Source: Colwellia sp. RSH04
Lineage (GTDB): Bacteria > Pseudomonadota > Gammaproteobacteria > Enterobacterales > Alteromonadaceae
Assembly: GCF_003545765.1 (NCBI RefSeq)
Contig: NZ_QXIO01000014.1
Location: forward strand, 1-64,000
Direction of reading: 5' to 3'
Length of the DNA stretch: 64,000 nucleotides
The notes below the pieces were generated by a model that saw nothing but the letters and a program-made list of their open reading frames with translations, had not been told where the DNA came from and ran no database searches. Both the position numbers and the translations under genes were made by a program. Within the stretch, counting starts at the first letter, position 1. The number at the start of each line of letters is the position of its first letter. This document shows positions 1-64,000 of the stretch, in pieces.

Positions 1-96
1 ATTAACCCAGTAGCGATGGACGAAGGTTTACGCTTCGCGATTCGTGAAGGTGGTCGTACTGTTGGTGCTGGTGTTGTTTCAGCAATTTTAGATTAA
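1..96 (+). CDS. tuf: elongation factor Tu, C-terminal end (partial)
   Basis: The window opens inside a reading frame of 31 codons plus TAA that reads [18 protein letters not shown] and then [13 protein letters not shown]. This is the highly conserved last beta strand of EF-Tu domain III. EF-Tu delivers aminoacyl-tRNA to the ribosome in the cytoplasm. Only the tail is present, so start and promoter lie outside the window. A rho-independent terminator follows about 125 bases after the stop, so tuf ends its transcription unit here. Confidence 0.95.
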
Positions 97-220
97 TTTG
101 CAGCTAACTTTGTTTTAGCATCGTTGTTGGTACTCATTGACTAGCGTCAACTCTGTGCCAACGCCTTGCTAAACCTTCAGTTAACTAACAAATTAATACT
201 AAAATAATAGTATTATAAAG

Positions 221-255
221 AAGGTCGTTTCCTAGTGTTAGGGACGGCCTTTTTT
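221..255 (+). terminator. rho-independent terminator after tuf
   Basis: AAGGTCGT pairs with ACGGCCTT (one G-T wobble), an inner CCTA pairs with TAGG, and the stem is followed by a T run. It lies between the tuf stop and epmA, so epmA needs its own promoter. Confidence 0.8.
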
Positions 256-424
256 GATCTCTGTAGGTAAATAATCGGTGACAGCTATAGCTATGAAAGC
301 TGTGTGCCTTATAGAGAAAATTATCTTATTCATGGGTGAATAAGTAAGTATATAGGGATATATTTATAGCAATTTTGCGGAATAATGGCCGCAATAGCTT
401 CATACACTGAACGGAATGATAATT

Positions 425-1402
425 ATGTATTGGCAACCAACACTGACTTGGCAAAATGCACAAAAAAGAGCGAAAATACTACAACAAATACGTCAGTTCT
501 TTGCTGAGCGTAATGTGGTTGAGGTAGAAACTCCTGCGTTATCGCAAGGTACAGTGACTGATGTTTATTTAGACGCGCTAACGTGTAAATATAACTTCCT
601 TGCTGGTAGCAGTGCAGAACAATCGGTTGATCTGTACTTACAAACGTCACCTGAATTTCACATGAAGCGTTTACTTGCCTCAGGTTATGGCTGTATTTAC
701 TCACTTGCCAAAGCCTTTCGTCATGAAGAGGCAGGCAATAACCATAACCCTGAATTTACCATGCTTGAATGGTACCGTATTGGTTTTGACCAGTTTGACT
801 TAATGTCAGAGGTTTCTGAACTACTAAAAACAGTTTTAGGCTGTAATGAGCCGATATTAACCAGTTATCAAGATATCTTTATAAAAACAGTAGGTATTGA
901 TCCACTAACGGCAAGTTTTGCTGAATTAGTTGCAATACTTGAGCAACATGACAAAGCTGCTGATTGGTTGATTGAGCAGAATGATCCCGATGCATTACTG
1001 CAATTTATTTTCACTGAAATCATTGAACCAACCATAGGCATTAATGAACCGTGTTTTATTTATAACTTCCCCGTAGCACAAGCGTCACTGGCCACAGTCT
1101 CAGAAGAAGACAACCGTGTCGCGCAGCGCTTTGAATGCTATTACCATGGTATAGAGCTAGTTAATGGTTTTAATGAATTAACCAATGCTGATGAACAGAT
1201 GGCAAGGTTTGACGCGGATAATGCGAAACGTAATAGCCAAGGGCTAGAACAGAGACCAATAGATGATAACTTTATTGCGGCTTTAAATCATGGATTACCG
1301 CAATGTTCAGGAGTTGCGCTTGGGGTTGATAGGTTGGTGATGTTAGCACTTGGTGTTAAAGATATTAGTGAAGTACAGAGTTTTTCAATAGAGCGAGCTT
1401 AA
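425..1402 (+). CDS. epmA: EF-P--(R)-beta-lysine ligase EpmA
   Basis: A class II lysyl-tRNA-synthetase-like enzyme without an anticodon-binding domain. EpmA attaches beta-lysine to a lysine of elongation factor P, which relieves ribosome stalling at polyproline. The 325-residue length matches the family. Class II motif 2 is seen near residues 97-117 (FRHEEAGNNHNPEFTMLEWY), and motif 3 near residue 295 (GVALGVDRLVMLALG) forms the ATP site. I place the start at the ATG at 425 because GGA lies 9 bases upstream; an in-frame ATG at 416 would add three residues. It stands alone here: epmB and efp are not in the window. The identification is secure from the motifs and the absence of an N-terminal OB domain. 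Confidence 0.93.
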   Translation: MYWQPTLTWQNAQKRAKILQQIRQFFAERNVVEVETPALSQGTVTDVYLDALTCKYNFLAGSSAEQSVDLYLQTSPEFHMKRLLASGYGCIYSLAKAFRHEEAGNNHNPEFTMLEWYRIGFDQFDLMSEVSELLKTVLGCNEPILTSYQDIFIKTVGIDPLTASFAELVAILEQHDKAADWLIEQNDPDALLQFIFTEIIEPTIGINEPCFIYNFPVAQASLATVSEEDNRVAQRFECYYHGIELVNGFNELTNADEQMARFDADNAKRNSQGLEQRPIDDNFIAALNHGLPQCSGVALGVDRLVMLALGVKDISEVQSFSIERA

Positions 1403-1496
1403 TCGCAATATTGTTGATAATTATTACTCATTACGTAAATAAATTGTTTACCACTTATACAAACGTCGATAAGTGGTAAACATTAATAACAGAAAA

Positions 1497-2588
1497 TTAC
1501 TCTGTTACCGCCTCTTCACTTACTGTTGGGATCAACCAGGTTTGAGTAATTGTAGGGTCTATTAATCTTGATATAATTTTTGGTAAGACAGAAACTAACA
1601 TATAAAATCCTAACACGATATTGACCAGAAAATAATTCACGAAGTAGATAACAGCGACTAAAATTAGCAACCAAATAAACGAGGGTATTGCTGCCTGTAT
1701 ACGCGTTCGTTCTTTTTTCATATAACTTAGGTTTGTCGGGATGTGTTTAATAATACGTTCTAATGCATGTTGTTTAACAGTTTGATTTAAAAACTCTATT
1801 TTGTGGCTGTCGCCTTTATAATCAATAGTAATCACATCTGAATTATGGTGGCTCACCAATTCGGTAATTTCACCTAAAGGAATACGTTTTAACTTTGACG
1901 ATTTACTGTTACCAATGAGATCTTCCAAACTGGCATTATTTTGATAAGCCTGTTGAACCTCGCTTATTCTGCTTTTATCGATATCAAAATAAACTAACTC
2001 GCTACCATCTAAAGCAACCATATACTTATCATCAACATCTAACCAAGAGGTTTCTGTGTAGAAGCCTTCCGGTAGCGATTTTTTAGATTCTCTAACAAAA
2101 ATTATTGATAATAACCAATAGAGAAAAAGTGCAATTGGTGCGGTATAAACACCAACAGTAAACATGTTAGATACCGCGTTATTACTTGCTAAAGCTGACT
2201 CAACATTCTCTTTAGTATCGTTGGTATAAACATCATCACTGTCATACCAAACAATAATGTCACTACCCTCTTCAATACTATTAAATTGCGATGATGAAAT
2301 CTCAATAGTATTGTCAATTTCATCACCCTCAACGGTGAATTTATAACTAATGCTATACACATCTTTGGTTCGTTTTCTTCCTTTTCTATTACGATATTCT
2401 TCTTCTTCATGGAGTAACTCTGTGACTGTGGCAGTTACCGTAGCGTGATTTTCCACCCAAGAGAGAGAGCTTTCAGATAGAGAGCCCCAAAACTGCCCTG
2501 CAAAATAAGTCGTTATTATAAAAAAGAGGAAAACGCCTATTTGAACTATTTTTTTACGTTTTTGACCTGGAGATTTCTTGATACTCAT
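1497..2588 (-). CDS. DUF3592-like integral membrane protein
   Basis: A 363-residue membrane protein of unknown function. A basic N-terminus leads into a first membrane segment at about residues 14-35, a second lies at about 145-166, and a hydrophobic pair is near 303-345. The part between the first two, with VTATVTELLHEEE and a beta-rich stretch ending in IIVWYDSDD, has the layout of DUF3592, a domain usually sited outside the membrane next to a helix. The middle of the protein (residues 170-290) is soluble and charged. It stands alone, convergent with epmA and upstream of the accessory island. The family call is by pattern only, and no substrate or partner can be named. Confidence 0.6.
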   Translation of the reverse strand: MSIKKSPGQKRKKIVQIGVFLFFIITTYFAGQFWGSLSESSLSWVENHATVTATVTELLHEEEEYRNRKGRKRTKDVYSISYKFTVEGDEIDNTIEISSSQFNSIEEGSDIIVWYDSDDVYTNDTKENVESALASNNAVSNMFTVGVYTAPIALFLYWLLSIIFVRESKKSLPEGFYTETSWLDVDDKYMVALDGSELVYFDIDKSRISEVQQAYQNNASLEDLIGNSKSSKLKRIPLGEITELVSHHNSDVITIDYKGDSHKIEFLNQTVKQHALERIIKHIPTNLSYMKKERTRIQAAIPSFIWLLILVAVIYFVNYFLVNIVLGFYMLVSVLPKIISRLIDPTITQTWLIPTVSEEAVTE

Positions 2589-2757
2589 ATACCTTCCTTG
2601 GATTATGCAAATAGATTATATTGGAGGTAATATATTGTATTCTTTGTGTGGGCGCAAGCGACTATTCGCTAACAGAGCAACAAAGACAATCGGTTAAGGT
2701 TTTTTAGTTTATGTTGTTGTTTACTAAAAGGGATTTATGGGTAAGTACTGTGGGTGA

Positions 2758-2853
2758 TTACAATTCGGTATTTGGTACGAAAAAGATATTTCTTATCGTT
2801 ATGTACACAAGCTTTATGATACTTGGGTTGAAAAAGGAGATTTAAATCAATGA
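2758..2853 (+). pseudogene. 3' relic of the toxin-like ORF seen intact at 19743-20114
   Basis: The last 23 codons (2782-2850) read KDISYRYVHKLYDTWVEKG then DLNQ. They match the end of the ORF at 19743-20114 with one change (D for H) and almost base for base. The frame upstream is short and unrelated and closes at a TGA at 2755. The stop overlaps the ATG of the next gene (ATGA), exactly as in the other copy. So this is the broken end of a toxin-like gene left attached to its downstream partner. Confidence 0.7.
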
Positions 2854-3791
2854 AAAAACTAATACTAGCACTACTATTCTTGTTACCGAATGCTGCAATG
2901 GCATTACCAACAGCTAAATACACCATTTTAGTGGTAGATGAGCAGGGAGTGCCAATCGAGGGCGCTGATGCAAGTATTAGCTTTATGCGCCCTAAATCAG
3001 ATGGTTGGGGTGGTAAACCAAGTTTTGTGGCAGGGAAAACTGATAAAGATGGTCTATATACAGGCCAAGGAGCAACGCAGCAATATGGTGTTTATGGCGC
3101 TAGTGCCAAGGGCTATTATGGTACAAGCTTTAAGTATAACGGCTTCACAGGCGTCAGCGGCATATTTGGCTTTAGAAAGTGGCAGCCGTGGAATCCTACC
3201 TTAAAAGTGGTATTGAAAAAAATCAAAAATCCTATTCCGATGTATGCCTATAACACGGACAGAATAACGATACCAAAAAACAATGAAATCATCGGTTATG
3301 ACTTGGTAAAACATGACTGGGTTTCACCTTATGGGAAAGGTATTACTAAAGATTTTTTATTCAAACTTGAGTACTTACCAGGAGAAAAGGACAGCAACGA
3401 CAGGTATTTTACTATGAGTTTTTCCAATAAAGCTGATGGAATACAAAGCTTTGAAAATAAAGAAAGCAATGGCAGCAGTTTTCGCTCTGCTTATCATGCC
3501 CTAATATCAGGTTACAGAAACGCTATAAAGCAAAGTCGCGTATGGAAAAAAGGAAGGCCTGTCTCAAGCTATAATGAGGGCGATGGTACCAACTATTACT
3601 TTAGAGTGCGTTGTGATGGCGATAAACCAGACTCCTGCTTATACGGTAAGATTTATGGAAATCTTGAGTTTGGAAACAAAGGAGTCAGATTTAAATACTT
3701 TTTAAACCCTACACAAGGTGACACGAATGTAGAGTTTGACCCTAAAAGAAATTTATTTAAAAAGTTAAAAAATAAAATCACGACACCTTAA
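2850..3791 (+). CDS. exported 313-residue protein, copy A (candidate periplasmic immunity protein)
   Basis: A signal peptide (MKKLILALLFLLPNAAMA, likely cut before LPTAKY) precedes a beta-rich domain at about residues 22-60 (YTILVVDEQGVPIEGADASI) that resembles carboxypeptidase-regulatory or transthyretin-like folds. The first ~137 residues and the last ~30 are nearly identical to copy B at 20111-21052, while the middle (about 138-282) is only moderately similar. Two cysteines (VRC and SCLYG) near residues 255-270 may form a disulfide. The start overlaps the stop of a toxin-like tail (ATGA), a translationally coupled arrangement common in toxin-immunity pairs. Function is not known; periplasmic immunity is an inference from export, coupling and mosaic divergence. 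Confidence 0.6.
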   Translation: MKKLILALLFLLPNAAMALPTAKYTILVVDEQGVPIEGADASISFMRPKSDGWGGKPSFVAGKTDKDGLYTGQGATQQYGVYGASAKGYYGTSFKYNGFTGVSGIFGFRKWQPWNPTLKVVLKKIKNPIPMYAYNTDRITIPKNNEIIGYDLVKHDWVSPYGKGITKDFLFKLEYLPGEKDSNDRYFTMSFSNKADGIQSFENKESNGSSFRSAYHALISGYRNAIKQSRVWKKGRPVSSYNEGDGTNYYFRVRCDGDKPDSCLYGKIYGNLEFGNKGVRFKYFLNPTQGDTNVEFDPKRNLFKKLKNKITTP

Positions 3792-3871
3792 AGCTTAACA
3801 AAAAGAAATAAAGCAGACACTCACTCATAATTTTTATCTGATGATTTAAATTAAAATAAGGTAGTAAAAGA

Positions 3872-4867
3872 ATGGCAAAGTTTAGTTTTGCAAACGAGTT
3901 ATGGAAAACCAAAGATGCACAGTGGTTAGCTGAACGTAATAAGAAGTGGTTATCGGTAGAACGAATTTTAGCAAACAGTTGCGATAAAGTTCAGCTGTCC
4001 AGTATTAAAAAGTACTTTATTAAAGGTGAGTGGACACCTGATAGTAAGCATGAACCTCGAGGAGGGATGAAGTTCCTATATTCTCCAGAGCATACAGTAG
4101 AAATATATAATAAAATGTTGGCACATTGTGATACTAAAATAAGAATTGACGTTTTTAGAACAGATGCACTTCGCATTATTAATGGTGAAATATTTGGTTT
4201 TTTAACCACTATTAATGAAACTGAGTTACGAGAGCTGATTAAAAACATGTTATTTGGTAGGGAAGTATATTCAGAGGAGGATGTTGATATAAACGGGATA
4301 AATGTACCAGTTTTTCCAATCAAACTATTGACTGCGAATAATGGATTTTTTTGGTATTATTTAAGGAATATAGAGGATCTTATTAGTAATAAGTACTTTA
4401 AAAATACTATAGGGGTGAAATCACAATTGAATCTTTGGTTCTCTTCTATTGATTACTTAGATAAGAATGGAATAAATGGTGACTTTCAGAAAGAATCGTT
4501 GTTAAAAATATTTACACACATTACCCACTACATTCCAAATCACCCAAGCAACCCTGCCGCACAAGCTAAGCTAGAGTTTATTAACTTGTTTAAGCAATAT
4601 GCAGCACAAGGTTTTTCTCATGAACTTATTGAAAATACTTGGCAAGCAGCGAAAGAAAATAAAGAAGATGAATGGGTTGATAAAATTTATGAGTGTACTC
4701 TAGAAGAAGACCCTTATGCTTGGCAAAGCTGGGATGGTGATGGATACACACCCTTAATTTGTCGTTCTAGTCACGATATTAATAACTTGCATTTAACTAT
4801 TGCTGATTTGTATCAAGCTAATGGTTTTAGTCAATCGACTAATATAGCCGTAAGTGATAAAAAATAG
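3872..4867 (+). CDS. putative immunity protein, W-rich paralogue family, member 1
   Basis: A 331-residue cytoplasmic-type protein with no signal or membrane segment. Its N-terminus carries the signature shared by four genes of this island: W-x(6)-W-x(3)-R-x-K-x-W, then a YF/YY-(I/L)-x-G motif (here LWKTKDAQWLAERNKKW and KKYFIKGEW). Downstream of about residue 70 it diverges from the others. The other two clear members follow PD-(D/E)XK-like toxin tails directly, so I infer an immunity role here too, though no toxin ORF is left upstream. Its stop lies just after a run of six A. A -1 slip there would fuse it to the reading frame at 4861-5328. Confidence 0.5.
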   Translation: MAKFSFANELWKTKDAQWLAERNKKWLSVERILANSCDKVQLSSIKKYFIKGEWTPDSKHEPRGGMKFLYSPEHTVEIYNKMLAHCDTKIRIDVFRTDALRIINGEIFGFLTTINETELRELIKNMLFGREVYSEEDVDINGINVPVFPIKLLTANNGFFWYYLRNIEDLISNKYFKNTIGVKSQLNLWFSSIDYLDKNGINGDFQKESLLKIFTHITHYIPNHPSNPAAQAKLEFINLFKQYAAQGFSHELIENTWQAAKENKEDEWVDKIYECTLEEDPYAWQSWDGDGYTPLICRSSHDINNLHLTIADLYQANGFSQSTNIAVSDKK

Positions 4868-5328
4868 ACATCACAAAACTATTAACCCAAGAGTTTATTG
4901 CGGAGCTGCCGAAAGTTAATCGAAAAAAAGTGCAAGGTGAATTAGTTCGTATTACCTTATCTGATAAATTTATGGGCACTGATAAGGTGCATTTCGCTTT
5001 AGATATTATAAAAATAATAGACTTACCTGAGCAAACAGAAGCTGAAATACCACGACTATTAATCATAGAGCGACCAGATAACCATTATATACCTTGTTTA
5101 GCTCGTCGCTACTGCGCTAATCGTGAGTACATCGTAGATGAAATAAAAGAAAAAACAGACTTTCAATTAGTGCGCTATTTTGGTTTTAGCCATAACCCTA
5201 CAGGCGACAGAACAATACCGCCCAGACCTCAAGATTACAAAGACTACCAAAAAGAAATGCAGCTACCATTTTATGATGCGCCCTACCTCCCTTTAAACCT
5301 TGGCACAACCGCTTATATTATTAAATAA
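4861..5328 (+). pseudogene. continuation frame after 3872-4867 (frameshifted tail or decayed gene)
   Basis: An open frame of about 155 codons that opens directly behind the stops at 4855-4860. It has no good start codon of its own before a GTG at 4930. Read through, it begins KIDITKLLTQEFIAELPKVN and ends in LPLNLGTTAYIIK. The frame joins the upstream gene if one base is gained or the ribosome slips -1 in the A run at 4859-4864. It may therefore be the C-terminal half of one larger protein, a decayed second immunity gene, or a real gene starting at GTG 4930. No family was recognised. Confidence 0.35.
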
Positions 5329-5477
5329 TAGATAGTGGGGTGTTTTAAGTTGTTATCAATAGCCTTATTCAAAGGTCGATAGTTAACATATTTTAAGTGA
5401 GTGTCATTAATAGCAATTGCACAATTTAACACCGCAGATATAGACCCTGCAAATATAGAAATAGAGGATATTCAATT

Positions 5478-6335
5478 ATGTACCTTATAGAGCTGAATAA
5501 TAAAATAAATAAAGCTGCTTGGCACTCAACAGATGTTGTGTGGTTAAAAGAGCGTAAGAAACAGTGGAAGAAAATTAGCGCTCAATTAAGAAAGGCGAAA
5601 GCACTTCGCCCTAAAGACTTAAAGTATTATCAAAATTACTTCTTAACAGGAGAGCTACACGTAGAAGACGATGAATTCAATTATCCGCCAACGGTTAATG
5701 CAACCATTTTGATGATGTTTCATCCAGACCAATCAGAAACTAATCTATTAAGTATTTATAATGAGTACCGCATTCTGTTTAAAGAAGTTCGCAGTGACTC
5801 AGCTTTAGAGTTCTTTTTTCATGAAATTTCATTTTGTGATTATGGTGCAGAGGGTATTTTAGGAGGGAATGAGTCTTTGTACTGTCGAATTTTATGTGGC
5901 ACTACTTCAGTTGATTTCTCGAACCTTTTTGCCTCAAAAAACCCTGCGGCTTTTCCGGGGTTTTGTCACACACTAATTCCGTTTTTGTTAGATGATAAAA
6001 GTTATATATATGAGGCTAAGCAGTATCTGACTGATTTTTATTTTTATACAGCGCAAATTGCAAGATTTGATGTAGGTAATAAAGCCATTTATATAGGGCA
6101 ATTTCTACAAATTATTTGTTATTATGAATTATTAGACCCTTTTAAAGATGTTAGTGAAGAGCGTCATTTACGGGCTTGGGCACTAGTTAATAAAGTACGT
6201 GATAAATTAACAGAGCCTGATCTACCAAAGCCTTTACTAGATCTTTGGCAACATATGCAAACAGAGGATGGTAAACATCAAGTTTTTGAACACTTTCAAG
6301 AGAAGTATTGCGAACTAAAAAAAATAACTGAATAA
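5478..6335 (+). CDS. putative immunity protein, W-rich paralogue family, member 2
   Basis: A 285-residue soluble protein. The N-terminus (AWHSTDVVWLKERKKQW at residues 14-30, then NYFLTGEL near 55-62) carries the family signature shared with the genes at 3872, 8217 and 17412. The remainder is rich in aromatic residues and helices and is diverged. An AGAGGA Shine-Dalgarno sequence lies 9 bases before the ATG. No toxin tail precedes it, so it looks like an orphan immunity gene, as commonly accumulates in polymorphic-toxin islands. The left end of a RAYT element begins right behind its stop. Function is inferred from paralogy and context only. Confidence 0.5.
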   Translation: MYLIELNNKINKAAWHSTDVVWLKERKKQWKKISAQLRKAKALRPKDLKYYQNYFLTGELHVEDDEFNYPPTVNATILMMFHPDQSETNLLSIYNEYRILFKEVRSDSALEFFFHEISFCDYGAEGILGGNESLYCRILCGTTSVDFSNLFASKNPAAFPGFCHTLIPFLLDDKSYIYEAKQYLTDFYFYTAQIARFDVGNKAIYIGQFLQIICYYELLDPFKDVSEERHLRAWALVNKVRDKLTEPDLPKPLLDLWQHMQTEDGKHQVFEHFQEKYCELKKITE

Positions 6336-6398
6336 AATCAAAATATTGGGATACCCATGAAAAAATATTAGGACACCCATAAACTTTTGATCAAAATC

Positions 6399-6439
6399 CA
6401 CCTCTCTACTATGGTTAAATAACCACCAGAAGAGAGGTG
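6399..6439 (+). promoter_or_regulatory. hairpin covering the RAYT ribosome-binding site, copy 1
   Basis: CACCTCTCT (6399-6407) pairs perfectly with AGAGAGGTG (6431-6439). An inner TGGTTA-AA-TAACCA hairpin (6412-6425) sits between. The right arm contains the Shine-Dalgarno sequence AGAGAGG for the ATG at 6446, so folding of the mRNA would hide it. The same structure may also be the DNA hairpin bound by the transposase. It is repeated at 9239-9280, 18501-18543 and 21130-21170. Confidence 0.7.
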
Positions 6440-6445
6440 TTCAAC

Positions 6446-7444
6446 ATGACCCAAGCACGCAGCAAACAAGTATCACTTCAAGATACCCGTTATTATCACT
6501 TAATTTCTCGCTGTGTACGTCGCGCCTATCTATGCGGTGAAGACAATCACACTAAACAAAGTTTTGAACATCGCAGACAATGGATGGTTGACCGTATTCG
6601 ATTTTTAACCTCTATTTTTGCGATTGATGTAGCAGCTTATGCGGTCATGTCGAATCATTATCATCTGGTTGTTTATGTTGATGAAAGTGAAGCGATGGCA
6701 TGGAGTGATGAAGAGGTATGTGAACGTTGGCAGCAGCTTTACCATAGCCATCCATTAGTTGAGCGATTACAAAAAGGCGAGAGCAGTTGCCAAGCAGAGC
6801 AAGATAAAGCGCAAAAAATTATTAATAAATGGCGAAGTCGCTTAAGTGACTTATCTTGGTTGATGCGTAACCTAAATGAACATATCGCCCGTAAAGCGAA
6901 TGCAGTAGACAACTGCAAAGGTAGATTCTGGGAAGGGCGGTTTAAATCACAAGCATTGCTTGATGAGAAAGCAGTGCTTGCTTGTATGGCCTATATAGAC
7001 TTAAACCCCATCAGAGCAAAAATGGCAGAGTCGGTACAAACCGCGCAATACACCTCTATTTTTGAACGTATTCATAACAAAGCAAGCCATATTGATAACA
7101 AAAGCCAGTTGCCGTTTACCGCTAAACCTTTACTGGGTTTTATGGGGCATGAACATAAAGATTCCCCAAAAGGCATAGCGTTCTTTCTGCTTGATTATTT
7201 AAGCCTTGTAGAAGCAACAGGGAAAGTTATCAAGGCAGATAAGCGCGGTAGTCTTAATGAAAACGCCTGCGCGCTATTACTGCAACTAGGTATAAATGGT
7301 GATGATTGGTTACAGCTTGCCGAGCATTTTGGTAAACAATATCATCAAGCGGTAGGGTCATTAGCAGAGCTTAATGCCTTTGCTGTTCACACAGGCAAGC
7401 AATGGATTGGCGGTCATCGACAGCAAGCAGCAATATTTCACTAA
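6446..7444 (+). CDS. REP-associated tyrosine transposase (RAYT, Y1/HUH family), copy 1
   Basis: A 332-residue transposase of the TnpA-REP group related to IS200/IS605. The N-terminus has the family start (RYYHLISRCVRRAYLCG), the HUH metal motif NHYHLVV follows at about residues 71-77, and a long helical part includes GRFWEGRFKSQALLDEKAVL. The ACMAYIDLNPIRAKM segment holds the conserved tyrosine region. Such enzymes nick single-stranded DNA at hairpins. I start at ATG 6446, 8 bases after AGAGAGG; the GTG at 6437 lies inside the hairpin arm. It differs from copy 2 at only about ten residues. It looks intact, but nothing here shows that it is active. Confidence 0.9.
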   Translation: MTQARSKQVSLQDTRYYHLISRCVRRAYLCGEDNHTKQSFEHRRQWMVDRIRFLTSIFAIDVAAYAVMSNHYHLVVYVDESEAMAWSDEEVCERWQQLYHSHPLVERLQKGESSCQAEQDKAQKIINKWRSRLSDLSWLMRNLNEHIARKANAVDNCKGRFWEGRFKSQALLDEKAVLACMAYIDLNPIRAKMAESVQTAQYTSIFERIHNKASHIDNKSQLPFTAKPLLGFMGHEHKDSPKGIAFFLLDYLSLVEATGKVIKADKRGSLNENACALLLQLGINGDDWLQLAEHFGKQYHQAVGSLAELNAFAVHTGKQWIGGHRQQAAIFH

Positions 7445-7626
7445 AACCGCTAAGTTACTTATACCTCAAAAAAACAGCATTTCGCTGGTATTCGTGTGGA
7501 TAAAATTCATTAATTTGCCGTTTTACACGCTCAATTAGCTGAATCGCTCCCGTAAAAAATGAAATATACGCCATAGCCTAAGTAGGCAAAGTAATTAATG
7601 TACGGTATTGTTCATTAATAAAGTTT

Positions 7627-8199
7627 ATGGATGTCCTGAATTACTGTCGTAATAAACCATATAATCGCCAAGTAGATATTGTATTGCAAGCTGGGAATAG
7701 TGAAGAGTGGGTTGAACTAAAGTCATATGCTAGCAAAACCATGGCAAAAAGTAGTTTTAAACCCAATATTACTACACCTAAAACCACAAATTATCGTGAG
7801 TTTTTTCATGATATGCGGTTAAACTCTGGTTTTATAAATGTTTTAAATAAGGATGCGATTCTTAGTGCACCTAATTCTACGGAAAATCAACAGGTAACAT
7901 GGTATTTTCATGAGTATAAAACACCTAAAGGTACGGCTAATTTAGCAAAAGCGCCAGATAAGGCTCGCCTTAAACAAGTTCAAGGTTGGTTATGTGCAAC
8001 ACCTGAAGGTGAGGGGAAACGCTATATTAAAGATAATTTTGCTTTCGGTACTAGCTCAGCATTACAACAAAAATGCGCTGGCTTGACTAAAGATAGAGTT
8101 ATGCTTAGAAATACATATAGTTATTTCAAACAATTACTCGAATATGTGGGTTCAGATGAAGCATTAGAGTTTTATGAAGACCTAAAAAATATTGACTAA
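7627..8199 (+). CDS. orphan toxin tail, PD-(D/E)XK-like nuclease module (truncated at 5' end)
   Basis: The 190-residue product aligns over its whole length with the last ~190 residues of the 2105-residue protein at 11082. Shared blocks include RQVDIVL, EEWVELKSY, REFFHD-x-RLN and PKGT-x-NLAKAP. The pattern D17-x(12)-E30-L-K32 fits a PD-(D/E)XK nuclease core (D...ExK). The only ATG lies in the right end of RAYT element copy 1, so the parent gene was cut there and the first residues (MDVL) are element-derived. It is followed by a putative immunity gene with the same spacing as in the full locus. Nuclease activity is inferred from the motif alone. Without a secretion region it may be silent, or act as a recombination donor. 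Confidence 0.65.
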   Translation: MDVLNYCRNKPYNRQVDIVLQAGNSEEWVELKSYASKTMAKSSFKPNITTPKTTNYREFFHDMRLNSGFINVLNKDAILSAPNSTENQQVTWYFHEYKTPKGTANLAKAPDKARLKQVQGWLCATPEGEGKRYIKDNFAFGTSSALQQKCAGLTKDRVMLRNTYSYFKQLLEYVGSDEALEFYEDLKNID

Positions 8200-8216
8200 T
8201 AAAATAAGAGGGCGTG

Positions 8217-9122
8217 ATGAGTCTTGAAGTAATAGATACTAGTTTCTGGTTAACCAAAGATAAAGCGTGGATGCAGGCACGTAAAGACAAGTGGCTAAGT
8301 ATAGAGGTTATGTTAAGTGAAAAAAGTAAAAAAGCACTTAATATCATTAAGCAATACTACCTTAAGGGTAAAATGCCGAACTGGAAGGTATTAAAAGAAT
8401 GGGAGAATAATGATCGTCATTTAGACTTATTTTGTTTTTTATGGTTACACCCGTCTGATGATGAGATCCTGTTATATTCTCTTTATCGTGAATATATGAC
8501 TTCTGCGTTGATTTATGAAACCGATGCTATTACAGGGTATTACACTTTTTTGCGTTCTCTGGTTCAAGATGCTTGCGCTCGTTTTTTAACTATGGATGAT
8601 TACTATTCGCCGTACCTTGAAGGTAAAGGTTTGACGCTTTTTAATGTGCTTTATAAAGACATTGATTTTGCAGGAGTGCAAATGAGTAAACAATTGAAGA
8701 GTGTTGAAAGATTCAAGCGAGAAGCGCAACACCTTCTTTCTGCAAAAGGGTATCAATATATTTTTGAAATCGGAAAATGGTTGTGCCTAGATGTTTTTTT
8801 GCCCGGACATGAAGAATTTTTATTGCAATACGATGAGCCATTTGAGTGGTGGTATTTGAGCTGTAAAAATGATGCTGAAAATTTCTTTAATGATAAATCT
8901 CAAGGTTATGATACTAGGAAAATGATTCGGTACGGGGGGTATAAGGCGCTTTATAATATCTATCACTTTGATACCAAAAAAGAAGGCGATACTTGCCGCA
9001 CACGCTTTGTTCTTAAAATCCGCAAAGCTCTAGATGAGCGAGAGTTTAGTGATGATTTTAAACAAATGTGGTTAGACGTTAAGGCAGGAAAAATAGACGT
9101 TGAAGATCCATGGGAATGGTAG
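8217..9122 (+). CDS. putative immunity protein to the orphan toxin tail, member 3
   Basis: A soluble 301-residue protein, clearly homologous end to end to the gene at 17412 (295 residues). Shared features are the FWLTKDKAWMQARKDKW start, YYLKGKMPNW near residue 45, FLWLHPSDD near 75, an IYHFD-x-K-x-GD-x-CR-x-R block near 245-265, and the end FKQMW-x(7)-KI-x-V-x-DPW. Rich in Trp and acidic residues, as expected for a protein that masks a basic nuclease surface. It starts 17 bases after the toxin-tail stop, so the two are likely co-transcribed. I chose ATG 8217 over the GTG at 8214. The immunity role is inferred from position and pairing with the same toxin family in two places. Confidence 0.6.
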   Translation: MSLEVIDTSFWLTKDKAWMQARKDKWLSIEVMLSEKSKKALNIIKQYYLKGKMPNWKVLKEWENNDRHLDLFCFLWLHPSDDEILLYSLYREYMTSALIYETDAITGYYTFLRSLVQDACARFLTMDDYYSPYLEGKGLTLFNVLYKDIDFAGVQMSKQLKSVERFKREAQHLLSAKGYQYIFEIGKWLCLDVFLPGHEEFLLQYDEPFEWWYLSCKNDAENFFNDKSQGYDTRKMIRYGGYKALYNIYHFDTKKEGDTCRTRFVLKIRKALDEREFSDDFKQMWLDVKAGKIDVEDPWEW

Positions 9123-9125
9123 TCA

Positions 9126-9730
9126 CAAAACATTGGGACACCCATAAACTTTTGATCAAAAAATAAAACAGACACTCACTCATCATTATGAAACATTGGG
9201 ATGAAACATTGGGACACCCATAAACTTTTGATCAAAATCCACCTCTCTACTATGGTTAAATAACCACCAGAAGAGAGGTGTTCAACATGACCCAAGCACG
9301 CAGCAAACAAGTATCACTTAAAAACATTGAAAACATTGGGACACCCATAAACTTTTGATCAAAAAATAAAACAGACACTCACTCATCATTGCAACTTATT
9401 ATAAACATTGGGACACCCATAAACTTTTTAACTCAACTCAGTGTCAATGCTGATGATTGGTTACAGCTTGCCGAGCATTTTGGTAAACAATATCATCAAG
9501 CGGTAGGGTCATTAGCAGAGCTTAATGCCTTTGCTGTTCACACAGGCAAGCAATGGATTGGCGGTCATCGACAGCAAGCAGTAAAAAATATTAGGACACC
9601 CATAAAATAAAGCAGACACTCACTCATCATTGCTAAATCAAAGCCTCTTAACTATGGTTAAATAAAGCAGATACTCACTCATCATTGCAACTTATTAGGC
9701 CACCCATAATAACGTGGTTAGAGCACAACC
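9126..9730 (+). repeat. array of RAYT element ends and internal fragments
   Basis: About 600 bases without a gene. Left-end sequences (attgGGACACCCATAAACTT) recur near 9135, 9211, 9338 and 9410, with AGGACACCCAT near 9593. A hairpin leader plus the first 11 RAYT codons occupies 9238-9320 and is cut off abruptly. A piece of the RAYT 3' end occupies 9428-9581. Between them a second motif, AAATAAA(A/G)CAGACACTCACTC, recurs near 9163, 9365, 9606 and 9662. The pieces look like internally deleted element copies joined end to end. Spacing is irregular, so this is not a CRISPR array. Confidence 0.75.
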
Positions 9731-9767
9731 AGTAATTTATTGCATTTATCATTGAGCTATTTTTAGC

Positions 9768-10487
9768 TTAGTTCACTGGCTGTAACCAAGAATCATCTTC
9801 AAGGTGCTGTTTGTTATCTATTCCAAGCAGCACTAACTTAACTTTTCCGACAATACTTTCTTGCTTAATACCGCCAAAACGCCTGCTATCGTAACTAGCC
9901 CCGCTATTATCTCCTAATAAGTAAAATAAGTCATTGTGCTGCAGCGACCCTTGTGGCCAGTTTGCAATACGTTTAACTAACCAAGTGGCTTGCGCATAAC
10001 CTACCGAGTCTGTTTGTTTAAACACCACCACATCACCTAAATTAATGGGCTTTTCATTGTATGCCCAAGTATCAACTAAGATGAATTGTCCCGGTTTTAA
10101 TGTTGGGTGCATTGACATGCTCGGTACAAAATAAAGGTGTACACCCAGCCATGAATCTTTATAGCTAAACCCTAAAAACAGGCCACACAAAGCACTGGCA
10201 CTAAAGAGTGCAGTAGCTAAAAAACGCGTAGGTGAATTAGCTTTATAAGTAAGGCTGTAACATAAGGTGGTGCTAACAAGGTAAATGATAAGGGTAAAAA
10301 TAAGCAAGGCGATTATATATTCAGGGCTAAAAATCAGCCGTGAAAAGCACAATAACAGCAAAGAGGATATTAACGCTATTTGGGTTAAAAAAGCTAAGCG
10401 CCAATAGCCAAGCGCTATTAAGCCTGCTCCTGGAATAAGTATGTTGAGTAAGGAGGCAGCAAAACGTTTGAGGGGGGTAGTAATCAT
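9768..10487 (-). CDS. lepB: signal peptidase I (S26 family)
   Basis: A 239-residue membrane serine protease of the LepB family that cleaves signal peptides on the outer face of the inner membrane. Several hydrophobic segments fill the first ~110 residues (more than in E. coli LepB). Then follow the box with the catalytic serine (PSMSMHPTL, S125), the lysine box (WLVKRI, K172), and the late box GDNSG-x-S-x-DSR-x-FG at 192-205. All catalytic features are present. It diverges from the small exported protein and giant toxin-like gene to its right. A dedicated peptidase for that protein is a reasonable inference. It is probably an accessory copy rather than the essential lepB, which normally sits with lepA and rnc. 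Confidence 0.85.
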   Translation of the reverse strand: MITTPLKRFAASLLNILIPGAGLIALGYWRLAFLTQIALISSLLLLCFSRLIFSPEYIIALLIFTLIIYLVSTTLCYSLTYKANSPTRFLATALFSASALCGLFLGFSYKDSWLGVHLYFVPSMSMHPTLKPGQFILVDTWAYNEKPINLGDVVVFKQTDSVGYAQATWLVKRIANWPQGSLQHNDLFYLLGDNSGASYDSRRFGGIKQESIVGKVKLVLLGIDNKQHLEDDSWLQPVN

Positions 10488-10770
10488 GTAATATCAAGTA
10501 CTTTCATGTAGAGCTTGTATAGAAATTAAGTGTACTTTTTTATGGTGAAGAGAGAAACCATTTAGCCACACTTTCGTTATAAAGCGCAGGCAAAATGAGG
10601 TTTGTTGGGGTGCTCACGCTAGAGTAACGGCATTTACCCGCTATAAACTAAACTTTTTTGAGGTGTATGTTTATTGTGAGTTACGTTGTTTTTCATGGTT
10701 TTTTTAGTTGCTTCAGGTTTTATTCACCTTTATCTGTTACCATCGCACGTTGTTTTACATGGACAGAACA

Positions 10771-11076
10771 ATGAACAGAATAACAAGGACAGTTGCCTAT
10801 CTTGTAGTACCTTTATTTTTACTTAATATTTACTCTCCCAATTTATCAAATAGTTACAACGCGAGCCAGCAGGTAATTGAGCCTATAGGGGTTGGTCGTG
10901 TAGACAATAACAAAATAGTGAGTGTAGGCAGCGTAAACCTAACCTCGTTAGATTTTATTGGTTATGCACAAGTTCATCCAAATTTATTACAAGCGCTAAT
11001 TAGCTATGCTGAAGGCGATATATCATTACAACAATTAAAAGCACAGTTACAGGCCGTGTTGCAGGAAGAAGGTTAA
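10771..11076 (+). CDS. small exported protein upstream of the giant toxin-like gene
   Basis: About 101 residues if started at ATG 10771. Other starts at 10759 (ATG) or 10708 (TTG) would lengthen the N-terminus. A hydrophobic stretch (VAYLVVPLFLLNIYS) near residues 8-22 looks like a signal sequence or anchor. The rest is a small soluble part with GVGRVDNNKIVSVGSVNL and a helical, glutamine-rich C-terminus (LQQLKAQLQAVLQ). It ends 5 bases before the ATG of the 2105-residue gene, so the two form an operon. No family recognised. It may be an export partner or chaperone for the large protein, but that rests only on position. Confidence 0.65.
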   Translation: MNRITRTVAYLVVPLFLLNIYSPNLSNSYNASQQVIEPIGVGRVDNNKIVSVGSVNLTSLDFIGYAQVHPNLLQALISYAEGDISLQQLKAQLQAVLQEEG

Positions 11077-11081
11077 GGAAG

Positions 11082-14000
11082 ATGCGTCAATTAATTCACG
11101 GTTTATCACACAGGTTTACTGGCCTAGCTTCTTGTTGGCAACAGACAAAAAAAGTGATGTTATGGGGGCTTATTAGCCTATGCTGTGCTAGCTCTGCGTT
11201 TGCTATTTTTGGGCCATCAATTTATGTAGGACCTATACCCAATTCGGCGATTAAGCATGGCTATGTTATGGCACGTGCTGTGGTGCTTGATCCTGCGACC
11301 CAGCAGCCTATTTTAGTGCAGTACAATACCGATGGCTCTGAAGCGGGTGTGGTAAATGTGGGAGGTGGATACAATGTTAATGAGCTGTCTATCACCTCGA
11401 GTGCGGCTTTTTTTGCTGAGCAACAGCGAATTGAAGTCTTTGAGCTGCAATACAAAGACACCTTAGCCAAAGGTGCACAGTTAATGTCGCGTGAAGCGTT
11501 TTTATCGGCGAGCTTCATGGCGGCTGATAATACTACCCCTATTGTCGCGCCGGGTTTACCGAGCCATATTAATAGTGTGTTAGTGAGAGGGCAAAGTGAC
11601 CGCCTATTGCCTGACCCCAGCCAATTAGTATTACTTTCGCTGTCTTTTGACCATACTACGGCGCAAGTGGCTGAAGACACGATATCGTTAGTGGTAAGTC
11701 CTCAGGGTAACATTCTTGCACAATCAAATTTACGTATTGGCTATCGCACTGGTTTTCTTGGTAAGCCCAATGAGGCACAAACAGGGGGGATAGGGGGTCA
11801 AGTTGGCGACGATGAAACCGTTTTTGGCCCTGTGCCAGGGGTAAAGGTTAATGTAGACGAATTTGCTTACTACGGTGGTGTTTCGGCTACCGACGGAGAC
11901 GGAAAATACGGGTTTACCTTTATGATGCCAATTTGTCCTGTGGGTGGTTTTCATTTTAAAACCGATGTATGGGCAGAGCTTGGTTACAGTAACTTATTAC
12001 CTATGGGTAGCCCCGCACATAAATATTTTCTGCGCACGCCCGGTTATGATTATTGTTTTGCTGATTTAGTGCCCGCGGTGCTTGCACCGTCCATAATTAG
12101 TATTTTGACGAGTATATCGCAGCCAGTGTATCAAAATAATCTGTATGCCGATGTGATGTTTCTGACAGGGCAAATGTATATCAGTAATCAGTTTGGTTTT
12201 GATATACCGATGGGTGAAACCACCCATACCTCTTTTAATGAAGTGGCAGATGAGCGCTTACAGCACTTTTATGATTTTAATGGTGACGGGCAAGGCGATA
12301 CGGTTGTGCAAGGCCAGTTAGTGACCCAAGTAAATGAAGAAGGTGAAGAAGAAGAGGTGTTTGAAGCCAACAGCGATGGCGACTTACAAGGGCTGTACTT
12401 TGAAGCGCCTGAAGCCGATGACGCGCCAGATTTATTACGCGTGATTGACCAAGAAGTACGTAAAGCGAATGTTGGCTTGTTAGAAAGTATTAGCAATGCT
12501 GATTTACGTAATACTGATGTGCTGTTTTTTAGGGAATCTACTGGGCAGCTTATTATGGAGCGTAAGGGCTTAAAAGAAGCAGAAGTGGGTGGTGGTGAAG
12601 TACAGCTTGATGAAGCAAAGCAGCTTGTTGGTTACCGTGTTATGTTGCGAGGCCCAAGTGATTCAGTCTTAAATATGGGCGGCGCCATCACGACTGAAGA
12701 GAGAAGAGGAGGCTATAAAGAGTGGGCGACAGAGTATCAGTTAACCGAGCCTTTTCAAAAACGAAAGTCTGATTATATTCGTGAAGGCGAAACCATTAAA
12801 ATTGTAGCCATTAACCGAGCTACGGGCTATATCGGCACGGCTAAAGCTCAAATTAAACCACAGTCACGAGGAGATTTAACGGTATTAGCACCGCCAATTG
12901 CCTTAAGACCTCCTAACTTAAAAATATGGGCTGAACGAAAATACGATGTTGAGCAAGGGCTAACGAAAGGCGAAGAGCGCCTGTATACCATTGGTAGCGA
13001 AGGGGCAGCCTTAACCAGTGATACCACGGTAACTATTTATACCGAATGGCTTGATGAGTACGGCAACCCGTTACCCGAAGAGCTTGGTTTAGATAATGGT
13101 GAGCAGTATGGTTTTACGGGGCGTTTAGCGAAAGTGGTGGCACCGGGGCAATTACAAGGGGTTGGTGCAGGGAATGACTTAGCCTCGTTTGCTATAGCAC
13201 CGGGTAGAAAAACGCAAGTCATTAACGTGGGCAGCAATCTTAGTACTGCTGAGCATTACTATGTGCATGTTATTGGTAAAGCCAAAGACCAAGAATGTGG
13301 TAGTGGCGGCAGTTGCCCAAGCTTTACCGAGCTTGGCAGTAAGGCACCATACGACACCCGACCTAACTTATTGGTACCTTTTTTGGTACCACTGCCTGAT
13401 GAAGACCGTACATGGATAGAATACCATACCTATCGCGGTTTAATGGCAGATGAAGAAATTACCGACAAACCCAACAAACCACTACCAGCCTACAGTTGGG
13501 CATACAGGCCTGAATATCAATTCAGTCAATTTGGTTTAGAGATGCAAGAGATTAACGCCACGCAAACCGATGGTCAAGGCGCAGAGACTAGCACTAATCT
13601 TTTAACAGGCGATAATCCTACCATAACAAGTAGCGACGATTACATAACCGCACTGTATTCTTTAATCAGTAGCAATCATGACAGGTTAACCGCCATAGAT
13701 GGTCCGCAAGAGTTGGTATTAGCGCTAGGGCAAGAAGAGCAGTTAATCACCATAGGTGAAGACAAAAGTATCACCTTCAGTAATATTGAACACTTAGCCA
13801 GTTTAGATCCTGAAGATTTTCTCAGTATGCGTTTATACGCTAATAACGATGCCAGTAATATTTTGTGGGAATATGCGTTTGAGTTTTTAAATATAGAATC
13901 AACCACGATTGGTTATGAAAATCAAACTGAAGATATTTGGTATGTTACAGCAGACGACCCCGTCGTCGAAATGAAAGCTTCACTGCTAGGGTATGCATAT

Positions 14001-17000
14001 AGAGAAGCAGGTAAGGAACCTGTATCAGTCTCTTGGCAAGCTAATGGTGCAGGTACCTTTAGCCCTGCCACCCAAACCAGTGTTGATTTAGGGGTATTTG
14101 ATAGCACCTTAACTATGCCAACAACTAAAGGGGCAACGGCTAATGTTAGTATAAAGTTGGCAGATGGTAGCACAACGGCACAATGGAAAACCGTTGAAGT
14201 GTTGGCAGGAGCAGCTCATCATTTATCTATTATAGCTTCAGGTCAAGCAATAGGTTGGCAACAAGGCGATGTACGCCTTGATGTATCGGTTTATGACCAA
14301 TACGATAATTTAGTTGAAGACGGCACCGAAGTTGAATTTGATATACTCGACAGCTTTATTATTAAAGAGCAGCAGCTTGAAACGATTGACGGCAAAGCTT
14401 ACATTGTGTTGACGGGCGGTGAGTATGCTATCAATGAATCTATTGTAACGATTAGCTCAGGTGAAGCTTCAGAAACTGAAACATTATCAATTCAAGGGCT
14501 AGAAGTTACATTGATAGCAGGTACTACACAGCTAAATAAACAGCAAACCACCAATGTTACCGCCAAGGTTACCACACCGAATGGCGCTATTGTCAGCAAT
14601 GTTCCTATCACTTTTTCAGCCACCCGTGGCTTTTTTAATGAACAAGAATTCTTAACTAATGGCGCAGGTAGTGCAACCGCACAATTTACAGCAGGTCTTA
14701 ATGAAGTCACTGATAAGTGGAGTGTGCAAGTCGGCTATATCGCAGCAAACCAATTAGAGTATTCCGTTAATTCTGGTCCAGAAAGCATTAATACAAGCGA
14801 TACCATGTTGGTAGCAGATGAAGCTTCGTCTGGTACCATTGATTATGATCATTTTGGTGTGCCAACCAGTATAGGGTATGAAACCACGGCAACGGCTGAA
14901 ATACGTAATAGTACAAATACTATAGTTACCCTAGGCGATATGGCAGATCCTAACTTAGAGCCATTAGTGTCATTAACTATGGCCAGTTTTGATAGTACCG
15001 ATAGGTTTAAAGATCAACATGGTTTAGATACAGTTCACACCAGTAATGTCACCTTAGTGCATGATCACCCCTTAGGTGCAGGGCGAAGTGCTCAGTTTAC
15101 GGCAGAAGCAAGTGCCGTTATTAAAGCCAATACCAAATTTAACCTTATTGATAACATTGGCGCACGAATAGATATTAAACCCCAAGGCGATGGTACTATA
15201 TTTGAGCACGGCAATGGTCAAACACTTTCTTTTGCGGGTAATACCTTAACCTTTACGGTAACCACAGAAACAGGCAGTTATTCAGTAGAACAAAGTAACA
15301 TTAGTACAGAGCAATGGTATAGCGTAGCGACCAAAGTGGCTAATAACCAAATAGCGCTTTATGTTGATGGCAATGTTGTAACTGAAACGATTACAGGGCC
15401 GTTAGTGTATGGTGCGAGTACCAGTATAAAATTAGGTGGTCTGAGTGCCGTTATGCGCAGTTTCAGATTATATGACTGGACTAGCCAACCATTGCTAAGC
15501 TTTGCTGATGGTAGTAGCAGCAAAGCGATTTCAGCGGGTGGCGGAACAGTTACTTTACAAAGCTTGGGTAATTTAGATAAGCACCATAGTAGCAGTAATT
15601 TACAATCACTACGTGTTGCGATTATATCGGGTGACCAACGTAACTATGCCTCGTTATTAACTAAACGTGGCTATCAAAATATTGCTACGCAATACTTAAA
15701 TACCGCCTCACCTGAAACGCCGTTAGCGTATTTGAATTTACATAACCCACTTAGTGGTTTAGTGCCAACGGCACATGCGTGGAGTTGGGATGGTGTGTGG
15801 GATGGTGTTAAAAGCACTGTTGGTTTCTTAATACCTTATGAAGATTTTATTATTATTGGTGAGCAACTGGTGTATTTAGTCAATCAAGATTGGGAAAATT
15901 TTGATTCAAGTAAATTAGCGTTTGCTTCACTTGGCGCAGCAACCATAATTCCTATTGCAAAGCCATTAAAACCGTTATTAGCACCCATTAAAAAAATGCT
16001 TGATGGTATGAAAAAATTCCCGGCAGCTAAACATTTTGCAGGAGCTACGGGTACAGCGGTTAAAGAAGCCCTTAGTAGCAGTACTAAAAAGCTCTTTGAC
16101 TTATTGCCATTTATATTAATAGCGGTAGAGCTGTATGAAGAGCCAGAAGTATTTGAGTTCATCATGAGTGCGATTGAGAATGAAGATGATTTGTGGGTTT
16201 GGGTTGAGTATATAAGTGAGGTAGTAAAAGTTGAGGGCGGGCTTGATGCACTGGCAAGTTATAATGGCAACTTTGAGAACCCCAATAGTCAATTTGCTGT
16301 GAATCCACTGAGTTTTGCTGTTGATAGTGCTTATGCTAAATCAAGTTCGTCTATTGGCTCAACATTAACGACTCGTATTAAAGGAGTTATAAAATCGATA
16401 GATGTTAAAGATGCCAAACAAGTTACAGGCGCTTTGCGAGCAATTGTAAAAAATCCAACATTAAAAATGATTGCTGCTGGAGGTCAAACAGGTTTAAGAG
16501 TGTTTGCTGCCGTAGGTGCAGTTAAATTAGGTAAATTTGTACGCGACAGTAAAAACTGGCGTGCCAATCGCTGGTTGGTTATGTTCTCTATTATTTACCT
16601 CGCAGAAGAATTTGAAGCTGGTAGGCTGGATTTGAAAGATGATAGTCAATTAACGTCTCTGGTGAGTAATTTATTTTCAAAGAATATCAGTAATTCAAAC
16701 GGTGCTGTTTTTCAAATCATTGAAACCGCTTATTTTCATGCGCGACATCAGACAAATGAAAGTCTTTGGCCTAAAGTTGCAGGTATTGACAGTGTTAGAG
16801 CCGCTTATATTTTAAAAGATGAAGAGCGTGCAGGTAACCCTTATAAACGGCAAGTAGATATTGTGCTTGAATACCCAGACGGCACAGAAGAATGGGTCGA
16901 GTTAAAGTCGTATTCAACAACGACTATTGCAAAAAGTGTTAAACCCAAAAGCAAAGCCTTCGACGGTGCTAATGTCTTTAGGGAATTTTTTCATGACTAC

Positions 17001-17399
17001 CGTTTAAATAATGAGTTTATAACGAATGATTCAGTTGATAAAACTAATATTCTAAAAATCTCTGAAACCGTAACTACGAAAACAAATAAAATACTTACTT
17101 GGTATTATCAAGATTATGATATTCCTAAAGGTACTAAAAACTTAGCTAAGGCTCCTTCGGAAAAACAAGTAGCTAACTTAGCAAAAAAACTTTGCAATAA
17201 ACCTACGGATTTTCGCATAGAAGATTATCAATTTAACTTTGTATTGAGCACGAGAAAAGCGGTTGAAAATAAATGCCGGAATTTAGCAACTCCAAGAGTC
17301 AAGCTTTTAAATACTAAAGCTTACTTAGTTGAGGTGTTAGATACCATTGGTAGTGATTTTGCCAAAGACTTTAAAGATGAATTAACAGGTATAGAGTAG
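11082..17399 (+). CDS. giant secreted polymorphic toxin-like protein with C-terminal PD-(D/E)XK-like module
   Basis: 2105 residues. A signal peptide ends near ASSAFA (about residue 44). The N-terminal part has an acidic calcium-loop-like stretch (DFNGDGQGDT, ~405). Two bacterial Ig-like (Big-1 type) segments lie at ~1045-1240, a LamG/concanavalin-like segment at ~1300-1470, and a hydrophobic pre-toxin region (SWDGVWDGVKSTVGFLIP onward) at ~1567-1700. The final ~190 residues carry D1926-x(13)-E1940-L-K1942, the layout of a PD-(D/E)XK nuclease, and recur alone at 7627-8199. A strong AAGGAAG precedes the ATG. It lies between a small exported protein and a putative immunity gene. Known polymorphic toxins share this plan of a long delivery part, a swappable tail and an adjacent immunity gene. 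DNA cleavage and target are not shown. Confidence 0.7.
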   Translation: MRQLIHGLSHRFTGLASCWQQTKKVMLWGLISLCCASSAFAIFGPSIYVGPIPNSAIKHGYVMARAVVLDPATQQPILVQYNTDGSEAGVVNVGGGYNVNELSITSSAAFFAEQQRIEVFELQYKDTLAKGAQLMSREAFLSASFMAADNTTPIVAPGLPSHINSVLVRGQSDRLLPDPSQLVLLSLSFDHTTAQVAEDTISLVVSPQGNILAQSNLRIGYRTGFLGKPNEAQTGGIGGQVGDDETVFGPVPGVKVNVDEFAYYGGVSATDGDGKYGFTFMMPICPVGGFHFKTDVWAELGYSNLLPMGSPAHKYFLRTPGYDYCFADLVPAVLAPSIISILTSISQPVYQNNLYADVMFLTGQMYISNQFGFDIPMGETTHTSFNEVADERLQHFYDFNGDGQGDTVVQGQLVTQVNEEGEEEEVFEANSDGDLQGLYFEAPEADDAPDLLRVIDQEVRKANVGLLESISNADLRNTDVLFFRESTGQLIMERKGLKEAEVGGGEVQLDEAKQLVGYRVMLRGPSDSVLNMGGAITTEERRGGYKEWATEYQLTEPFQKRKSDYIREGETIKIVAINRATGYIGTAKAQIKPQSRGDLTVLAPPIALRPPNLKIWAERKYDVEQGLTKGEERLYTIGSEGAALTSDTTVTIYTEWLDEYGNPLPEELGLDNGEQYGFTGRLAKVVAPGQLQGVGAGNDLASFAIAPGRKTQVINVGSNLSTAEHYYVHVIGKAKDQECGSGGSCPSFTELGSKAPYDTRPNLLVPFLVPLPDEDRTWIEYHTYRGLMADEEITDKPNKPLPAYSWAYRPEYQFSQFGLEMQEINATQTDGQGAETSTNLLTGDNPTITSSDDYITALYSLISSNHDRLTAIDGPQELVLALGQEEQLITIGEDKSITFSNIEHLASLDPEDFLSMRLYANNDASNILWEYAFEFLNIESTTIGYENQTEDIWYVTADDPVVEMKASLLGYAYREAGKEPVSVSWQANGAGTFSPATQTSVDLGVFDSTLTMPTTKGATANVSIKLADGSTTAQWKTVEVLAGAAHHLSIIASGQAIGWQQGDVRLDVSVYDQYDNLVEDGTEVEFDILDSFIIKEQQLETIDGKAYIVLTGGEYAINESIVTISSGEASETETLSIQGLEVTLIAGTTQLNKQQTTNVTAKVTTPNGAIVSNVPITFSATRGFFNEQEFLTNGAGSATAQFTAGLNEVTDKWSVQVGYIAANQLEYSVNSGPESINTSDTMLVADEASSGTIDYDHFGVPTSIGYETTATAEIRNSTNTIVTLGDMADPNLEPLVSLTMASFDSTDRFKDQHGLDTVHTSNVTLVHDHPLGAGRSAQFTAEASAVIKANTKFNLIDNIGARIDIKPQGDGTIFEHGNGQTLSFAGNTLTFTVTTETGSYSVEQSNISTEQWYSVATKVANNQIALYVDGNVVTETITGPLVYGASTSIKLGGLSAVMRSFRLYDWTSQPLLSFADGSSSKAISAGGGTVTLQSLGNLDKHHSSSNLQSLRVAIISGDQRNYASLLTKRGYQNIATQYLNTASPETPLAYLNLHNPLSGLVPTAHAWSWDGVWDGVKSTVGFLIPYEDFIIIGEQLVYLVNQDWENFDSSKLAFASLGAATIIPIAKPLKPLLAPIKKMLDGMKKFPAAKHFAGATGTAVKEALSSSTKKLFDLLPFILIAVELYEEPEVFEFIMSAIENEDDLWVWVEYISEVVKVEGGLDALASYNGNFENPNSQFAVNPLSFAVDSAYAKSSSSIGSTLTTRIKGVIKSIDVKDAKQVTGALRAIVKNPTLKMIAAGGQTGLRVFAAVGAVKLGKFVRDSKNWRANRWLVMFSIIYLAEEFEAGRLDLKDDSQLTSLVSNLFSKNISNSNGAVFQIIETAYFHARHQTNESLWPKVAGIDSVRAAYILKDEERAGNPYKRQVDIVLEYPDGTEEWVELKSYSTTTIAKSVKPKSKAFDGANVFREFFHDYRLNNEFITNDSVDKTNILKISETVTTKTNKILTWYYQDYDIPKGTKNLAKAPSEKQVANLAKKLCNKPTDFRIEDYQFNFVLSTRKAVENKCRNLATPRVKLLNTKAYLVEVLDTIGSDFAKDFKDELTGIE

Positions 17400-17411
17400 G
17401 AGGGTAGCGCG

Positions 17412-18299
17412 ATGAATCTAGAAAAAATAGATACTAGTTATTGGCTAACAAAAGATAAAACTTGGGTAGAACAACGTAAAGCGCAATGGCCAGCAATAGA
17501 AAAGGTAGTCGGGCTTAACTTAAATAAAGCCGAAGTAAACGTGACCAAGGCGTATTATTTACGTGGAAAAATGCCCAATTGGGGCAAATACCGTGATTGG
17601 GAAGATCTTTTTCGGCCACTCGATTTAATGCTTTTTTTATGGCTTCACCCTAGTGAAGATCCCGAAGTGCTGAAACCTTTATATAATACTTATATGGAAT
17701 CTGATTTAATTCATCCCGATGATGTAACCAAAGGTTATGTTCTATTTATAGAGAATGAGTTAAGAAATGCGATCACCACTAAAAAAAAGTTAAAAGATTA
17801 CTCTTTCCCATATATGGGGAAGAAAAATATTACCTTATTCCGTATTTTGTTCGTTGATATAGAGTACGCTAAGGCGAAAGCAGCAAGTTTAGTTTCACCA
17901 AAAAGTCATGAAGATAAGATTGGCTATAACATAGGTTATTTAAATTTCACTAGTATATGGCAATGGTTAATGCAAGACCTTAAACTCCCACAGGCTGCTG
18001 ATTGTTTGTATCAATACGATGAAGTACTTGACTGGTGTTTAACTACCTTTAATGAAAAAAATGAACAAGAATTTCTCACCTCATTAGAGCATAAAGTAAA
18101 TCAAACCTTATATCAAAAAGCCTTGTACTGCATCTACCACTTCGACCAAGAAAAAGGTGAAGTCAGTTGCCGTAGTCGAGCATTAGTCAAAGTACGCCAA
18201 TTATTAGATGACAATGACTTTGTCCCAGAATTTAAACAAATGTGGGAGGGTATAAAATCAGGTGAAATTGAAGTGAAAAATCCTTGGAAGCGCCGTTGA
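17412..18299 (+). CDS. putative immunity protein to the 2105-residue toxin, member 4
   Basis: A 295-residue soluble protein starting 12 bases after the toxin stop, with a strong AGGAGGG Shine-Dalgarno sequence overlapping the end of the toxin gene. Family signature: YWLTKDKTWVEQRKAQW, then YYLRGKMPNW, FLWLHPSED, an IYHFDQEKGEVSCRSR block and FKQMWEGIKSGEIEVKNPW at the end. It is the closest relative of the gene at 8217, and both sit behind related toxin tails. No signal peptide, consistent with protection against a cytoplasmic-acting nuclease. I recognise no named immunity family. The role is inferred from gene order and the two-fold pairing. Confidence 0.65.
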   Translation: MNLEKIDTSYWLTKDKTWVEQRKAQWPAIEKVVGLNLNKAEVNVTKAYYLRGKMPNWGKYRDWEDLFRPLDLMLFLWLHPSEDPEVLKPLYNTYMESDLIHPDDVTKGYVLFIENELRNAITTKKKLKDYSFPYMGKKNITLFRILFVDIEYAKAKAASLVSPKSHEDKIGYNIGYLNFTSIWQWLMQDLKLPQAADCLYQYDEVLDWCLTTFNEKNEQEFLTSLEHKVNQTLYQKALYCIYHFDQEKGEVSCRSRALVKVRQLLDDNDFVPEFKQMWEGIKSGEIEVKNPWKRR

Positions 18300-18300
18300 G

Positions 18301-18318
18301 TTAATTCACTGGCCGTAA
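18301..18318 (-). pseudogene. possible 18-base relic of a second signal peptidase gene end
   Basis: Read on the minus strand this encodes L-R-P-V-N-stop. The intact signal peptidase gene at 9768-10487 ends L-Q-P-V-N-stop, and 16 of the 18 bases agree. It sits one base after the immunity gene. If real, it marks the edge of an earlier duplication of the peptidase-toxin locus. It is so short that chance or later convergence cannot be excluded. Confidence 0.3.
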
Positions 18319-18322
18319 TAAA

Positions 18323-18492
18323 AACATTGAAAACATTGGAAACATTGGGACACCCATAAACTTTTGATCAAAACATTGGGACACCCATAAACTTTTGATC
18401 AAAAAATAAAACAGACACTCACTCATCATTGCAACTTATTAGGCCACCCATAATAACGTGGTCAACAAATATTGGGACACCCATAAACTTTT
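18323..18492 (+). repeat. stacked RAYT element left ends
   Basis: Left-end sequence GGGACACCCATAAACTTTTGATC occurs near 18347, 18378 and 18474. An AAATAAAACAGACACTCACTC copy is near 18404, and the GGCCACCCATAATAACGTGGT motif near 18443 is also found at 9699-9718. The last left end is that of complete element copy 2. Confidence 0.7.
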
Positions 18493-19742
18493 GATCAAAA
18501 TCCACCTCTCGACTATGGTTAAATAACCACCAGAAGAGAGGTGTTCAACATGACCCAAGCACGCAGCAAACAAGTATCACTTCAAGACACCCGTTATTAT
18601 CATTTAATCTCTCGCTGTGTACGTCGCGCCTATTTATGTGGCGAAGACAATCACACTAAACAAAGTTTTGAACATCGCAGACAATGGATGGTTGACCGTA
18701 TTCGATTTTTAACGTCAATTTTTGCGATTGATGTCGCTGCTTATGCGGTCATGTCGAATCATTATCATCTGGTTGTTTATGTTGATGAAAGTGAAGCGAT
18801 GGCATGGAGTGATGAAGAGGTATGTGAACGTTGGCAGCAGCTTTACCATAGCCATTCATTAGTTGAGCGATTACAAAAAGGCGAGAGCAGTTGCCAAGCA
18901 GAGCAAGATAAAGCGCAAGATATTATTAATAAATGGCGAAGTCGCTTAAGTGACTTATCTTGGTTGATGCGTAACCTAAATGAACATATCGCCCGTAAAG
19001 CGAATGCAGAAGACAACTGCAAAGGTAGATTCTGGGAAGGGCGGTTTAAATCACAAGCGTTGCTTGATGAGAAAGCAGTGCTTGCCTGTATGGCCTATGT
19101 AGACTTAAACCCCATCAGAGCAAAAATGGCTGAAACGGTACAAACCGCACAATACACCTCTATTTTTGAACGTATTCATAACAAAGCAAGTCATACTGAT
19201 AATAAAAGCCAATTACCGTTTACCGCTAAACCTTTACTGGGTTTTATGGGTCATGAACATAAAGATTCCCCCAAAAGCATAGCGTTCTCTCTGCTTGATT
19301 ATTTAAGCCTTGTAGAAGCAACAGGAAAAGTTATCAGGGCAGATAAGCGCGGTAGCCTTAATGAGAGCGCTTACCCACTATTAACTCAACTCAGTGTAAA
19401 TGGTGATGATTGGTTACAGCTTGCCGAGCATTTTGGTAAACAATATCATCAAGCGGTAGGGTCATTAGCAGAGCTTAATGCCTTTGCTGTTCACACAGGC
19501 AAGCAATGGATTGGCGGTCATCGACAGCAAGCAGCAATATTTCACTAAAACCGATAAGTTACTTATACCTCAAAAAAAACAGCATTTCGCTGGTATTCGT
19601 GTGGATAAAATTCATTAATTTGCCGTTTTACACGCTCGATTAGCTGAACAGCACCCATAAAAAATGAAATATACGCCATAGCCTAAGTAGGCAAAATTAT
19701 TAATGTACGGTATTGTTCATTAATAAACTTTATGGATGTCCT
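18474..19742 (+). mobile_element. RAYT element copy 2 (1269 bp, with terminal inverted repeats)
   Basis: The left end at 18474-18491 (GGGACACCCATAAACTTT) and the reverse complement of the right end at 19725-19742 (AGGACATCCATAAAGTTT) match at 15 of 18 bases. It has the same internal order as copy 1: hairpin (18501-18543), transposase, about 190 bp of conserved 3' DNA with the GCCTA-AG-TAGGC hairpin, then the right end. Its right end also abuts a 5'-truncated toxin-like ORF. Confidence 0.75.
18550..19548 (+). CDS. REP-associated tyrosine transposase (RAYT), copy 2
   Basis: A 332-residue product nearly identical to copy 1 at 6446. Both carry the HUH motif NHYHLVV, the GRFWEGRFKSQ helix and the tyrosine region ACMAYVDLNPIRAKM. 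Differences are concentrated in the last third (for example SESAYPLLTQLSVNGDD against ENACALLLQLGINGDD, give or take a residue). The start is ATG 18550, 8 bases after AGAGAGG in the right arm of the leader hairpin. The near identity of the two copies points to recent copying, or to gene conversion between them. Confidence 0.9.
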   Translation: MTQARSKQVSLQDTRYYHLISRCVRRAYLCGEDNHTKQSFEHRRQWMVDRIRFLTSIFAIDVAAYAVMSNHYHLVVYVDESEAMAWSDEEVCERWQQLYHSHSLVERLQKGESSCQAEQDKAQDIINKWRSRLSDLSWLMRNLNEHIARKANAEDNCKGRFWEGRFKSQALLDEKAVLACMAYVDLNPIRAKMAETVQTAQYTSIFERIHNKASHTDNKSQLPFTAKPLLGFMGHEHKDSPKSIAFSLLDYLSLVEATGKVIRADKRGSLNESAYPLLTQLSVNGDDWLQLAEHFGKQYHQAVGSLAELNAFAVHTGKQWIGGHRQQAAIFH

Positions 19743-20114
19743 GAGTTATCTTACACGTTAACAGAGCCACAGTTGCGCAAGAAGCCTTTTGCCAAACCAT
19801 TTTTACAGGATGACTTCTTTAGTGATGATATAGCCATTTCGAACAAGGCTGTTGAAGATTATAAAGACCATACCTTAGCCTTTGGTCTGCCTGCTTTATC
19901 GCATGCGGCGGGGAGTACTGAACTTAAGGTAGGTAATACCTTTGAGCTAAATACTAATATGAATACGGAATTAAAAACGGTAGGTTGGCCAGCTGAGCGC
20001 GGGCCTAAAATTGAAGATAAAAGCTGGCTACACAGTGATGCCAAAGATATTTCTTATCGTTATGTACACAAGCTTTATGATACTTGGGTTGAAAAAGGAC
20101 ATTTAAATCAATGA
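19743..20114 (+). pseudogene. 5'-truncated toxin-like ORF cut by RAYT element copy 2
   Basis: Open frame of about 123 codons starting right at the element end (an upstream TTG at 19713 lies inside the element). It reads ELSYTLTEPQLRKKPFAKPF, has AFGLPALSHAAGSTELKVG in the middle and ends WLHSDAKDISYRYVHKLYD-TWVEKGHLNQ. No nuclease motif is visible. The C-terminus has the look of a lipase-type effector end, but I cannot confirm a family. Its stop overlaps the ATG of the exported 313-residue protein (ATGA). Its last 23 codons recur at 2782-2853. Most likely the tail of a second toxin, separated from its delivery part. Confidence 0.5.
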
Positions 20115-21052
20115 AAAAACTAATACTAGCACTACTATTCTTGTTACCGAATGCTGCAATGGCATTACCAACAGCTAAATACACCATTTTAGTGGTAGAT
20201 GAGCAGGGAGTGCCAATCGAGGGCGCTGATGCAAGTATTAGCTTTATGCGCCCTAAATCAGATGGTTGGGGTGGTAAACCAAGTTTTGTAGCAGGGAAAA
20301 CTGATAAAGATGGTCTATATACAGGCCAAGGAGCAACGCAGCAATATGGTGTTTATGGCGCTAGTGCCAAGGGCTATTATGGTACAAGCTTTAAGTATAA
20401 CGGCTTCACAGGCGTTAGCGGCATACTTGGCTTTAGAAAGTGGCAGCCGTGGAACCCTACCTTAAAAGTGGTATTGAAAAAAATCAAAAATCCTATTCCT
20501 ATGTATGCTTACTACGTGAATAAAGTTGACATACCTAAAATTGACGAAGTTATAGGATATGACTTGAAAAAGCATGACTGGGTATCTCCTTATGGCAAAG
20601 GGATTATTTCTGACTTACGATTCAAATTGGAAGATGATTTTGTCGATAACAATAATTATAAAACAACGCTGACTTTGAATTTTTCTAATGGCGAAGATGG
20701 TTTGCAGAAATTTCTAACAGAGAGTGTAGGTAGCCGTCTTTTATCAAATCATAAGGCTCCCTTGTCTTATTATCAAAATACTTTGATTCAAAAAAAATCT
20801 AAAGAGGGGAATAACAGAAGGGTTACAACCTATAAAGTTGGCGATAATACGAACTATTATTTTAGAGTACGCTGTGCTGAGGATGATCTTGAATCATGTC
20901 TGTATGGAAAAATGTATGGGAACATTGAATTTAGTGCAACGACCATCAGCTTTAAATACTTTTTAAACCCTTCACAAGGTGACACGAATGTAGAGTTTGA
21001 CCCTAAAAGAAATTTATTTAAAAAGTTAAAAAATAAAATCACGACACCTTAA
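20111..21052 (+). CDS. exported 313-residue protein, copy B (candidate periplasmic immunity protein)
   Basis: Same plan as copy A at 2850: an identical signal peptide and a near-identical N-terminal ~137 residues. The middle is divergent (for example YYVNKVDIPKIDEVIGYD against YNTDRITIPKNNEIIGYD). The last ~30 residues, from FKYFLNP onward, are near-identical. DNA identity also stays high in the 70 bases upstream and through the 3' end up to AAGCTTAAC. Translationally coupled by ATGA to the truncated toxin-like ORF. Export fits protection in the periplasm. The mosaic pattern suggests gene conversion between copies, or selection on the middle part. Function inferred only. Confidence 0.6.
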   Translation: MKKLILALLFLLPNAAMALPTAKYTILVVDEQGVPIEGADASISFMRPKSDGWGGKPSFVAGKTDKDGLYTGQGATQQYGVYGASAKGYYGTSFKYNGFTGVSGILGFRKWQPWNPTLKVVLKKIKNPIPMYAYYVNKVDIPKIDEVIGYDLKKHDWVSPYGKGIISDLRFKLEDDFVDNNNYKTTLTLNFSNGEDGLQKFLTESVGSRLLSNHKAPLSYYQNTLIQKKSKEGNNRRVTTYKVGDNTNYYFRVRCAEDDLESCLYGKMYGNIEFSATTISFKYFLNPSQGDTNVEFDPKRNLFKKLKNKITTP

Positions 21053-21100
21053 AGCTTAACAAAGCTGCATAAAAAACATAAAAACATTGGAAAAAACATT

Positions 21101-21446
21101 GGGACACCCATAAACTTTTGATCAAAATCCACCTCTCTACTATGGTTAAATAACCACCAGAAGAGAGGTGTTGAACATGACCCAAGCACGCAGTAAACAA
21201 GTATCACTTCAAGACACCCGTTATTATCATTTAATCTCTCGCTGTGTACGTCGCGCCTATTTATGTGGCGAAGACAATCACACTAAACAAAGTTTTGAAC
21301 ATCGCAGACAATGGATGGTTGACCGTATTCGATTTTTAACCTCTATTTTTGCGATTGATGTAGCAGCTTATGCGGTCATGTCGAATCATAAAAAACATTG
21401 GGACACCCATAAACTTTTGATAAAAGAAAAAATCGGGGACATCTAA
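21101..21446 (+). pseudogene. truncated RAYT element, copy 3
   Basis: Left end (21101), leader hairpin (21130-21170) and RAYT start (ATG 21177) are intact. The coding frame breaks off in the HUH motif after SNH, where an AAAAAACATTGGGACACCC end sequence is joined directly (21391 onward). The frame then runs out as KKHWDTHKLLIKEKIGDI. Without the second histidine and the tyrosine helix it cannot be an active transposase. The joint shows internal deletion to an element end. Confidence 0.8.
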
Positions 21447-21465
21447 ATGAGGCGTTGGTATTTTT

Positions 21466-21756
21466 CTAAAGTGCGGTAACATCCATACTTTTATGCGATA
21501 TTCGTACTATTAAGATTTGGTTGTTTTTATATTCTTTGTAATAAATCACATGACTGGCTTGTGGATATTTACTATACCCCTCTCTGATGTATTCACAATT
21601 AATGCCGAGTTCTGGATCATTGGCTAGTAAGTGAAACGTATTATCTAATACTTTTAAGTAATCATTTCGTTGGGGAACTCCCCAAGTTATTTGCGTATAT
21701 TTAGCTATTTTAATTAAATCTATTTTGGCTTTCGAAGATAATACAAACTTATTCAT
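21466..21756 (-). CDS. parE: ParE/RelE-superfamily toxin
   Basis: 96 residues of the RelE/ParE fold, starting FVLSSKAKIDLIKIAKYTQITWG and ending with VIYYKEYKNNQILIVRISHKSMD. These are typical ParE elements: an N-terminal helix pair, the G-x-NCEYIREGY middle and the final R-x-x-H-x-x-M-D block. ParE toxins act on DNA gyrase; RelE relatives cut mRNA. The gene overlaps the upstream antitoxin gene by 4 bases, the usual arrangement. It sits among broken RAYT pieces at the right edge of the island, where an addiction module could stabilise the region. Confidence 0.85.
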   Translation of the reverse strand: MNKFVLSSKAKIDLIKIAKYTQITWGVPQRNDYLKVLDNTFHLLANDPELGINCEYIREGYSKYPQASHVIYYKEYKNNQILIVRISHKSMDVTAL

Positions 21757-21995
21757 TGATGGTTATCTTTATCTAATTCAGTCAATAAGCTTTCATAGCT
21801 GTACTCAGCAACACCGCTTTGCTCGCCTTGGCTTAGCATATTGCGCAAATGTAAAAGTTTAGTTTCTTGGTCTTCTAACGCTCTTAATCCAGCCCTAACA
21901 ATTTCACTTGCTGAGCCATAACGACCAGTGTTAAGTTGTTGGTTTATAAACTGATCAAAATGATCGCCTAATGTTACGCTTGTGTTTTTAGCCAT
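21753..21995 (-). CDS. parD: ParD-family antitoxin
   Basis: 80 residues. An N-terminal ribbon-helix-helix (NTSVTLGDHFDQFINQQL, then GRYGSASEIVRAGLRALED) is typical of ParD. The C-terminal half is charged and would wrap the toxin. As in the family, it is probably the DNA-binding autorepressor of the pair and is translated first. It overlaps parE by 4 bases. Confidence 0.87.
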   Translation of the reverse strand: MAKNTSVTLGDHFDQFINQQLNTGRYGSASEIVRAGLRALEDQETKLLHLRNMLSQGEQSGVAEYSYESLLTELDKDNHQ

Positions 21996-22201
21996 AATAT
22001 AAAACCTTGTAAGTACCTATATGTAATACATTGTGGTATAAAAAATATAAAAAGTCATTAAAGCAAGACAAAAAGTTGTTTTTGATCCATCGTTGCTAGA
22101 AAAATATTGGGACACCCATACTTTATTGATAACCCCCAACCATCAGGTAAAGAGTCTGAAAATGAGCAAAATAAAGCAGACACTTACTCATCATTACTAA
22201 A

Positions 22202-22340
22202 TCAAAGCCTCTTAACTATGGATAAATAATCACCATGGGTGGGGGGGGTAACATGATTCAGCACGCAGCAAATACGTTCCCTTCAACCCCCCCTTATTAT
22301 CATTTTATCTCTCGTTGTGGTCGTAGCGTCTATTTATCTT
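22202..22340 (+). pseudogene. degenerate RAYT 5' end, copy 4, within a gene-free stretch
   Basis: The stretch 21996-22582 has no intact gene. It contains a lone element end (GGGACACCCATA near 22109), one CAGACACTTACTC motif near 22173, and this decayed leader and start. ACTATGG-ATAAATAATCACCA replaces the hairpin, a run of eight or nine G replaces the Shine-Dalgarno arm, and TTATTATCATTTTATCTCTCG still matches the RYYHLISR codons. The frame is broken. It marks an old insertion at the island edge. Confidence 0.7.
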
Positions 22341-22496
22341 AGTTATTTTATTTATGCAGCGACAATCAAAACACAGAGCAACATTATGACGACAAGCAAG
22401 GCTTTAGATAAGGTAAAAGACTTGCGTTAAGCTACGTGTTCGTTATTAATTGCTTGAGTAGGTAGGTTAGTTGAAAAAATAAATGAAACGACTAAT

Positions 22497-22509
22497 GTTA
22501 TAATATATC
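22497..22509 (+). promoter_or_regulatory. candidate Zur box upstream of the MerC-family gene
   Basis: GTTATAATATATC differs by one base from the perfect palindrome GTTATAATATAAC, the core of the enterobacterial Zur operator. It lies 74 bases before the ATG at 22583. A zur-like gene is present at 34426-34881. Binding is inferred from the motif. Confidence 0.5.
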
Positions 22510-22582
22510 AATTGTGATATTATCTCACTCCGCTGAGAAAGTGTGTTACTTTTCTCAAAGAAATATTGCTCAGGATAAAAAA

Positions 22583-22975
22583 ATGTTAGATCGAATAGGA
22601 ATTACAGCAACGTCTTTATGTGCACTGCATTGCATATTGCTGCCTATATTATTACCTGTTTTACCATTGTTAGGTTTAAGCTTCTTAGCTGATCACACAT
22701 GGGAGCATATATTCTTATTATTAACGGCTGCATTAGGTACTATTGCTCTTTTTTCTGGCTTTAAGCGGTATCATAAAAAGTTATACCCATTCTATTTGCT
22801 GTATCTAGGTGTTGCTATTTACTGGCTTAAGCATGATTTTTCTAGTGAAGTAGAGCCATTTTTTATTATTATTGGTGCTAGCCTTATTGTTGCAGCGCAT
22901 TTTATTAATATAAAACTGTGTAATAGCTGTAGAGAATGCACAACCAGTGATTGTCAAACCGCGGTTGAGCATTAA
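22583..22975 (+). CDS. MerC-family membrane protein
   Basis: About 130 residues with four hydrophobic segments. The start MLDRIGITATSLCALHCILLP has the cysteine pair (CALHC) in the first helix that marks MerC-type metal transporters. The C-terminus is cysteine-rich (CNSCRECTTSDC). ATG 22583 is favoured by AGGA 7 bases before it and by the family start; an upstream GTG at 22514 would add 23 unlikely residues. MerC proteins import Hg(II), but relatives outside mer operons may carry other metals. The Zur-like box upstream and the lack of other mer genes point to zinc or a related metal. Substrate not proven. Confidence 0.75.
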   Translation: MLDRIGITATSLCALHCILLPILLPVLPLLGLSFLADHTWEHIFLLLTAALGTIALFSGFKRYHKKLYPFYLLYLGVAIYWLKHDFSSEVEPFFIIIGASLIVAAHFINIKLCNSCRECTTSDCQTAVEH

Positions 22976-22992
22976 TCATCCGCTACTAAAGT

Positions 22993-24393
22993 TTAATCAT
23001 TAAGCTCTTTTAATTTTCGCGTTAAAGTATTTCTACCCCAGCCTAATTTTTTTGCCGCTTCTTGCTTGTGCCCATTGGTATATTTAAGCGCTTGTTCGAG
23101 CATTATTTTTTCAAATTCGGGCAAGGCATTATCTAAAATAGCACTTTTACCTTGTACTAATTCTTTGCTCATCCACTGTGCTAAAGCAAGTTGCCATGTT
23201 GTTGTTTCAGATGAAGATACAGGCGTTTCTTCTGTGAGTTCTGCGGGTAAATCTTCTAATAAAATTTCTTGTCCACTTGCCATTACGGTAAGGAAGCGGC
23301 AGGTGTTTTCTAATTGCCTTACATTGCCAGGCCATGAGAAGTGAGTTAAATATTCACTGGCGGCTTTGCTGATGGTTTTAGCTTCTACACTTAATTCATT
23401 GGCGGCTTGTTTTAAGAAGTGCTGGCATAGTTGTGCAATGTCTTCTTTTCGTTCGCGTAAACTGGGTAAATGAATGCGAATAACGTTCAGGCGATGAAAG
23501 AGATCTTCACGAAAGTCTCCATTACTTACGGCTTCTTCAAGGTTTTGATGTGTTGCTGCAATAATTCGCACATCTACTTGTACTGGTGAATGACCACCCA
23601 CACGATAAAACTGTCCATCGGCTAATACCCGTAATAATCGCGTTTGAATGTCTAAGGGCATATCACCTATTTCATCTAAAAAAAGCGTACCACCATGGGC
23701 TTGCTCGAACCTGCCTTGACGTACTGAGTTTGCCCCCGTAAAAGCCCCTTTTTCATGGCCAAATAATTCCGATTCTATTAAGTCTTTAGGGATAGCTGCC
23801 ATATTCAATGGAATAAAAGGAGCGTCTTGTCTTGGGCTATGAGAATGTAAGGCGTTGGCAACCAGCTCTTTACCTGTACCAGATTCTCCATTAATTAAAA
23901 CGCTGATACTAGAACGAGATAATCTGCCAATCGCCCTGAATACTTCTTGCATTGCTGGTGCTTCACCAATTAATCCCGCAGTAACAGGTGCTTGCTTCTC
24001 TTGATGCTTTTTCGCGTTTTGTTCTCTTGCGTGTGTTAATGCCCGTTTGGATAAAGCGACGGCTTCATCAATATCGAAAGGTTTAGGTAAGTATTCAAAC
24101 GCCCCCCCTTGGTAAGCGTTAACGGCGCTATCTAAATCAGAGTGCGCAGTCATAATAATAACGGGGATGGTGTTGTGTTGTTTGTTAACTTTTTGCAGTA
24201 GTTCCATACCATCCATATTAGGCATACGTATATCAGAAATAATAACTTCGGGTTGTCCGTGATCAAGTGCTATAAGTAGATTTTCGGCACTTTCAAAGGA
24301 TGCGGTACTGATATTTGCATTTGAGAATGCTTTTTCTAATACCCAGCGAATAGAGCTGTCATCATCAACTATCCAAACTTGTTCTGTGATCAT
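22993..24393 (-). CDS. glnG: nitrogen regulation response regulator NtrC (sigma-54 activator)
   Basis: 466 residues in the classic three parts. The receiver domain (1-120) has the phospho-acceptor aspartate in DIRMPNMDG near 54. The AAA+ sigma-54 activation domain (~140-370) has Walker A GESGTGKE and the GAFTGA loop. The C-terminal Fis-type helix-turn-helix has NGHKQEAAKKLGWGRNTLTRK. When phosphorylated by NtrB under nitrogen limitation it drives glnA and other genes. It follows ntrB with 33 bases between them, and two NtrC-type sites are seen upstream of glnA in this window. Confidence 0.95.
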   Translation of the reverse strand: MITEQVWIVDDDSSIRWVLEKAFSNANISTASFESAENLLIALDHGQPEVIISDIRMPNMDGMELLQKVNKQHNTIPVIIMTAHSDLDSAVNAYQGGAFEYLPKPFDIDEAVALSKRALTHAREQNAKKHQEKQAPVTAGLIGEAPAMQEVFRAIGRLSRSSISVLINGESGTGKELVANALHSHSPRQDAPFIPLNMAAIPKDLIESELFGHEKGAFTGANSVRQGRFEQAHGGTLFLDEIGDMPLDIQTRLLRVLADGQFYRVGGHSPVQVDVRIIAATHQNLEEAVSNGDFREDLFHRLNVIRIHLPSLRERKEDIAQLCQHFLKQAANELSVEAKTISKAASEYLTHFSWPGNVRQLENTCRFLTVMASGQEILLEDLPAELTEETPVSSSETTTWQLALAQWMSKELVQGKSAILDNALPEFEKIMLEQALKYTNGHKQEAAKKLGWGRNTLTRKLKELND

Positions 24394-24426
24394 TATTTTT
24401 CTCTTTTTTTGAAGGTGCTTTATTAA

Positions 24427-25503
24427 TTATTGTTGTGTTAATGGCAGTAAAATTACAAATTCGGTATGCCCTGGCCGACTATGGCAAGAGAGCTTTCCTT
24501 GATGCTGATTCACTAAGGTTTGCGATATAGATAAACCTAGCCCCGTTCCATTTGAACGCCCTGAGACCATAGGGTAAAAAAGTGTATCTTGTATTTGAGC
24601 AGGAATACCGGGGCCATTATCTATTATGCTAATTTGAGCAGTAAGCTTTACGCGCTTGCCATTGATTGTTTTATTGCTGGCGACACGGGTTTTTAAGGTG
24701 ATGGTGCAATTTTGTTCAATGGCTTGAATAGCATTACTCACTATATTTAATACTGCTTGTTGTATTTTTTCTTGATCACATTCTATTAAAGGAATAGACG
24801 GGTCGTAATCTCTTTTTAATGTGATGTTTTTATCGTTTGAAAAACTAACCACCTGACAAACTTTTTCTAATACCGAGTGGATATTATTTTGGTTGATTTG
24901 CGGAAGTTGATTTGGCCCTAATAAGCGATCTACCAAGTTAGTGAGCCTGTCTGCTTGTTCGATGATCATGCTAGTATATTCTTGCTGATCAGTATTGAGT
25001 TCGCGGTTAAGTAATTGAGCTGCACCACGTAAGCCCCCGAGAGGGTTTTTAATTTCGTGTGCTAAGCCTTTAATTAAATCGCGTGCAGCGACCCATTGTT
25101 GATGTTGAAAAACCTCTAAGCTGATCTGTTTTTGTTGATCTATTTGCTTAAGTTCTAGTAGTACGTGTGGCTGTTGTTCAAATTCAACCGAAGAAGCAGT
25201 AATTTCGGCAGTAAAGCGATGACTTTCACTGAACTCAATAACAATGTCACTGTCAGTGAGTTCTTGTCCTGATGCCAGCAATTGCTTTAATCGTTTACTA
25301 TTAATGGTGGTATTAGCGAAGATAAAATCAGCAGGATAATTATATAACTTTGTTAAACTTTTATTGAGCAGAGCTTCTGCTGAAGGGTTTAAATAAACAA
25401 TGTTTAATTCTTGATTAAGAATGATAATTGCAGTCACCATTTGGCTAGCTAACGCCTGTTGGTAAACTTTTTTTTGTTCTTGTATTAGCTGTCTATTCTG
25501 CAT
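24427..25503 (-). CDS. glnL: nitrogen regulation sensor kinase NtrB
   Basis: 358 residues: an N-terminal PAS domain (~15-120, IVYLNPSAEALLN), an H-box with the phosphorylated histidine (LAHEIKNPLGGLRGAAQLL) near 140, and a C-terminal ATPase with the N box (LNIVSNAIQAI), DNGPGIP and GTGLGLSI motifs. No membrane segments, as expected for NtrB, which is controlled by PII protein. I start at the ATG at 25503; the longer frame begins with TTG at 25515. Order glnA - DUF4124 gene - ntrB - ntrC, all on the minus strand, as in many Alteromonadales. Confidence 0.94.
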   Translation of the reverse strand: MQNRQLIQEQKKVYQQALASQMVTAIIILNQELNIVYLNPSAEALLNKSLTKLYNYPADFIFANTTINSKRLKQLLASGQELTDSDIVIEFSESHRFTAEITASSVEFEQQPHVLLELKQIDQQKQISLEVFQHQQWVAARDLIKGLAHEIKNPLGGLRGAAQLLNRELNTDQQEYTSMIIEQADRLTNLVDRLLGPNQLPQINQNNIHSVLEKVCQVVSFSNDKNITLKRDYDPSIPLIECDQEKIQQAVLNIVSNAIQAIEQNCTITLKTRVASNKTINGKRVKLTAQISIIDNGPGIPAQIQDTLFYPMVSGRSNGTGLGLSISQTLVNQHQGKLSCHSRPGHTEFVILLPLTQQ

Positions 25504-25679
25504 TACTAAGCCCAATCAATAAGTATGAAAATGCACTGCACCTTTTTGGTGCGTGTGATTTTAGTTTACTTGATAACTATTTTAATTGCTGGCTTTTTTT
25601 CAAAGAAAGAGAATCAATAAAGTTTTATTAGTGTATGTTTTATAACGACTTTTTCATTTTTTGTTAAAAACTAAACTGT

Positions 25680-26198
25680 TTAGTTTACCGAAGCTCTGTG
25701 CATATAAAATGTTACTGACTCAGACGATGCAATAACCTTGCCCTTTTCGTTGAGTAAGTCCATTTTTATTTTATGCTCGCCTCTGTCGATATTGCGTAAT
25801 GAGAACATAGAGTGGATTTGTGGTTTTTTATATGGTTTACCGTCGAGGTAGAGTTGTACTTTAAACCCTTGTTTAAACTGCGGTTTAATGCCGCCACTGA
25901 TGTAGATGGAACCGGTATTATCGCGGATAGTCGCGTTGTTTTGAGGGTTATTTATAACGACTTGATAGATTTCTTCAAGTTGTTGTGGGTTGATATCTAG
26001 TACTTCAGTATCAACCGACGTAGCAGACTCAATGATATTTCCTGGTTTTGTTTTAACTTCTTCTGCACCAGGGCGAGGCGTATCTGAAAACACTAATACA
26101 CCTTGTTCATTGCGCCACACATAAATTTTAGCAGGACTCTGAAATGCAGAGGCTGTTATTGATGTGAGTAAAAGCGCTATGAATAAATATTTAGTCAT
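25680..26198 (-). CDS. exported DUF4124-domain protein
   Basis: 172 residues with a signal peptide (FIALLLTSITASAFQ). Then a DUF4124 segment (KIYVWRNEQGVLVFSDTPRPG at ~24-44) with the usual W-x-N/D-x-x-G-x-x-x-(F/Y)-S/T-D-x-P pattern. A C-terminal beta-rich part (IYISGGIKPQFKQGFKVQLY) resembles an Ig-like fold. Proteins of this type lie between glnA and ntrB in many gammaproteobacteria, and their role is unknown. The 240 bases upstream hold the glnA terminator, so this gene has its own promoter or depends on read-through. Confidence 0.75.
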   Translation of the reverse strand: MTKYLFIALLLTSITASAFQSPAKIYVWRNEQGVLVFSDTPRPGAEEVKTKPGNIIESATSVDTEVLDINPQQLEEIYQVVINNPQNNATIRDNTGSIYISGGIKPQFKQGFKVQLYLDGKPYKKPQIHSMFSLRNIDRGEHKIKMDLLNEKGKVIASSESVTFYMHRASVN

Positions 26199-26395
26199 AT
26201 AAATTAACTATTCGAATCCCTGAGATAATTATACAACGCAAATACAGAATACGCTGCTCTTAATTTAAGTATATACCTATAAATTATACAAAAAAAATTA
26301 TTTTTACTACTAAATGTTACAAGTTAACTTGTAAACCACATAAGAATCTTTAGCAGGTGTTGATGAAAAATTGATTATTTGAAGTTATAAGACAT

Positions 26396-26423
26396 AAAAA
26401 AAGCTCACCTTAGTGAGCTTTTC
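26396..26423 (-). terminator. rho-independent terminator of glnA
   Basis: On the minus strand AAAAGCTCAC-TAAG-GTGAGCTTTTTTT forms a strong stem ending in T. It begins about 17 bases after the glnA stop. Confidence 0.88.
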
Positions 26424-26439
26424 AATATTATGTTATTAA

Positions 26440-27846
26440 TTAAACGCTGTAGTACATGTCAAATTCAACAGGGTGAGTTGTTGAGTTTAATAATTCTACT
26501 TCTTCACGTTTAAGGGCAATGTAAGCATCAATCATGTCATTGTCCATTACGCCGCCAGCCGTTAAGAATTCTTTATCTGCTTCTAAAGCGTCTAACGCCT
26601 CTTCTAAAGATGCAGCAACTTGTGGAATTGCAGCAGCTTCTTCAGCGGGTAAGTCGTATAAATCTTTATCCATTGCATCGCCAGGGTGAATTTTATTTTT
26701 AATACCGTCAAGGCCAGCCATAAGCATTGCTGAGAAAGCTAGGTATGGGTTAGCAGTAGGATCAGGGAAACGAACTTCAATACGCATTGCTTTTGGTGTA
26801 GGTACAATTGGGATACGAATTGACGCACTACGGTTACGAGCAGAATATGCAAGCATAACAGGTGCTTCAAAACCAGGAACTAAACGTTTGTATGAGTTAG
26901 TAGACGCATTCGTGAAAGCATTTAATGCTTTAGCATGCTTAATAATACCGCCAACGTAGTAAAGTGCTGTTTCAGATAATCCGCCGTACTTATCACCAGC
27001 AAATAAGTTAACGCCATCTTTGGCTAAAGATTGATGAACGTGCATACCTGTACCGTTGTCACCTACAATTGGTTTAGGCATGAAAGTCGCTGTTTTACCA
27101 TAGGCGTGAGCTACGTTATGAACAACATACTTATAAATTTGTACTTCATCAGCTTTTAATACCATTGTATTAAAGCGACAAGCAATTTCATTTTGACCTG
27201 CGGTCGCAACTTCATGGTGATGTGCTTCAACAACTAAGCCCATATCTTCCATAACTAAACACATTGCTGAACGTAAATCTTGTGACGAGTCAACAGGAGC
27301 AACAGGGAAGTAACCACCTTTAACACCAGGTCTATGGCCTGTGTTGCCATCTTCATAGCTAGTACCAGAGTTCCATTTAGCTTCTTTATCATCAATTTTG
27401 TAGAATGAACCGCTCATGTCTGTATGGAAACGTACATCATCAAAAACGAAGAACTCAGGCTCTGGACCAATTAACACAGTATCTGCAATACCAGTACCGC
27501 GCATGTACTCTTCAGCGCGTTTAGCGACTGAACGAGGGTCACGGCTGTAGCCTTGCATTGTTGCAGGCTCTACAATGTCACAACGAATATTTAAAGTAAC
27601 AGCTTCAGTAAATGGGTCTAAAATTGCTGAATCTGCATCAGGCATCATTACCATGTCTGATTCATTGATACCTTTCCAGCCTTCAATTGAAGAACCGTCA
27701 AACATTTTACCGTCTTCGAAGAAGTCTTCGTCAACTTGGTGATGAGGAATAGAAACGTGCTGCTCTTTACCCTTAGAATCTGTAAAACGAAGGTCTACGA
27801 ATTTAACATCGTGCTCTTTAATTAAATCGAATACTGCTTGTGACAT
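26440..27846 (-). CDS. glnA: glutamine synthetase, type I
   Basis: 468 residues, the length of proteobacterial GSI-beta. It makes glutamine from glutamate, ammonia and ATP as a dodecamer. Visible motifs are FDGSSIEGW (substrate latch), the ATP and glutamate site parts [11 protein letters not shown] and the NRSASIRIP arginine loop. The adenylylation tyrosine is in KDLYDLP near 397. It heads the nitrogen control group and is preceded by a sigma-54 promoter with two NtrC-type enhancer sites. Its own terminator follows. Confidence 0.97.
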
Positions 27847-27893
27847 ATTTGTCTCCAGTGTGGTTAGTTCAAATTTGGTAATTGCTCATATTT

Positions 27894-27910
27894 AGCTATA
27901 ATCGTGCCAA
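27894..27910 (-). promoter_or_regulatory. sigma-54 promoter of glnA
   Basis: Minus strand TTGGCACGATTATAGCT: the -24 element TGGCAC is perfect, the -12 GC is present with one mismatch before it (TAGC for TTGC), and spacing is standard. It ends about 48 bases before the glnA ATG. Confidence 0.75.
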
Positions 27911-27960
27911 TAGTTTATTCTTTATTTATCAGTGCATTATGTATATGTGTTGTGTAATGC

Positions 27961-28000
27961 TGCACTGTTTTGGTGCTTTGATTGCCCGAGTGTGGTGCAA
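27961..28000. promoter_or_regulatory. two NtrC-type enhancer sites upstream of glnA
   Basis: GCACT-GTTTT-GGTGC (27962-27976) matches the NtrC consensus GCACY-N5-GGTGC. GCCCG-AGTGT-GGTGC (27984-27998) matches one half fully and the other in part. Centres are 22 bases apart, two helical turns, and 60-90 bases upstream of the sigma-54 promoter. Confidence 0.7.
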
Positions 28001-28151
28001 AGTGATTCCTTGTTAGCCTCATACTATAGAACAATTTAGCGTGTATTCCTTCACTATTTTATTTCTTTTTAGTCTTTATAGATTGGGTTAATATGATGCC
28101 CAATCAATACGCCTTAATTGTTATTTTTATGAATACAGGAAAACTCAAAAT

Positions 28152-29276
28152 ATGTCTGTTACTTCGATAAGGCTTTATAACTATTGCCTAGTGCTATGGC
28201 TCCTTTTAAGTCTTTCTTTTTTTGTTAAAGCTGAATCAGATAACAGTACTTGGCAAAAACCAACACCTATCTTCAAACAAGAATATGATTGGCTTCGATT
28301 AAGCTCAGATGAATGGTTAAAAGGCGACATTGTCTCAATGTACGATGAAGAGCTTGAATTTGATAGTGACGAATTAGACCTACAGCAAATAGATTGGGAT
28401 GATGTTGCAGAGCTACGCAGCAAAAATTGGCAAAGTATTCGAATGATTGACGGTACTATCGCTGAAGGTTACTTAGTCGTAAAAGATGGCCAGTTAAGCT
28501 TGGTTAAGTTTGGAGAAACGAAACATTTTGAATTAGCTAACTTATTGTCAATTGCTTCATCGGGTAAAAATGAACGCGATTTATGGGATGGTTATGCTGA
28601 TATAGGTATAAATTTAAGAGGAGGTAATACTGTACAACTTGATTATACTTTTGCCGTGGGTGCTCAAAGACGTAGTGCTAGTAGTCGTTTTAAAATTGAT
28701 TACACCGCTAACTATAGTAAGTATAAAGACCAAGAGACGGATGAAAAAATAGTAACGGCAAATAGCGATAGGCTCACGTCAACTTATGATTGGTTCTTTA
28801 GCCAAAAAGTATACCTAAGAGCGATGGATTTTGAGCTTTACTCTGATGAGTTTATGAATATTGAAAGAAGGATCCGTTACGGTATTGCAATGGGTTATCA
28901 CCTTATTGATACCAGCCAAACAACTTGGGATGTTAATGCGGGTCCTAGTTATCAAACAACGACATTTATCGAAGTTCAAGACGGTGAAAAAAAGAAAGAA
29001 AATTCACCAGGTTTAGTACTTGGCACTGACTTTACCTATGAAATAACCAGTGATATTGATTACGATGCATCGTATAGCATTCAATTTGTTGATGAATCCT
29101 CAGGTGATTATATACATCATTTACAAACAGGGTTAGAGATTGAGTTAGCAAGTGATTTTGATCTCGATGTAACTTTTTATGCCGATAGAACCGAAAAGCC
29201 TAAAGCGGATGCCGATGGGAAAATTCCAGAACAAAATGATTTTCGTTTAGTGGTAAGTTTAGGGTATGACTTTTAA
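28152..29276 (+). CDS. DUF481-family outer membrane protein, paralogue 1
   Basis: 374 residues: a signal peptide (ending about residue 27), a conserved N-terminal block (WQKPTPIF, then DWLRL-x-SDEWLKGDIVSMYD) of about 120 residues, and then a beta-barrel part with alternating hydrophobic strands ending in the outer-membrane signature LVVSLGYDF (terminal Phe). The barrel matches DUF481, seen in salt- or stress-induced outer membrane proteins such as YdiY. No substrate is known. The gene next to it is a tandem paralogue with the same layout. The N-terminal block may be a periplasmic domain tied to the barrel. Confidence 0.75.
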   Translation: MSVTSIRLYNYCLVLWLLLSLSFFVKAESDNSTWQKPTPIFKQEYDWLRLSSDEWLKGDIVSMYDEELEFDSDELDLQQIDWDDVAELRSKNWQSIRMIDGTIAEGYLVVKDGQLSLVKFGETKHFELANLLSIASSGKNERDLWDGYADIGINLRGGNTVQLDYTFAVGAQRRSASSRFKIDYTANYSKYKDQETDEKIVTANSDRLTSTYDWFFSQKVYLRAMDFELYSDEFMNIERRIRYGIAMGYHLIDTSQTTWDVNAGPSYQTTTFIEVQDGEKKKENSPGLVLGTDFTYEITSDIDYDASYSIQFVDESSGDYIHHLQTGLEIELASDFDLDVTFYADRTEKPKADADGKIPEQNDFRLVVSLGYDF

Positions 29277-29343
29277 GTGTAAAGTTAGTGATAATTAATG
29301 TTAGAGGAAATTGGCAGCATATTGTGGAATTTGATTTAGCGTG

Positions 29344-30444
29344 ATGAATATATTTAGCTTTTTGAGTGTACTTTCTTTGCTCTCAATCTCTAGTGCCTCA
29401 TCAAAAGAGCAAGTAACAAGTCGTGCTGTTTGGCAAAAGCCAACCCCTATTTTTAGTCAAAAATATGATTGGCTACGCTTAAAATCTGATGAATGGTTAA
29501 AAGGTGACATTGTTTCAATGTACGATGATGAGTTGGAGTTTGATAGCGATGAGTTTGGTGTTAAAACGTTTGACTGGGAAGATGTTAATGAATTGAGAAG
29601 TCGGTTTGACCAACAAATTCGCTTAGCAGACGGGCGAGTGGTACAAGGTTTTTTGATAGTCAAAGACGGTCATTTAGTTTTGCTAAGTCAAGGTGTTGAA
29701 ACCCATTACCCCTTATCAGAACTTTTATCTATTACTTCAACCAGTGAGAGTCGAATTGACTTGTGGGATGGTAAGGTTAGTGTTGGCGTTGATATTAGTT
29801 CTGGAAATGTGAATCAACTTGAGTATCTCGTTTCTGCGATGCTTCAACGAAGAACACCGTTTACGCGCTTTAGAAGTGATATGACTTTTAATTACAGTAA
29901 ATCTCTTAATGAAGACGCTGATTCTGTTGTTAGTGATACCCGACGTATTACAAGCTATTTAGATTGGTTTTATAGTGGCAAAGTGTTTTTACGTGCTATT
30001 GATTATGAATATTACAGTGATTTACTACAGAATATTAAATACAGAAACAATATCGGTTCTAGTATTGGTTACCATATTGTTAATAATAAACGTTTACAAT
30101 GGGATGCGACAGTAGGCCCTAGTTACCAAGAGACCGTTTATTATAATAATATAGAGAACAGCTCCCAGAAAAGTGGAGCTTTATCATTAAGTACATTATT
30201 AGAATATACAATTTCAAGAAAAATTGATTATATTATTGATTATCAAATGAAATTTGTTGATGACGCTTCTGGCGGGCGTAACCATCATTTAAAAACAGGT
30301 TTTGAATTTGAGTTTACTGATAATTTTGAATTAGATTTAACATTATATATTGATCGCGTTGCTAAACCAGTAGCAGCTAACGATCAAGAGCAGCCTAAAA
30401 AGAATGATTACAGGCTACTAATCAGTTTAGGTTATGACTTTTAA
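29344..30444 (+). CDS. DUF481-family outer membrane protein, paralogue 2
   Basis: 366 residues from ATG 29344 (a GTG directly before it is in frame). Same architecture as paralogue 1: signal peptide, WQKPTPIF-SQ-KYDWLRL block, then a barrel ending LLISLGYDF. Identity is strongest in the first 120 residues and the final strands and weaker in the loops, as usual for paralogous barrels. The gap of 67 bases without a clear terminator suggests co-transcription. Confidence 0.75.
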   Translation: MNIFSFLSVLSLLSISSASSKEQVTSRAVWQKPTPIFSQKYDWLRLKSDEWLKGDIVSMYDDELEFDSDEFGVKTFDWEDVNELRSRFDQQIRLADGRVVQGFLIVKDGHLVLLSQGVETHYPLSELLSITSTSESRIDLWDGKVSVGVDISSGNVNQLEYLVSAMLQRRTPFTRFRSDMTFNYSKSLNEDADSVVSDTRRITSYLDWFYSGKVFLRAIDYEYYSDLLQNIKYRNNIGSSIGYHIVNNKRLQWDATVGPSYQETVYYNNIENSSQKSGALSLSTLLEYTISRKIDYIIDYQMKFVDDASGGRNHHLKTGFEFEFTDNFELDLTLYIDRVAKPVAANDQEQPKKNDYRLLISLGYDF

Positions 30445-30450
30445 CCTAGT

Positions 30451-30735
30451 TTACCTGTCATGTTCAACGACAACGTCACTTAGAGGGGTGCTAGAGCAAA
30501 GCAAAATATACTGATTGTCTTGCTCTTCTTTCGTTAAACCTTCTGTTTTTAACTGTTTTACTTCACCTGAAATAAGCTTAGCTTTGCAACGCCCACATTG
30601 TCCTCTTAAACAAGAATAAGGCAAAATCAGCCCTGCCTTTTCCCCTTGAGCTAAAATAGAAGAATGTTGCTCCCCTTTTAACTGTTTTTGTTTTGATAAA
30701 AAAGTAATGTTGACGGGTGTTGGCTTAGCATTCAT
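30451..30735 (-). CDS. 2Fe-2S ferredoxin, plant type
   Basis: 94 residues. Four cluster ligands in the pattern C-x(5)-C-x(2)-C-x(n)-C (SCLRGQCGRCKAKL and YILLCSS). Soluble electron carrier. The size and single-domain form resemble YfaE, which maintains the ribonucleotide reductase cofactor, but nrdAB is not next to it. It could equally serve another oxygenase or reductase. Convergent with the DUF481 genes: its stop is 6 bases from that of paralogue 2. Confidence 0.8.
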   Translation of the reverse strand: MNAKPTPVNITFLSKQKQLKGEQHSSILAQGEKAGLILPYSCLRGQCGRCKAKLISGEVKQLKTEGLTKEEQDNQYILLCSSTPLSDVVVEHDR

Positions 30736-30833
30736 CTCAATAAATCTCCAAAGTTAGTACAGATTAAATTGCCTGTTTAAGGTATATTACGAGCAATTTA
30801 TCATATTAGCTAAACATAATTATTAATACCTTT

Positions 30834-32225
30834 ATGACAAACAAGCAGCAACATATTCATATTTTAGGCATTTGTGGAACCTTTATGGGTGGCATAGCGG
30901 CTATAGCTAAGCAGTTAGGTTTCAAAGTAAGTGGCTCTGATGCTAATGTTTATCCGCCGATGAGTACTCAACTTGAGGCGTTAGGCATTGAATTGATGCA
31001 CGGTTATAGTGCAAAGCATTTAGCAACAGATGTTGACGTTGTGATTATAGGAAATGCGATGTCGCGTGGGAATGAAATGGTTGAGCATGTGCTTGATAGA
31101 AATATTCCCTATACGTCAGGCCCTCAATGGTTATTAGATAACGTATTAAAAGATTGTTGGGTGCTTGCCGTTTCTGGAACCCATGGTAAAACCACGACCA
31201 GTAGTATGCTGGCGTGGATTTTAGAATATGGCAAATTATCTCCTGGCTTTCTCATTGGTGGGGTACCACAGAACTTTGAATGTTCAGCGCGTATTGGCGA
31301 GACGCCATTTTTTGTTATTGAAGCCGATGAATATGATAGCGCCTTTTTTGATAAGCGCTCTAAGTTTGTTCATTATCGACCGCGAACGTTGGTAATCAAT
31401 AATATGGAGTTTGATCATGGTGATATTTTTAACGATTTAACTGATATTCAGCGACAATTTCATCATTTAGTTAGAATGGTACCCTGTAATGGTTTAATAC
31501 TCTCTGCAAAACATGATGAAGCAGTGCAAGAGACTTTAAATCAAGGTTGTTGGAGTGAGCAAGAGCATACTGATGATAAATATGGCTGGCAGGCTAAAAA
31601 GCTTATAGAAGACGGTAGTCAGTTTGATGTGTTTTTTAATAAGGTTAAGCAAGGTCAAGTTGATTGGCAATTAATGGGTGATTTTAATATTGATAATGCT
31701 TTGATGGCTATTGCTGCTGCAAGACATGTTGGTATACCAAGCCAGGTAGCTATTGAAGCGTTATCGCAGTTTATTAACACGAAGAGGCGTTTTGAGCACA
31801 AGGGCACAGTTAATGGTGTTGAAGTATATGATGATTTTGCTCACCACCCTACAGCAATAGCAAAAACGTTAGCTGGCGTTCGGGCAAAAATAAATGCTCG
31901 TAACCAAAAGAACAACCAATGTGGTCGAGTGATTGCTGTGTTAGAGCCAAGATCGAACACCATGAAATCAGGTGTTCACAAAGAAGCTCTGCCAAACTCT
32001 TTTGATGAGGCTGATGCGGTTTTTTTATATCAGGGCGACCAAGTGCATTGGTCTGTTTCTGAACTCATTACACAGTGTAAGCCCGCTTGTGTTGTTGAAA
32101 ATAATATTAAAACGCTGGTAAGCGCAATTGTATCAGAGGTATTGCCTGATGATATCGTTGTTATAATGAGTAATGGTGGTTTTGAGAATATTCACAATAA
32201 GTTATTATTAGCACTTGCAGAGTAA
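30834..32225 (+). CDS. mpl: UDP-N-acetylmuramate:L-alanyl-gamma-D-glutamyl-meso-diaminopimelate ligase
   Basis: 463 residues of the Mur ligase family. N-terminal nucleotide-sugar domain (HILGICGTFMGGIAAIAKQLG), ATP loop GTHGKTTTSSMLAW near residue 118, central DEYDSAFFDKRSKF, and a C-terminal domain with YDDFAHHPTAI. Mpl reattaches recycled murein tripeptide to UDP-MurNAc in the cytoplasm. The short length and the GTFMGG start separate it from MurC. It overlaps the long frame of def by a few bases, but the real def start is 41 bases after its stop. Confidence 0.95.
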   Translation: MTNKQQHIHILGICGTFMGGIAAIAKQLGFKVSGSDANVYPPMSTQLEALGIELMHGYSAKHLATDVDVVIIGNAMSRGNEMVEHVLDRNIPYTSGPQWLLDNVLKDCWVLAVSGTHGKTTTSSMLAWILEYGKLSPGFLIGGVPQNFECSARIGETPFFVIEADEYDSAFFDKRSKFVHYRPRTLVINNMEFDHGDIFNDLTDIQRQFHHLVRMVPCNGLILSAKHDEAVQETLNQGCWSEQEHTDDKYGWQAKKLIEDGSQFDVFFNKVKQGQVDWQLMGDFNIDNALMAIAAARHVGIPSQVAIEALSQFINTKRRFEHKGTVNGVEVYDDFAHHPTAIAKTLAGVRAKINARNQKNNQCGRVIAVLEPRSNTMKSGVHKEALPNSFDEADAVFLYQGDQVHWSVSELITQCKPACVVENNIKTLVSAIVSEVLPDDIVVIMSNGGFENIHNKLLLALAE

Positions 32226-32265
32226 GTCGCTAATAAACAAATTTGATAAAGGTAAAGAAAGTAAA

Positions 32266-32769
32266 ATGGCAGTTTTAAGTATACTAAAAGCACCTGATGA
32301 AAGGTTACGTCAACAAGCTGTTCAAGTAACAGATATAGCAACAGTACAAACATTAATAGACGATATGTTAGATACTTTGTATGACACAGAGGATGGTATA
32401 GGGTTAGCGGCAACACAGGTAGGAAGAAAAGAAGCCGTTGTTGTTATTGATATTTCTGAAGAGCGAAATGAACCATTGATTTTAGTAAACCCTGAAGTGA
32501 CCTTTGGTGATAACAAAATAAAAGGTCAAGAAGGCTGTTTATCAGTACCAGGATATTACGCTGACGTAGAACGCTTCGCTAATGTAACCGTAACAGCGCA
32601 AGATCGTGAAGGTAAAGATATTACTGTTGAAAGCGATGAATTTTTAGCTATTGTGATGCAACATGAAATCGATCATCTAAAAGGCAAGTTATTCATCGAA
32701 TATCTATCGCCACTAAAACAAAAAATGGCATTAAAAAAAGTGAAGAAAACACTTAAACACACAGCATAA
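32266..32769 (+). CDS. def: peptide deformylase
   Basis: 167 residues. Removes the formyl group from new proteins using Fe2+. All three motifs are present: GIGLAATQVG near residue 45, EGCLSVPGYYADV near 88-100 with the metal cysteine, and QHEIDHLKGKLF near 132-143 with the two metal histidines. ATG 32266 gives the usual start (MAVLSILKAPDERLR). It is not followed by fmt, so it may be a second deformylase of the cell rather than the fmt-linked one. Confidence 0.95.
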   Translation: MAVLSILKAPDERLRQQAVQVTDIATVQTLIDDMLDTLYDTEDGIGLAATQVGRKEAVVVIDISEERNEPLILVNPEVTFGDNKIKGQEGCLSVPGYYADVERFANVTVTAQDREGKDITVESDEFLAIVMQHEIDHLKGKLFIEYLSPLKQKMALKKVKKTLKHTA

Positions 32770-32792
32770 TGTTAATTAAGTAGGAAATTGTT

Positions 32793-33419
32793 TTGAGTAC
32801 ATTTAAAGGTCGTATAACACTAGCCATGACAGGGGCATCAGGAGCAGGCTATGCACTTCGTTTATTAGAATGCTTAGTTGCTGCTAATTACCAAGTGTTT
32901 TTTCTCTGCTCTAGTGCTGGGCGTATTGTACTTAACACTGAAGTCGGAGTGAAACTGCCGAGTAAACCTGAAGCGACTGCTGACTATTTAATCAATAAAT
33001 TCAATGCTAAAGCTGAGCAAATTATTGTTTTTGGTAAAGAGCAGTGGTTTTCACCTGTTGCGTCAGGATCGGCTGCGCCAAAACAGATGGTGGTATGCCC
33101 GTGCTCTACAGGGACATTAGCTGCTATTAGCCAAGGTATGAGTGATAATTTAATTGAACGTGCAGCAGATGTGGTGATTAAAGAGCGTGGTCAGTTAATT
33201 TTAATGGTAAGAGAAACGCCATTCTCTACGATACATTTGCAAAATATGCTGAGCTTATCTCAACAAGGCGTAACGATTATGCCAGCTGCACCTGGCTTCT
33301 ATCATAATGCAGAAACCATCGACGACTTAATTGATTTTATGGTGGGTCGAGTACTTGATCACCTTAAAATAGAGCAAAGTATTATGCCTCGCTGGGGTTA
33401 TAATCAACAATCAAGTTAA
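32793..33419 (+). CDS. ubiX: flavin prenyltransferase UbiX
   Basis: 208 residues. UbiX makes prenylated FMN, the cofactor of the decarboxylase UbiD in ubiquinone synthesis. Seen are the N-terminal flavin motif [17 protein letters not shown], the [20 protein letters not shown] stretch, and the [20 protein letters not shown] region with the prenyl-phosphate-binding arginine. It begins with TTG at 32793, preceded by AGGA at 7 bases. It follows def closely, so it is probably in one operon with mpl and def. A terminator follows. Confidence 0.94.
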
Positions 33420-33449
33420 CAACTACGGTGAAGTTTTAATTTAAGGCAT

Positions 33450-33479
33450 AAAAAAAGCGAATGATAATTCGCTTTTTTT
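33450..33479. terminator. bidirectional terminator between ubiX and cheX
   Basis: AAAAAAAGCGAA-TGATAA-TTCGCTTTTTTT: a 12-base stem with A and T tails, usable from both sides. Confidence 0.88.
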
Positions 33480-33504
33480 GTTTCACTGACGGTACTAATC
33501 GTTT

Positions 33505-33972
33505 TTATGATTCATCAAAACTAAACTCAATGTATGCTTTACCATGAGGTGAACTCAAAGGAATAATAACGATTGGTCCTTTAGCTTTATGATGAATAGT
33601 GTGTTCATGTCCTGAAACAACGACAGGGGTTGCCATATCAAACTCAATGCCTTTCTCGCTAAGCATTCTTTTAGCACCACCTGTTACCATGTTGGTGATT
33701 TCACCTACTAAATCGGTAATTTCTTCGTTTACAGAATCTGGAGCCTCTCCAACCATGCCTTTCATTGTGGCAATAGCTAAAGATGCATCATAAGTAATAG
33801 ATAGCGAACCTTTAGCTTGTTCACTTACCATACCTATAAGACCAGATACATCACCCATTGCTACTTGACCTTTTTTAAGCTTTGGCTTTTCAGGAGTTAA
33901 CTCCATTTGAGCCATGGTGGACATAACATTGAGCATTGAAGATAAAAAGGGATTGATAAACTCTACGTTCAT
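33505..33972 (-). CDS. cheX: chemotaxis phosphatase CheX-like protein
   Basis: 155 residues. N-terminus MNVEFINPFLSSMLNVMSTMAQ, the central signature DSVNEEITDLVGEITNMVTGGAKRML with the E-x-x-N-type phosphatase helix, and the C-terminal VVSGHEHTIHHK part. CheX relatives dephosphorylate CheY-P in the cytoplasm. No chemotaxis genes are near. Free-standing cheX genes are common in Alteromonadales. Confidence 0.85.
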   Translation of the reverse strand: MNVEFINPFLSSMLNVMSTMAQMELTPEKPKLKKGQVAMGDVSGLIGMVSEQAKGSLSITYDASLAIATMKGMVGEAPDSVNEEITDLVGEITNMVTGGAKRMLSEKGIEFDMATPVVVSGHEHTIHHKAKGPIVIIPLSSPHGKAYIEFSFDES

Positions 33973-34425
33973 GAAGCTTTCCGAGCCTTGTCAGTTAAGT
34001 TATTTGATTCTGCATGGAAAATTAGCAAATGTAAATCAAACAAAATTATTATTTATTATAAATAGTGATTATTTTCACTTGAGTAGTTTTTACCGCTGCC
34101 GATTATATTTGGCTAAAAGTTAAACTAGCTTTGACTTTATTATCCTGAAAATTAACAATATTTATTTGCTTAACGTAAGTATCGACGAGTATTGTACTTT
34201 TTACCACTAATTGTTATAAAAAAGTTTTTTCAGGCGTTAAAAAGATAATAACTTTGCCAAAACTAAATAACTAAGATAATTAACTCTATTCACTAAGGCT
34301 ATGATATTTAATTGAATATAGCATTAGGTTTTTAGGAAATTTGCATTGAATACTGATAATAAGCTAAACAGGCTTTTTATTCGATATATGTATGCGAAGC
34401 TCAATAATTAAGCTAATTGCTCTGT
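33973..34425. other. gene-free stretch between cheX and zur
   Basis: 453 AT-rich bases that must contain the cheX promoter. AAGCTAAACAG (34362-34372) and CTGTTTAGCTT (34422-34432) are an 11-base inverted repeat 49 bases apart that overlaps the end of zur. It lacks a T run in the right place for a terminator. I see nothing else. Confidence 0.5.
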
Positions 34426-34881
34426 TTAGCTTGATTTAATACATGCACGGCAACTACCGTGTGCTTCGACAATTTGGTGACTTATGGAAAAGCCGCTCGC
34501 ATCGGCCATCGCTCTTAAGGCTAAATCAAAATTATTTGATTGAATTTCATCAACTTGCCCGCAGGCGTCGCAAATTAGTAATTGCACAGGATGATTACAC
34601 TCACCAAAATGATGGCACATAATAAATGCATTGATTGATTCTATTTTGTGAACAAAGCCCTGTTTAGAGAGAAAGTCTAAGGCACGATAGATGGTCGCTG
34701 GTTTTGCACCTGAATCGATTGTTTTCAGTTCTTCTAATAAATCGTATGCACCTACAGCACCTTGATGTTTAGCAAGTAATAAAAAAACTTGCTCACGAAC
34801 TTTAGTGAATCTTGCGCCTTTTTTCGCACAAACTTGTTGTGCTTGGGCTAAAAGTTTGTCTGCTGTAGGGTCGATTGTCAT
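34426..34881 (-). CDS. zur: zinc uptake regulator Zur (Fur family)
   Basis: 151 residues of the Fur family. Winged-helix N-terminus (FTKVREQVFLLLAKHQGAVGAYDLLEEL, then KPATIYRALDFLSKQGFVHKIE), then the metal part with CHHFGECNHP, LICDACGQVDE and a final HGSCRACIKSS. The CxxC pairs form the structural zinc site. SINAFIMCHH and the short C-terminus fit Zur rather than Fur. It represses zinc uptake genes when zinc is ample. A Zur-like box lies before the MerC-family gene at 22583. It diverges from nagX. Confidence 0.88.
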   Translation of the reverse strand: MTIDPTADKLLAQAQQVCAKKGARFTKVREQVFLLLAKHQGAVGAYDLLEELKTIDSGAKPATIYRALDFLSKQGFVHKIESINAFIMCHHFGECNHPVQLLICDACGQVDEIQSNNFDLALRAMADASGFSISHQIVEAHGSCRACIKSS

Positions 34882-34984
34882 GGTGAAAAATTATACCTGT
34901 CAGTGATGGATTCCAGTGTAACATAGCCCTAAGGCGAGGATAACTATTTTTATTCGCCATTTATATGATGATCCTTTACAATAC

Positions 34985-35004
34985 AAAAGACAGCGCTGTC
35001 TTTT
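34985..35004. promoter_or_regulatory. 20-base perfect palindrome, NagR-type operator
   Basis: AAAAGACAGCGCTGTCTTTT is a perfect palindrome with a central CG, typical of LacI-family operators. It is close to the motif AATGACARCGYTGTCATT that I recall for NagR in Shewanella and relatives. It ends 30 bases before the nagX ATG. A terminator role is unlikely because there is no loop. Confidence 0.55.
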
Positions 35005-35034
35005 TGTTTTTCTTCATGATTTTTGGATATGATA

Positions 35035-36114
35035 ATGACCCGATATCTTGCTCTAGACGCCTTCAGAGGTATTACAATTGCTCTGATGATTTTAGTTAAT
35101 ACACCAGGTACTTGGAGCTATGTCTATGCACCACTTTTACATGCAAAATGGCACGGTTGTACGCCAACAGATTTAGTGTTCCCCTTCTTTTTGTTTATCA
35201 TTGGTTCTGCAATGTTTTTCTCTTTTAAAAAGAGTAATTTTGCAGCAAGCCCAGCACAATTCAAAAAAATAGTGAAACGGGGTTTTATCATCTTTTTTAT
35301 TGGTTTTATGCTTAATGTCATTCCGTTCGCAACAGATCCAAGTGATTGGCGAATCATGGGGGTTTTACAACGCATAGGTATTGCTTATGTATTTGCAGCA
35401 AGCTTGGTTTTACTGCTAAATAAGCGAGGAATATTTTTTGCCTCGCTTGTCATTTTGCTTGGTTATTGGTTTTTACTCTTAAGTGTAGGTAATGAGAATG
35501 CCTTTGGCTTAGAGAGCAATATCATTAGAGACGTTGACTTGGCTATTCTTGGTGCCAATCATATGTATAGTGGAATGGGGATCGCTTTTGACCCTGAAGG
35601 AATATTAAGCACCATACCCGCTATTGTAAATATGTTACTTGGCTTCGAAGTTACAAGATATTTAACCAGTATTAAAGATAAAAAAGAAAGTGTAATAAAG
35701 CTGACAATACTTGGTGGTTTAGCCATTGGTTTAGGCTCGTTATGGAGTTTTGTTCTACCCATTAATAAATCGTTATGGACAAGTTCATATGTGATTTATA
35801 CCACAGGATTCGCTTGCCTTTTATTAGCTGCCTTCATATGGATTATCGATATATTAAAACAGCAAAAACTAGCGTCTCCGTTACTGGTTTATGGCACTAA
35901 CCCTCTATTTGTTTATGTGTTATCGTTTTTAACCGTGACGTTATATTTGAATATTTCTGTTGATGACAGCACATTATACGCTTGGTTATATGGCGTACTC
36001 ACAAGCTTTTTAGACAAGACTTTCGCCTCATTCATCTTTGCATTAAGTCATGTGGTGTTTTTCTGGTATGTTTCACTAATTTTATATAAGCGTAAAATAT
36101 TTATAAAAATATAA
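35035..36114 (+). CDS. nagX: NagX-like transmembrane acyltransferase (DUF5009 / HGSNAT family)
   Basis: About 359 residues with around ten hydrophobic segments. The start MTRYLALDAFRGITIALMIL, then LLHAKWHGCTPTDLVFPFFLFIIG, is the signature of the heparan-alpha-glucosaminide N-acetyltransferase-like family, called NagX in marine chitin and GlcNAc utilisers. It is thought to act on or help carry GlcNAc in the inner membrane, though its exact reaction is uncertain. Start ATG 35035 has GGA 7 bases before it; ATG 35029 is possible. A NagR-like palindrome upstream supports the link to N-acetylglucosamine. Confidence 0.82.
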   Translation: MTRYLALDAFRGITIALMILVNTPGTWSYVYAPLLHAKWHGCTPTDLVFPFFLFIIGSAMFFSFKKSNFAASPAQFKKIVKRGFIIFFIGFMLNVIPFATDPSDWRIMGVLQRIGIAYVFAASLVLLLNKRGIFFASLVILLGYWFLLLSVGNENAFGLESNIIRDVDLAILGANHMYSGMGIAFDPEGILSTIPAIVNMLLGFEVTRYLTSIKDKKESVIKLTILGGLAIGLGSLWSFVLPINKSLWTSSYVIYTTGFACLLLAAFIWIIDILKQQKLASPLLVYGTNPLFVYVLSFLTVTLYLNISVDDSTLYAWLYGVLTSFLDKTFASFIFALSHVVFFWYVSLILYKRKIFIKI

Positions 36115-36411
36115 TGAATAACGTTTTGCTCTTGCTACAACTTGCTACAAAAAGGTAAATAATATCTCAGTAAGTTGACTGAAAAATTGCTATGCTTATT
36201 ATTGTGTTATCTAGCTTTTTACTAAAAAGTAATACCAATTCGTATAAGAAAGTATTCTCTTAGCGAGAATTTAAAGTCTTAGAGACAAGGCATTGATTGC
36301 AGACATTAGTTCTAATGTTGCCTATGTTGTTCTAACGGAACACTTCTTTATGCAAAGGGTATAAAAGCCAACTTCAGTAGGAAGCTTTGTTATAAGGAGC
36401 AGCAATAACGA

Positions 36412-37770
36412 GTGAGTAATGTAACATTAGTACAAGATGAAAACCTTTCATTTAAGATTAGCCATCAACTGCTACCTCAAGAGTATCAACGGTTAGATCT
36501 TTATTTTTCTCTACCCGAAGAAATGGGTATAAATCCGAGTACCTTAAAAGAAGAAGACTACTTTTATTCAAATATTAAAAGTCATAGCGCTTACTATTCA
36601 GCACAGTTACATTTACCGTTAGTAAGAAGTCGATTTATAAGTCAGAATAAAGGAGAGCAAACTGATTACCGACTCAATCTTAACCTATACTCCTATCAAA
36701 TTAGAATCGCACTTGATGCCGATATTAAACAAACACTGAAACTAAAAACCCCTGAGGAGTTTTTTCCTGCTGCTATAGAGCTAGTTGAACAAACAGCAGT
36801 GTTAATGAAAAAACTGCGCCGCTACACACCTTCAGATACCAAGCTCAGTTCCTTTTTTGAAAATGCAGATAACTATTTAAGCTGGCATGCAGAGCAATCT
36901 TTTTTAAAGCTATTAGCTCAAGGCCCAAAGAGCAGTGAGTTCTCTGTTGAGCGTGAATACTTACTTACTTTTTGTCGTGAAGAAAATGAATATCGAGAAG
37001 AGAATAAATATAATTCACAAGTGACACTCGATGATCCCAATCGTATTACTAATAAAATGCGCTTATTACAGCGCTTAATTGAATATGGAGTCGTTTTTAA
37101 TAAACAAACACGTTACTTAAATCGCAACTTAAAGCGTTTAGTGCGTGGCACAGTAACAGCAATAATTATGGCTTTTGTCATGTTCTTAGTTTTAAATGCC
37201 AGATCTAGTTTTGCTGAAGTCACTATTGCATTAATTGCATTATTGGGCGTTATTTATGGTTTAAGAGAAACTTTTAAAGATGATCTTACCGGGCTTATTT
37301 GGCGCAAGATTCAAAAAGGACGACCCAAATGGCAGAATATCTACACACATAGCGTTAGTGGAAAACGAATATTAAGCCAAATACTGTGGCTTGAATATAT
37401 TAATAAAAAGGATCTACCTAAATCAGTTGATTTTCTCTTTCAAAAACGTCGCCAGCAAAATAAACAAACGGCACGACTACTCCATTTTCGTTGCGATAAT
37501 AAAGTTATAGTTAAAGAATATTTACCTGGGTATGACGAAATTCAGCAGCAATTATTTTTTAATTTAACCCCCTTTGTACGTTACCTTAAAAAAGGTGAAG
37601 GTAAACTTTTCAGCTTAGACGGACAAAAAATTTCGAAACAAGCCGTTGAAAGGCGTTATCAAATAAACCTTATTTTGAAACATAAATCTAAACATAGTGA
37701 GTCAGCACAACGCTTTAAAATCACCTTAAATCGCTCTGCAATAATTAATATTGAAGGAATGGACACATAA
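36412..37770 (+). CDS. unknown protein with two membrane helices
   Basis: 452 residues from a GTG start. AAGGAG lies about 13 bases before it, which is a long spacing. The N-terminal ~235 residues are soluble, with a stretch of charged helices (FCREENEYREENKYN). Two membrane segments lie at about 246-262 (VTAIIMAFVMFLVLNA) and 268-285 (VTIALIALLGVIYGL), and the C-terminal ~165 residues are soluble and basic. The soluble parts are probably cytoplasmic. I do not recognise the family. The 297 bases upstream contain no clear regulatory motif. Confidence 0.7.
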   Translation: MSNVTLVQDENLSFKISHQLLPQEYQRLDLYFSLPEEMGINPSTLKEEDYFYSNIKSHSAYYSAQLHLPLVRSRFISQNKGEQTDYRLNLNLYSYQIRIALDADIKQTLKLKTPEEFFPAAIELVEQTAVLMKKLRRYTPSDTKLSSFFENADNYLSWHAEQSFLKLLAQGPKSSEFSVEREYLLTFCREENEYREENKYNSQVTLDDPNRITNKMRLLQRLIEYGVVFNKQTRYLNRNLKRLVRGTVTAIIMAFVMFLVLNARSSFAEVTIALIALLGVIYGLRETFKDDLTGLIWRKIQKGRPKWQNIYTHSVSGKRILSQILWLEYINKKDLPKSVDFLFQKRRQQNKQTARLLHFRCDNKVIVKEYLPGYDEIQQQLFFNLTPFVRYLKKGEGKLFSLDGQKISKQAVERRYQINLILKHKSKHSESAQRFKITLNRSAIINIEGMDT

Positions 37771-37832
37771 AGTAATTTATATTTTTAAGTGATAATCAGT
37801 ATAAAAAGAACTTAAAATTAAGGAGGTTTAAC

Positions 37833-37952
37833 ATGGAATTTATATTTAATTTGTGGGAAGGGTTAGAGAGCATATTTTGGCTTTTGCTCGTTGTTTTTAT
37901 CGTGATAAAAGTATGGCATAGCTTTTGGCATTGGCTATTTCCTAGTGACTAA
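37833..37952 (+). CDS. 39-residue small membrane protein
   Basis: A short frame M-E-F-I-F-N-L-W-E-G-L followed by a hydrophobic helix (SIFWLLLVVFIVIKVW) and HSFWHWLFPSD. It has an unusually perfect Shine-Dalgarno AAGGAGG 6 bases before the ATG. It lies 62 bases after the unknown membrane protein gene on the same strand. Trp-rich single-helix proteins of this size often associate with membrane complexes. Function unknown. The strong ribosome site is the main reason to believe it is translated. Confidence 0.6.
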   Translation: MEFIFNLWEGLESIFWLLLVVFIVIKVWHSFWHWLFPSD

Positions 37953-38209
37953 TGAAATACCACACTTGTAACCTCCCTTGTCTCACAAGTTATTTACAGA
38001 CTATATGGCGATTTATTTAACTTATATTTAGCTTAACTGTATAATAGCCAGCATCTTTGTAAGCTTTGTATAGTAAGGCAGCGAATTGGGTTGTTGCTGT
38101 TGGTTTGTTAATGTTGTTTAGTATTAATTTAGCCTAATTCATCTCTAGTTCACGACAAAATAACCTTTTGAAAACCTTATAGTCTTATTGCAAATTCAGG
38201 AACTTTAAA

Positions 38210-39175
38210 ATGATTGACCATAAATTGTCAGTTGCACCAATGCTTGATTGGACCGATCGTCACTGCCGTTATTTCTATCGCCTAATGTCTGCGCATACGG
38301 TTCTTTATACCGAAATGGTAACCACGGGAGCTATTTTGCATGGTCGAGGAGATTATTTAGCTTATAACGATGCTGAACACCCTTTAGTCCTTCAGCTTGG
38401 TGGTAGTGATGTTATTGCTATGGTTGAGTGTGCCAAAATTGCAGAGCAACGAGGTTATGATGAGATTAATATTAACGTTGGTTGTCCGTCAGATAGAGTA
38501 CAAAATGGACGCTTTGGGGCATGTTTGATGGCTGAACCGGCATTAGTGGCAGAATGTGTGAATGAAATGCAAGCGGCAACTAAAGTGCCTGTTACCGTGA
38601 AATCGAGAATAGGTATAGATGACCATGACAGTTATGAGTTTTTACATACCTTCATTGAGCAAGTTGCTCAAGCGGGTTGCCAGCATTTTATTATTCATGC
38701 AAGAAAAGCCTGGCTAAGTGGCTTAAGCCCCAAGCAAAACCGTGATATTCCACCACTTGATTATCATAGAGTTTATCAAATAAAGCAGGATTTCTCCGAG
38801 TTAGAAATTTCAATTAATGGTGGTATAAAGTCTCTTGAGGAGGCCAGTGAGCATTTAAACTATGTTGATGGCGTAATGATTGGCCGAGAGATTTATAACA
38901 GCCCCTATTTATTGGCTCAAGTTGATCAGAAGTTATATCAACAATCTACGGCTGTTTTAACACGTGAAGATGTTATTGAGCAGATGATAAGTTATGTTAA
39001 TCAGCATGTTGCTTCTGGTGGAAAAGCTTGGCATGTTTTAAGACATATGCTGGGTTTATGTAATGGTTTAGCTGGAGCAAGACAATATCGACGTTATTTA
39101 AGCGAGTGCGCTGGTAATGCAGAAGCTAGCGGTCAAACATTAAAAGAAGCAGCGTTGAAAGTACAATTTAGCTAA
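38210..39175 (+). CDS. dusA: tRNA-dihydrouridine(20/20a) synthase DusA
   Basis: 321 residues. An FMN enzyme that reduces uridine 20 and 20a in the D-loop of tRNA. TIM-barrel start [20 protein letters not shown], the catalytic cysteine region [20 protein letters not shown] near residue 90-108, [15 protein letters not shown], the [19 protein letters not shown] substrate loop specific to DusA, and FMN phosphate site ISINGGIKS and [10 protein letters not shown]. It is a single gene with its own leader. Confidence 0.95.
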
Positions 39176-39257
39176 AACATTATTAACCTCATTATCAATA
39201 ACAATGTTGCTTATTACTGTTGTCAGCTGAATAAATTGTATTTTTTACTAATAGTTA

Positions 39258-39270
39258 GTTAATTTAACCA
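39258..39270. promoter_or_regulatory. candidate enhancer for the first sigma-54 promoter
   Basis: GTTAATTTAACCA, read on the other strand as TGGTTAAATTAAC, resembles the 15-base repeat at 39758 and 39780 (11 of 13 positions). It lies about 100 bases upstream of the sigma-54 promoter at 39367, a normal enhancer distance. Weak evidence alone. Confidence 0.35.
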
Positions 39271-39366
39271 ATCAAAATAAAACACAAAAGATACTTAATG
39301 GTATAGAGGAGTTACTGGAAAAGTATTTTTCTTTATATTTCAATTGCATAATTAAAAGTTAAGAAT

Positions 39367-39383
39367 TTGGCACAACCTTTGTA
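39367..39383 (+). promoter_or_regulatory. sigma-54 promoter before the 33-residue ORF
   Basis: TTGGCAC-AACCT-TTGTA: perfect -24 element (TGGCAC) and a -12 element with one mismatch (TTGT for TTGC) at standard spacing. It ends 52 bases before the ATG at 39435. Confidence 0.65.
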
Positions 39384-39434
39384 ACACTTATTGCAACTTA
39401 GTAACAAGTAGCAATAAATATATAAGGATTAGTC

Positions 39435-39536
39435 ATGCTAGATTTAACTTTCTTTTTTACTTTAACGATGATGCCGGTGTTAGCTTTATTAGCTACTTCT
39501 ATCTTAGTAAGTTTATTTGAAAAAGAATCTACTTAA
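39435..39536 (+). CDS. 33-residue small membrane protein under a sigma-54 promoter
   Basis: A frame with AAGGA 7 bases before ATG, encoding MLDLTFFFTLTMMPVLALL followed by ATSILVSLFEKEST. It is one hydrophobic helix with a short charged tail. It has its own sigma-54 promoter and a terminator about 90 bases after the stop, so it is a single-gene unit directly before the psp group. It may be a small phage-shock-linked membrane peptide. No homologue is recognised with confidence. Confidence 0.55.
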   Translation: MLDLTFFFTLTMMPVLALLATSILVSLFEKEST

Positions 39537-39625
39537 CACGTTATTGTGTGAGCATGTTAATAGCGTTATTAACTGCAATATAGATTTAATATGATTTAAC
39601 AACGTCCCTTTCTGTTTATCGCAAT

Positions 39626-39652
39626 CAAGCCAACTATAAAGTTGGCTTTTTT
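39626..39652 (+). terminator. terminator after the 33-residue ORF
   Basis: AGCCAAC-TATAAA-GTTGGCT followed by TTTTT. It separates the small ORF from the psp promoter region downstream. Confidence 0.85.
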
Positions 39653-39757
39653 ATGCCTGAAATTTATGCAAAACAAAACGTTCGCTTTACCAAATATCTT
39701 TCATATGGACTTGTTTTTTTAAGTCTCTTTTTACTCTTTTTAATGAATCAAGTTGCT

Positions 39758-39794
39758 TGGTTAATTTGACTAACATTCATGGTTAATTTGACTA
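39758..39794. promoter_or_regulatory. tandem 15-base repeats, candidate PspF enhancer
   Basis: TGGTTAATTTGACTA occurs exactly twice, at 39758-39772 and 39780-39794. The 22-base phase is two helical turns, and a partial third copy (TTGGTTTGACATA) begins near 39799. It lies about 100 bases upstream of the second sigma-54 promoter. This geometry fits binding by a sigma-54 activator such as PspF; the pspF gene is not in the window. Confidence 0.55.
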
Positions 39795-39889
39795 TATTTT
39801 GGTTTGACATAATATGTCCGAAAGTAAGTCCTTGTACTATAAAATATTAAAAGTTTTTATTTATCAATGATATAAAATAATTGTCAACG

Positions 39890-39906
39890 TTGGCACAGCA
39901 CTTGTA
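39890..39906 (+). promoter_or_regulatory. sigma-54 promoter of the psp group
   Basis: TTGGCAC-AGCAC-TTGTA: perfect -24 element, -12 with one mismatch, the same form as the promoter at 39367. It lies about 125 bases before the first gene of the psp group. Enhancer-like repeats lie upstream. Confidence 0.7.
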
Positions 39907-40034
39907 ATAGTACTTGTAACGATGTGAACAGGCTAGCATGTTGTTAGTCAATTTGGTTTAACTGAAGTTGATATTACGATTCACAATAGCAGTAAACCAC
40001 AGTAATTAAATTTAAAGAGAAGAAGGAATTGATG

Positions 40035-40355
40035 ATGAAAACTTTAAACATTAAAAAAATGGGTTTGGTATTAGTTGTAACTTTAGGTGGTTTATTTTCT
40101 ATGAATGTTAATGCGGCATCAGCCAGCGTAGAAAATACAGTGAGTGATTTTGTTGTAGCGCAAGGTCAACAAATGATGAAAGAACTTAATAAGCAACTTC
40201 AACAAACGATTAAAGAAGAAGTTAAAGCTTTGTCATTAAACTTCACATTTGATGAAACAGTTAAACAAGAAAGCACAAAAAACCAGGTTGAAGATAAGAT
40301 GACTGTGGCAACTGTATCTACAGTGAAAAAAGTTAAACAAACAAATAACAAGTAA
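40035..40355 (+). CDS. small exported protein at the head of the psp group
   Basis: About 106 residues with a signal peptide (MGLVLVVTLGGLFSMNVNAASA). The mature part is short, helical and rich in Gln and Lys (QGQQMMKELNKQLQQTIKEEVK). ATG 40035 is 7 bases after AAGGA; ATG 40032 is possible. It stands 26 bases before pspA behind the same sigma-54 promoter, so it is likely part of the envelope-stress response. Family unknown; the mature part has no clear motif. Confidence 0.65.
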   Translation: MKTLNIKKMGLVLVVTLGGLFSMNVNAASASVENTVSDFVVAQGQQMMKELNKQLQQTIKEEVKALSLNFTFDETVKQESTKNQVEDKMTVATVSTVKKVKQTNNK

Positions 40356-40381
40356 TTTAAAAAGAAGTAGGAGATATACAC

Positions 40382-41044
40382 ATGGGTTTATTTACACGTT
40401 TTACCGATATTGTGAATGCGAATATTAACAGCATGCTAGATAAAGCAGAGCAACCAGAGAAGATGATTCGTTTAATCATTCAAGAAATGGAAGAAACATT
40501 AGTAGAAGTTCGTGCGACGGCAGCAAAAAATATTGCTGAACAAAAAACATTGGCAAGAAAGGTTTCTGCCAGTCATGCAAGTGTCACCCATTGGCATGGA
40601 AAAGCAGAGCTTGCATTGGCTAAGAATCGAGATGACTTAGCAAAAGCAGCGTTAGCACAGAAACATAAGTATTTAGCAGAGCTTGAACAACTTGAAGAAG
40701 AAAACAAGCATTTAAGTGAGTTTCTAAGCGCGGTACAAGATGATGCACAAAAGTTACAAAGTAAATTGAATGAAGCAAAGCGTCGTCAAGAAGCATTATT
40801 GTTAAGACAAGAGTCTGCTGAAGTAAGGTTAAAAGTGAGAGAAAAAGCGGCGATTTACAACATCGATGAAGCGATAGGTAAGTTTGAGCGGTATCAGCAA
40901 AAAATTGATCGTATTGAAGCGCAAGTTGAGGCATTTGATATGACAGAAAATAAAGATTTATCGACACAAATCGCTGATTTAGAAAAAGACGAAAACATTG
41001 AGCAAGAATTAGCGGCAATGAAGAAGCAAGTAGTTAATGGCTAG
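40382..41044 (+). CDS. pspA: phage shock protein A
   Basis: 220 residues, almost entirely helical and coiled coil, in the PspA/IM30 family. N-terminal amphipathic helix (MGLFTRFTDIVNANINSML) and the typical AEQPEKMIRLIIQEMEETL segment. PspA is a peripheral inner-membrane protein of the ESCRT-III superfamily. It forms assemblies on damaged membrane and in its free form restrains PspF. Followed by pspC and a membrane protein. Regulation by sigma-54 is supported by the promoter upstream. Confidence 0.95.
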   Translation: MGLFTRFTDIVNANINSMLDKAEQPEKMIRLIIQEMEETLVEVRATAAKNIAEQKTLARKVSASHASVTHWHGKAELALAKNRDDLAKAALAQKHKYLAELEQLEEENKHLSEFLSAVQDDAQKLQSKLNEAKRRQEALLLRQESAEVRLKVREKAAIYNIDEAIGKFERYQQKIDRIEAQVEAFDMTENKDLSTQIADLEKDENIEQELAAMKKQVVNG

Positions 41045-41155
41045 TAGTAAGACAAGGAAGCTAGGTCAATAAGGATGAATGAAGGTCAATTGGAAAGACC
41101 TGAATAATGGACAAGGCAAGGAAGCCAAAACTAGGTAGTAAGCGAGGAGAGAAAA

Positions 41156-41386
41156 ATGAATTATCGTAGAGAGTACACAACAGAAAAAGTAATTACCCCA
41201 GGTTTATCAAAAGATATCGTTAATAAAAAATTAACAGGTGTTTGTGCTGGTATTGCAAAGCATTATGAATACCCAAGAGTAGTCGTTAGAGTGGCAGCAA
41301 TTGCGGCACTAATATTTTTACCCGTAGCAACTGGTGTTGCTTATGTTGTAGCAAGTGCTTTATTACCAAGCCACAGAGCTTACTAA
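41156..41386 (+). CDS. pspC: phage shock protein C (PspC domain)
   Basis: 76 residues, essentially one PspC domain. LTGVCAGIAKHYEYPRVVVRVAAIAALIFLPVATGVAYVVASALLP covers the conserved G-x-C-x-G-(I/L)-x-x-(H/Y) start and the membrane helix. Shorter than E. coli PspC (119), lacking the C-terminal leucine-zipper part. No pspB is seen between pspA and pspC. Preceded by GAGGAG. Confidence 0.9.
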   Translation: MNYRREYTTEKVITPGLSKDIVNKKLTGVCAGIAKHYEYPRVVVRVAAIAALIFLPVATGVAYVVASALLPSHRAY

Positions 41387-41419
41387 AGGCGTTTGAAAAA
41401 TTGAAAGCAAGGAGGAAAC

Positions 41420-41761
41420 ATGACATTTTTTAAATCTTTGATTCTAGCAATTCTAGCAACACTCTTTTTAACCTATGTTTTAGGAACCAGTTTATTAGAA
41501 TTATTAAATGTAAGTGTTTATATGGGCGAAGAGTTAATCGAACCTATTAAAGCAATAAGTGTTTCTGCATTAGTTGTTGTGCTATTGGTAGTTATCGCTT
41601 TAGCGATTGTGTTAAGTGTTTTTGGTAGTATTATTTTTATAGGATTATTAATTGTAGGGTCGGTAGTTATGGTTGCTGTAGGGGTGTTTTGGCCAGTACT
41701 ATTAATAGCGTTTGCTATATGGTTTGCAACAAAAGAAAAATCGAAACCTCAGTATAGATAG
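41420..41761 (+). CDS. psp-linked small membrane protein
   Basis: 113 residues with about three hydrophobic segments (near 5-24, 45-70 and 72-102) and a short basic tail (KEKSKPQYR). GGAGG lies 5-6 bases before the ATG. It comes 33 bases after pspC and is followed by a terminator, so it is the last gene of the psp group. I do not recognise a named family; position suggests a role in membrane stress. Confidence 0.7.
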   Translation: MTFFKSLILAILATLFLTYVLGTSLLELLNVSVYMGEELIEPIKAISVSALVVVLLVVIALAIVLSVFGSIIFIGLLIVGSVVMVAVGVFWPVLLIAFAIWFATKEKSKPQYR

Positions 41762-41785
41762 AAACTGTTCTACACATAAGTAATT

Positions 41786-41810
41786 AAGCCTGACTTAAAG
41801 CAGGCTTTTT
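41786..41810 (+). terminator. terminator of the psp group
   Basis: AAGCCTG-ACTTAAAG-CAGGCTT followed by TTT. A 7-base stem 24 bases after the last psp gene. Confidence 0.8.
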
Positions 41811-41858
41811 AATCAGAATGTCTCAACCTATACTAGGGTGGGTCAATGAGTAAAAATG

Positions 41859-42596
41859 TTACTTGAAAAATTTAGCCAAAATATTTTTACATACATCAGT
41901 ATTAACCAATCGTTTAAATTGTTCTCCCTCTTCTTTGATTACTTGAGGTAACACAGCTTGGCTAGCCTGACGCATAAGCATTTTACTGGTTAATACGGCA
42001 TCTTGTGGCAGTTTAGCAATATTTAAAGCAACATCGCTCGCAAGAGAGAGTAATTCAGCGGGCTGGCAAACTTGATTAACCATACCGTATTGCAAGGCCT
42101 GCTCTGCAGTAAAAGTTTTACCAAGTACTAATAACTCAAATGCGCGATTATGGCCGATGCGTTGCGGTAACAGTAAGCTTGAGCCGGCTTCAGGACACAA
42201 GCCAAGTTGGGTAAAAGGTAACTTAAACTTAGCGTTATTGGCAGCAATAACCATATCGCAATGAAGTAAGAGAGTGGTACCAATGCCTACGGCAGCACCC
42301 GCAACAGCGGCAACTAATGGTTTTTTAAATTCGGCAAGTACTCTAACAAATTCTAATGCGACAAGGTCTTCATCTTGCTGACATTGTAAAAAATCATCAA
42401 GATCATTGCCGGCAGTAAAGCATTCTGCATTGCCCTGGATTAAAACACAATGAATGCTTTCAGTTTGCATGGCATATCGAAAATGTTGACAAAGTTGTTG
42501 ATACATTTCGGTATTTAAGGCATTTTTTTTATCTACACGGTTTAAGGTTATGGTAAAAACACCCTGTGCATTTGAAGTAAGAGTTAATTTTGACAT
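41859..42596 (-). CDS. enoyl-CoA hydratase/isomerase family protein
   Basis: 245 residues of the crotonase fold. ITLNRVDKKNALNTEMYQQL, the oxyanion-hole block ECFTAGNDLDDFL, and VAAVAGAAVGIGTTLLLHCDMVIAA then KFKLPFTQLGLCPEAGSS are all characteristic. The glutamate in PEAGSS is at the acid position used by isomerases and hydratases. Crotonase members act on CoA thioesters, and the exact substrate cannot be read here. ATG 42596 gives the normal start MSKLTLT; the longer frame adds ten residues. Confidence 0.88.
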   Translation of the reverse strand: MSKLTLTSNAQGVFTITLNRVDKKNALNTEMYQQLCQHFRYAMQTESIHCVLIQGNAECFTAGNDLDDFLQCQQDEDLVALEFVRVLAEFKKPLVAAVAGAAVGIGTTLLLHCDMVIAANNAKFKLPFTQLGLCPEAGSSLLLPQRIGHNRAFELLVLGKTFTAEQALQYGMVNQVCQPAELLSLASDVALNIAKLPQDAVLTSKMLMRQASQAVLPQVIKEEGEQFKRLVNTDVCKNILAKFFK

Positions 42597-42664
42597 GTCT
42601 GACCAGTTACTTGTTGAACAATGCACTTAACAATAGAGCTTATTAAAAAGGATGTATAGCGAAA

Positions 42665-43138
42665 ATGATAAATAAATACTTGAGTTTGGTATTTGTAATA
42701 ATAACCAGCTTTAACATAGCAGGCGCTAGCGCTAATGATTTAAATATAAAAGTAAAGCAAGAGAATGCTTATGTCAGGGCTAGCATACCGGGTACAGAGA
42801 TAACTTCAGCTTATATGACAATTGTTAATAATAGTGAAAAAACAGTGACTTTAACTAAAGTGAGCAGTAAAATTTCACCACAGATTGAAATTCATCAAAA
42901 CATCATGACAAACGACATGATGCGTATGCAAAAATTAGAATCTGTTAAGATAAACAGTAATGAGTCATTAGTTTTACAACCATCGGGTTTACATTTGATG
43001 CTTTTTAAGCTGACTCATGTACTAAAACCTGGTGAAGTTGTTGAGCTAACATTACATTTTACTGATGAACAAAAGAAAGTAATTCAATTACCTGTTCAAA
43101 GTTTAAAGCAAAAGCAGCAACATCATCATCACCACTAG
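42665..43138 (+). CDS. periplasmic copper chaperone PCu(A)C
   Basis: 157 residues with a signal peptide (ending near AGASA). The copper-site pattern H-(x)-M...M...H-x-M is seen in EIHQNIM, MMRMQKLE and GLHLMLF. PCu(A)C proteins carry Cu(I) to the CuA or CuB site of cytochrome oxidase. The C-terminus ends in five histidines, which could bind extra copper. It is followed 9 bases later by a DUF2333 gene, probably in one operon. Confidence 0.9.
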   Translation: MINKYLSLVFVIITSFNIAGASANDLNIKVKQENAYVRASIPGTEITSAYMTIVNNSEKTVTLTKVSSKISPQIEIHQNIMTNDMMRMQKLESVKINSNESLVLQPSGLHLMLFKLTHVLKPGEVVELTLHFTDEQKKVIQLPVQSLKQKQQHHHHH

Positions 43139-43147
43139 GAGTGGATT

Positions 43148-44143
43148 ATGAAATTAAACTTATCTACGCGAACTATTTCCCTTATTGTCGCTGGCATCTT
43201 TATCTTTTTTTATGGGCTTGGTGTCTATTGGAGCATAGAGCCTGACTCTATTGATATTAAAAAAGAAGTCACCATGGCTGCTCAAGCTGAAAATGTTGCT
43301 CCAGTGGTTGGGTATACTACCACTACCGCACTGATCAAAGTCGCGGAAACCTTACTTAACAAGCCAGGTGGTTATTTGGCTAATGATGCACTACCGCCAT
43401 CAGTATTTTTAGATAATATGCCCGCTTGGGAGTTTGGTGTATTAGAAATGGTGAGAGATATGGCGCTAGTAATGCGCAAAGACTTTAGTCGTTCTCAATC
43501 ACAATCGTTAGTCAATGAGCATTTAAAAGAAGCACAACCTCGTTTTAACATTAATCATAAAAACTGGGCAATGCCAAGTGCCGAGTCAGAATATAGTAAA
43601 GCCATTAAAAGTTTGTATAATTATCGTGCCGGTTTAGTCAATATAAAGGGTCAAGAAAAAGCACAGTTTTATGCGCGAGCAGATAACTTAAGAGCTTATA
43701 TTGAAGAAGTACAAAAACGCTTAGGCAGTTATTCACATCGATTAAGTTCGAGTGTGGGGCGTGATCAAATAAATACAGATTTAGCAGGAGATAGCAAAGC
43801 ACAACAATCGAGCAGTGCAGCAAGTCAATTACAGCTAAAAACCAGTTGGTGGCAAATAGACGATGTCTTTTATGAAGCTAGAGGCGCATCTTGGGCGTTA
43901 TTGCAACTACTGAAAGCGGTAGAAATTGATTTTGATAGTGTATTAACTAATAAAAATGCGAAAATCAGTTTACAGCAAATTATTAGAGAGCTGGAAGCGA
44001 GCCAACAAACACTTTGGAGCCCAATGGTATTAAACGGTGATGGTTTTGGCGTTTTAGCCAACCATTCGCTTGTTATGGCAAATTATATATCGAGAGCAAA
44101 TGCCGCTCTAATTGATTTAAATGAATTATTAAGCAAGGGATAA
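43148..44143 (+). CDS. DUF2333-family membrane-anchored protein
   Basis: 331 residues with one N-terminal membrane helix (ISLIVAGIFIFFYGLGVYW). The rest is periplasmic and helical and shows the family stretch KPGGYLANDALPPSVFLDNMPAWEFGVLEMVRD near residues 72-104. DUF2333 proteins are of unknown function and occur in gammaproteobacteria as single-copy envelope genes. It sits between the copper chaperone and the outer membrane protein below, 3 bases from the next start. Confidence 0.85.
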   Translation: MKLNLSTRTISLIVAGIFIFFYGLGVYWSIEPDSIDIKKEVTMAAQAENVAPVVGYTTTTALIKVAETLLNKPGGYLANDALPPSVFLDNMPAWEFGVLEMVRDMALVMRKDFSRSQSQSLVNEHLKEAQPRFNINHKNWAMPSAESEYSKAIKSLYNYRAGLVNIKGQEKAQFYARADNLRAYIEEVQKRLGSYSHRLSSSVGRDQINTDLAGDSKAQQSSSAASQLQLKTSWWQIDDVFYEARGASWALLQLLKAVEIDFDSVLTNKNAKISLQQIIRELEASQQTLWSPMVLNGDGFGVLANHSLVMANYISRANAALIDLNELLSKG

Positions 44144-44146
44144 AAA

Positions 44147-44902
44147 ATGAAAAAGACAATCTTAGCAGCAAGTTTAGCGCTAATGACCTGTACAACAGCG
44201 CAAGCAGATACTTTATTAGGCCTCTATATTGGTGGTCAAGCATGGGCAAATCAAGCTAGCGGTAGTTTCGGAGAAGGCTCTAAAGATCAAGCTGTTTTCA
44301 ATTTTGATGATGAATATCAGGGTAGCTATTTCATTGCATTTGAGCATCCAATTCCATTAATCCCTAATGCGAAAATTGCGAGTACTTCACTAGATACCGT
44401 TGGTGGTACACAGTTAAGTACTAGTTTTGAGTTTAATGGGCAAGTTTATTCTGCAAATACAACGCTCGATACTACGCTTGATACAAGCTATATAGATTAC
44501 ACTTTATATTACGAACTGTTTGATAATGATTTATTAACTTTTGATTTTGGTTTAACTGCAAGAGAAATCGATACTTATATTAAAGTAGAAGATTCTGTCA
44601 CAACATTGAATAGTGACTTAACTGCCAGTGGTTATATTCCAATGTTATATTTATCAACAATTGTTGGTCTACCATTTACTGGTTTCAACTTTTTTGCAGA
44701 AGGAAACTTTGTTAGTTACGATGACAACACAGTCTACGATGTGCAAGCAGGCATTAGCTATGAACTTCTAGATAACCTAGCGGTCGATTTAGATTTAACG
44801 GTGGGTTATCGTACCGTTAAGCTTGAACTTAATGATTTAGATGATTTCTACAGTGATATGACATTTGATGGATTATTTGTAGGCGCTATCGTTCATTTTT
44901 AA
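44147..44902 (+). CDS. TIGR04219-type outer membrane beta-barrel protein
   Basis: 251 residues, with a signal peptide (LAASLALMTCTTAQA). The mature start DTLLGLYIGGQAWANQASGSFG and FEHPIPLIPNAKI are family hallmarks. It ends with an aromatic residue (FVGAIVHF), as outer membrane barrels do. Role unknown. It is the last gene of the operon with the copper chaperone and DUF2333 gene and is followed by a strong terminator. Confidence 0.82.
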   Translation: MKKTILAASLALMTCTTAQADTLLGLYIGGQAWANQASGSFGEGSKDQAVFNFDDEYQGSYFIAFEHPIPLIPNAKIASTSLDTVGGTQLSTSFEFNGQVYSANTTLDTTLDTSYIDYTLYYELFDNDLLTFDFGLTAREIDTYIKVEDSVTTLNSDLTASGYIPMLYLSTIVGLPFTGFNFFAEGNFVSYDDNTVYDVQAGISYELLDNLAVDLDLTVGYRTVKLELNDLDDFYSDMTFDGLFVGAIVHF

Positions 44903-44969
44903 TAGCTATTAAGTTTAATGGCGGCGAGATTTAATATTTTTTAGAGTTGCCACAACTTAGCAATAATTT

Positions 44970-45006
44970 AAGCCCTCAAACGGTTAAGGTTTGAGGGCTT
45001 TTTATT
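44970..45006. terminator. bidirectional terminator
   Basis: AAGCCCTCAAAC-GGTTAAG-GTTTGAGGGCTT followed by TTT: a perfect 12-base stem between the barrel gene and the convergent lytic transglycosylase. Confidence 0.92.
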
Positions 45007-45017
45007 TTTAAGTACAT

Positions 45018-45671
45018 TTAGCTTTTTAACTTTTGGGATAATCGCTGCTGCTTAATGTAACGATCATGCAATATTTCAACACGCTCAACATACACTTTAG
45101 TTTCAGCGTATGGCGGAATACCACCATAGCGTTTAATAGTGCCTTCACCTGCATTATATGCAGCAGACGTGAGGCTGATATTACCATTATATTTTTTTAA
45201 CAGGCGAGAAAGGTGCTTTACACCACCATTAATATTTTGCTGTGCAACAAAAGGGTTTTTAACACCTAACCATTGTGCAGTTTCAGGCATAAGCTGCATT
45301 AACCCCTGCGCGCCTTGTTTAGAGATCGCCTTAGGGTCAAAATGTGACTCTGCATGAATAATGGCTTTAACATAAGCAGGGTCAATATCATACTGGTCTG
45401 AAGCCTTGCTGATAAGTGAGTGATACTTGGTTACATAAAGCTTAGCTTTGCGCCAATTAATTAATGAATCAACTTTACACGCATAACAGTCAAAACGAAC
45501 TTGTTTATAATCAACTCCTATCGGTTCAATGCCAGAAAAAGAGGTGACACCATCAGCTGATTTATATTTATAGATAGGCGTATGCTTATTATTTTCAGCC
45601 AAGGCATTCGTTAGTGAAAACAAACTTAACAGAAAAATACCGCGAATTAATGTAGTGTGAAGTAAAAGCAA
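45018..45671 (-). CDS. lytic transglycosylase (SLT domain)
   Basis: 217 residues with a signal peptide. After a short N-terminal part (IYKYKSADGVTSFSG, a DUF4124-like segment, and a CYAC pair) comes the SLT fold. The catalytic glutamate is in AIIHAESHFDPKAIS, followed by QGLMQLMPETAQWLGV and the SLTSAAYNAGEGTIKRYGG block. It cleaves peptidoglycan in the periplasm without water. The size and motifs place it among family 1 transglycosylases of the Slt/MltC type. Confidence 0.9.
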   Translation of the reverse strand: MLLLHTTLIRGIFLLSLFSLTNALAENNKHTPIYKYKSADGVTSFSGIEPIGVDYKQVRFDCYACKVDSLINWRKAKLYVTKYHSLISKASDQYDIDPAYVKAIIHAESHFDPKAISKQGAQGLMQLMPETAQWLGVKNPFVAQQNINGGVKHLSRLLKKYNGNISLTSAAYNAGEGTIKRYGGIPPYAETKVYVERVEILHDRYIKQQRLSQKLKS

Positions 45672-45810
45672 AGTAGCAGCCTAAATAAGTTTATCTATAT
45701 AAATCATGGTCTGAGAGCAATTAGTTTGTCAAGTTGAACAAAGCAACACCTCTATTTTATAGCATTTAAATATAACTCAGTAGCCTCTTTGCCAATAATA
45801 AAAATATCAA

Positions 45811-45827
45811 TATTCCTTTTTGGAATA
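45811..45827. promoter_or_regulatory. candidate CysB-type site upstream of cysJ
   Basis: TATTCC-TTTTT-GGAATA is an inverted repeat 80-96 bases before the cysJ start. LysR-type CysB sites often contain TATTCC/GGAATA halves. It supports sulfur-starvation control, but the motif is short. Confidence 0.35.
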
Positions 45828-45906
45828 AAAAATTTCTATCTATTCCTTCTGCATTGCTCTTTTTTTGTCTATTCTTGCACCATCAATTGCAATGGGTGAA
45901 ATCGTT

Positions 45907-47742
45907 ATGTTGCCAGAGCAGCACTTAAAAAATCAAAATACTTCGAATGGTGGTAGTGCGTTAGATGCCAGCCAATTAACACAGTTACAACAAGCGACTG
46001 CTAACTATTCTTCATTACAACTTGCTTGGGCAAGTGGTTATTTAGCCGCGAAAAGTGAACAAGGGCAAAATGCTCAAGTTTTACCTGCTCCAGCAGCCGT
46101 TGCCGTGGCAAAAACGCTAACTATTTTATATGCATCACAAACGGGTAATGCTAAAGGGGTAGCTACACAGTTAGCAACTACTGCAACCGATGCAGGCATT
46201 ACCGTTAACCTAAAGAATATTTCTGATTATAAAGCGAAATCACTTAAGTCAGAATCACACTTGCTTATTGTGGCAAGTACAAACGGTGAAGGCGAGCCAC
46301 CAGATGATGCTATTGAATTTCATGAGTTTTTATCGGGAAAGAAAGCACCAAAACTACCAAATTTACGCTATAGCGTTTTAGCGTTAGGTGATAGCAGTTA
46401 TGAATTCTTTTGCCAAACAGGTAAAGATTTCGATGAGCGTTTAAAAGCGTTAGGTGCTGAACAAGTAACCCCTCGTGTTGACTGTGATGTTGATTACGAC
46501 AGCGATAGCCAAAGCTGGTCTTTAAACATCATTGAAAGCTTAAAAGAAGAATTAACTCAAACTGACGCAGGTTTAGCACCAGTATATGACTTACCCGTGA
46601 CTGCGGGTGCTGCAAGTCAATATAATAAACAAAACCCATTGTTAGCTGAATTCTCTTTAAGCCAAAAAATTACAGGTCGTGATTCTGCTAAAGATGTTCG
46701 TCATATTGAAATTGATTTAGGTGAATCAGGTTTAACTTATCAAGCAGGTGATGCATTAGGTGTTTGGTTTGAAAATGATAAACAACTTGTTGCAGAGCTT
46801 TTAGCTACATTGAACTTCACTGGTGAAGAACAAGTGACACTCAAAGTCAGTGGTGAAGATAAATCGTTCAACTTAGAAGAAGCTTTGACTGAACAGCTTG
46901 AAATTACACAAACAGCACCAGCATTTATAGAATATTGGGCAAATGTGAGTGGCGATGAAGCATTATTAACAGTCGCTGCTGATAAAAATACAGCACGAGA
47001 ATACGCTGCTAATCATCAAATTGTCGATGTTATTGCTGCAGCTAAAGCAGATATATCAGCACAAGACTTAGCTGATAGCTTACGTAAAATTACACCTCGA
47101 TTATATTCAATCGCTTCGGCGCAAGCAGAAGTTGAGGAAGAAGTTCATCTAACTGTCGGTCTTGTTGAATATGACGAGAATGGACAGCTACGAACAGGTG
47201 GTGCTTCAGGTTATCTCGCAAATCGCCTTGAAGAAGGACAAAGCGTTAAAGTATTTGTTGAACATAATGATAACTTTCGTTTGCCAGCCAATGGTGACAC
47301 CCCTGTTATTATGATTGGTCCAGGTACTGGTGTTGCACCATTTAGAGCGTTTATGCAGCAAAGAGATGCTGATGAAGCCGCCGGTGATAACTGGATGTTC
47401 TTTGGTGATCAAACATTCACGCAAGATTTTTTATATCAAGTTGAATGGCAAGGATATTTGAAATCAGGTTTATTGACTCGTTTAGATCTTGCATTTTCTA
47501 GAGATCAAGCTGAAAAAATCTATGTACAAGACCGTTTACGTGAAAATGCGCAAGAGTTATTCGCATGGTTAGAACGTGGCGCACATGTTTATATTTGTGG
47601 CGATATGAGTCGCATGGCAAAAGATGTTGAAGCGGCGTTATTAGAAATTATTGCCGAACAAGGTAGCTTGAGCGAAGAGCAAGCAAAAGAGTACTTAAAA
47701 GATTTACGTAACGCTAAGCGTTATCAGAAGGATGTATATTAA
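45907..47742 (+). CDS. cysJ: sulfite reductase flavoprotein subunit CysJ
   Basis: About 611 residues from ATG 45907 (GGTGA 8 bases before); ATG 45892 is also possible. Flavodoxin domain with the FMN loop [15 protein letters not shown] near residue 75, FAD domain with PRLYSIASA, and NADPH domain with [16 protein letters not shown] and the end [10 protein letters not shown]. It passes electrons from NADPH through FAD and FMN to CysI, in the cytoplasm. First gene of cysJIH, sharing its last base with the cysI start. Confidence 0.96.
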
Positions 47743-49475
47743 TGACTGATTCAAGTAACGCAAAAGGCCCATTAGTTGTTGAAGGCAATTTGGCTGATAA
47801 CGAACGTTTAAAGCGTGAAAGTAATTTTTTACGTGGCACTATAGAGCAAGATTTATCTGATAGAGTTACTGGCGGTTTTACTGCTGATAACTTTCAGCTA
47901 ATTCGATTTCACGGTATGTATCAACAAGATGATAGAGACATTCGTGCCGAGCGTACTAAACAAAAATTAGAGCCATTACATAACGTAATGCTTCGTGCTC
48001 GTATGCCTGGTGGCATTATTAAACCTGAACAATGGTTGGCTATTCATAAGTTTGCTACTGATAAAACGATGTATGGCAGTATCCGTTTAACAACCCGTCA
48101 AACATTCCAGTTTCACGGTGTTTTAAAGCCAAATATTAAATTAATGCATCAAACGTTAAATAGCATTGGCATAGACTCTATTGCGACGGCGGGCGATGTA
48201 AACCGAAATGTTTTATGTACAACCAACCCTGTTGAGTCTGAACTACATCAAGAAGCGTACGAGTGGGCTACAAAAATAAGTGAGCACTTACTTCCTAAAA
48301 CACGTGCCTATGCAGAAATTTGGTTAGATGGTGAAAAACTTGAAGGGCCTGAAGGTAAAGAAACACAAGAGCCTATTTTAGGAAGTAACTATTTACCACG
48401 TAAATTTAAAACAACGGTTGTGATCCCGCCACAAAATGATGTAGATGTTCACGCCAATGATTTGAACTTTATCGCCATTGCTGACCAAGGTAAGTTAGTT
48501 GGTTTTAATGTACTTGTGGGTGGTGGTTTAGCCATGACTCATGGTGATAAATCAACCTACCCTAGAAAGGCGGATGACTTAGGTTTTGTGCCGTTAGCGA
48601 ATACACTTGATGTAGCTGCTGCTGTTGTAACAACGCAACGAGATTGGGGCAACCGTGTTAACCGTAAAAATGCTAAAACAAAATACACGTTAGATCGCGT
48701 CGGTACAGACGTTTTCAAAGCAGAAGTTGAAAAACGAGCAGGAATTACTTTTGAAGACTCTCGTCCGTACGAGTTTACAGGCCGTGGCGACAGAATCGGC
48801 TGGGTTGAAGGTTTTGATGGTAAGCATCATTTAGCCTTGTTTATTGAAAATGGTCGATTATTAGATTACCCAGGTAAAGCATTGAAAACAGGTGTTGCTG
48901 AAATTGCAAAAATCCACAAAGGTGATTTTCGTATGACAGCAAACCAAAACTTAATTGTTGCGGGCGTTGCCTTAGAAGATAAAGCTCAAATTGAAAAGAT
49001 AGCCCGTGATCACGGTTTGATGGATGATGGCGTTTCAAAACAGCGTAAAGACTCTATGGCTTGTGTTGCTTTTCCAACTTGCCCATTAGCTATGGCAGAA
49101 GCAGAGCGTTATTTGCCTGGCTTAGTTGACGATGTTGAAAGAATACTTGCTAAGCATAATGTTGCCGATGAAAGTATTATTTTGCGCGTTACAGGTTGTC
49201 CGAATGGTTGTGGTAGAGCCATGCTGGCAGAAATTGGTCTGGTAGGTAAAGGGCCAGGAAAATACAACATGCACTTAGGTGGTAATGTTTCAGGTACTCG
49301 TGTACCTAAAATGTATAAAGAAAACTTAGGTGAACAAGATATTCTGACTGAAATTGATACATTAGTTGCTCGTTGGGCGGTTGAACGAAATACAAATGAA
49401 TCTTTTGGTGATTTTGTTATACGCGCTGGCATTATTGCAGAAGTAAAAGTCAGTAAGCGAGATTTTCATGATTAA
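47742..49475 (+). CDS. cysI: sulfite reductase hemoprotein subunit CysI
   Basis: 577 residues. Reduces sulfite to sulfide at a siroheme coupled to a 4Fe-4S cluster. The cluster cysteines lie in [20 protein letters not shown] and [21 protein letters not shown], and substrate arginines in [14 protein letters not shown]. The start overlaps the cysJ stop by one base (TAATG), so the two are coupled. A cysG for siroheme is not nearby. Confidence 0.97.
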
Positions 49476-50229
49476 TGTTGAAAATGCATCGTCAAAGCCT
49501 GCAATCAATAATCGATTTCCAGCGTCATTACCAGAGCCATGGTTGAACCAGTGGAACGAGTTACTTGAAAAACAAACGGCCACAGAACGTGTTGAGTGGG
49601 CAATGGAGAATTTGCCTTCACAATTTGTGTTGTCGTCAAGTTTTGGTATTCAATCAGCAGTTATGTTGCATATGATGACACAGGTTGATAGCAATATTCC
49701 GGTTATCATAACTGATACTGGTCATTTGTTTCCTGAAACATATCGATTCATTGATCAAATGACTGAGCGATTAAAGCTAAACTTGCAAGTGTATAGCGCC
49801 AAAGAAAGTGCAGCTTGGCAAATAGCTAAATATGGTGAGCAGTGGTGCCAAGGTGATGAAGCATTAAAGCAATACAATCGCCGTAACAAAGTAGAGCCGT
49901 TAGAAAGAGGTTTATCTGAGTTAAATGCCGGAACATGGTTTTCTGGTGTAAGGCGTCAACAGTCTGAGCATCGTAAAGGTTTATCTGTTGTGAGTATTTT
50001 GCGTGGTCGTTTTAAGGTTCACCCGATTATTGATTGGCATAATAAAGATGTGCATGAATACTTAACCAAACATAATTTACCTTATCACCCATTATGGGAC
50101 GAAGGTTATGTGTCAGTAGGCGATGTACATAGTACTCAACCTTTGACCTTAGGTATGGATGAAAGTGACACTCGATTTGGCGGTGGTCAACGAGAATGTG
50201 GTCTACATACTGATGGTGATGGTATTTAA
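49468..50229 (+). CDS. cysH: phosphoadenylyl-sulfate reductase CysH
   Basis: 253 residues. Reduces PAPS to sulfite using thioredoxin. Seen are [18 protein letters not shown] (PP-loop-like), the [16 protein letters not shown] block, [16 protein letters not shown], and the C-terminal catalytic cysteine in RECGLH. The CC pairs of assimilatory APS reductases are absent, so PAPS is the expected substrate. The start overlaps cysI by 8 bases. Last gene of the operon. Confidence 0.96.
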
Positions 50230-50234
50230 CTAAT

Positions 50235-50262
50235 AAAAAGCGACATTTTAGTCGCTTTTTTT
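50235..50262 (+). terminator. terminator of cysJIH
   Basis: AAAAAGCGAC-ATTTTA-GTCGCTTTTT followed by more T. It lies a few bases after the cysH stop. Confidence 0.92.
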
Positions 50263-50297
50263 TACGCCTTGATTTAGCGTTATACAAGCGTTAATGG

Positions 50298-51191
50298 CTA
50301 ATCACTAATATCAATAAGATGGCTTAACTGTTGCTTTAATGTATTGAGAAAATCGTCATTAGGTTTATCACTTATTAATTGTGCAAGCTCACAGCCTAGC
50401 GGTGTAAACTTGTAAAATTGCAGATTTGTATTCGACTTTTTGGCGATAAAGCTTAGGCTGATACCATTGTAGTTAAGCTTTAGGTGTTCTTTATTTTCAG
50501 AAAGACTCAACTCACTTTCTTGAAGGTACAGTAAGTTATTTTCAGCTAATGCCATTAAATTGGCAAAATTTAAACCATATTGACTTAAGTTTACGTGTAC
50601 TTGTCTGTTTTTAGAGAAAAAATTAAGTAAACCCGGTTGCTGATATGCACCACTAATTATCCGTATGTGCTTTTTACTTGAATCCTGAATCGCGACAGAG
50701 CATGCCTTAGCAAATAATTTAGCATCAAAAATGCTCATGTTACGAAATATTTTCAATGACTTATAAGAAAAAGAGCCCGGTTTTAATAATTCACCCGCTA
50801 ATATTTTTGCCCATAAATCTTGCATAGTGGGGTTACTGACTTCTTGAGCTAAACTAATGTAACGACTAAACCAATCATTATCTGTTCGACTTCGGATGTC
50901 TGCCTTAGCGTGATAACCTAATGTTTTTTGGATGATTTGTTCAATATTTTGTTGTTGCTTAGCATTAATCAATCGATTACGTTTATTGACTCTATCTTCA
51001 ATGGGCATTTTTTTTTCAGGAGGGAGAAGTGCACCGTCAATAGCAAATTGACTGGCAAGCTTTAAAAACTGTTGTGAAGCAGAAGTGTCACTCTTATTAC
51101 TATTGGCGTCTTCAGCAATAACAATCTCTTGATTCTCACCGTTGTTATTGTTTTCATCTACAACAATAATTGGGTTTTCTTCTTTTTTCAC
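50298..51191 (-). CDS. TIGR03899-family protein
   Basis: 297 residues, with no signal or membrane segment. A low-complexity acidic start (VVDENNNNGENQEIV) is followed by KKMPIEDRVNKRNRLINAKQQQNIEQII, TDNDWFSRYISLAQEVSNPTMQDLWAKILAGE and a C-terminal YKFTPLGCELAQLI. These match the TIGR03899 pattern, a family of unknown function in Vibrio, Shewanella and Colwellia relatives. The middle resembles DUF2806-type helical proteins. The 281 bases upstream contain only AT-rich DNA and the promoters of this gene and the divergent one. Confidence 0.75.
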   Translation of the reverse strand: MKKEENPIIVVDENNNNGENQEIVIAEDANSNKSDTSASQQFLKLASQFAIDGALLPPEKKMPIEDRVNKRNRLINAKQQQNIEQIIQKTLGYHAKADIRSRTDNDWFSRYISLAQEVSNPTMQDLWAKILAGELLKPGSFSYKSLKIFRNMSIFDAKLFAKACSVAIQDSSKKHIRIISGAYQQPGLLNFFSKNRQVHVNLSQYGLNFANLMALAENNLLYLQESELSLSENKEHLKLNYNGISLSFIAKKSNTNLQFYKFTPLGCELAQLISDKPNDDFLNTLKQQLSHLIDISD

Positions 51192-51472
51192 TTCAATTAC
51201 TCCCTTGCGATGAAATAGGCTATTTTTAACTAATTTTATGCTAATGCTAACAACTGATATTGTACGTTTTTTCTGTATTTTGCAAAGATTTAGTTTTTAA
51301 ACAATAATTATATTGTATGACTCAAACAAATATTGTTAAAGTAACTTTTAATATGCTATTTAATAGTGTAAATAAGTAGTATTGAGTTATAGTTAAGCTA
51401 GTCTTCTTTTGTAAAAATATTTAATAGGGATTTTTCTGGCACAAAGGAGTTTGTCAGAGATCTGAGGGTAGT

Positions 51473-53695
51473 ATGCAAGCATCAGAAAATTCAAATGATG
51501 ATTTCTTATTTATCGACGATAGTGATGAAGATGAAATTTTAGCTCAAAGTGGCAATGATACTTGGCAAGTCCTGATTGTAGATGACGATCCTGAAATTCA
51601 TTCTGTCACTCAATTAGCCCTGTCTGATCTTGTTGTTCTCGGTAGGCACCTCGAATATATTCATGCTTATTCTGGTAGTGAAGCATGTCAACTAATTGAA
51701 GAAAATGCTGAAATAGTGCTTGTACTATTAGATGTTGTCATGGAAACAGATGACGCAGGTTTAAATGTGGTTAAACACATCAGAGAAACATTAAACAGGC
51801 AAGATATTCGCATCGTTCTTCGCACTGGGCAACCAGGCTATGCTCCTGAAGAAAGTGTTATTAAAGAATACGACATCAATGATTATAAAACAAAAACAGA
51901 GTTAACACGTCGCAAGCTTGTAACGACTGTTTTCGCCGCCATACGCTCTTATCAGCAAATAGCGACCGTTAATGAAAATAGACAAGGTTTAGAAAAGATT
52001 GTCGCTGGGGCAACAGAATTATCATCTAAGCATTCTATTTCTGCCTTTTGTCACAGTGTTTTAATGCAACTTAACACCATAATAAGTAATGACTCTTCGA
52101 GTGTGCTCTGTGCTCGAGGGCAAGGAATTATTGATAATGTTGATGATCTAAGCTTTTATATATTGGCGCAAAGTGGTCACGACAATAGTCTCGTTAATCA
52201 AAAATTAGAGCAACTGAAAAACGAGCAAGCTAATAAGTTCGTTAAAACATGTTTTCTCCAACAACAACATCAAATTGAAGATCAACATCTAAGCCTCTAC
52301 ATCGCCAAAGGTGATTATCGCGCGGTTATTTTTGTTGAGTTAGCCTCACCACTTTCAGAAATTCAAACCCAATTATTAAATGTCTTTTTGTCAGGTGTCG
52401 CCGTTGGCTATGAAAACGTTCATTTATTTCAAAAGCTCAGCAATGCCGCCTACAAAGATTGGTTAACTAACCTACCTAATAGATTAGAATTTTTACGATT
52501 ACTTGATGATTTTTCGCAACAAAATGGCGAACAACTTGTTGCAGCTTTAATTGATATTAATCATTTTAGCGATATTAATGATGCTCTTGGGCAAGATATT
52601 GGTAATCAACTATTAACTGCCGTCGGTAAACGTATGCTTGAGATTGGCAGTATCTGTAAATTTGCACGTGTTGGTGCTGATGTTTTCGGCATTATTGGGC
52701 CAGAAAGCGTTGTTACACCTGAGAATTTAATGGGCTTATTCCTTCACCCTTTTACCGCAGGTGAACAGCACTTACCTATTAATGCTTGTTTTGGTTTTTG
52801 CACTAAAGAACATGCTGAAAACTCAGGCGTAAAAGTACTTAACCAAATCAACATTGCACTTAACCTTGCTAAAAAGAATCGTCTAGAACATTTTGCTTAT
52901 TACAACCCTGAAATGGAAGACCAAATGCAGTGGCGTTTGGGAATGATAAGACAACTAAGAAATGATTTTGCTGCGAACTGTTTAGAGCTTTGGTATCAAC
53001 CGCAATTAAGTTTAGAAACAGGCAAAGTTATTGGAGCAGAAGCACTGTTGCGTTGGCGTACTGCTGATGGAAATTATATATCTCCTGCTGTATTCATTCC
53101 GCTTGCTGAATATTCAGGGCTAATTATTGACATTGGAGATTGGGTTATTAATCAGGCTTGTGAGCAAATTAAGCGTTTAGACAGCTCTTTTAATAATATT
53201 AGTATTTCTGTCAATGTTTCAATTCCGCAATTTAGGCGTGATGATTTTGTAGATACTGTGATTGGCTCTATTAAGTCACATCAAATAGATCCAAGTAAAC
53301 TAGAGCTAGAAATCACAGAGAGCATTCTAATGGATGATCCGCAACTTGTTGTTGATGCACTGATGAAACTAAAATCAGAAGGCATCAGTATAGCATTAGA
53401 TGATTTTGGTACTGGTTACTCATCGCTAAGTTATTTGCAAAAACTTCCCTTAGATCGTTTGAAAGTAGATCGTGCTTTTGTTACGAACATTGCAGAGGAA
53501 GGTCAATCTGTTATTGCTGAAACAATTATTAACTTAGGTAAAAAAATGGATCTTAAGGTTATTGCTGAGGGTATTGAAGAAATTAAACAGCAAGAGCGTT
53601 TACTTGAATTAGGTTGTGATGAAGTACAGGGGTTCTATTACGCCAAGCCGATGCCAGAAAAAGATTTCATTGAGTTTTTAAAAGCTAATCATTAG
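51473..53695 (+). CDS. c-di-GMP phosphodiesterase: receiver, DUF3369, degenerate GGDEF, EAL
   Basis: 740 residues. The receiver domain (~30-150) has the phospho-acceptor in VLLDVVMETDD. A DUF3369 sensor domain follows at ~165-320. The GGDEF domain (~330-460) has ARVGADVFGIIG in place of GGDEF, so cyclase activity is unlikely. The EAL domain (~480-735) keeps the catalytic set: GAEALLRWR, LELEITES, ALDDFGTGYSSL, KVDRAF and the final QGFYYAKP. Expected function is breakdown of c-di-GMP under control of an unknown sensor kinase. No kinase is adjacent. Confidence 0.9.
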   Translation: MQASENSNDDFLFIDDSDEDEILAQSGNDTWQVLIVDDDPEIHSVTQLALSDLVVLGRHLEYIHAYSGSEACQLIEENAEIVLVLLDVVMETDDAGLNVVKHIRETLNRQDIRIVLRTGQPGYAPEESVIKEYDINDYKTKTELTRRKLVTTVFAAIRSYQQIATVNENRQGLEKIVAGATELSSKHSISAFCHSVLMQLNTIISNDSSSVLCARGQGIIDNVDDLSFYILAQSGHDNSLVNQKLEQLKNEQANKFVKTCFLQQQHQIEDQHLSLYIAKGDYRAVIFVELASPLSEIQTQLLNVFLSGVAVGYENVHLFQKLSNAAYKDWLTNLPNRLEFLRLLDDFSQQNGEQLVAALIDINHFSDINDALGQDIGNQLLTAVGKRMLEIGSICKFARVGADVFGIIGPESVVTPENLMGLFLHPFTAGEQHLPINACFGFCTKEHAENSGVKVLNQINIALNLAKKNRLEHFAYYNPEMEDQMQWRLGMIRQLRNDFAANCLELWYQPQLSLETGKVIGAEALLRWRTADGNYISPAVFIPLAEYSGLIIDIGDWVINQACEQIKRLDSSFNNISISVNVSIPQFRRDDFVDTVIGSIKSHQIDPSKLELEITESILMDDPQLVVDALMKLKSEGISIALDDFGTGYSSLSYLQKLPLDRLKVDRAFVTNIAEEGQSVIAETIINLGKKMDLKVIAEGIEEIKQQERLLELGCDEVQGFYYAKPMPEKDFIEFLKANH

Positions 53696-53823
53696 CGGCA
53701 TGAGTATTTGAGAATTTGGAACAACCAAACTGCGTTCACACTACTTTGTTATTGATAAAAATAGCGCATTGCTGAAAACTTAAACAAAGGTCAACATGCC
53801 CTAGGCAACGCGATAGTTAATCT

Positions 53824-55011
53824 CTATTTCGTATGTGTTAACTCTTTAAATCGAACCTCTACCCCTGGGAGAGGTTTTTTTGGTATTAACAGTGCTAAAA
53901 TCAGTGAGCAACAGGCAAATCCTGCCCCAATAAAAAATACCCAAGAAGGTTTAATAACCCAAAGCATACCTAATAGTGCAGGTATAAATACCGCGGCAAT
54001 ATGATTTATTGAGAAGCTTACACCTGCTGTTGCAGCAATATCTTCAGGAGAAGCAATTTTCTGAAAGTAGGTTTTAATAGCTATCGCTAATGCAAAAAAG
54101 AGATGATCAATAACATATAACATTGCAGCTACATTTGAATTTTCTACAAACCCATAGCTAACAAAAATTACAATAAGCCCTATATACTCAATACGTAAAG
54201 CGGCACGCTCACCTATTCTACCAATTAGCTTTCCTATTTTTGCCGCAAACAACCAGTTGAACACATAATTAATAAGGAACAAAGAACTCACTTCAGCGAC
54301 ACTGTAATTGAATTTTTCAACCATTAAAAAGCCTGCAAAAACAACAAATATTTGTCTTCTAGCACCACTGAAAAATGTTAACGCATAAAATAACCAGTAG
54401 CGTTTTTTTAGTATTATTCTTTTCTGTTGTGCTGACTTCTCAGGAAAATGCTTAAACGTCAGCGCTAATATTAAGGTAATGCATAAAGCGATGGCACCAA
54501 ACATAAAATAGGTCTGCTGATATGACCAAGCATAGTGCTCCATAACAAGCCAAATACTAGAAAATGCTAATAACGAAGCTGCTGCTTTTACTGATAGCAT
54601 TCTGCCCATGAAGTGCGCAGACTTTTCTTTATCAATCCACTGTAGAGTTAACGATTGGCTTATCGTTTCAAAATAATGAAAGCCAATTGACATTAATATG
54701 GTGGTTAAATACAAGCCGATTACTGTAGGAAAGTAACCAGTAAGTAATACACCAATACTGGTTATTGCTAAAGAGACTAATGCTAAGGATTGCTCTTTGA
54801 TGAATAGTAAAAGATATATGACGGTAAAGGCGAGAAAGCCAGGAATTTCTCGTAAACTTTGTAAAATGCCTATTTCTACACCAGTAAAATTAGCTTTTTC
54901 AATAACAAAATTATTTAAAAGTACCATCCAAACTGAAAATACCAGTGGCATAGTAAATGCCATAGCGAGTAAAAGGTGCTCAGGCTGATTATATTTTTTA
55001 AGAAGAGTCAT
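53824..55011 (-). CDS. MFS transporter
   Basis: 395 residues with about twelve hydrophobic segments in two halves of six and a charged central loop (KHFPEKSAQQKRIILKKRYW). Typical of the major facilitator superfamily in length and charge pattern. The substrate cannot be read from the sequence. Single gene, divergent from fadB. The 250 bases between them hold the PsrA-like palindrome. Confidence 0.8.
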   Translation of the reverse strand: MTLLKKYNQPEHLLLAMAFTMPLVFSVWMVLLNNFVIEKANFTGVEIGILQSLREIPGFLAFTVIYLLLFIKEQSLALVSLAITSIGVLLTGYFPTVIGLYLTTILMSIGFHYFETISQSLTLQWIDKEKSAHFMGRMLSVKAAASLLAFSSIWLVMEHYAWSYQQTYFMFGAIALCITLILALTFKHFPEKSAQQKRIILKKRYWLFYALTFFSGARRQIFVVFAGFLMVEKFNYSVAEVSSLFLINYVFNWLFAAKIGKLIGRIGERAALRIEYIGLIVIFVSYGFVENSNVAAMLYVIDHLFFALAIAIKTYFQKIASPEDIAATAGVSFSINHIAAVFIPALLGMLWVIKPSWVFFIGAGFACCSLILALLIPKKPLPGVEVRFKELTHTK

Positions 55012-55116
55012 TTAGTTAGAGAGCTAGGTATGGAGTGCTGACAGTTTACGTTAATTGAGTTGCTTATTAAATATGAGATAAATTATATTCATTATGATTC
55101 TATATCAAACAGTCAA

Positions 55117-55134
55117 TTCAAACGTTTGTTTGAA
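55117..55134. promoter_or_regulatory. PsrA-type operator upstream of fadBA
   Basis: TTCAAAC-GTTT-GTTTGAA is a 7-base perfect inverted repeat that contains the CAAAC/GTTTG halves of the PsrA motif. It lies 128 bases before the fadB ATG, where PsrA of marine gammaproteobacteria represses fatty-acid oxidation genes until acyl-CoA is present. Confidence 0.6.
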
Positions 55135-55261
55135 ATTTATTGCATTTAATTTTTTTTCAAGGCACACTCAATCGACTAAAATTATTATTATTGCTAAATA
55201 AGTACGATAATGAGTCTATATCATTATCGTTAAATACGCCCCACAGGTGAGGAGACTAGGC

Positions 55262-57442
55262 ATGATATATCAAGGCAACAGCCTTTCTGCCAAATTACTA
55301 GAAGATGGCATTGTTGAGTTTATATTCGACGCGCAAGGTTCAGTTAACAAGTTTGATCAAGCAACATTTAAAGAATTCATAGAAGTTATTCAAGCCATTA
55401 ACACATGCGATGAAGCAAAAGGTGTCATGGTAACTTCAGCCAAATCTGCATTTTTAGTAGGTGCTGATATTACGGAATTCTTGGAAACATTTAAGCAACC
55501 TGAAGAAGCCCTTATTCCTTGGGTGAAAAAAGCATCAGACGTATTCGATGCTTTTGAAGATTTGAACATGCCAACCATCGCAGCCATTAATGGTGTTGCA
55601 TTGGGTGGTGGTTGTGAAATGACTCTATCTTGTGATTTTCGTGTTGCAGATACAAAAGTAAGCATTGGTTTACCAGAAGTGAAACTTGGCTTAATGCCTG
55701 GTTTTGGCGGAACAGTGCGTTTACCTCGTCTAATTGGTGCTGATAATGCCGTAGAGTGGATGTCTACAGGTAAAGCACATAAAGCTGAACAAGCACTTGC
55801 TGTAGGTCTTTTAGACGCTGTGGTAGAGCCTGAACATTTACGCGATGCAGCAATCAGCATGCTAAAACAGGCGATTGCAGGGAAACTTGATTGGAAAGCA
55901 AAACGTCAGCCTAAATTAGAGCCGTTACAACTAAGCGCCATAGAGTCTGTGATGACCTTCAGTACTTGTGAGGGTATGATTGCGGCAAAAGCGGGCAAAC
56001 ATTACCCTGCGCCTATGACAATGGTTAAAACCATCAGAAATGCGTCAACACTTGATAGAGCGGGTGCTATGGCATGCGAAAATGCAGGCTTTGCAAAGTT
56101 AGCTAAAACTGATGCGGCTACTGCGCAAATCGGTTTGTTTATGTCTGATCAAGTGATCAAAGGCAAAGCAAAGAAAGCCAGTAAGCAAGCAGTAAAAGCA
56201 GTAAATAAAGCGGCAGTTCTTGGTGCTGGCATTATGGGCGGTGGCATTGCTTACCAATCGGCTTATAAAGGCACGCCAATTGTCATGAAAGACATTAATG
56301 ATCAAGCGTTAGATCTTGGTTTAACAACGGCTTCAGGTATTTTAACTAAGCAAGTTGAACGCGGTCGTATGAATGTGAAAAAAATGGCGAGTGTACTTAA
56401 TAATATTACACCAAGCTTGAGCTATGACAGTGTTAAAGATGTTGATGTGGTAGTCGAAGCGGTTGTAGAAAACCCTAAAGTTAAAGGTATGGTATTAGCA
56501 GAAGTTGAATCTGTCGTGAGTGAAGATGCCATTGTAACCTCTAATACGTCGACTATTTCGATAGATTTATTAGCGAAAAGCGTTAAGCGTCCAGAAAACT
56601 TCTGTGGTATGCACTTTTTTAATCCTGTACATAGAATGCCGTTAGTTGAAGTTATTCGAGGTAAAGATACCTCTGATGAAACGGTAGCGGCTGTAGTTGC
56701 ATACGCAGCGAAAATGGGTAAATCACCTATTGTTGTTAATGATTGTCCTGGTTTTTATGTTAATCGTGTTTTATTCCCGTACTTTGCTGGTTTTAGCCAA
56801 TTAGTGCTTGAAGGTGCTGATTTTGTAGCTATTGATAAAGTGATGGAGAAACAGTTCGGTTGGCCAATGGGCCCCGCGTATTTACTTGACGTAGTGGGTG
56901 TTGATACAGCTGATCATTGTACTGGTGTTATGTCTGCTGGCTTCCCTACTCGCATGAAGAAATTAGAGAACGATCCAGTGAGTACGTTATATAGCAATGA
57001 ACGCTTTGGTCAGAAAAATGGCAAAGGCTTTTATGATCACGGTAAAGACAAGCGTGGCCGTCCATCTAAAGTACCAGCAGAAACGGCTTATGAATTGTTT
57101 GCTGCACAATGTGCTGATAAAAAAGATTTCACCAGTGAAGAAATTATCGCTCGCTTAATGATTCCTATGGTTAACGAAGTGGTTCGCTGTTTGGAAGAAG
57201 GTGTTGTCGATACAGCCGCTGAAGCAGATATGGGCTTAATCTATGGTATTGGTTTCCCTCCATTTAGAGGTGGCCCAATTCGTTATCTTGAAACCTTAGG
57301 TTTAGATAACTTCATTGCCATGGCAGACAAATATGCGCATTTAGGTGAAATTTATCAAGTGACTGATGGCTTAAGAGACATGGCTAAAACGGGTAAATCT
57401 TACTTCACAACAGATGTTAAAACAGCGCCTTCAACTAAATAG
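55262..57442 (+). CDS. fadB: fatty acid oxidation complex, alpha subunit FadB
   Basis: About 726 residues. The N-terminal enoyl-CoA hydratase/isomerase part (1-~190) has [13 protein letters not shown] and [21 protein letters not shown]. The central 3-hydroxyacyl-CoA dehydrogenase part starts at the NAD loop [18 protein letters not shown] near residue 320 and has [26 protein letters not shown] and a C-terminal [16 protein letters not shown]. It carries out two steps of beta-oxidation. The length and pairing with fadA mark it as FadB rather than FadJ. Start ATG 55262 follows GGTGAGGAG. It is followed 12 bases later by fadA. Confidence 0.96.
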
Positions 57443-58621
<1,179 letters not shown>

Positions 58622-58670
58622 TTTTACCGTTCACGTGATCTAGTTACGGTAGCTATATTGCAAAAACATA

Positions 58671-58702
58671 AAAAAACCCAGCAACCTTGCTGGGTTTTTT
58701 GT
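58671..58702. terminator. bidirectional terminator after fadA
   Basis: AAAAAACCCAGCAA-CC-TTGCTGGGTTTTTT: a 14-base stem with A and T ends, serving fadA and the convergent minus-strand genes. Confidence 0.93.
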
Positions 58703-58722
58703 ATCAAAACCAATACAAAAAA

Positions 58723-58839
58723 TTAATTTTCTTTAATCGTCCACTTAAGCATATCTTTAAAGCTTGGTTCTTTACCGTACATGGTCATACCCATTTTAAA
58801 TAGTCGTGCGGCTGCCGTTCTTACCCATAATGTCGACAT
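58723..58839 (-). CDS. 38-residue small protein or gene relic
   Basis: A short minus-strand frame: MSTLWVRTAAARLFKMGMTM and then YGKEPSFKDMLKWTIKEN. It is amphipathic and basic, looks protein-like, and ends about 20 bases before a terminator reading in its direction. Only a weak ribosome site (TTGAG) precedes the ATG. It may be a real small protein or the tail of a lost oxidoreductase-like gene. No family is recognised. Confidence 0.35.
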   Translation of the reverse strand: MSTLWVRTAAARLFKMGMTMYGKEPSFKDMLKWTIKEN

Positions 58840-58878
58840 CTCAATATTTCACTATAAATGATTGCTGTAGATTTTTTA

Positions 58879-60366
58879 CTATTGGTAAACGGCAATTAAA
58901 CGCGTTAGCTCATTTTTATTGCTGGTACTTGGTTGGGCATAAAAACCTTCCCCATCAATCCAGCGAGCAAAACGTTTTTCCATAATCGCTAAATGCTCTT
59001 TTACTACATCGTCTGACTTTTCTGAGCCAGAATAAATAAAACGAATAATGCCGTTAAAGTTAGGGTTCGCTTCACGGCCGACAAACGTTCGTGAAACAGC
59101 CGCATGGCTGTGCCATTGCGCATAATCGCGGGTGTAAATTTCGCCAAAACGTAAAGCGTCATCTAAGCTGGCACAATTGAGCGTTATCTGTAATTCAAGC
59201 TCGTCGCTATTATCACTTGTAGGCACTAGGGTAATGGTATGATCAGGCTCAGGCTCTAGAGATATTTCATCGGTTAAGTTGTTCGGATCAAGCTCAAGTA
59301 AGGCTGAACGAGCAACATATTGTAAACGATTAACTACCGAAAAATAATGCTTGCCTGATAGTTTATCAGTAACAGAGCAGCCTCTGATATTATAACCTTC
59401 AGGAATAGCTATTTTTTTAACCTGTTGGTAAGTACTGGCATTATAAATAAACAAGCTGTTTTCTGCAGCGTTAGTGTAATAAATATATTGTTCATCTACA
59501 TGCAAATTAACGGCTAACACGCGATATATCGGTGTTGACGTCCCTGTTTCTATGGTATGCACTAACTTACCCGTTTGTGAGTCAACTATGAGCACTTGCG
59601 CTAATGAGGCAATAAATAATTGCCCATCTATCTGTTTAATTTCATCAACGGCATCAGCAATATCTAAGCGCCAAGCGACACTGCCGTCTATATCATTAAA
59701 ACCGATAAGCTCACCGCCACTAAAACTTTTTTCCTGATTACCATTAACTACCTGCATACTTTCTTCTGCAGGGCCAATAAAGGTGATAAATAGTCCGTCA
59801 TCAATAAAGGCATATTTTAGCCTTAAAGTGCGAGCAGATGAGTCTATATTGTATTGCCAAATAGTACCTAAGTTAAAGTCTCGCTTTAATAAGCTCCTGT
59901 CTCTGTCTTCCATTGAATAAATGGCATTATTTAAAATTGCGTTTCGTGTTGAATACGAGGGCATGCTTTGACTCTGCTTTGTTACTAAATCAAATAATAC
60001 CAAGCTTTTATCAAAATCATCAGGGTAATCATTTAGTGAGACAGTAACTTTGTTAGTAATAATTTCACTAGGAAATATATACTCTTCTGTAATAGTGTTA
60101 AGAAAAAATGACGGTAAATCGGGTTGCTTACCTGCTTCATTAAGTAGTTTTTTTGTTTTTTTCCCAGTTAACTTATCCACCCGTCGATAGACCTGTTCAT
60201 CAATGAGATAAAATTGCCCGTATTTAAAGTCATCATTGTAACTTTGATAAGTAAACTGACCATTTTCAAAATAGCCATTGTTAGCATAAAGTCGCGCTTG
60301 TTGCTGAGCATCAGGCTTTGGGTGAGCATACACTGCAAGGCTGTCGACACATTTAAAGATTTTCAT
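58879..60366 (-). CDS. unknown protein with beta-propeller-like repeats
   Basis: 495 residues, with no signal or membrane segment. The middle (about 160-400) has repeated strands of the kind IDGQLFIASLAQVLIVDSQTGKLVHTIETG and EQYIYYTNAAENSLFIYNASTY, as in beta-propeller or PQQ/WD-like folds. The N-terminus (KIFKCVDSLAVYAHPKPDAQQQARLY) and the C-terminal ~100 residues are not repetitive. I cannot name a family. It lies alone between two terminators. Confidence 0.6.
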   Translation of the reverse strand: MKIFKCVDSLAVYAHPKPDAQQQARLYANNGYFENGQFTYQSYNDDFKYGQFYLIDEQVYRRVDKLTGKKTKKLLNEAGKQPDLPSFFLNTITEEYIFPSEIITNKVTVSLNDYPDDFDKSLVLFDLVTKQSQSMPSYSTRNAILNNAIYSMEDRDRSLLKRDFNLGTIWQYNIDSSARTLRLKYAFIDDGLFITFIGPAEESMQVVNGNQEKSFSGGELIGFNDIDGSVAWRLDIADAVDEIKQIDGQLFIASLAQVLIVDSQTGKLVHTIETGTSTPIYRVLAVNLHVDEQYIYYTNAAENSLFIYNASTYQQVKKIAIPEGYNIRGCSVTDKLSGKHYFSVVNRLQYVARSALLELDPNNLTDEISLEPEPDHTITLVPTSDNSDELELQITLNCASLDDALRFGEIYTRDYAQWHSHAAVSRTFVGREANPNFNGIIRFIYSGSEKSDDVVKEHLAIMEKRFARWIDGEGFYAQPSTSNKNELTRLIAVYQ

Positions 60367-60435
60367 GGTATACCTTAATTCGTTTTTTTAATGGTACTGT
60401 TATAGAGGGGAAATCTAAAAGTGAAAATAATACGT

Positions 60436-60465
60436 AAAGCCGAACAATTAAAATTGTTCGGCTTT
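60436..60465. terminator. terminator between ppaC and the propeller-like gene
   Basis: AAAGCCGAACAA-TTAAAA-TTGTTCGGCTTT is a perfect 12-base stem. It lies downstream of ppaC on the minus strand. The T tail is weak. Confidence 0.7.
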
Positions 60466-60519
60466 AGGACACAGCGCTCGGTTTTTGATGATAATGCTAC
60501 ATAGACCTAAAATAAGTTA

Positions 60520-61440
60520 CTATGAGAAAGATTCTTGTAATGGTGGAACCACTTGTTTTTTACGGCTAAGTACACCGTCTAACCATACTTTGCCATCAAC
60601 AGTCGCTTTACCATAAGCTTTTTCTGTTAAGTCAGCATTATCGCTTACCACTAACATTTCTGAACCTTCTTTCATAATGTCAGTTAATAGCAGTAGTACG
60701 CTATGACGGTTGCCTTCTGCTTTTAATTTGGCAATATCCGCTTCAAGATCTGCTTTAATATCGTCAAAAATTGCTAAATCAATGACTTCTAACTGACCAA
60801 TACCAACTAAGTTGCCGTTCATGTCAAAATCTTTAAAGTCGCGTAACACTAAATCACGTGCTGGCGTACCTTCAACGGCTGATTTTACTTTGAACATTTC
60901 CATGCCAAGGGCTTCTGCGTCATCAATGCCAGCTATTTCTGCTAAGGCTTCAACGCATTTTATATCAGCCGTAGTACAAGTTGGTGATTTAAAGATTACT
61001 GTATCGCTTAAAATGGCACACATCATAGCGCCTGCAATGTTCTTTGGAATTTCGACATTGTGAAAATCGTACATCATCTTAATGATAGTATTAGTACAAC
61101 CTACAGGGCGAATCCAGCATTCAAGCGGCGTAGAGGTGGTTAAATCACCTAATTTGTGGTGATCAATAATGCCTAAAATAGTGGCTTCATCAATATCGTC
61201 AGGTGCTTGAGTACGCTCTGAATGATCAACAACGTATAAGCTTTCACCCGCGTAGCTCATTTTAAGCTCTGGTTGCTCAAAACCAAATTTATCTAAAATG
61301 AATAAGGTTTCTGGTGATAATTCGCCTAAGCGAGCGGGAACAGTCTCTTCACCTAAGGTCGTTTTTAAGTAAGACAGCGCAATCGCTGAACAAATTGAAT
61401 CTGAATCTGGGATCTTGTGACCCACAACATAATGCGGCAT
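60520..61440 (-). CDS. ppaC: manganese-dependent inorganic pyrophosphatase (family II)
   Basis: 306 residues of the DHH family. VVGHKIPDSDSICSAIALSYL, then VVDHSERTQAP, the DHH motif IIDHHKLGD near residue 96-104, and the C-terminal DHHA2 domain with SRKKQVVPPL, the K/R pair that binds pyrophosphate. It hydrolyses pyrophosphate in the cytoplasm using Mn2+ or Co2+. Family II enzymes are common in Vibrio, Shewanella and Colwellia relatives. Confidence 0.95.
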   Translation of the reverse strand: MPHYVVGHKIPDSDSICSAIALSYLKTTLGEETVPARLGELSPETLFILDKFGFEQPELKMSYAGESLYVVDHSERTQAPDDIDEATILGIIDHHKLGDLTTSTPLECWIRPVGCTNTIIKMMYDFHNVEIPKNIAGAMMCAILSDTVIFKSPTCTTADIKCVEALAEIAGIDDAEALGMEMFKVKSAVEGTPARDLVLRDFKDFDMNGNLVGIGQLEVIDLAIFDDIKADLEADIAKLKAEGNRHSVLLLLTDIMKEGSEMLVVSDNADLTEKAYGKATVDGKVWLDGVLSRKKQVVPPLQESFS

Positions 61441-61666
61441 AAAAAAGCTCTCCTAAAATTTGAGCAGTATTTTATCAAACCCGAACTGGTTTGGGTATAG
61501 GAGATAATTCGTGTTAGAAACTATTAAGAATTCTAATAGATGAAATTATTCTATTGAAGGTTATGTTGAATTAATAGATATAAAGCAGCTAGCGATTAAC
61601 TAGCTGTTTTATAGTCAGATAAAAAGGACATAACTTCAATATTGAAATTATGTCTTCTCGCTTAGC

Positions 61667-64000
61667 TTATTTTTTACCCGCCTTTATTGCTCGCTTGAAC
61701 TTTTTACGTAAGCTGAAAATCATAACGCTTAGTAAGCTAATCCAGGAAGTACCGCCACCAGAAGATCTATCTTGTTTTGGTTCAGGCTCTGGGGCTGCTG
61801 TAACAGTTACATCAAAAGCAACACTAGACTCTCCGCCGAAGACGTCTTGAATAGTATACTCAAGGCTATCTATACCGCTGAAGTCTGCGTTAGCAGTATA
61901 AGTCAAGGTATTATCACTGTTGATAGATACAGTGCCTTGAGTTGCTATGGCTGAGATTACTGTTAATTGATCACTTTCTAGGTCAGTATCATTGCTTAAT
62001 ACATCTATGATGACTGATTCTCCGGCAACAACTGTAGCGCTATCTGCGATAGCAACTGGTGCCTGATTCTCAAGTACTGTGACCGTTAATATTGCTGATG
62101 CAGAGCCACCTTGACTATCACTTACCCCATAAATAACTTTATCTTCGCCATAGAAATTGAGTTGTGCTTGATAGTGAATCTGATTGTTTTCAATGGTCAC
62201 AGTACCAAACATTGCATTAACTGAGTTTAGTTCAAGTGTATCTCCGTCAGAATCACTGTCATTAGCGAGTACGTCTATAGTTAATGAGGCATTAACTTTA
62301 ACTCTCGCGTTATCAGCAACAGCAATAGGCTGTTGATTATTATTATTCGAAACAGCAACACCGCCTGGATCGACTATTGTATTGTTTGCAATGCTGTCGG
62401 CATCATTAGGACCGCCATCAGTTATTTGCAATTGCACACACCAATGTCCTTCAGTTAATCCAGGTTGCCATTTCTCATCCCCTGGAGCCGGACAGTAACC
62501 AAATTCTCCTTCAGAAGACCATAATAGGTTAGTGCTATTTTCCTCAAAATTAACCCATTCGCCATTAGCTTGTTGCTTACGATAAATAGCATGAGCTGGA
62601 ATAGGCTTCACTTGCGGTAGTACTATCCTATAGGCTTGTCCTTCTTCCGGTAAATCATAAGCGATAAAGTCAAAAATTCCGCCAACGTTAGTGGCTTCGG
62701 AATCAGTGTTATTAACGACATTATGATTAGTGCTAATATTGGTATCGTCAGTGTTATTTGCCATTGACGTTTCAACATCAGAAATTAGTACGCCACCTGA
62801 GTCCCCGCCTAGAGCCCTGTCACCTAAACGTAGACAAACACCAGGGTCACCCTCAATTAGGAAGCTATTTGTTTCTTCGACAAGCTCTGGAATGACATTA
62901 CATTCTGCTATGTTGTCGAGGTAATCAGGAATGCCGTCGTTATCTAGGTCACTTAGCCCTTCGATATTATCTGGGATGCCATCTTTATCGCTGTCATCAT
63001 CTGTCAAAATAGCTTTGTTTTGTTCTACTTTAATTGTAACTTCCTTATGAGCGCTTAACTCAGGAGCATCAATATCAGTAATATCTAAACGAATGTGATA
63101 AACGCCAGAAGTTAGTTCACTAGGTTCAAAACTGAAGGTATTCATGTCGCTATCAAGATCTGTTAAAACATCTTGCTTACTAGACCACTCATAGCTGTAA
63201 TCATTATCAACAATTGGATGTTTTATCGTTGGACTAACAACGACGAAGCCATCTTCAGCATTTACTATCAAACGTTTTTCATCAGCTTGTTCAACATTCA
63301 ATGTAAGTTTAGGTTTAATGTTATTTTCGCTGATAGAGATAACTTGAGCCTTTTTGTGACCTAAATTAAGGCTACTATCTAAAGTAATGATAATAGTTTC
63401 ATTTTCGTCATTCACCTGATCAGTAAAAATATTAAAGTCGATGACTGAGCCTGTACCTGATTCAATAGTTATTTCGCCATTAATCAGGTCGTGATCTGAG
63501 CCCTCTTCAGCGGTACCGCTGACCGTATAAGGAATTGATAATGGATAAGATGGCGAAAGGCCATTCAAATGTACTCTGGCGCTAGCAGAGTACCCTTCTA
63601 GGGCTGTTTGATCTTTTTCTATTGATATAAGTGGCTTAACTTTTATTATCTGGCTGACTATTGCAGTGTTTCCTTCACTGTCTTCTGCACGCCAAAATAT
63701 TTTGTTTATTCCAGGTTTAAATAAAGTATTGCCATCTATTGAAACAGGGATTTTTTCTCCATTTTTATCAACGGCCATTGGAATATCCAAATCAACTTTG
63801 GTAAATAATCCTTGAGCATCAATTTCTAAATCTGTTGGTGGCGTTATTATAGGCAGGTTGGAATCATCTACATTGATGTTGATGAATACTGAAGCTGAGC
63901 TTTGTCTGCCTTGTTCATCGCTAATGTGGTAAGTAATTTTTGCTTGGCCAATAAAACCAACTATAGGAGTGTAAGCAATATTACTTTCATTTACCGCTAC
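61667..64000 (-). CDS. large surface protein with Ig/cadherin-like repeats and GlyGly-CTERM-like tail (partial)
   Basis: The frame is open to the window edge; 777 codons plus the stop are visible and the start lies outside. Parts in order: an Ig-like repeat (AKITYHISDEQGRQSSASV), a HYR-like repeat, a Calx-beta-like segment (GTAEEGSDHDLINGEITIESG), a thrombospondin-3-like calcium stretch (DDDSDKDGIPDNIEGLSD), a region with VCLRLGDRALGGDSGG, and two cadherin/Big-9-like repeats (NQQPIAVADNARV and VIDVLSNDTDLESDQL). The C-terminus has SSGGGTSWISLLSVMIF then a basic SLRKKFKR. This glycine-hydrophobic-basic order is that of GlyGly-CTERM sorting tails cut by rhombosortase. Probably a cell-surface adhesin or secreted enzyme. 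Confidence 0.75.
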   Translation of the reverse strand, partial: VAVNESNIAYTPIVGFIGQAKITYHISDEQGRQSSASVFININVDDSNLPIITPPTDLEIDAQGLFTKVDLDIPMAVDKNGEKIPVSIDGNTLFKPGINKIFWRAEDSEGNTAIVSQIIKVKPLISIEKDQTALEGYSASARVHLNGLSPSYPLSIPYTVSGTAEEGSDHDLINGEITIESGTGSVIDFNIFTDQVNDENETIIITLDSSLNLGHKKAQVISISENNIKPKLTLNVEQADEKRLIVNAEDGFVVVSPTIKHPIVDNDYSYEWSSKQDVLTDLDSDMNTFSFEPSELTSGVYHIRLDITDIDAPELSAHKEVTIKVEQNKAILTDDDSDKDGIPDNIEGLSDLDNDGIPDYLDNIAECNVIPELVEETNSFLIEGDPGVCLRLGDRALGGDSGGVLISDVETSMANNTDDTNISTNHNVVNNTDSEATNVGGIFDFIAYDLPEEGQAYRIVLPQVKPIPAHAIYRKQQANGEWVNFEENSTNLLWSSEGEFGYCPAPGDEKWQPGLTEGHWCVQLQITDGGPNDADSIANNTIVDPGGVAVSNNNNQQPIAVADNARVKVNASLTIDVLANDSDSDGDTLELNSVNAMFGTVTIENNQIHYQAQLNFYGEDKVIYGVSDSQGGSASAILTVTVLENQAPVAIADSATVVAGESVIIDVLSNDTDLESDQLTVISAIATQGTVSINSDNTLTYTANADFSGIDSLEYTIQDVFGGESSVAFDVTVTAAPEPEPKQDRSSGGGTSWISLLSVMIFSLRKKFKRAIKAGKK

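Follow-up and report, generated by a model that had tools for sequence, protein, structure and literature searches.

We describe here a gene for a 33-residue membrane peptide, lying behind its own sigma-54 promoter in a Colwellia genome, which we take with good confidence to be a real gene of the PspF regulon, judging from its conservation in related bacteria. The window, by which we mean the whole 64-kb stretch of DNA that was analysed, is part of contig C6 in a genome of 4.15 Mb, and holds a second sigma-54 promoter downstream of the first which precedes an operon for an exported protein, PspA, a short PspC-domain protein and a further membrane protein. The features of the locus are as follows:

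38210 to 39175, plus strand: dusA, the conserved upstream neighbour of promoter 1.
39255 to 39271, plus strand: PspF-type palindrome of promoter 1, TTAGTTAATTTAACCAA, a 10/10 match to TTRGT-N7-ACYAA, 96 nt before TGGCAC.
39367 to 39383, plus strand: sigma-54 promoter 1, TTGGCACAACCTTTGTA, with psp-type -24/-12 elements; the same type is present in 38 related loci.
39384 to 39434, plus strand: leader with a small hairpin and an AAGGA ribosome-binding site (alignment and fold), 96% identical to the nearest relative, L007.
39435 to 39536, plus strand: 33-residue single-pass membrane peptide, MLDLTFFFTLTMMPVLALLATSILVSLFEKEST (open reading frame, profile and conservation).
39627 to 39655, plus strand: predicted intrinsic terminator of a monocistronic unit, a stem at 39627-39648 followed by a T run, 86% identical to L007.
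39757 to 39773, plus strand: PspF-type palindrome 2a, TTGGTTAATTTGACTAA, 10/10, 117 nt before TGGCAC.
39779 to 39795, plus strand: PspF-type palindrome 2b, 8/10 over 17 bp, 95 nt before TGGCAC; its 15-base core repeats that of 2a exactly.
39890 to 39906, plus strand: sigma-54 promoter 2, TTGGCACAGCACTTGTA, a pattern match.
40032 to 40355, plus strand: exported, mostly helical protein of 107 aa, whose family matches (Pfam, NCBIfam) are all sub-threshold.
40382 to 41044, plus strand: PspA, the second copy in the genome, TIGR02977 over cut-off.
41156 to 41386, plus strand: short PspC-domain protein, PF04024 over cut-off and TIGR02978 below its cut-off.
41420 to 41761, plus strand: orf113, a 113-aa membrane protein with a PspG-like C-terminus (hhalign and permutation), the last gene of the operon.

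The two promoters had been pointed out in a preliminary description of this DNA, which placed TTGGCAC-N5-TTGTA at 39367 and 39890. Searching the window for TTGGCACN5TTGTA returns these two matches, both on the plus strand, and no others, with shuffled sequence giving a mean of 0.03 matches and none of 100 shuffles reaching two. Promoter 1 shares its psp type with the E. coli pspA promoter (TTGGCACGCAAATTGTA). What the same description said of the genes behind each promoter is also borne out, with a single-helix reading frame and its own terminator after the first, and the 107-aa exported frame followed by the TIGR02977 and PF04024 matches after the second. Four terminator-like sites were found in 2.9 kb, where 1.4 would be expected, and of these the 39627-39648 stem is kept in L007. 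A promoter pattern search of the whole genome gave 21 matches compared with 16 for a backwards-read control, so that the genome-wide list must consist mostly of chance matches; of the 21, the two window promoters are alone in having a 10/10 palindrome no more than 200 nt away. Elsewhere in the genome, a sigma-54-like promoter (L327, G000:C42:115442-115457) has a 9/10 palindrome 71 nt upstream and precedes a gene whose 283-aa product begins with a signal-like sequence, which makes it a possible further PspF target.

Given that the canonical pspF and pspA-pspB-pspC genes lie on another contig (C62), separate from the window locus, the operon comprising the exported protein, PspA, the short PspC and orf113 represents an additional one. 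The other PspA copy lies on L001, and pspB is absent from the pspA operon of the window. By its PspA, the closest named relative is Litorilituus lipolyticus at 96%, in a scan that may omit records very near the window. The exported protein has residues E34, Q44 and I60 invariant across 29 aligned sequences, its family has copies downstream of both promoter types in relatives, and its predicted structure (mean pLDDT 62.5) consists of one signal-like and one long helix. For orf113, Pfam gave nothing and NCBIfam nothing over cut-off, and the predicted structure is mostly helical (pLDDT 82.6, pTM 0.44). On the 5' side of dusA, at 37833-37952, lies a 39-residue hydrophobic, tryptophan-rich reading frame which is without a Pfam or NCBIfam match.

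To follow the two promoters beyond the window, we surveyed the psp loci of 75 relatives (78 less L080, L082 and L084, which were too distant) together with the window, giving 76 loci, each covered from dusA, or an upstream limit, to pspA. Of the sigma-54-like promoters in these loci, 39 belong to the first type (TGGCAYARCCTTTG) and 74 do not. A profile of the peptide finds a match within 800 nt downstream of 38 of the 39 first-type promoters and of none of the 74 others, and these counts are what lead us to regard the peptide as probably a new small member of the phage-shock regulon, as had been suggested. Loss of the peptide from relatives that keep the promoter had been named beforehand as the outcome that would speak against it; what was found is retention in all but one. 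The profile was itself seeded from 24 of the 39 first-type loci; of the 15 that had supplied no seed, 14 carry the peptide, several of them being near relatives of seeds, and the miss is L074, where the promoter is kept and there is no clear peptide. Among 46 dusA-linked loci, nine are without a peptide behind a matched promoter, three of which (L063, L064 and L066) carry a peptide with no promoter match. All 15 genomes of the genus that were picked by a peptide match have dusA and the promoter ahead of it, at least two of these genomes (those of L012 and L042) probably overlapping the 76-locus set. Only two of the 15 have pspA downstream within the fetched stretch, several stretches stopping at a contig end. 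If L012 and L347 share a contig, some 67 kb separate dusA and the peptide from the pspA operon there, in which case the dusA-peptide unit can stand alone. In one locus (L231, in G184) a tandem pair of first-type promoters follows dusA, with a peptide behind each.

A 24-row profile of the peptide matches 30 of 39 genomes of the genus (E <= 0.01), 40 of 98 of the family (E <= 0.05) and 11 of 247 of the order (E <= 0.01), two of the last lying inside long frames of other families; no match at these cut-offs was obtained for 9 of the genus genomes and 58 of the family genomes. Matches in the family fall 3' of dusA, within 3 kb and on the same strand, in 34 of 44 cases; among those at E < 1e-6 this holds for 25 of 27, and among the weaker for 9 of 17. 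A broader, 34-row profile matches 27 of the 247 order genomes, of which 11 belong to the window's family and four each to families f6 and f15. The eight f6 and f15 matches lie 444-706 nt past dusA on the same strand, one f15 sequence (G038) being itself a row of the profile. Five matches in f16 and one in f25 are away from dusA, and two in f3 lie inside long frames, with their place relative to dusA unlisted; the matches in these three families may be due to chance.

Gene order was compared in 80 loci around dusA, for the most part one to each genus; 60 of them come from the window's family, where loci both with and lacking a peptide match were taken, and 20 from other families. The peptide profile, which was partly built from these loci, matches 47 of them. 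A common order is dusA, a sigma-54 promoter, the exported protein and the peptide, followed at varying remove by a second sigma-54 promoter, in some cases another exported protein, pspA, in some cases a second peptide, pspC and orf113; what we take to be further envelope genes come after orf113. In six loci (L203, L211, L215, L248, L257 and L266) the exported protein, peptide and pspC follow one another without pspA. The second peptide (L028, L036, L063 and others) has about 29-50 residues and occupies the place of pspB between pspA and pspC; by eye, a further single-helix reading frame is present in 24 of 69 pspA-pspC gaps, and the window's gap has none.

These gene orders raise the question of what the peptide is related to. 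Profile comparison with hhalign joins its Colwellia-type and Alteromonas-type forms at 94.9%, and joins the dusA-linked peptides to those of the pspA-pspC gap at 88.8% for the broad family and 60.6% for the Colwellia type alone; none of 100 column permutations did as well for the two peptide families, which are thus probably one family by this measure. A truncated PspG orthologue is the alternative that the synteny suggests: the peptide has the place after dusA, the same promoter type and similar first residues (ML.L), and E. coli has the order dusA-pspG with a sigma-54 promoter. Of the 247 order genomes, 46 moreover have a PspG match over cut-off, the 19 that belong to the window's family contributing none. 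The place of dusA is listed for 45 of the 46; a comparison by hand puts PspG immediately behind it in 29 (f10, f18, f21) and elsewhere in 16 (f12, f25). We nevertheless consider the truncated-PspG reading highly unlikely, as the profiles, compared against permutation controls, gave it no backing. Peptide and PspG profiles score only 0.5-2.9% over 1-10 columns, with 2 (broad family) and 7 (Colwellia type) of 100 permutations as good, and the peptide has no match to PF09583 or TIGR02975. In many relatives, too, the peptide stands behind the exported protein, and in some directly before pspC. The PspG-like stretch appears instead to be the C-terminus of orf113, which aligns with PspG at 77.4% or 58.7%, depending on query orientation, over 18-19 columns, with no permutation in 100 as good. 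The permutation test is a lenient one, since the peptide-orf113 pair also gives 0 of 100 at a probability of 4.7%.

Against PspB, hhalign gives 15.2% for all dusA-linked peptides, 19.9% for the Alteromonas type and 24.7% for the pspA-pspC peptides, with 0, 1 and 0 permutations in 100 as good, respectively; the Colwellia type alone scores 2.3% over 11 columns, less than the 7.7% it reaches with the PspC set, with 10 permutations as good. All of these scores vary with which side is taken as the query. The window peptide has no TIGR02976 match (NCBIfam, E up to 0.1), and 24 members have no match to the Pfam PspB family (E up to 10); the sole TIGR02976 match in the genome is the C62 gene, which is a true PspB. 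Orthology with PspB was accordingly set aside, the likeness being weak for the broad family and not above permutation for the Colwellia type by itself, and descent of the peptide from PspB is put forward as possible on the profile evidence.

We turn now to the activator. Exact 15-mers (TGGTTAATTTGACTA) begin at 39758 and 39780, spaced 22 bases, and a related copy with two mismatches matches on the minus strand at 39256-39270, ahead of promoter 1. Both the repeats at enhancer distance and the related sequence had been noticed before, and they are better seen as a 17-bp palindrome, TTRGT-N7-ACYAA. Perfect palindromes occur in the 64 kb only at 39255-39271 and 39757-39773, where 0.56 would be expected; as 12 of 100 shuffles also reach two, the count is weak by itself and the weight rests on position. 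Furthermore, the palindrome was first derived from the window, which makes the window sites circular as evidence. In the 76 loci, a site of at least 9/10 lies 90-120 nt upstream of 30 of 39 first-type and 60 of 74 other promoters, compared with 1.3% in dinucleotide shuffles; in control stretches 300-480 nt upstream, such a site is found for 1 of 38 and 8 of 72, and part of the latter eight may in fact serve a neighbouring promoter. When promoters were picked with a pattern that differed slightly and the shuffles were mononucleotide ones, the count was 90 of 115, compared with 3.5%. Paired sites (at least 8/10, at 113-119 and 91-98 nt) precede 48 of 74 second-type promoters and 4 of 39 first-type promoters. 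Mostly one site at the first type and mostly two at the second is the pattern given for E. coli in PMC3709507, where pspA has two upstream activating sequences and pspG has one.

The same motif can be found before other psp genes. In E. coli K-12, the gap before pspA has TTAGTGTAATTCGCTAA (9/10) as its sole site of at least 8/10, and the gap before pspG has GTAGTCAAATTCACCAC (8/10) as its own, although an 8/10 match carries little weight alone given that two E. coli stretches have five in 4.0 kb and nine in 8.0 kb. The pspF-pspA gap of the Colwellia genome contains a 10/10 site, TTGGTTTTTTTCACTAA, and the sigma-54 promoter in this gap is far from consensus. PspF of this genome scores 555 bits against a cut-off of 443.55 in a profile search of the contigs, has the recognition helix TYHQLR where E. 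coli PspF has TYHQFR, and is over cut-off in all 98 family genomes searched. The sites are less regular in the 15 genus genomes picked by peptide, where only six have one of at least 9/10 before promoter 1; the best-matching sites of L343 and L348 lie 76-77 nt before the promoter, and the L007 site is 8/10. Taken together, the palindrome enrichment, the sites in the E. coli and Colwellia psp gaps, the similar recognition helices and the presence of PspF in 98 of 98 genomes point, with high probability, to PspF as the activator of both promoters, in agreement with what had been supposed from the window.

Another enhancer-binding protein, such as NtrC, could in principle drive both promoters, and candidates exist: the genome has nine strong and one weak further matches to the PspF model, and an NtrC-like gene lies in the window at 22993-24393. 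We judge this to be decidedly improbable. With an NtrC consensus and up to four mismatches allowed, there are no NtrC sites in 39170-39900, whereas two with two mismatches precede glnA, and NtrC was rejected on this basis; the palindrome, besides, is the one seen ahead of pspA and of pspG in E. coli and within the genome's own pspF-pspA gap. As a separate observation, the stretch 22993-27846 holds genes that we take to be those for an NtrC-like regulator, a sensor kinase and glutamine synthetase, the first named by its setting beside the other two; upstream of the glutamine synthetase gene are one sigma-54-like site and two that are NtrC-like.

A further alternative is that the reading frame is incidental to a transcript acting as RNA. 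A precedent might be seen in the PspH small RNA of E. coli, pspH being annotated after pspG there, and the leader of the peptide gene is highly conserved and has a hairpin. Comparison with L007 nonetheless argues for a protein product: identity is 94% in the promoter, 96% in the leader, 90% in the reading frame and 86% in the terminator, where one base pair is changed on both sides, and falls to 41% in the 3' UTR and 53% in the spacer before the promoter. An AAGGA lies upstream of the ATG. Pooled pN/pS is 0.24 over 73 overlapping pairs, a value biased low because pairs were limited to at least 60% amino acid identity, and 0.19 on ten changes for the window and L007 alone. Across divergent DNA, the 34 aligned members of the broad family show hardly any gaps about an invariant mid-helix proline, with peptides of 33 residues in the window and 29 to about 57 in relatives. 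We therefore hold the RNA reading to be very improbable, the unconserved 3' UTR in particular counting against it. The first stretch past promoter 1 (39384-39400, around TTATTGCAACTTA) is similar across many distant loci, beyond what the reading frame needs. That the peptide is a toxin-like or holin-like membrane peptide with incidental stress induction is scarcely credible, for while it is a short hydrophobic single helix and one of 24 members touches Hol_Tox at a chance-level E = 4.4, it keeps a fixed place in the psp regulon and has a paralogue within the pspA operon of relatives.

In E. coli, PspA lets go of PspF when the inner membrane is under stress. By extension from that system, inner-membrane stress would free PspF from PspA in this bacterium also; PspF on the 39255 palindrome would then activate sigma-54 RNA polymerase at 39367 to make an RNA some 260 nt long, ending at about 39655, and PspF on the two further sites would induce, from 39890, the genes for the exported protein, PspA and PspC together with orf113. 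The peptide is predicted to insert as one helix, with its acidic N-terminus outside and its charged tail inside, and might, at a guess, be a small membrane partner of PspA or PspC. Its occurrence before pspC in some relatives, its paralogue in the pspA-pspC gap and the weak profile likeness of the broad family lead us to float, tentatively, that it stands in PspB's place as a stripped-down PspB-like anchor or modulator. A wider reading, which we offer as conceivable though short of probable, is that Alteromonas- and Colwellia-type bacteria carry at their dusA locus an undescribed PspF-controlled satellite unit made up of the exported protein, the proline-helix peptide, a short PspC and a membrane protein resembling PspG, in some cases along with a second PspA. 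On this reading the peptide would be the smallest known Psp membrane component, a PspB cut to its transmembrane helix, existing as two paralogues and occupying the position that PspG has in other gammaproteobacteria.

Membrane proteins of the PspF regulon are a known kind, and it is the 33-residue member that appears to be new. A literature search, on the titles and the starts of abstracts that it listed, returned no description of the peptide, and PspG, Alteromonad- and dusA are not mentioned in the main text of PMC11237479. The regulon seems to hold extra conserved families, in that Pfam and NCBIfam matches over cut-off name neither the peptide, nor the exported protein, nor orf113. If a helix of 33 residues recruits or tunes PspA, it would offer a minimal handle on how PspA senses a damaged membrane and docks there, and its exchange with PspG and PspB would reveal how evolution rebuilds the membrane-sensing part of the Psp system.

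Among known systems, E. coli pspG comes close in setting. It likewise lies directly after dusA, with a PspF-type site, a sigma-54 promoter and a small hydrophobic product, and it shares with the peptide's promoter type the use of mostly one enhancer site; its product, however, has 80 residues in E. coli (PspG being about 69-90), and no profile relation to the peptide was found. LiaI of the PspA-type Lia system of Bacillus subtilis is a small membrane protein tied to a PspA-type protein, according to PMC9239133 and PMC11237479, and is likened here by description, belonging to another phylum and another regulator. PspB resembles the peptide in its single N-terminal helix with a proline, and the peptide does stand before pspC in some relatives and is weakly alike to PspB in its broad-family profile. 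In PspB, as laid out in PMC11237479, the N-terminal helix is followed by a cytoplasmic helical domain, whereas the peptide stops just past its helix and, in the window, does not adjoin pspC.
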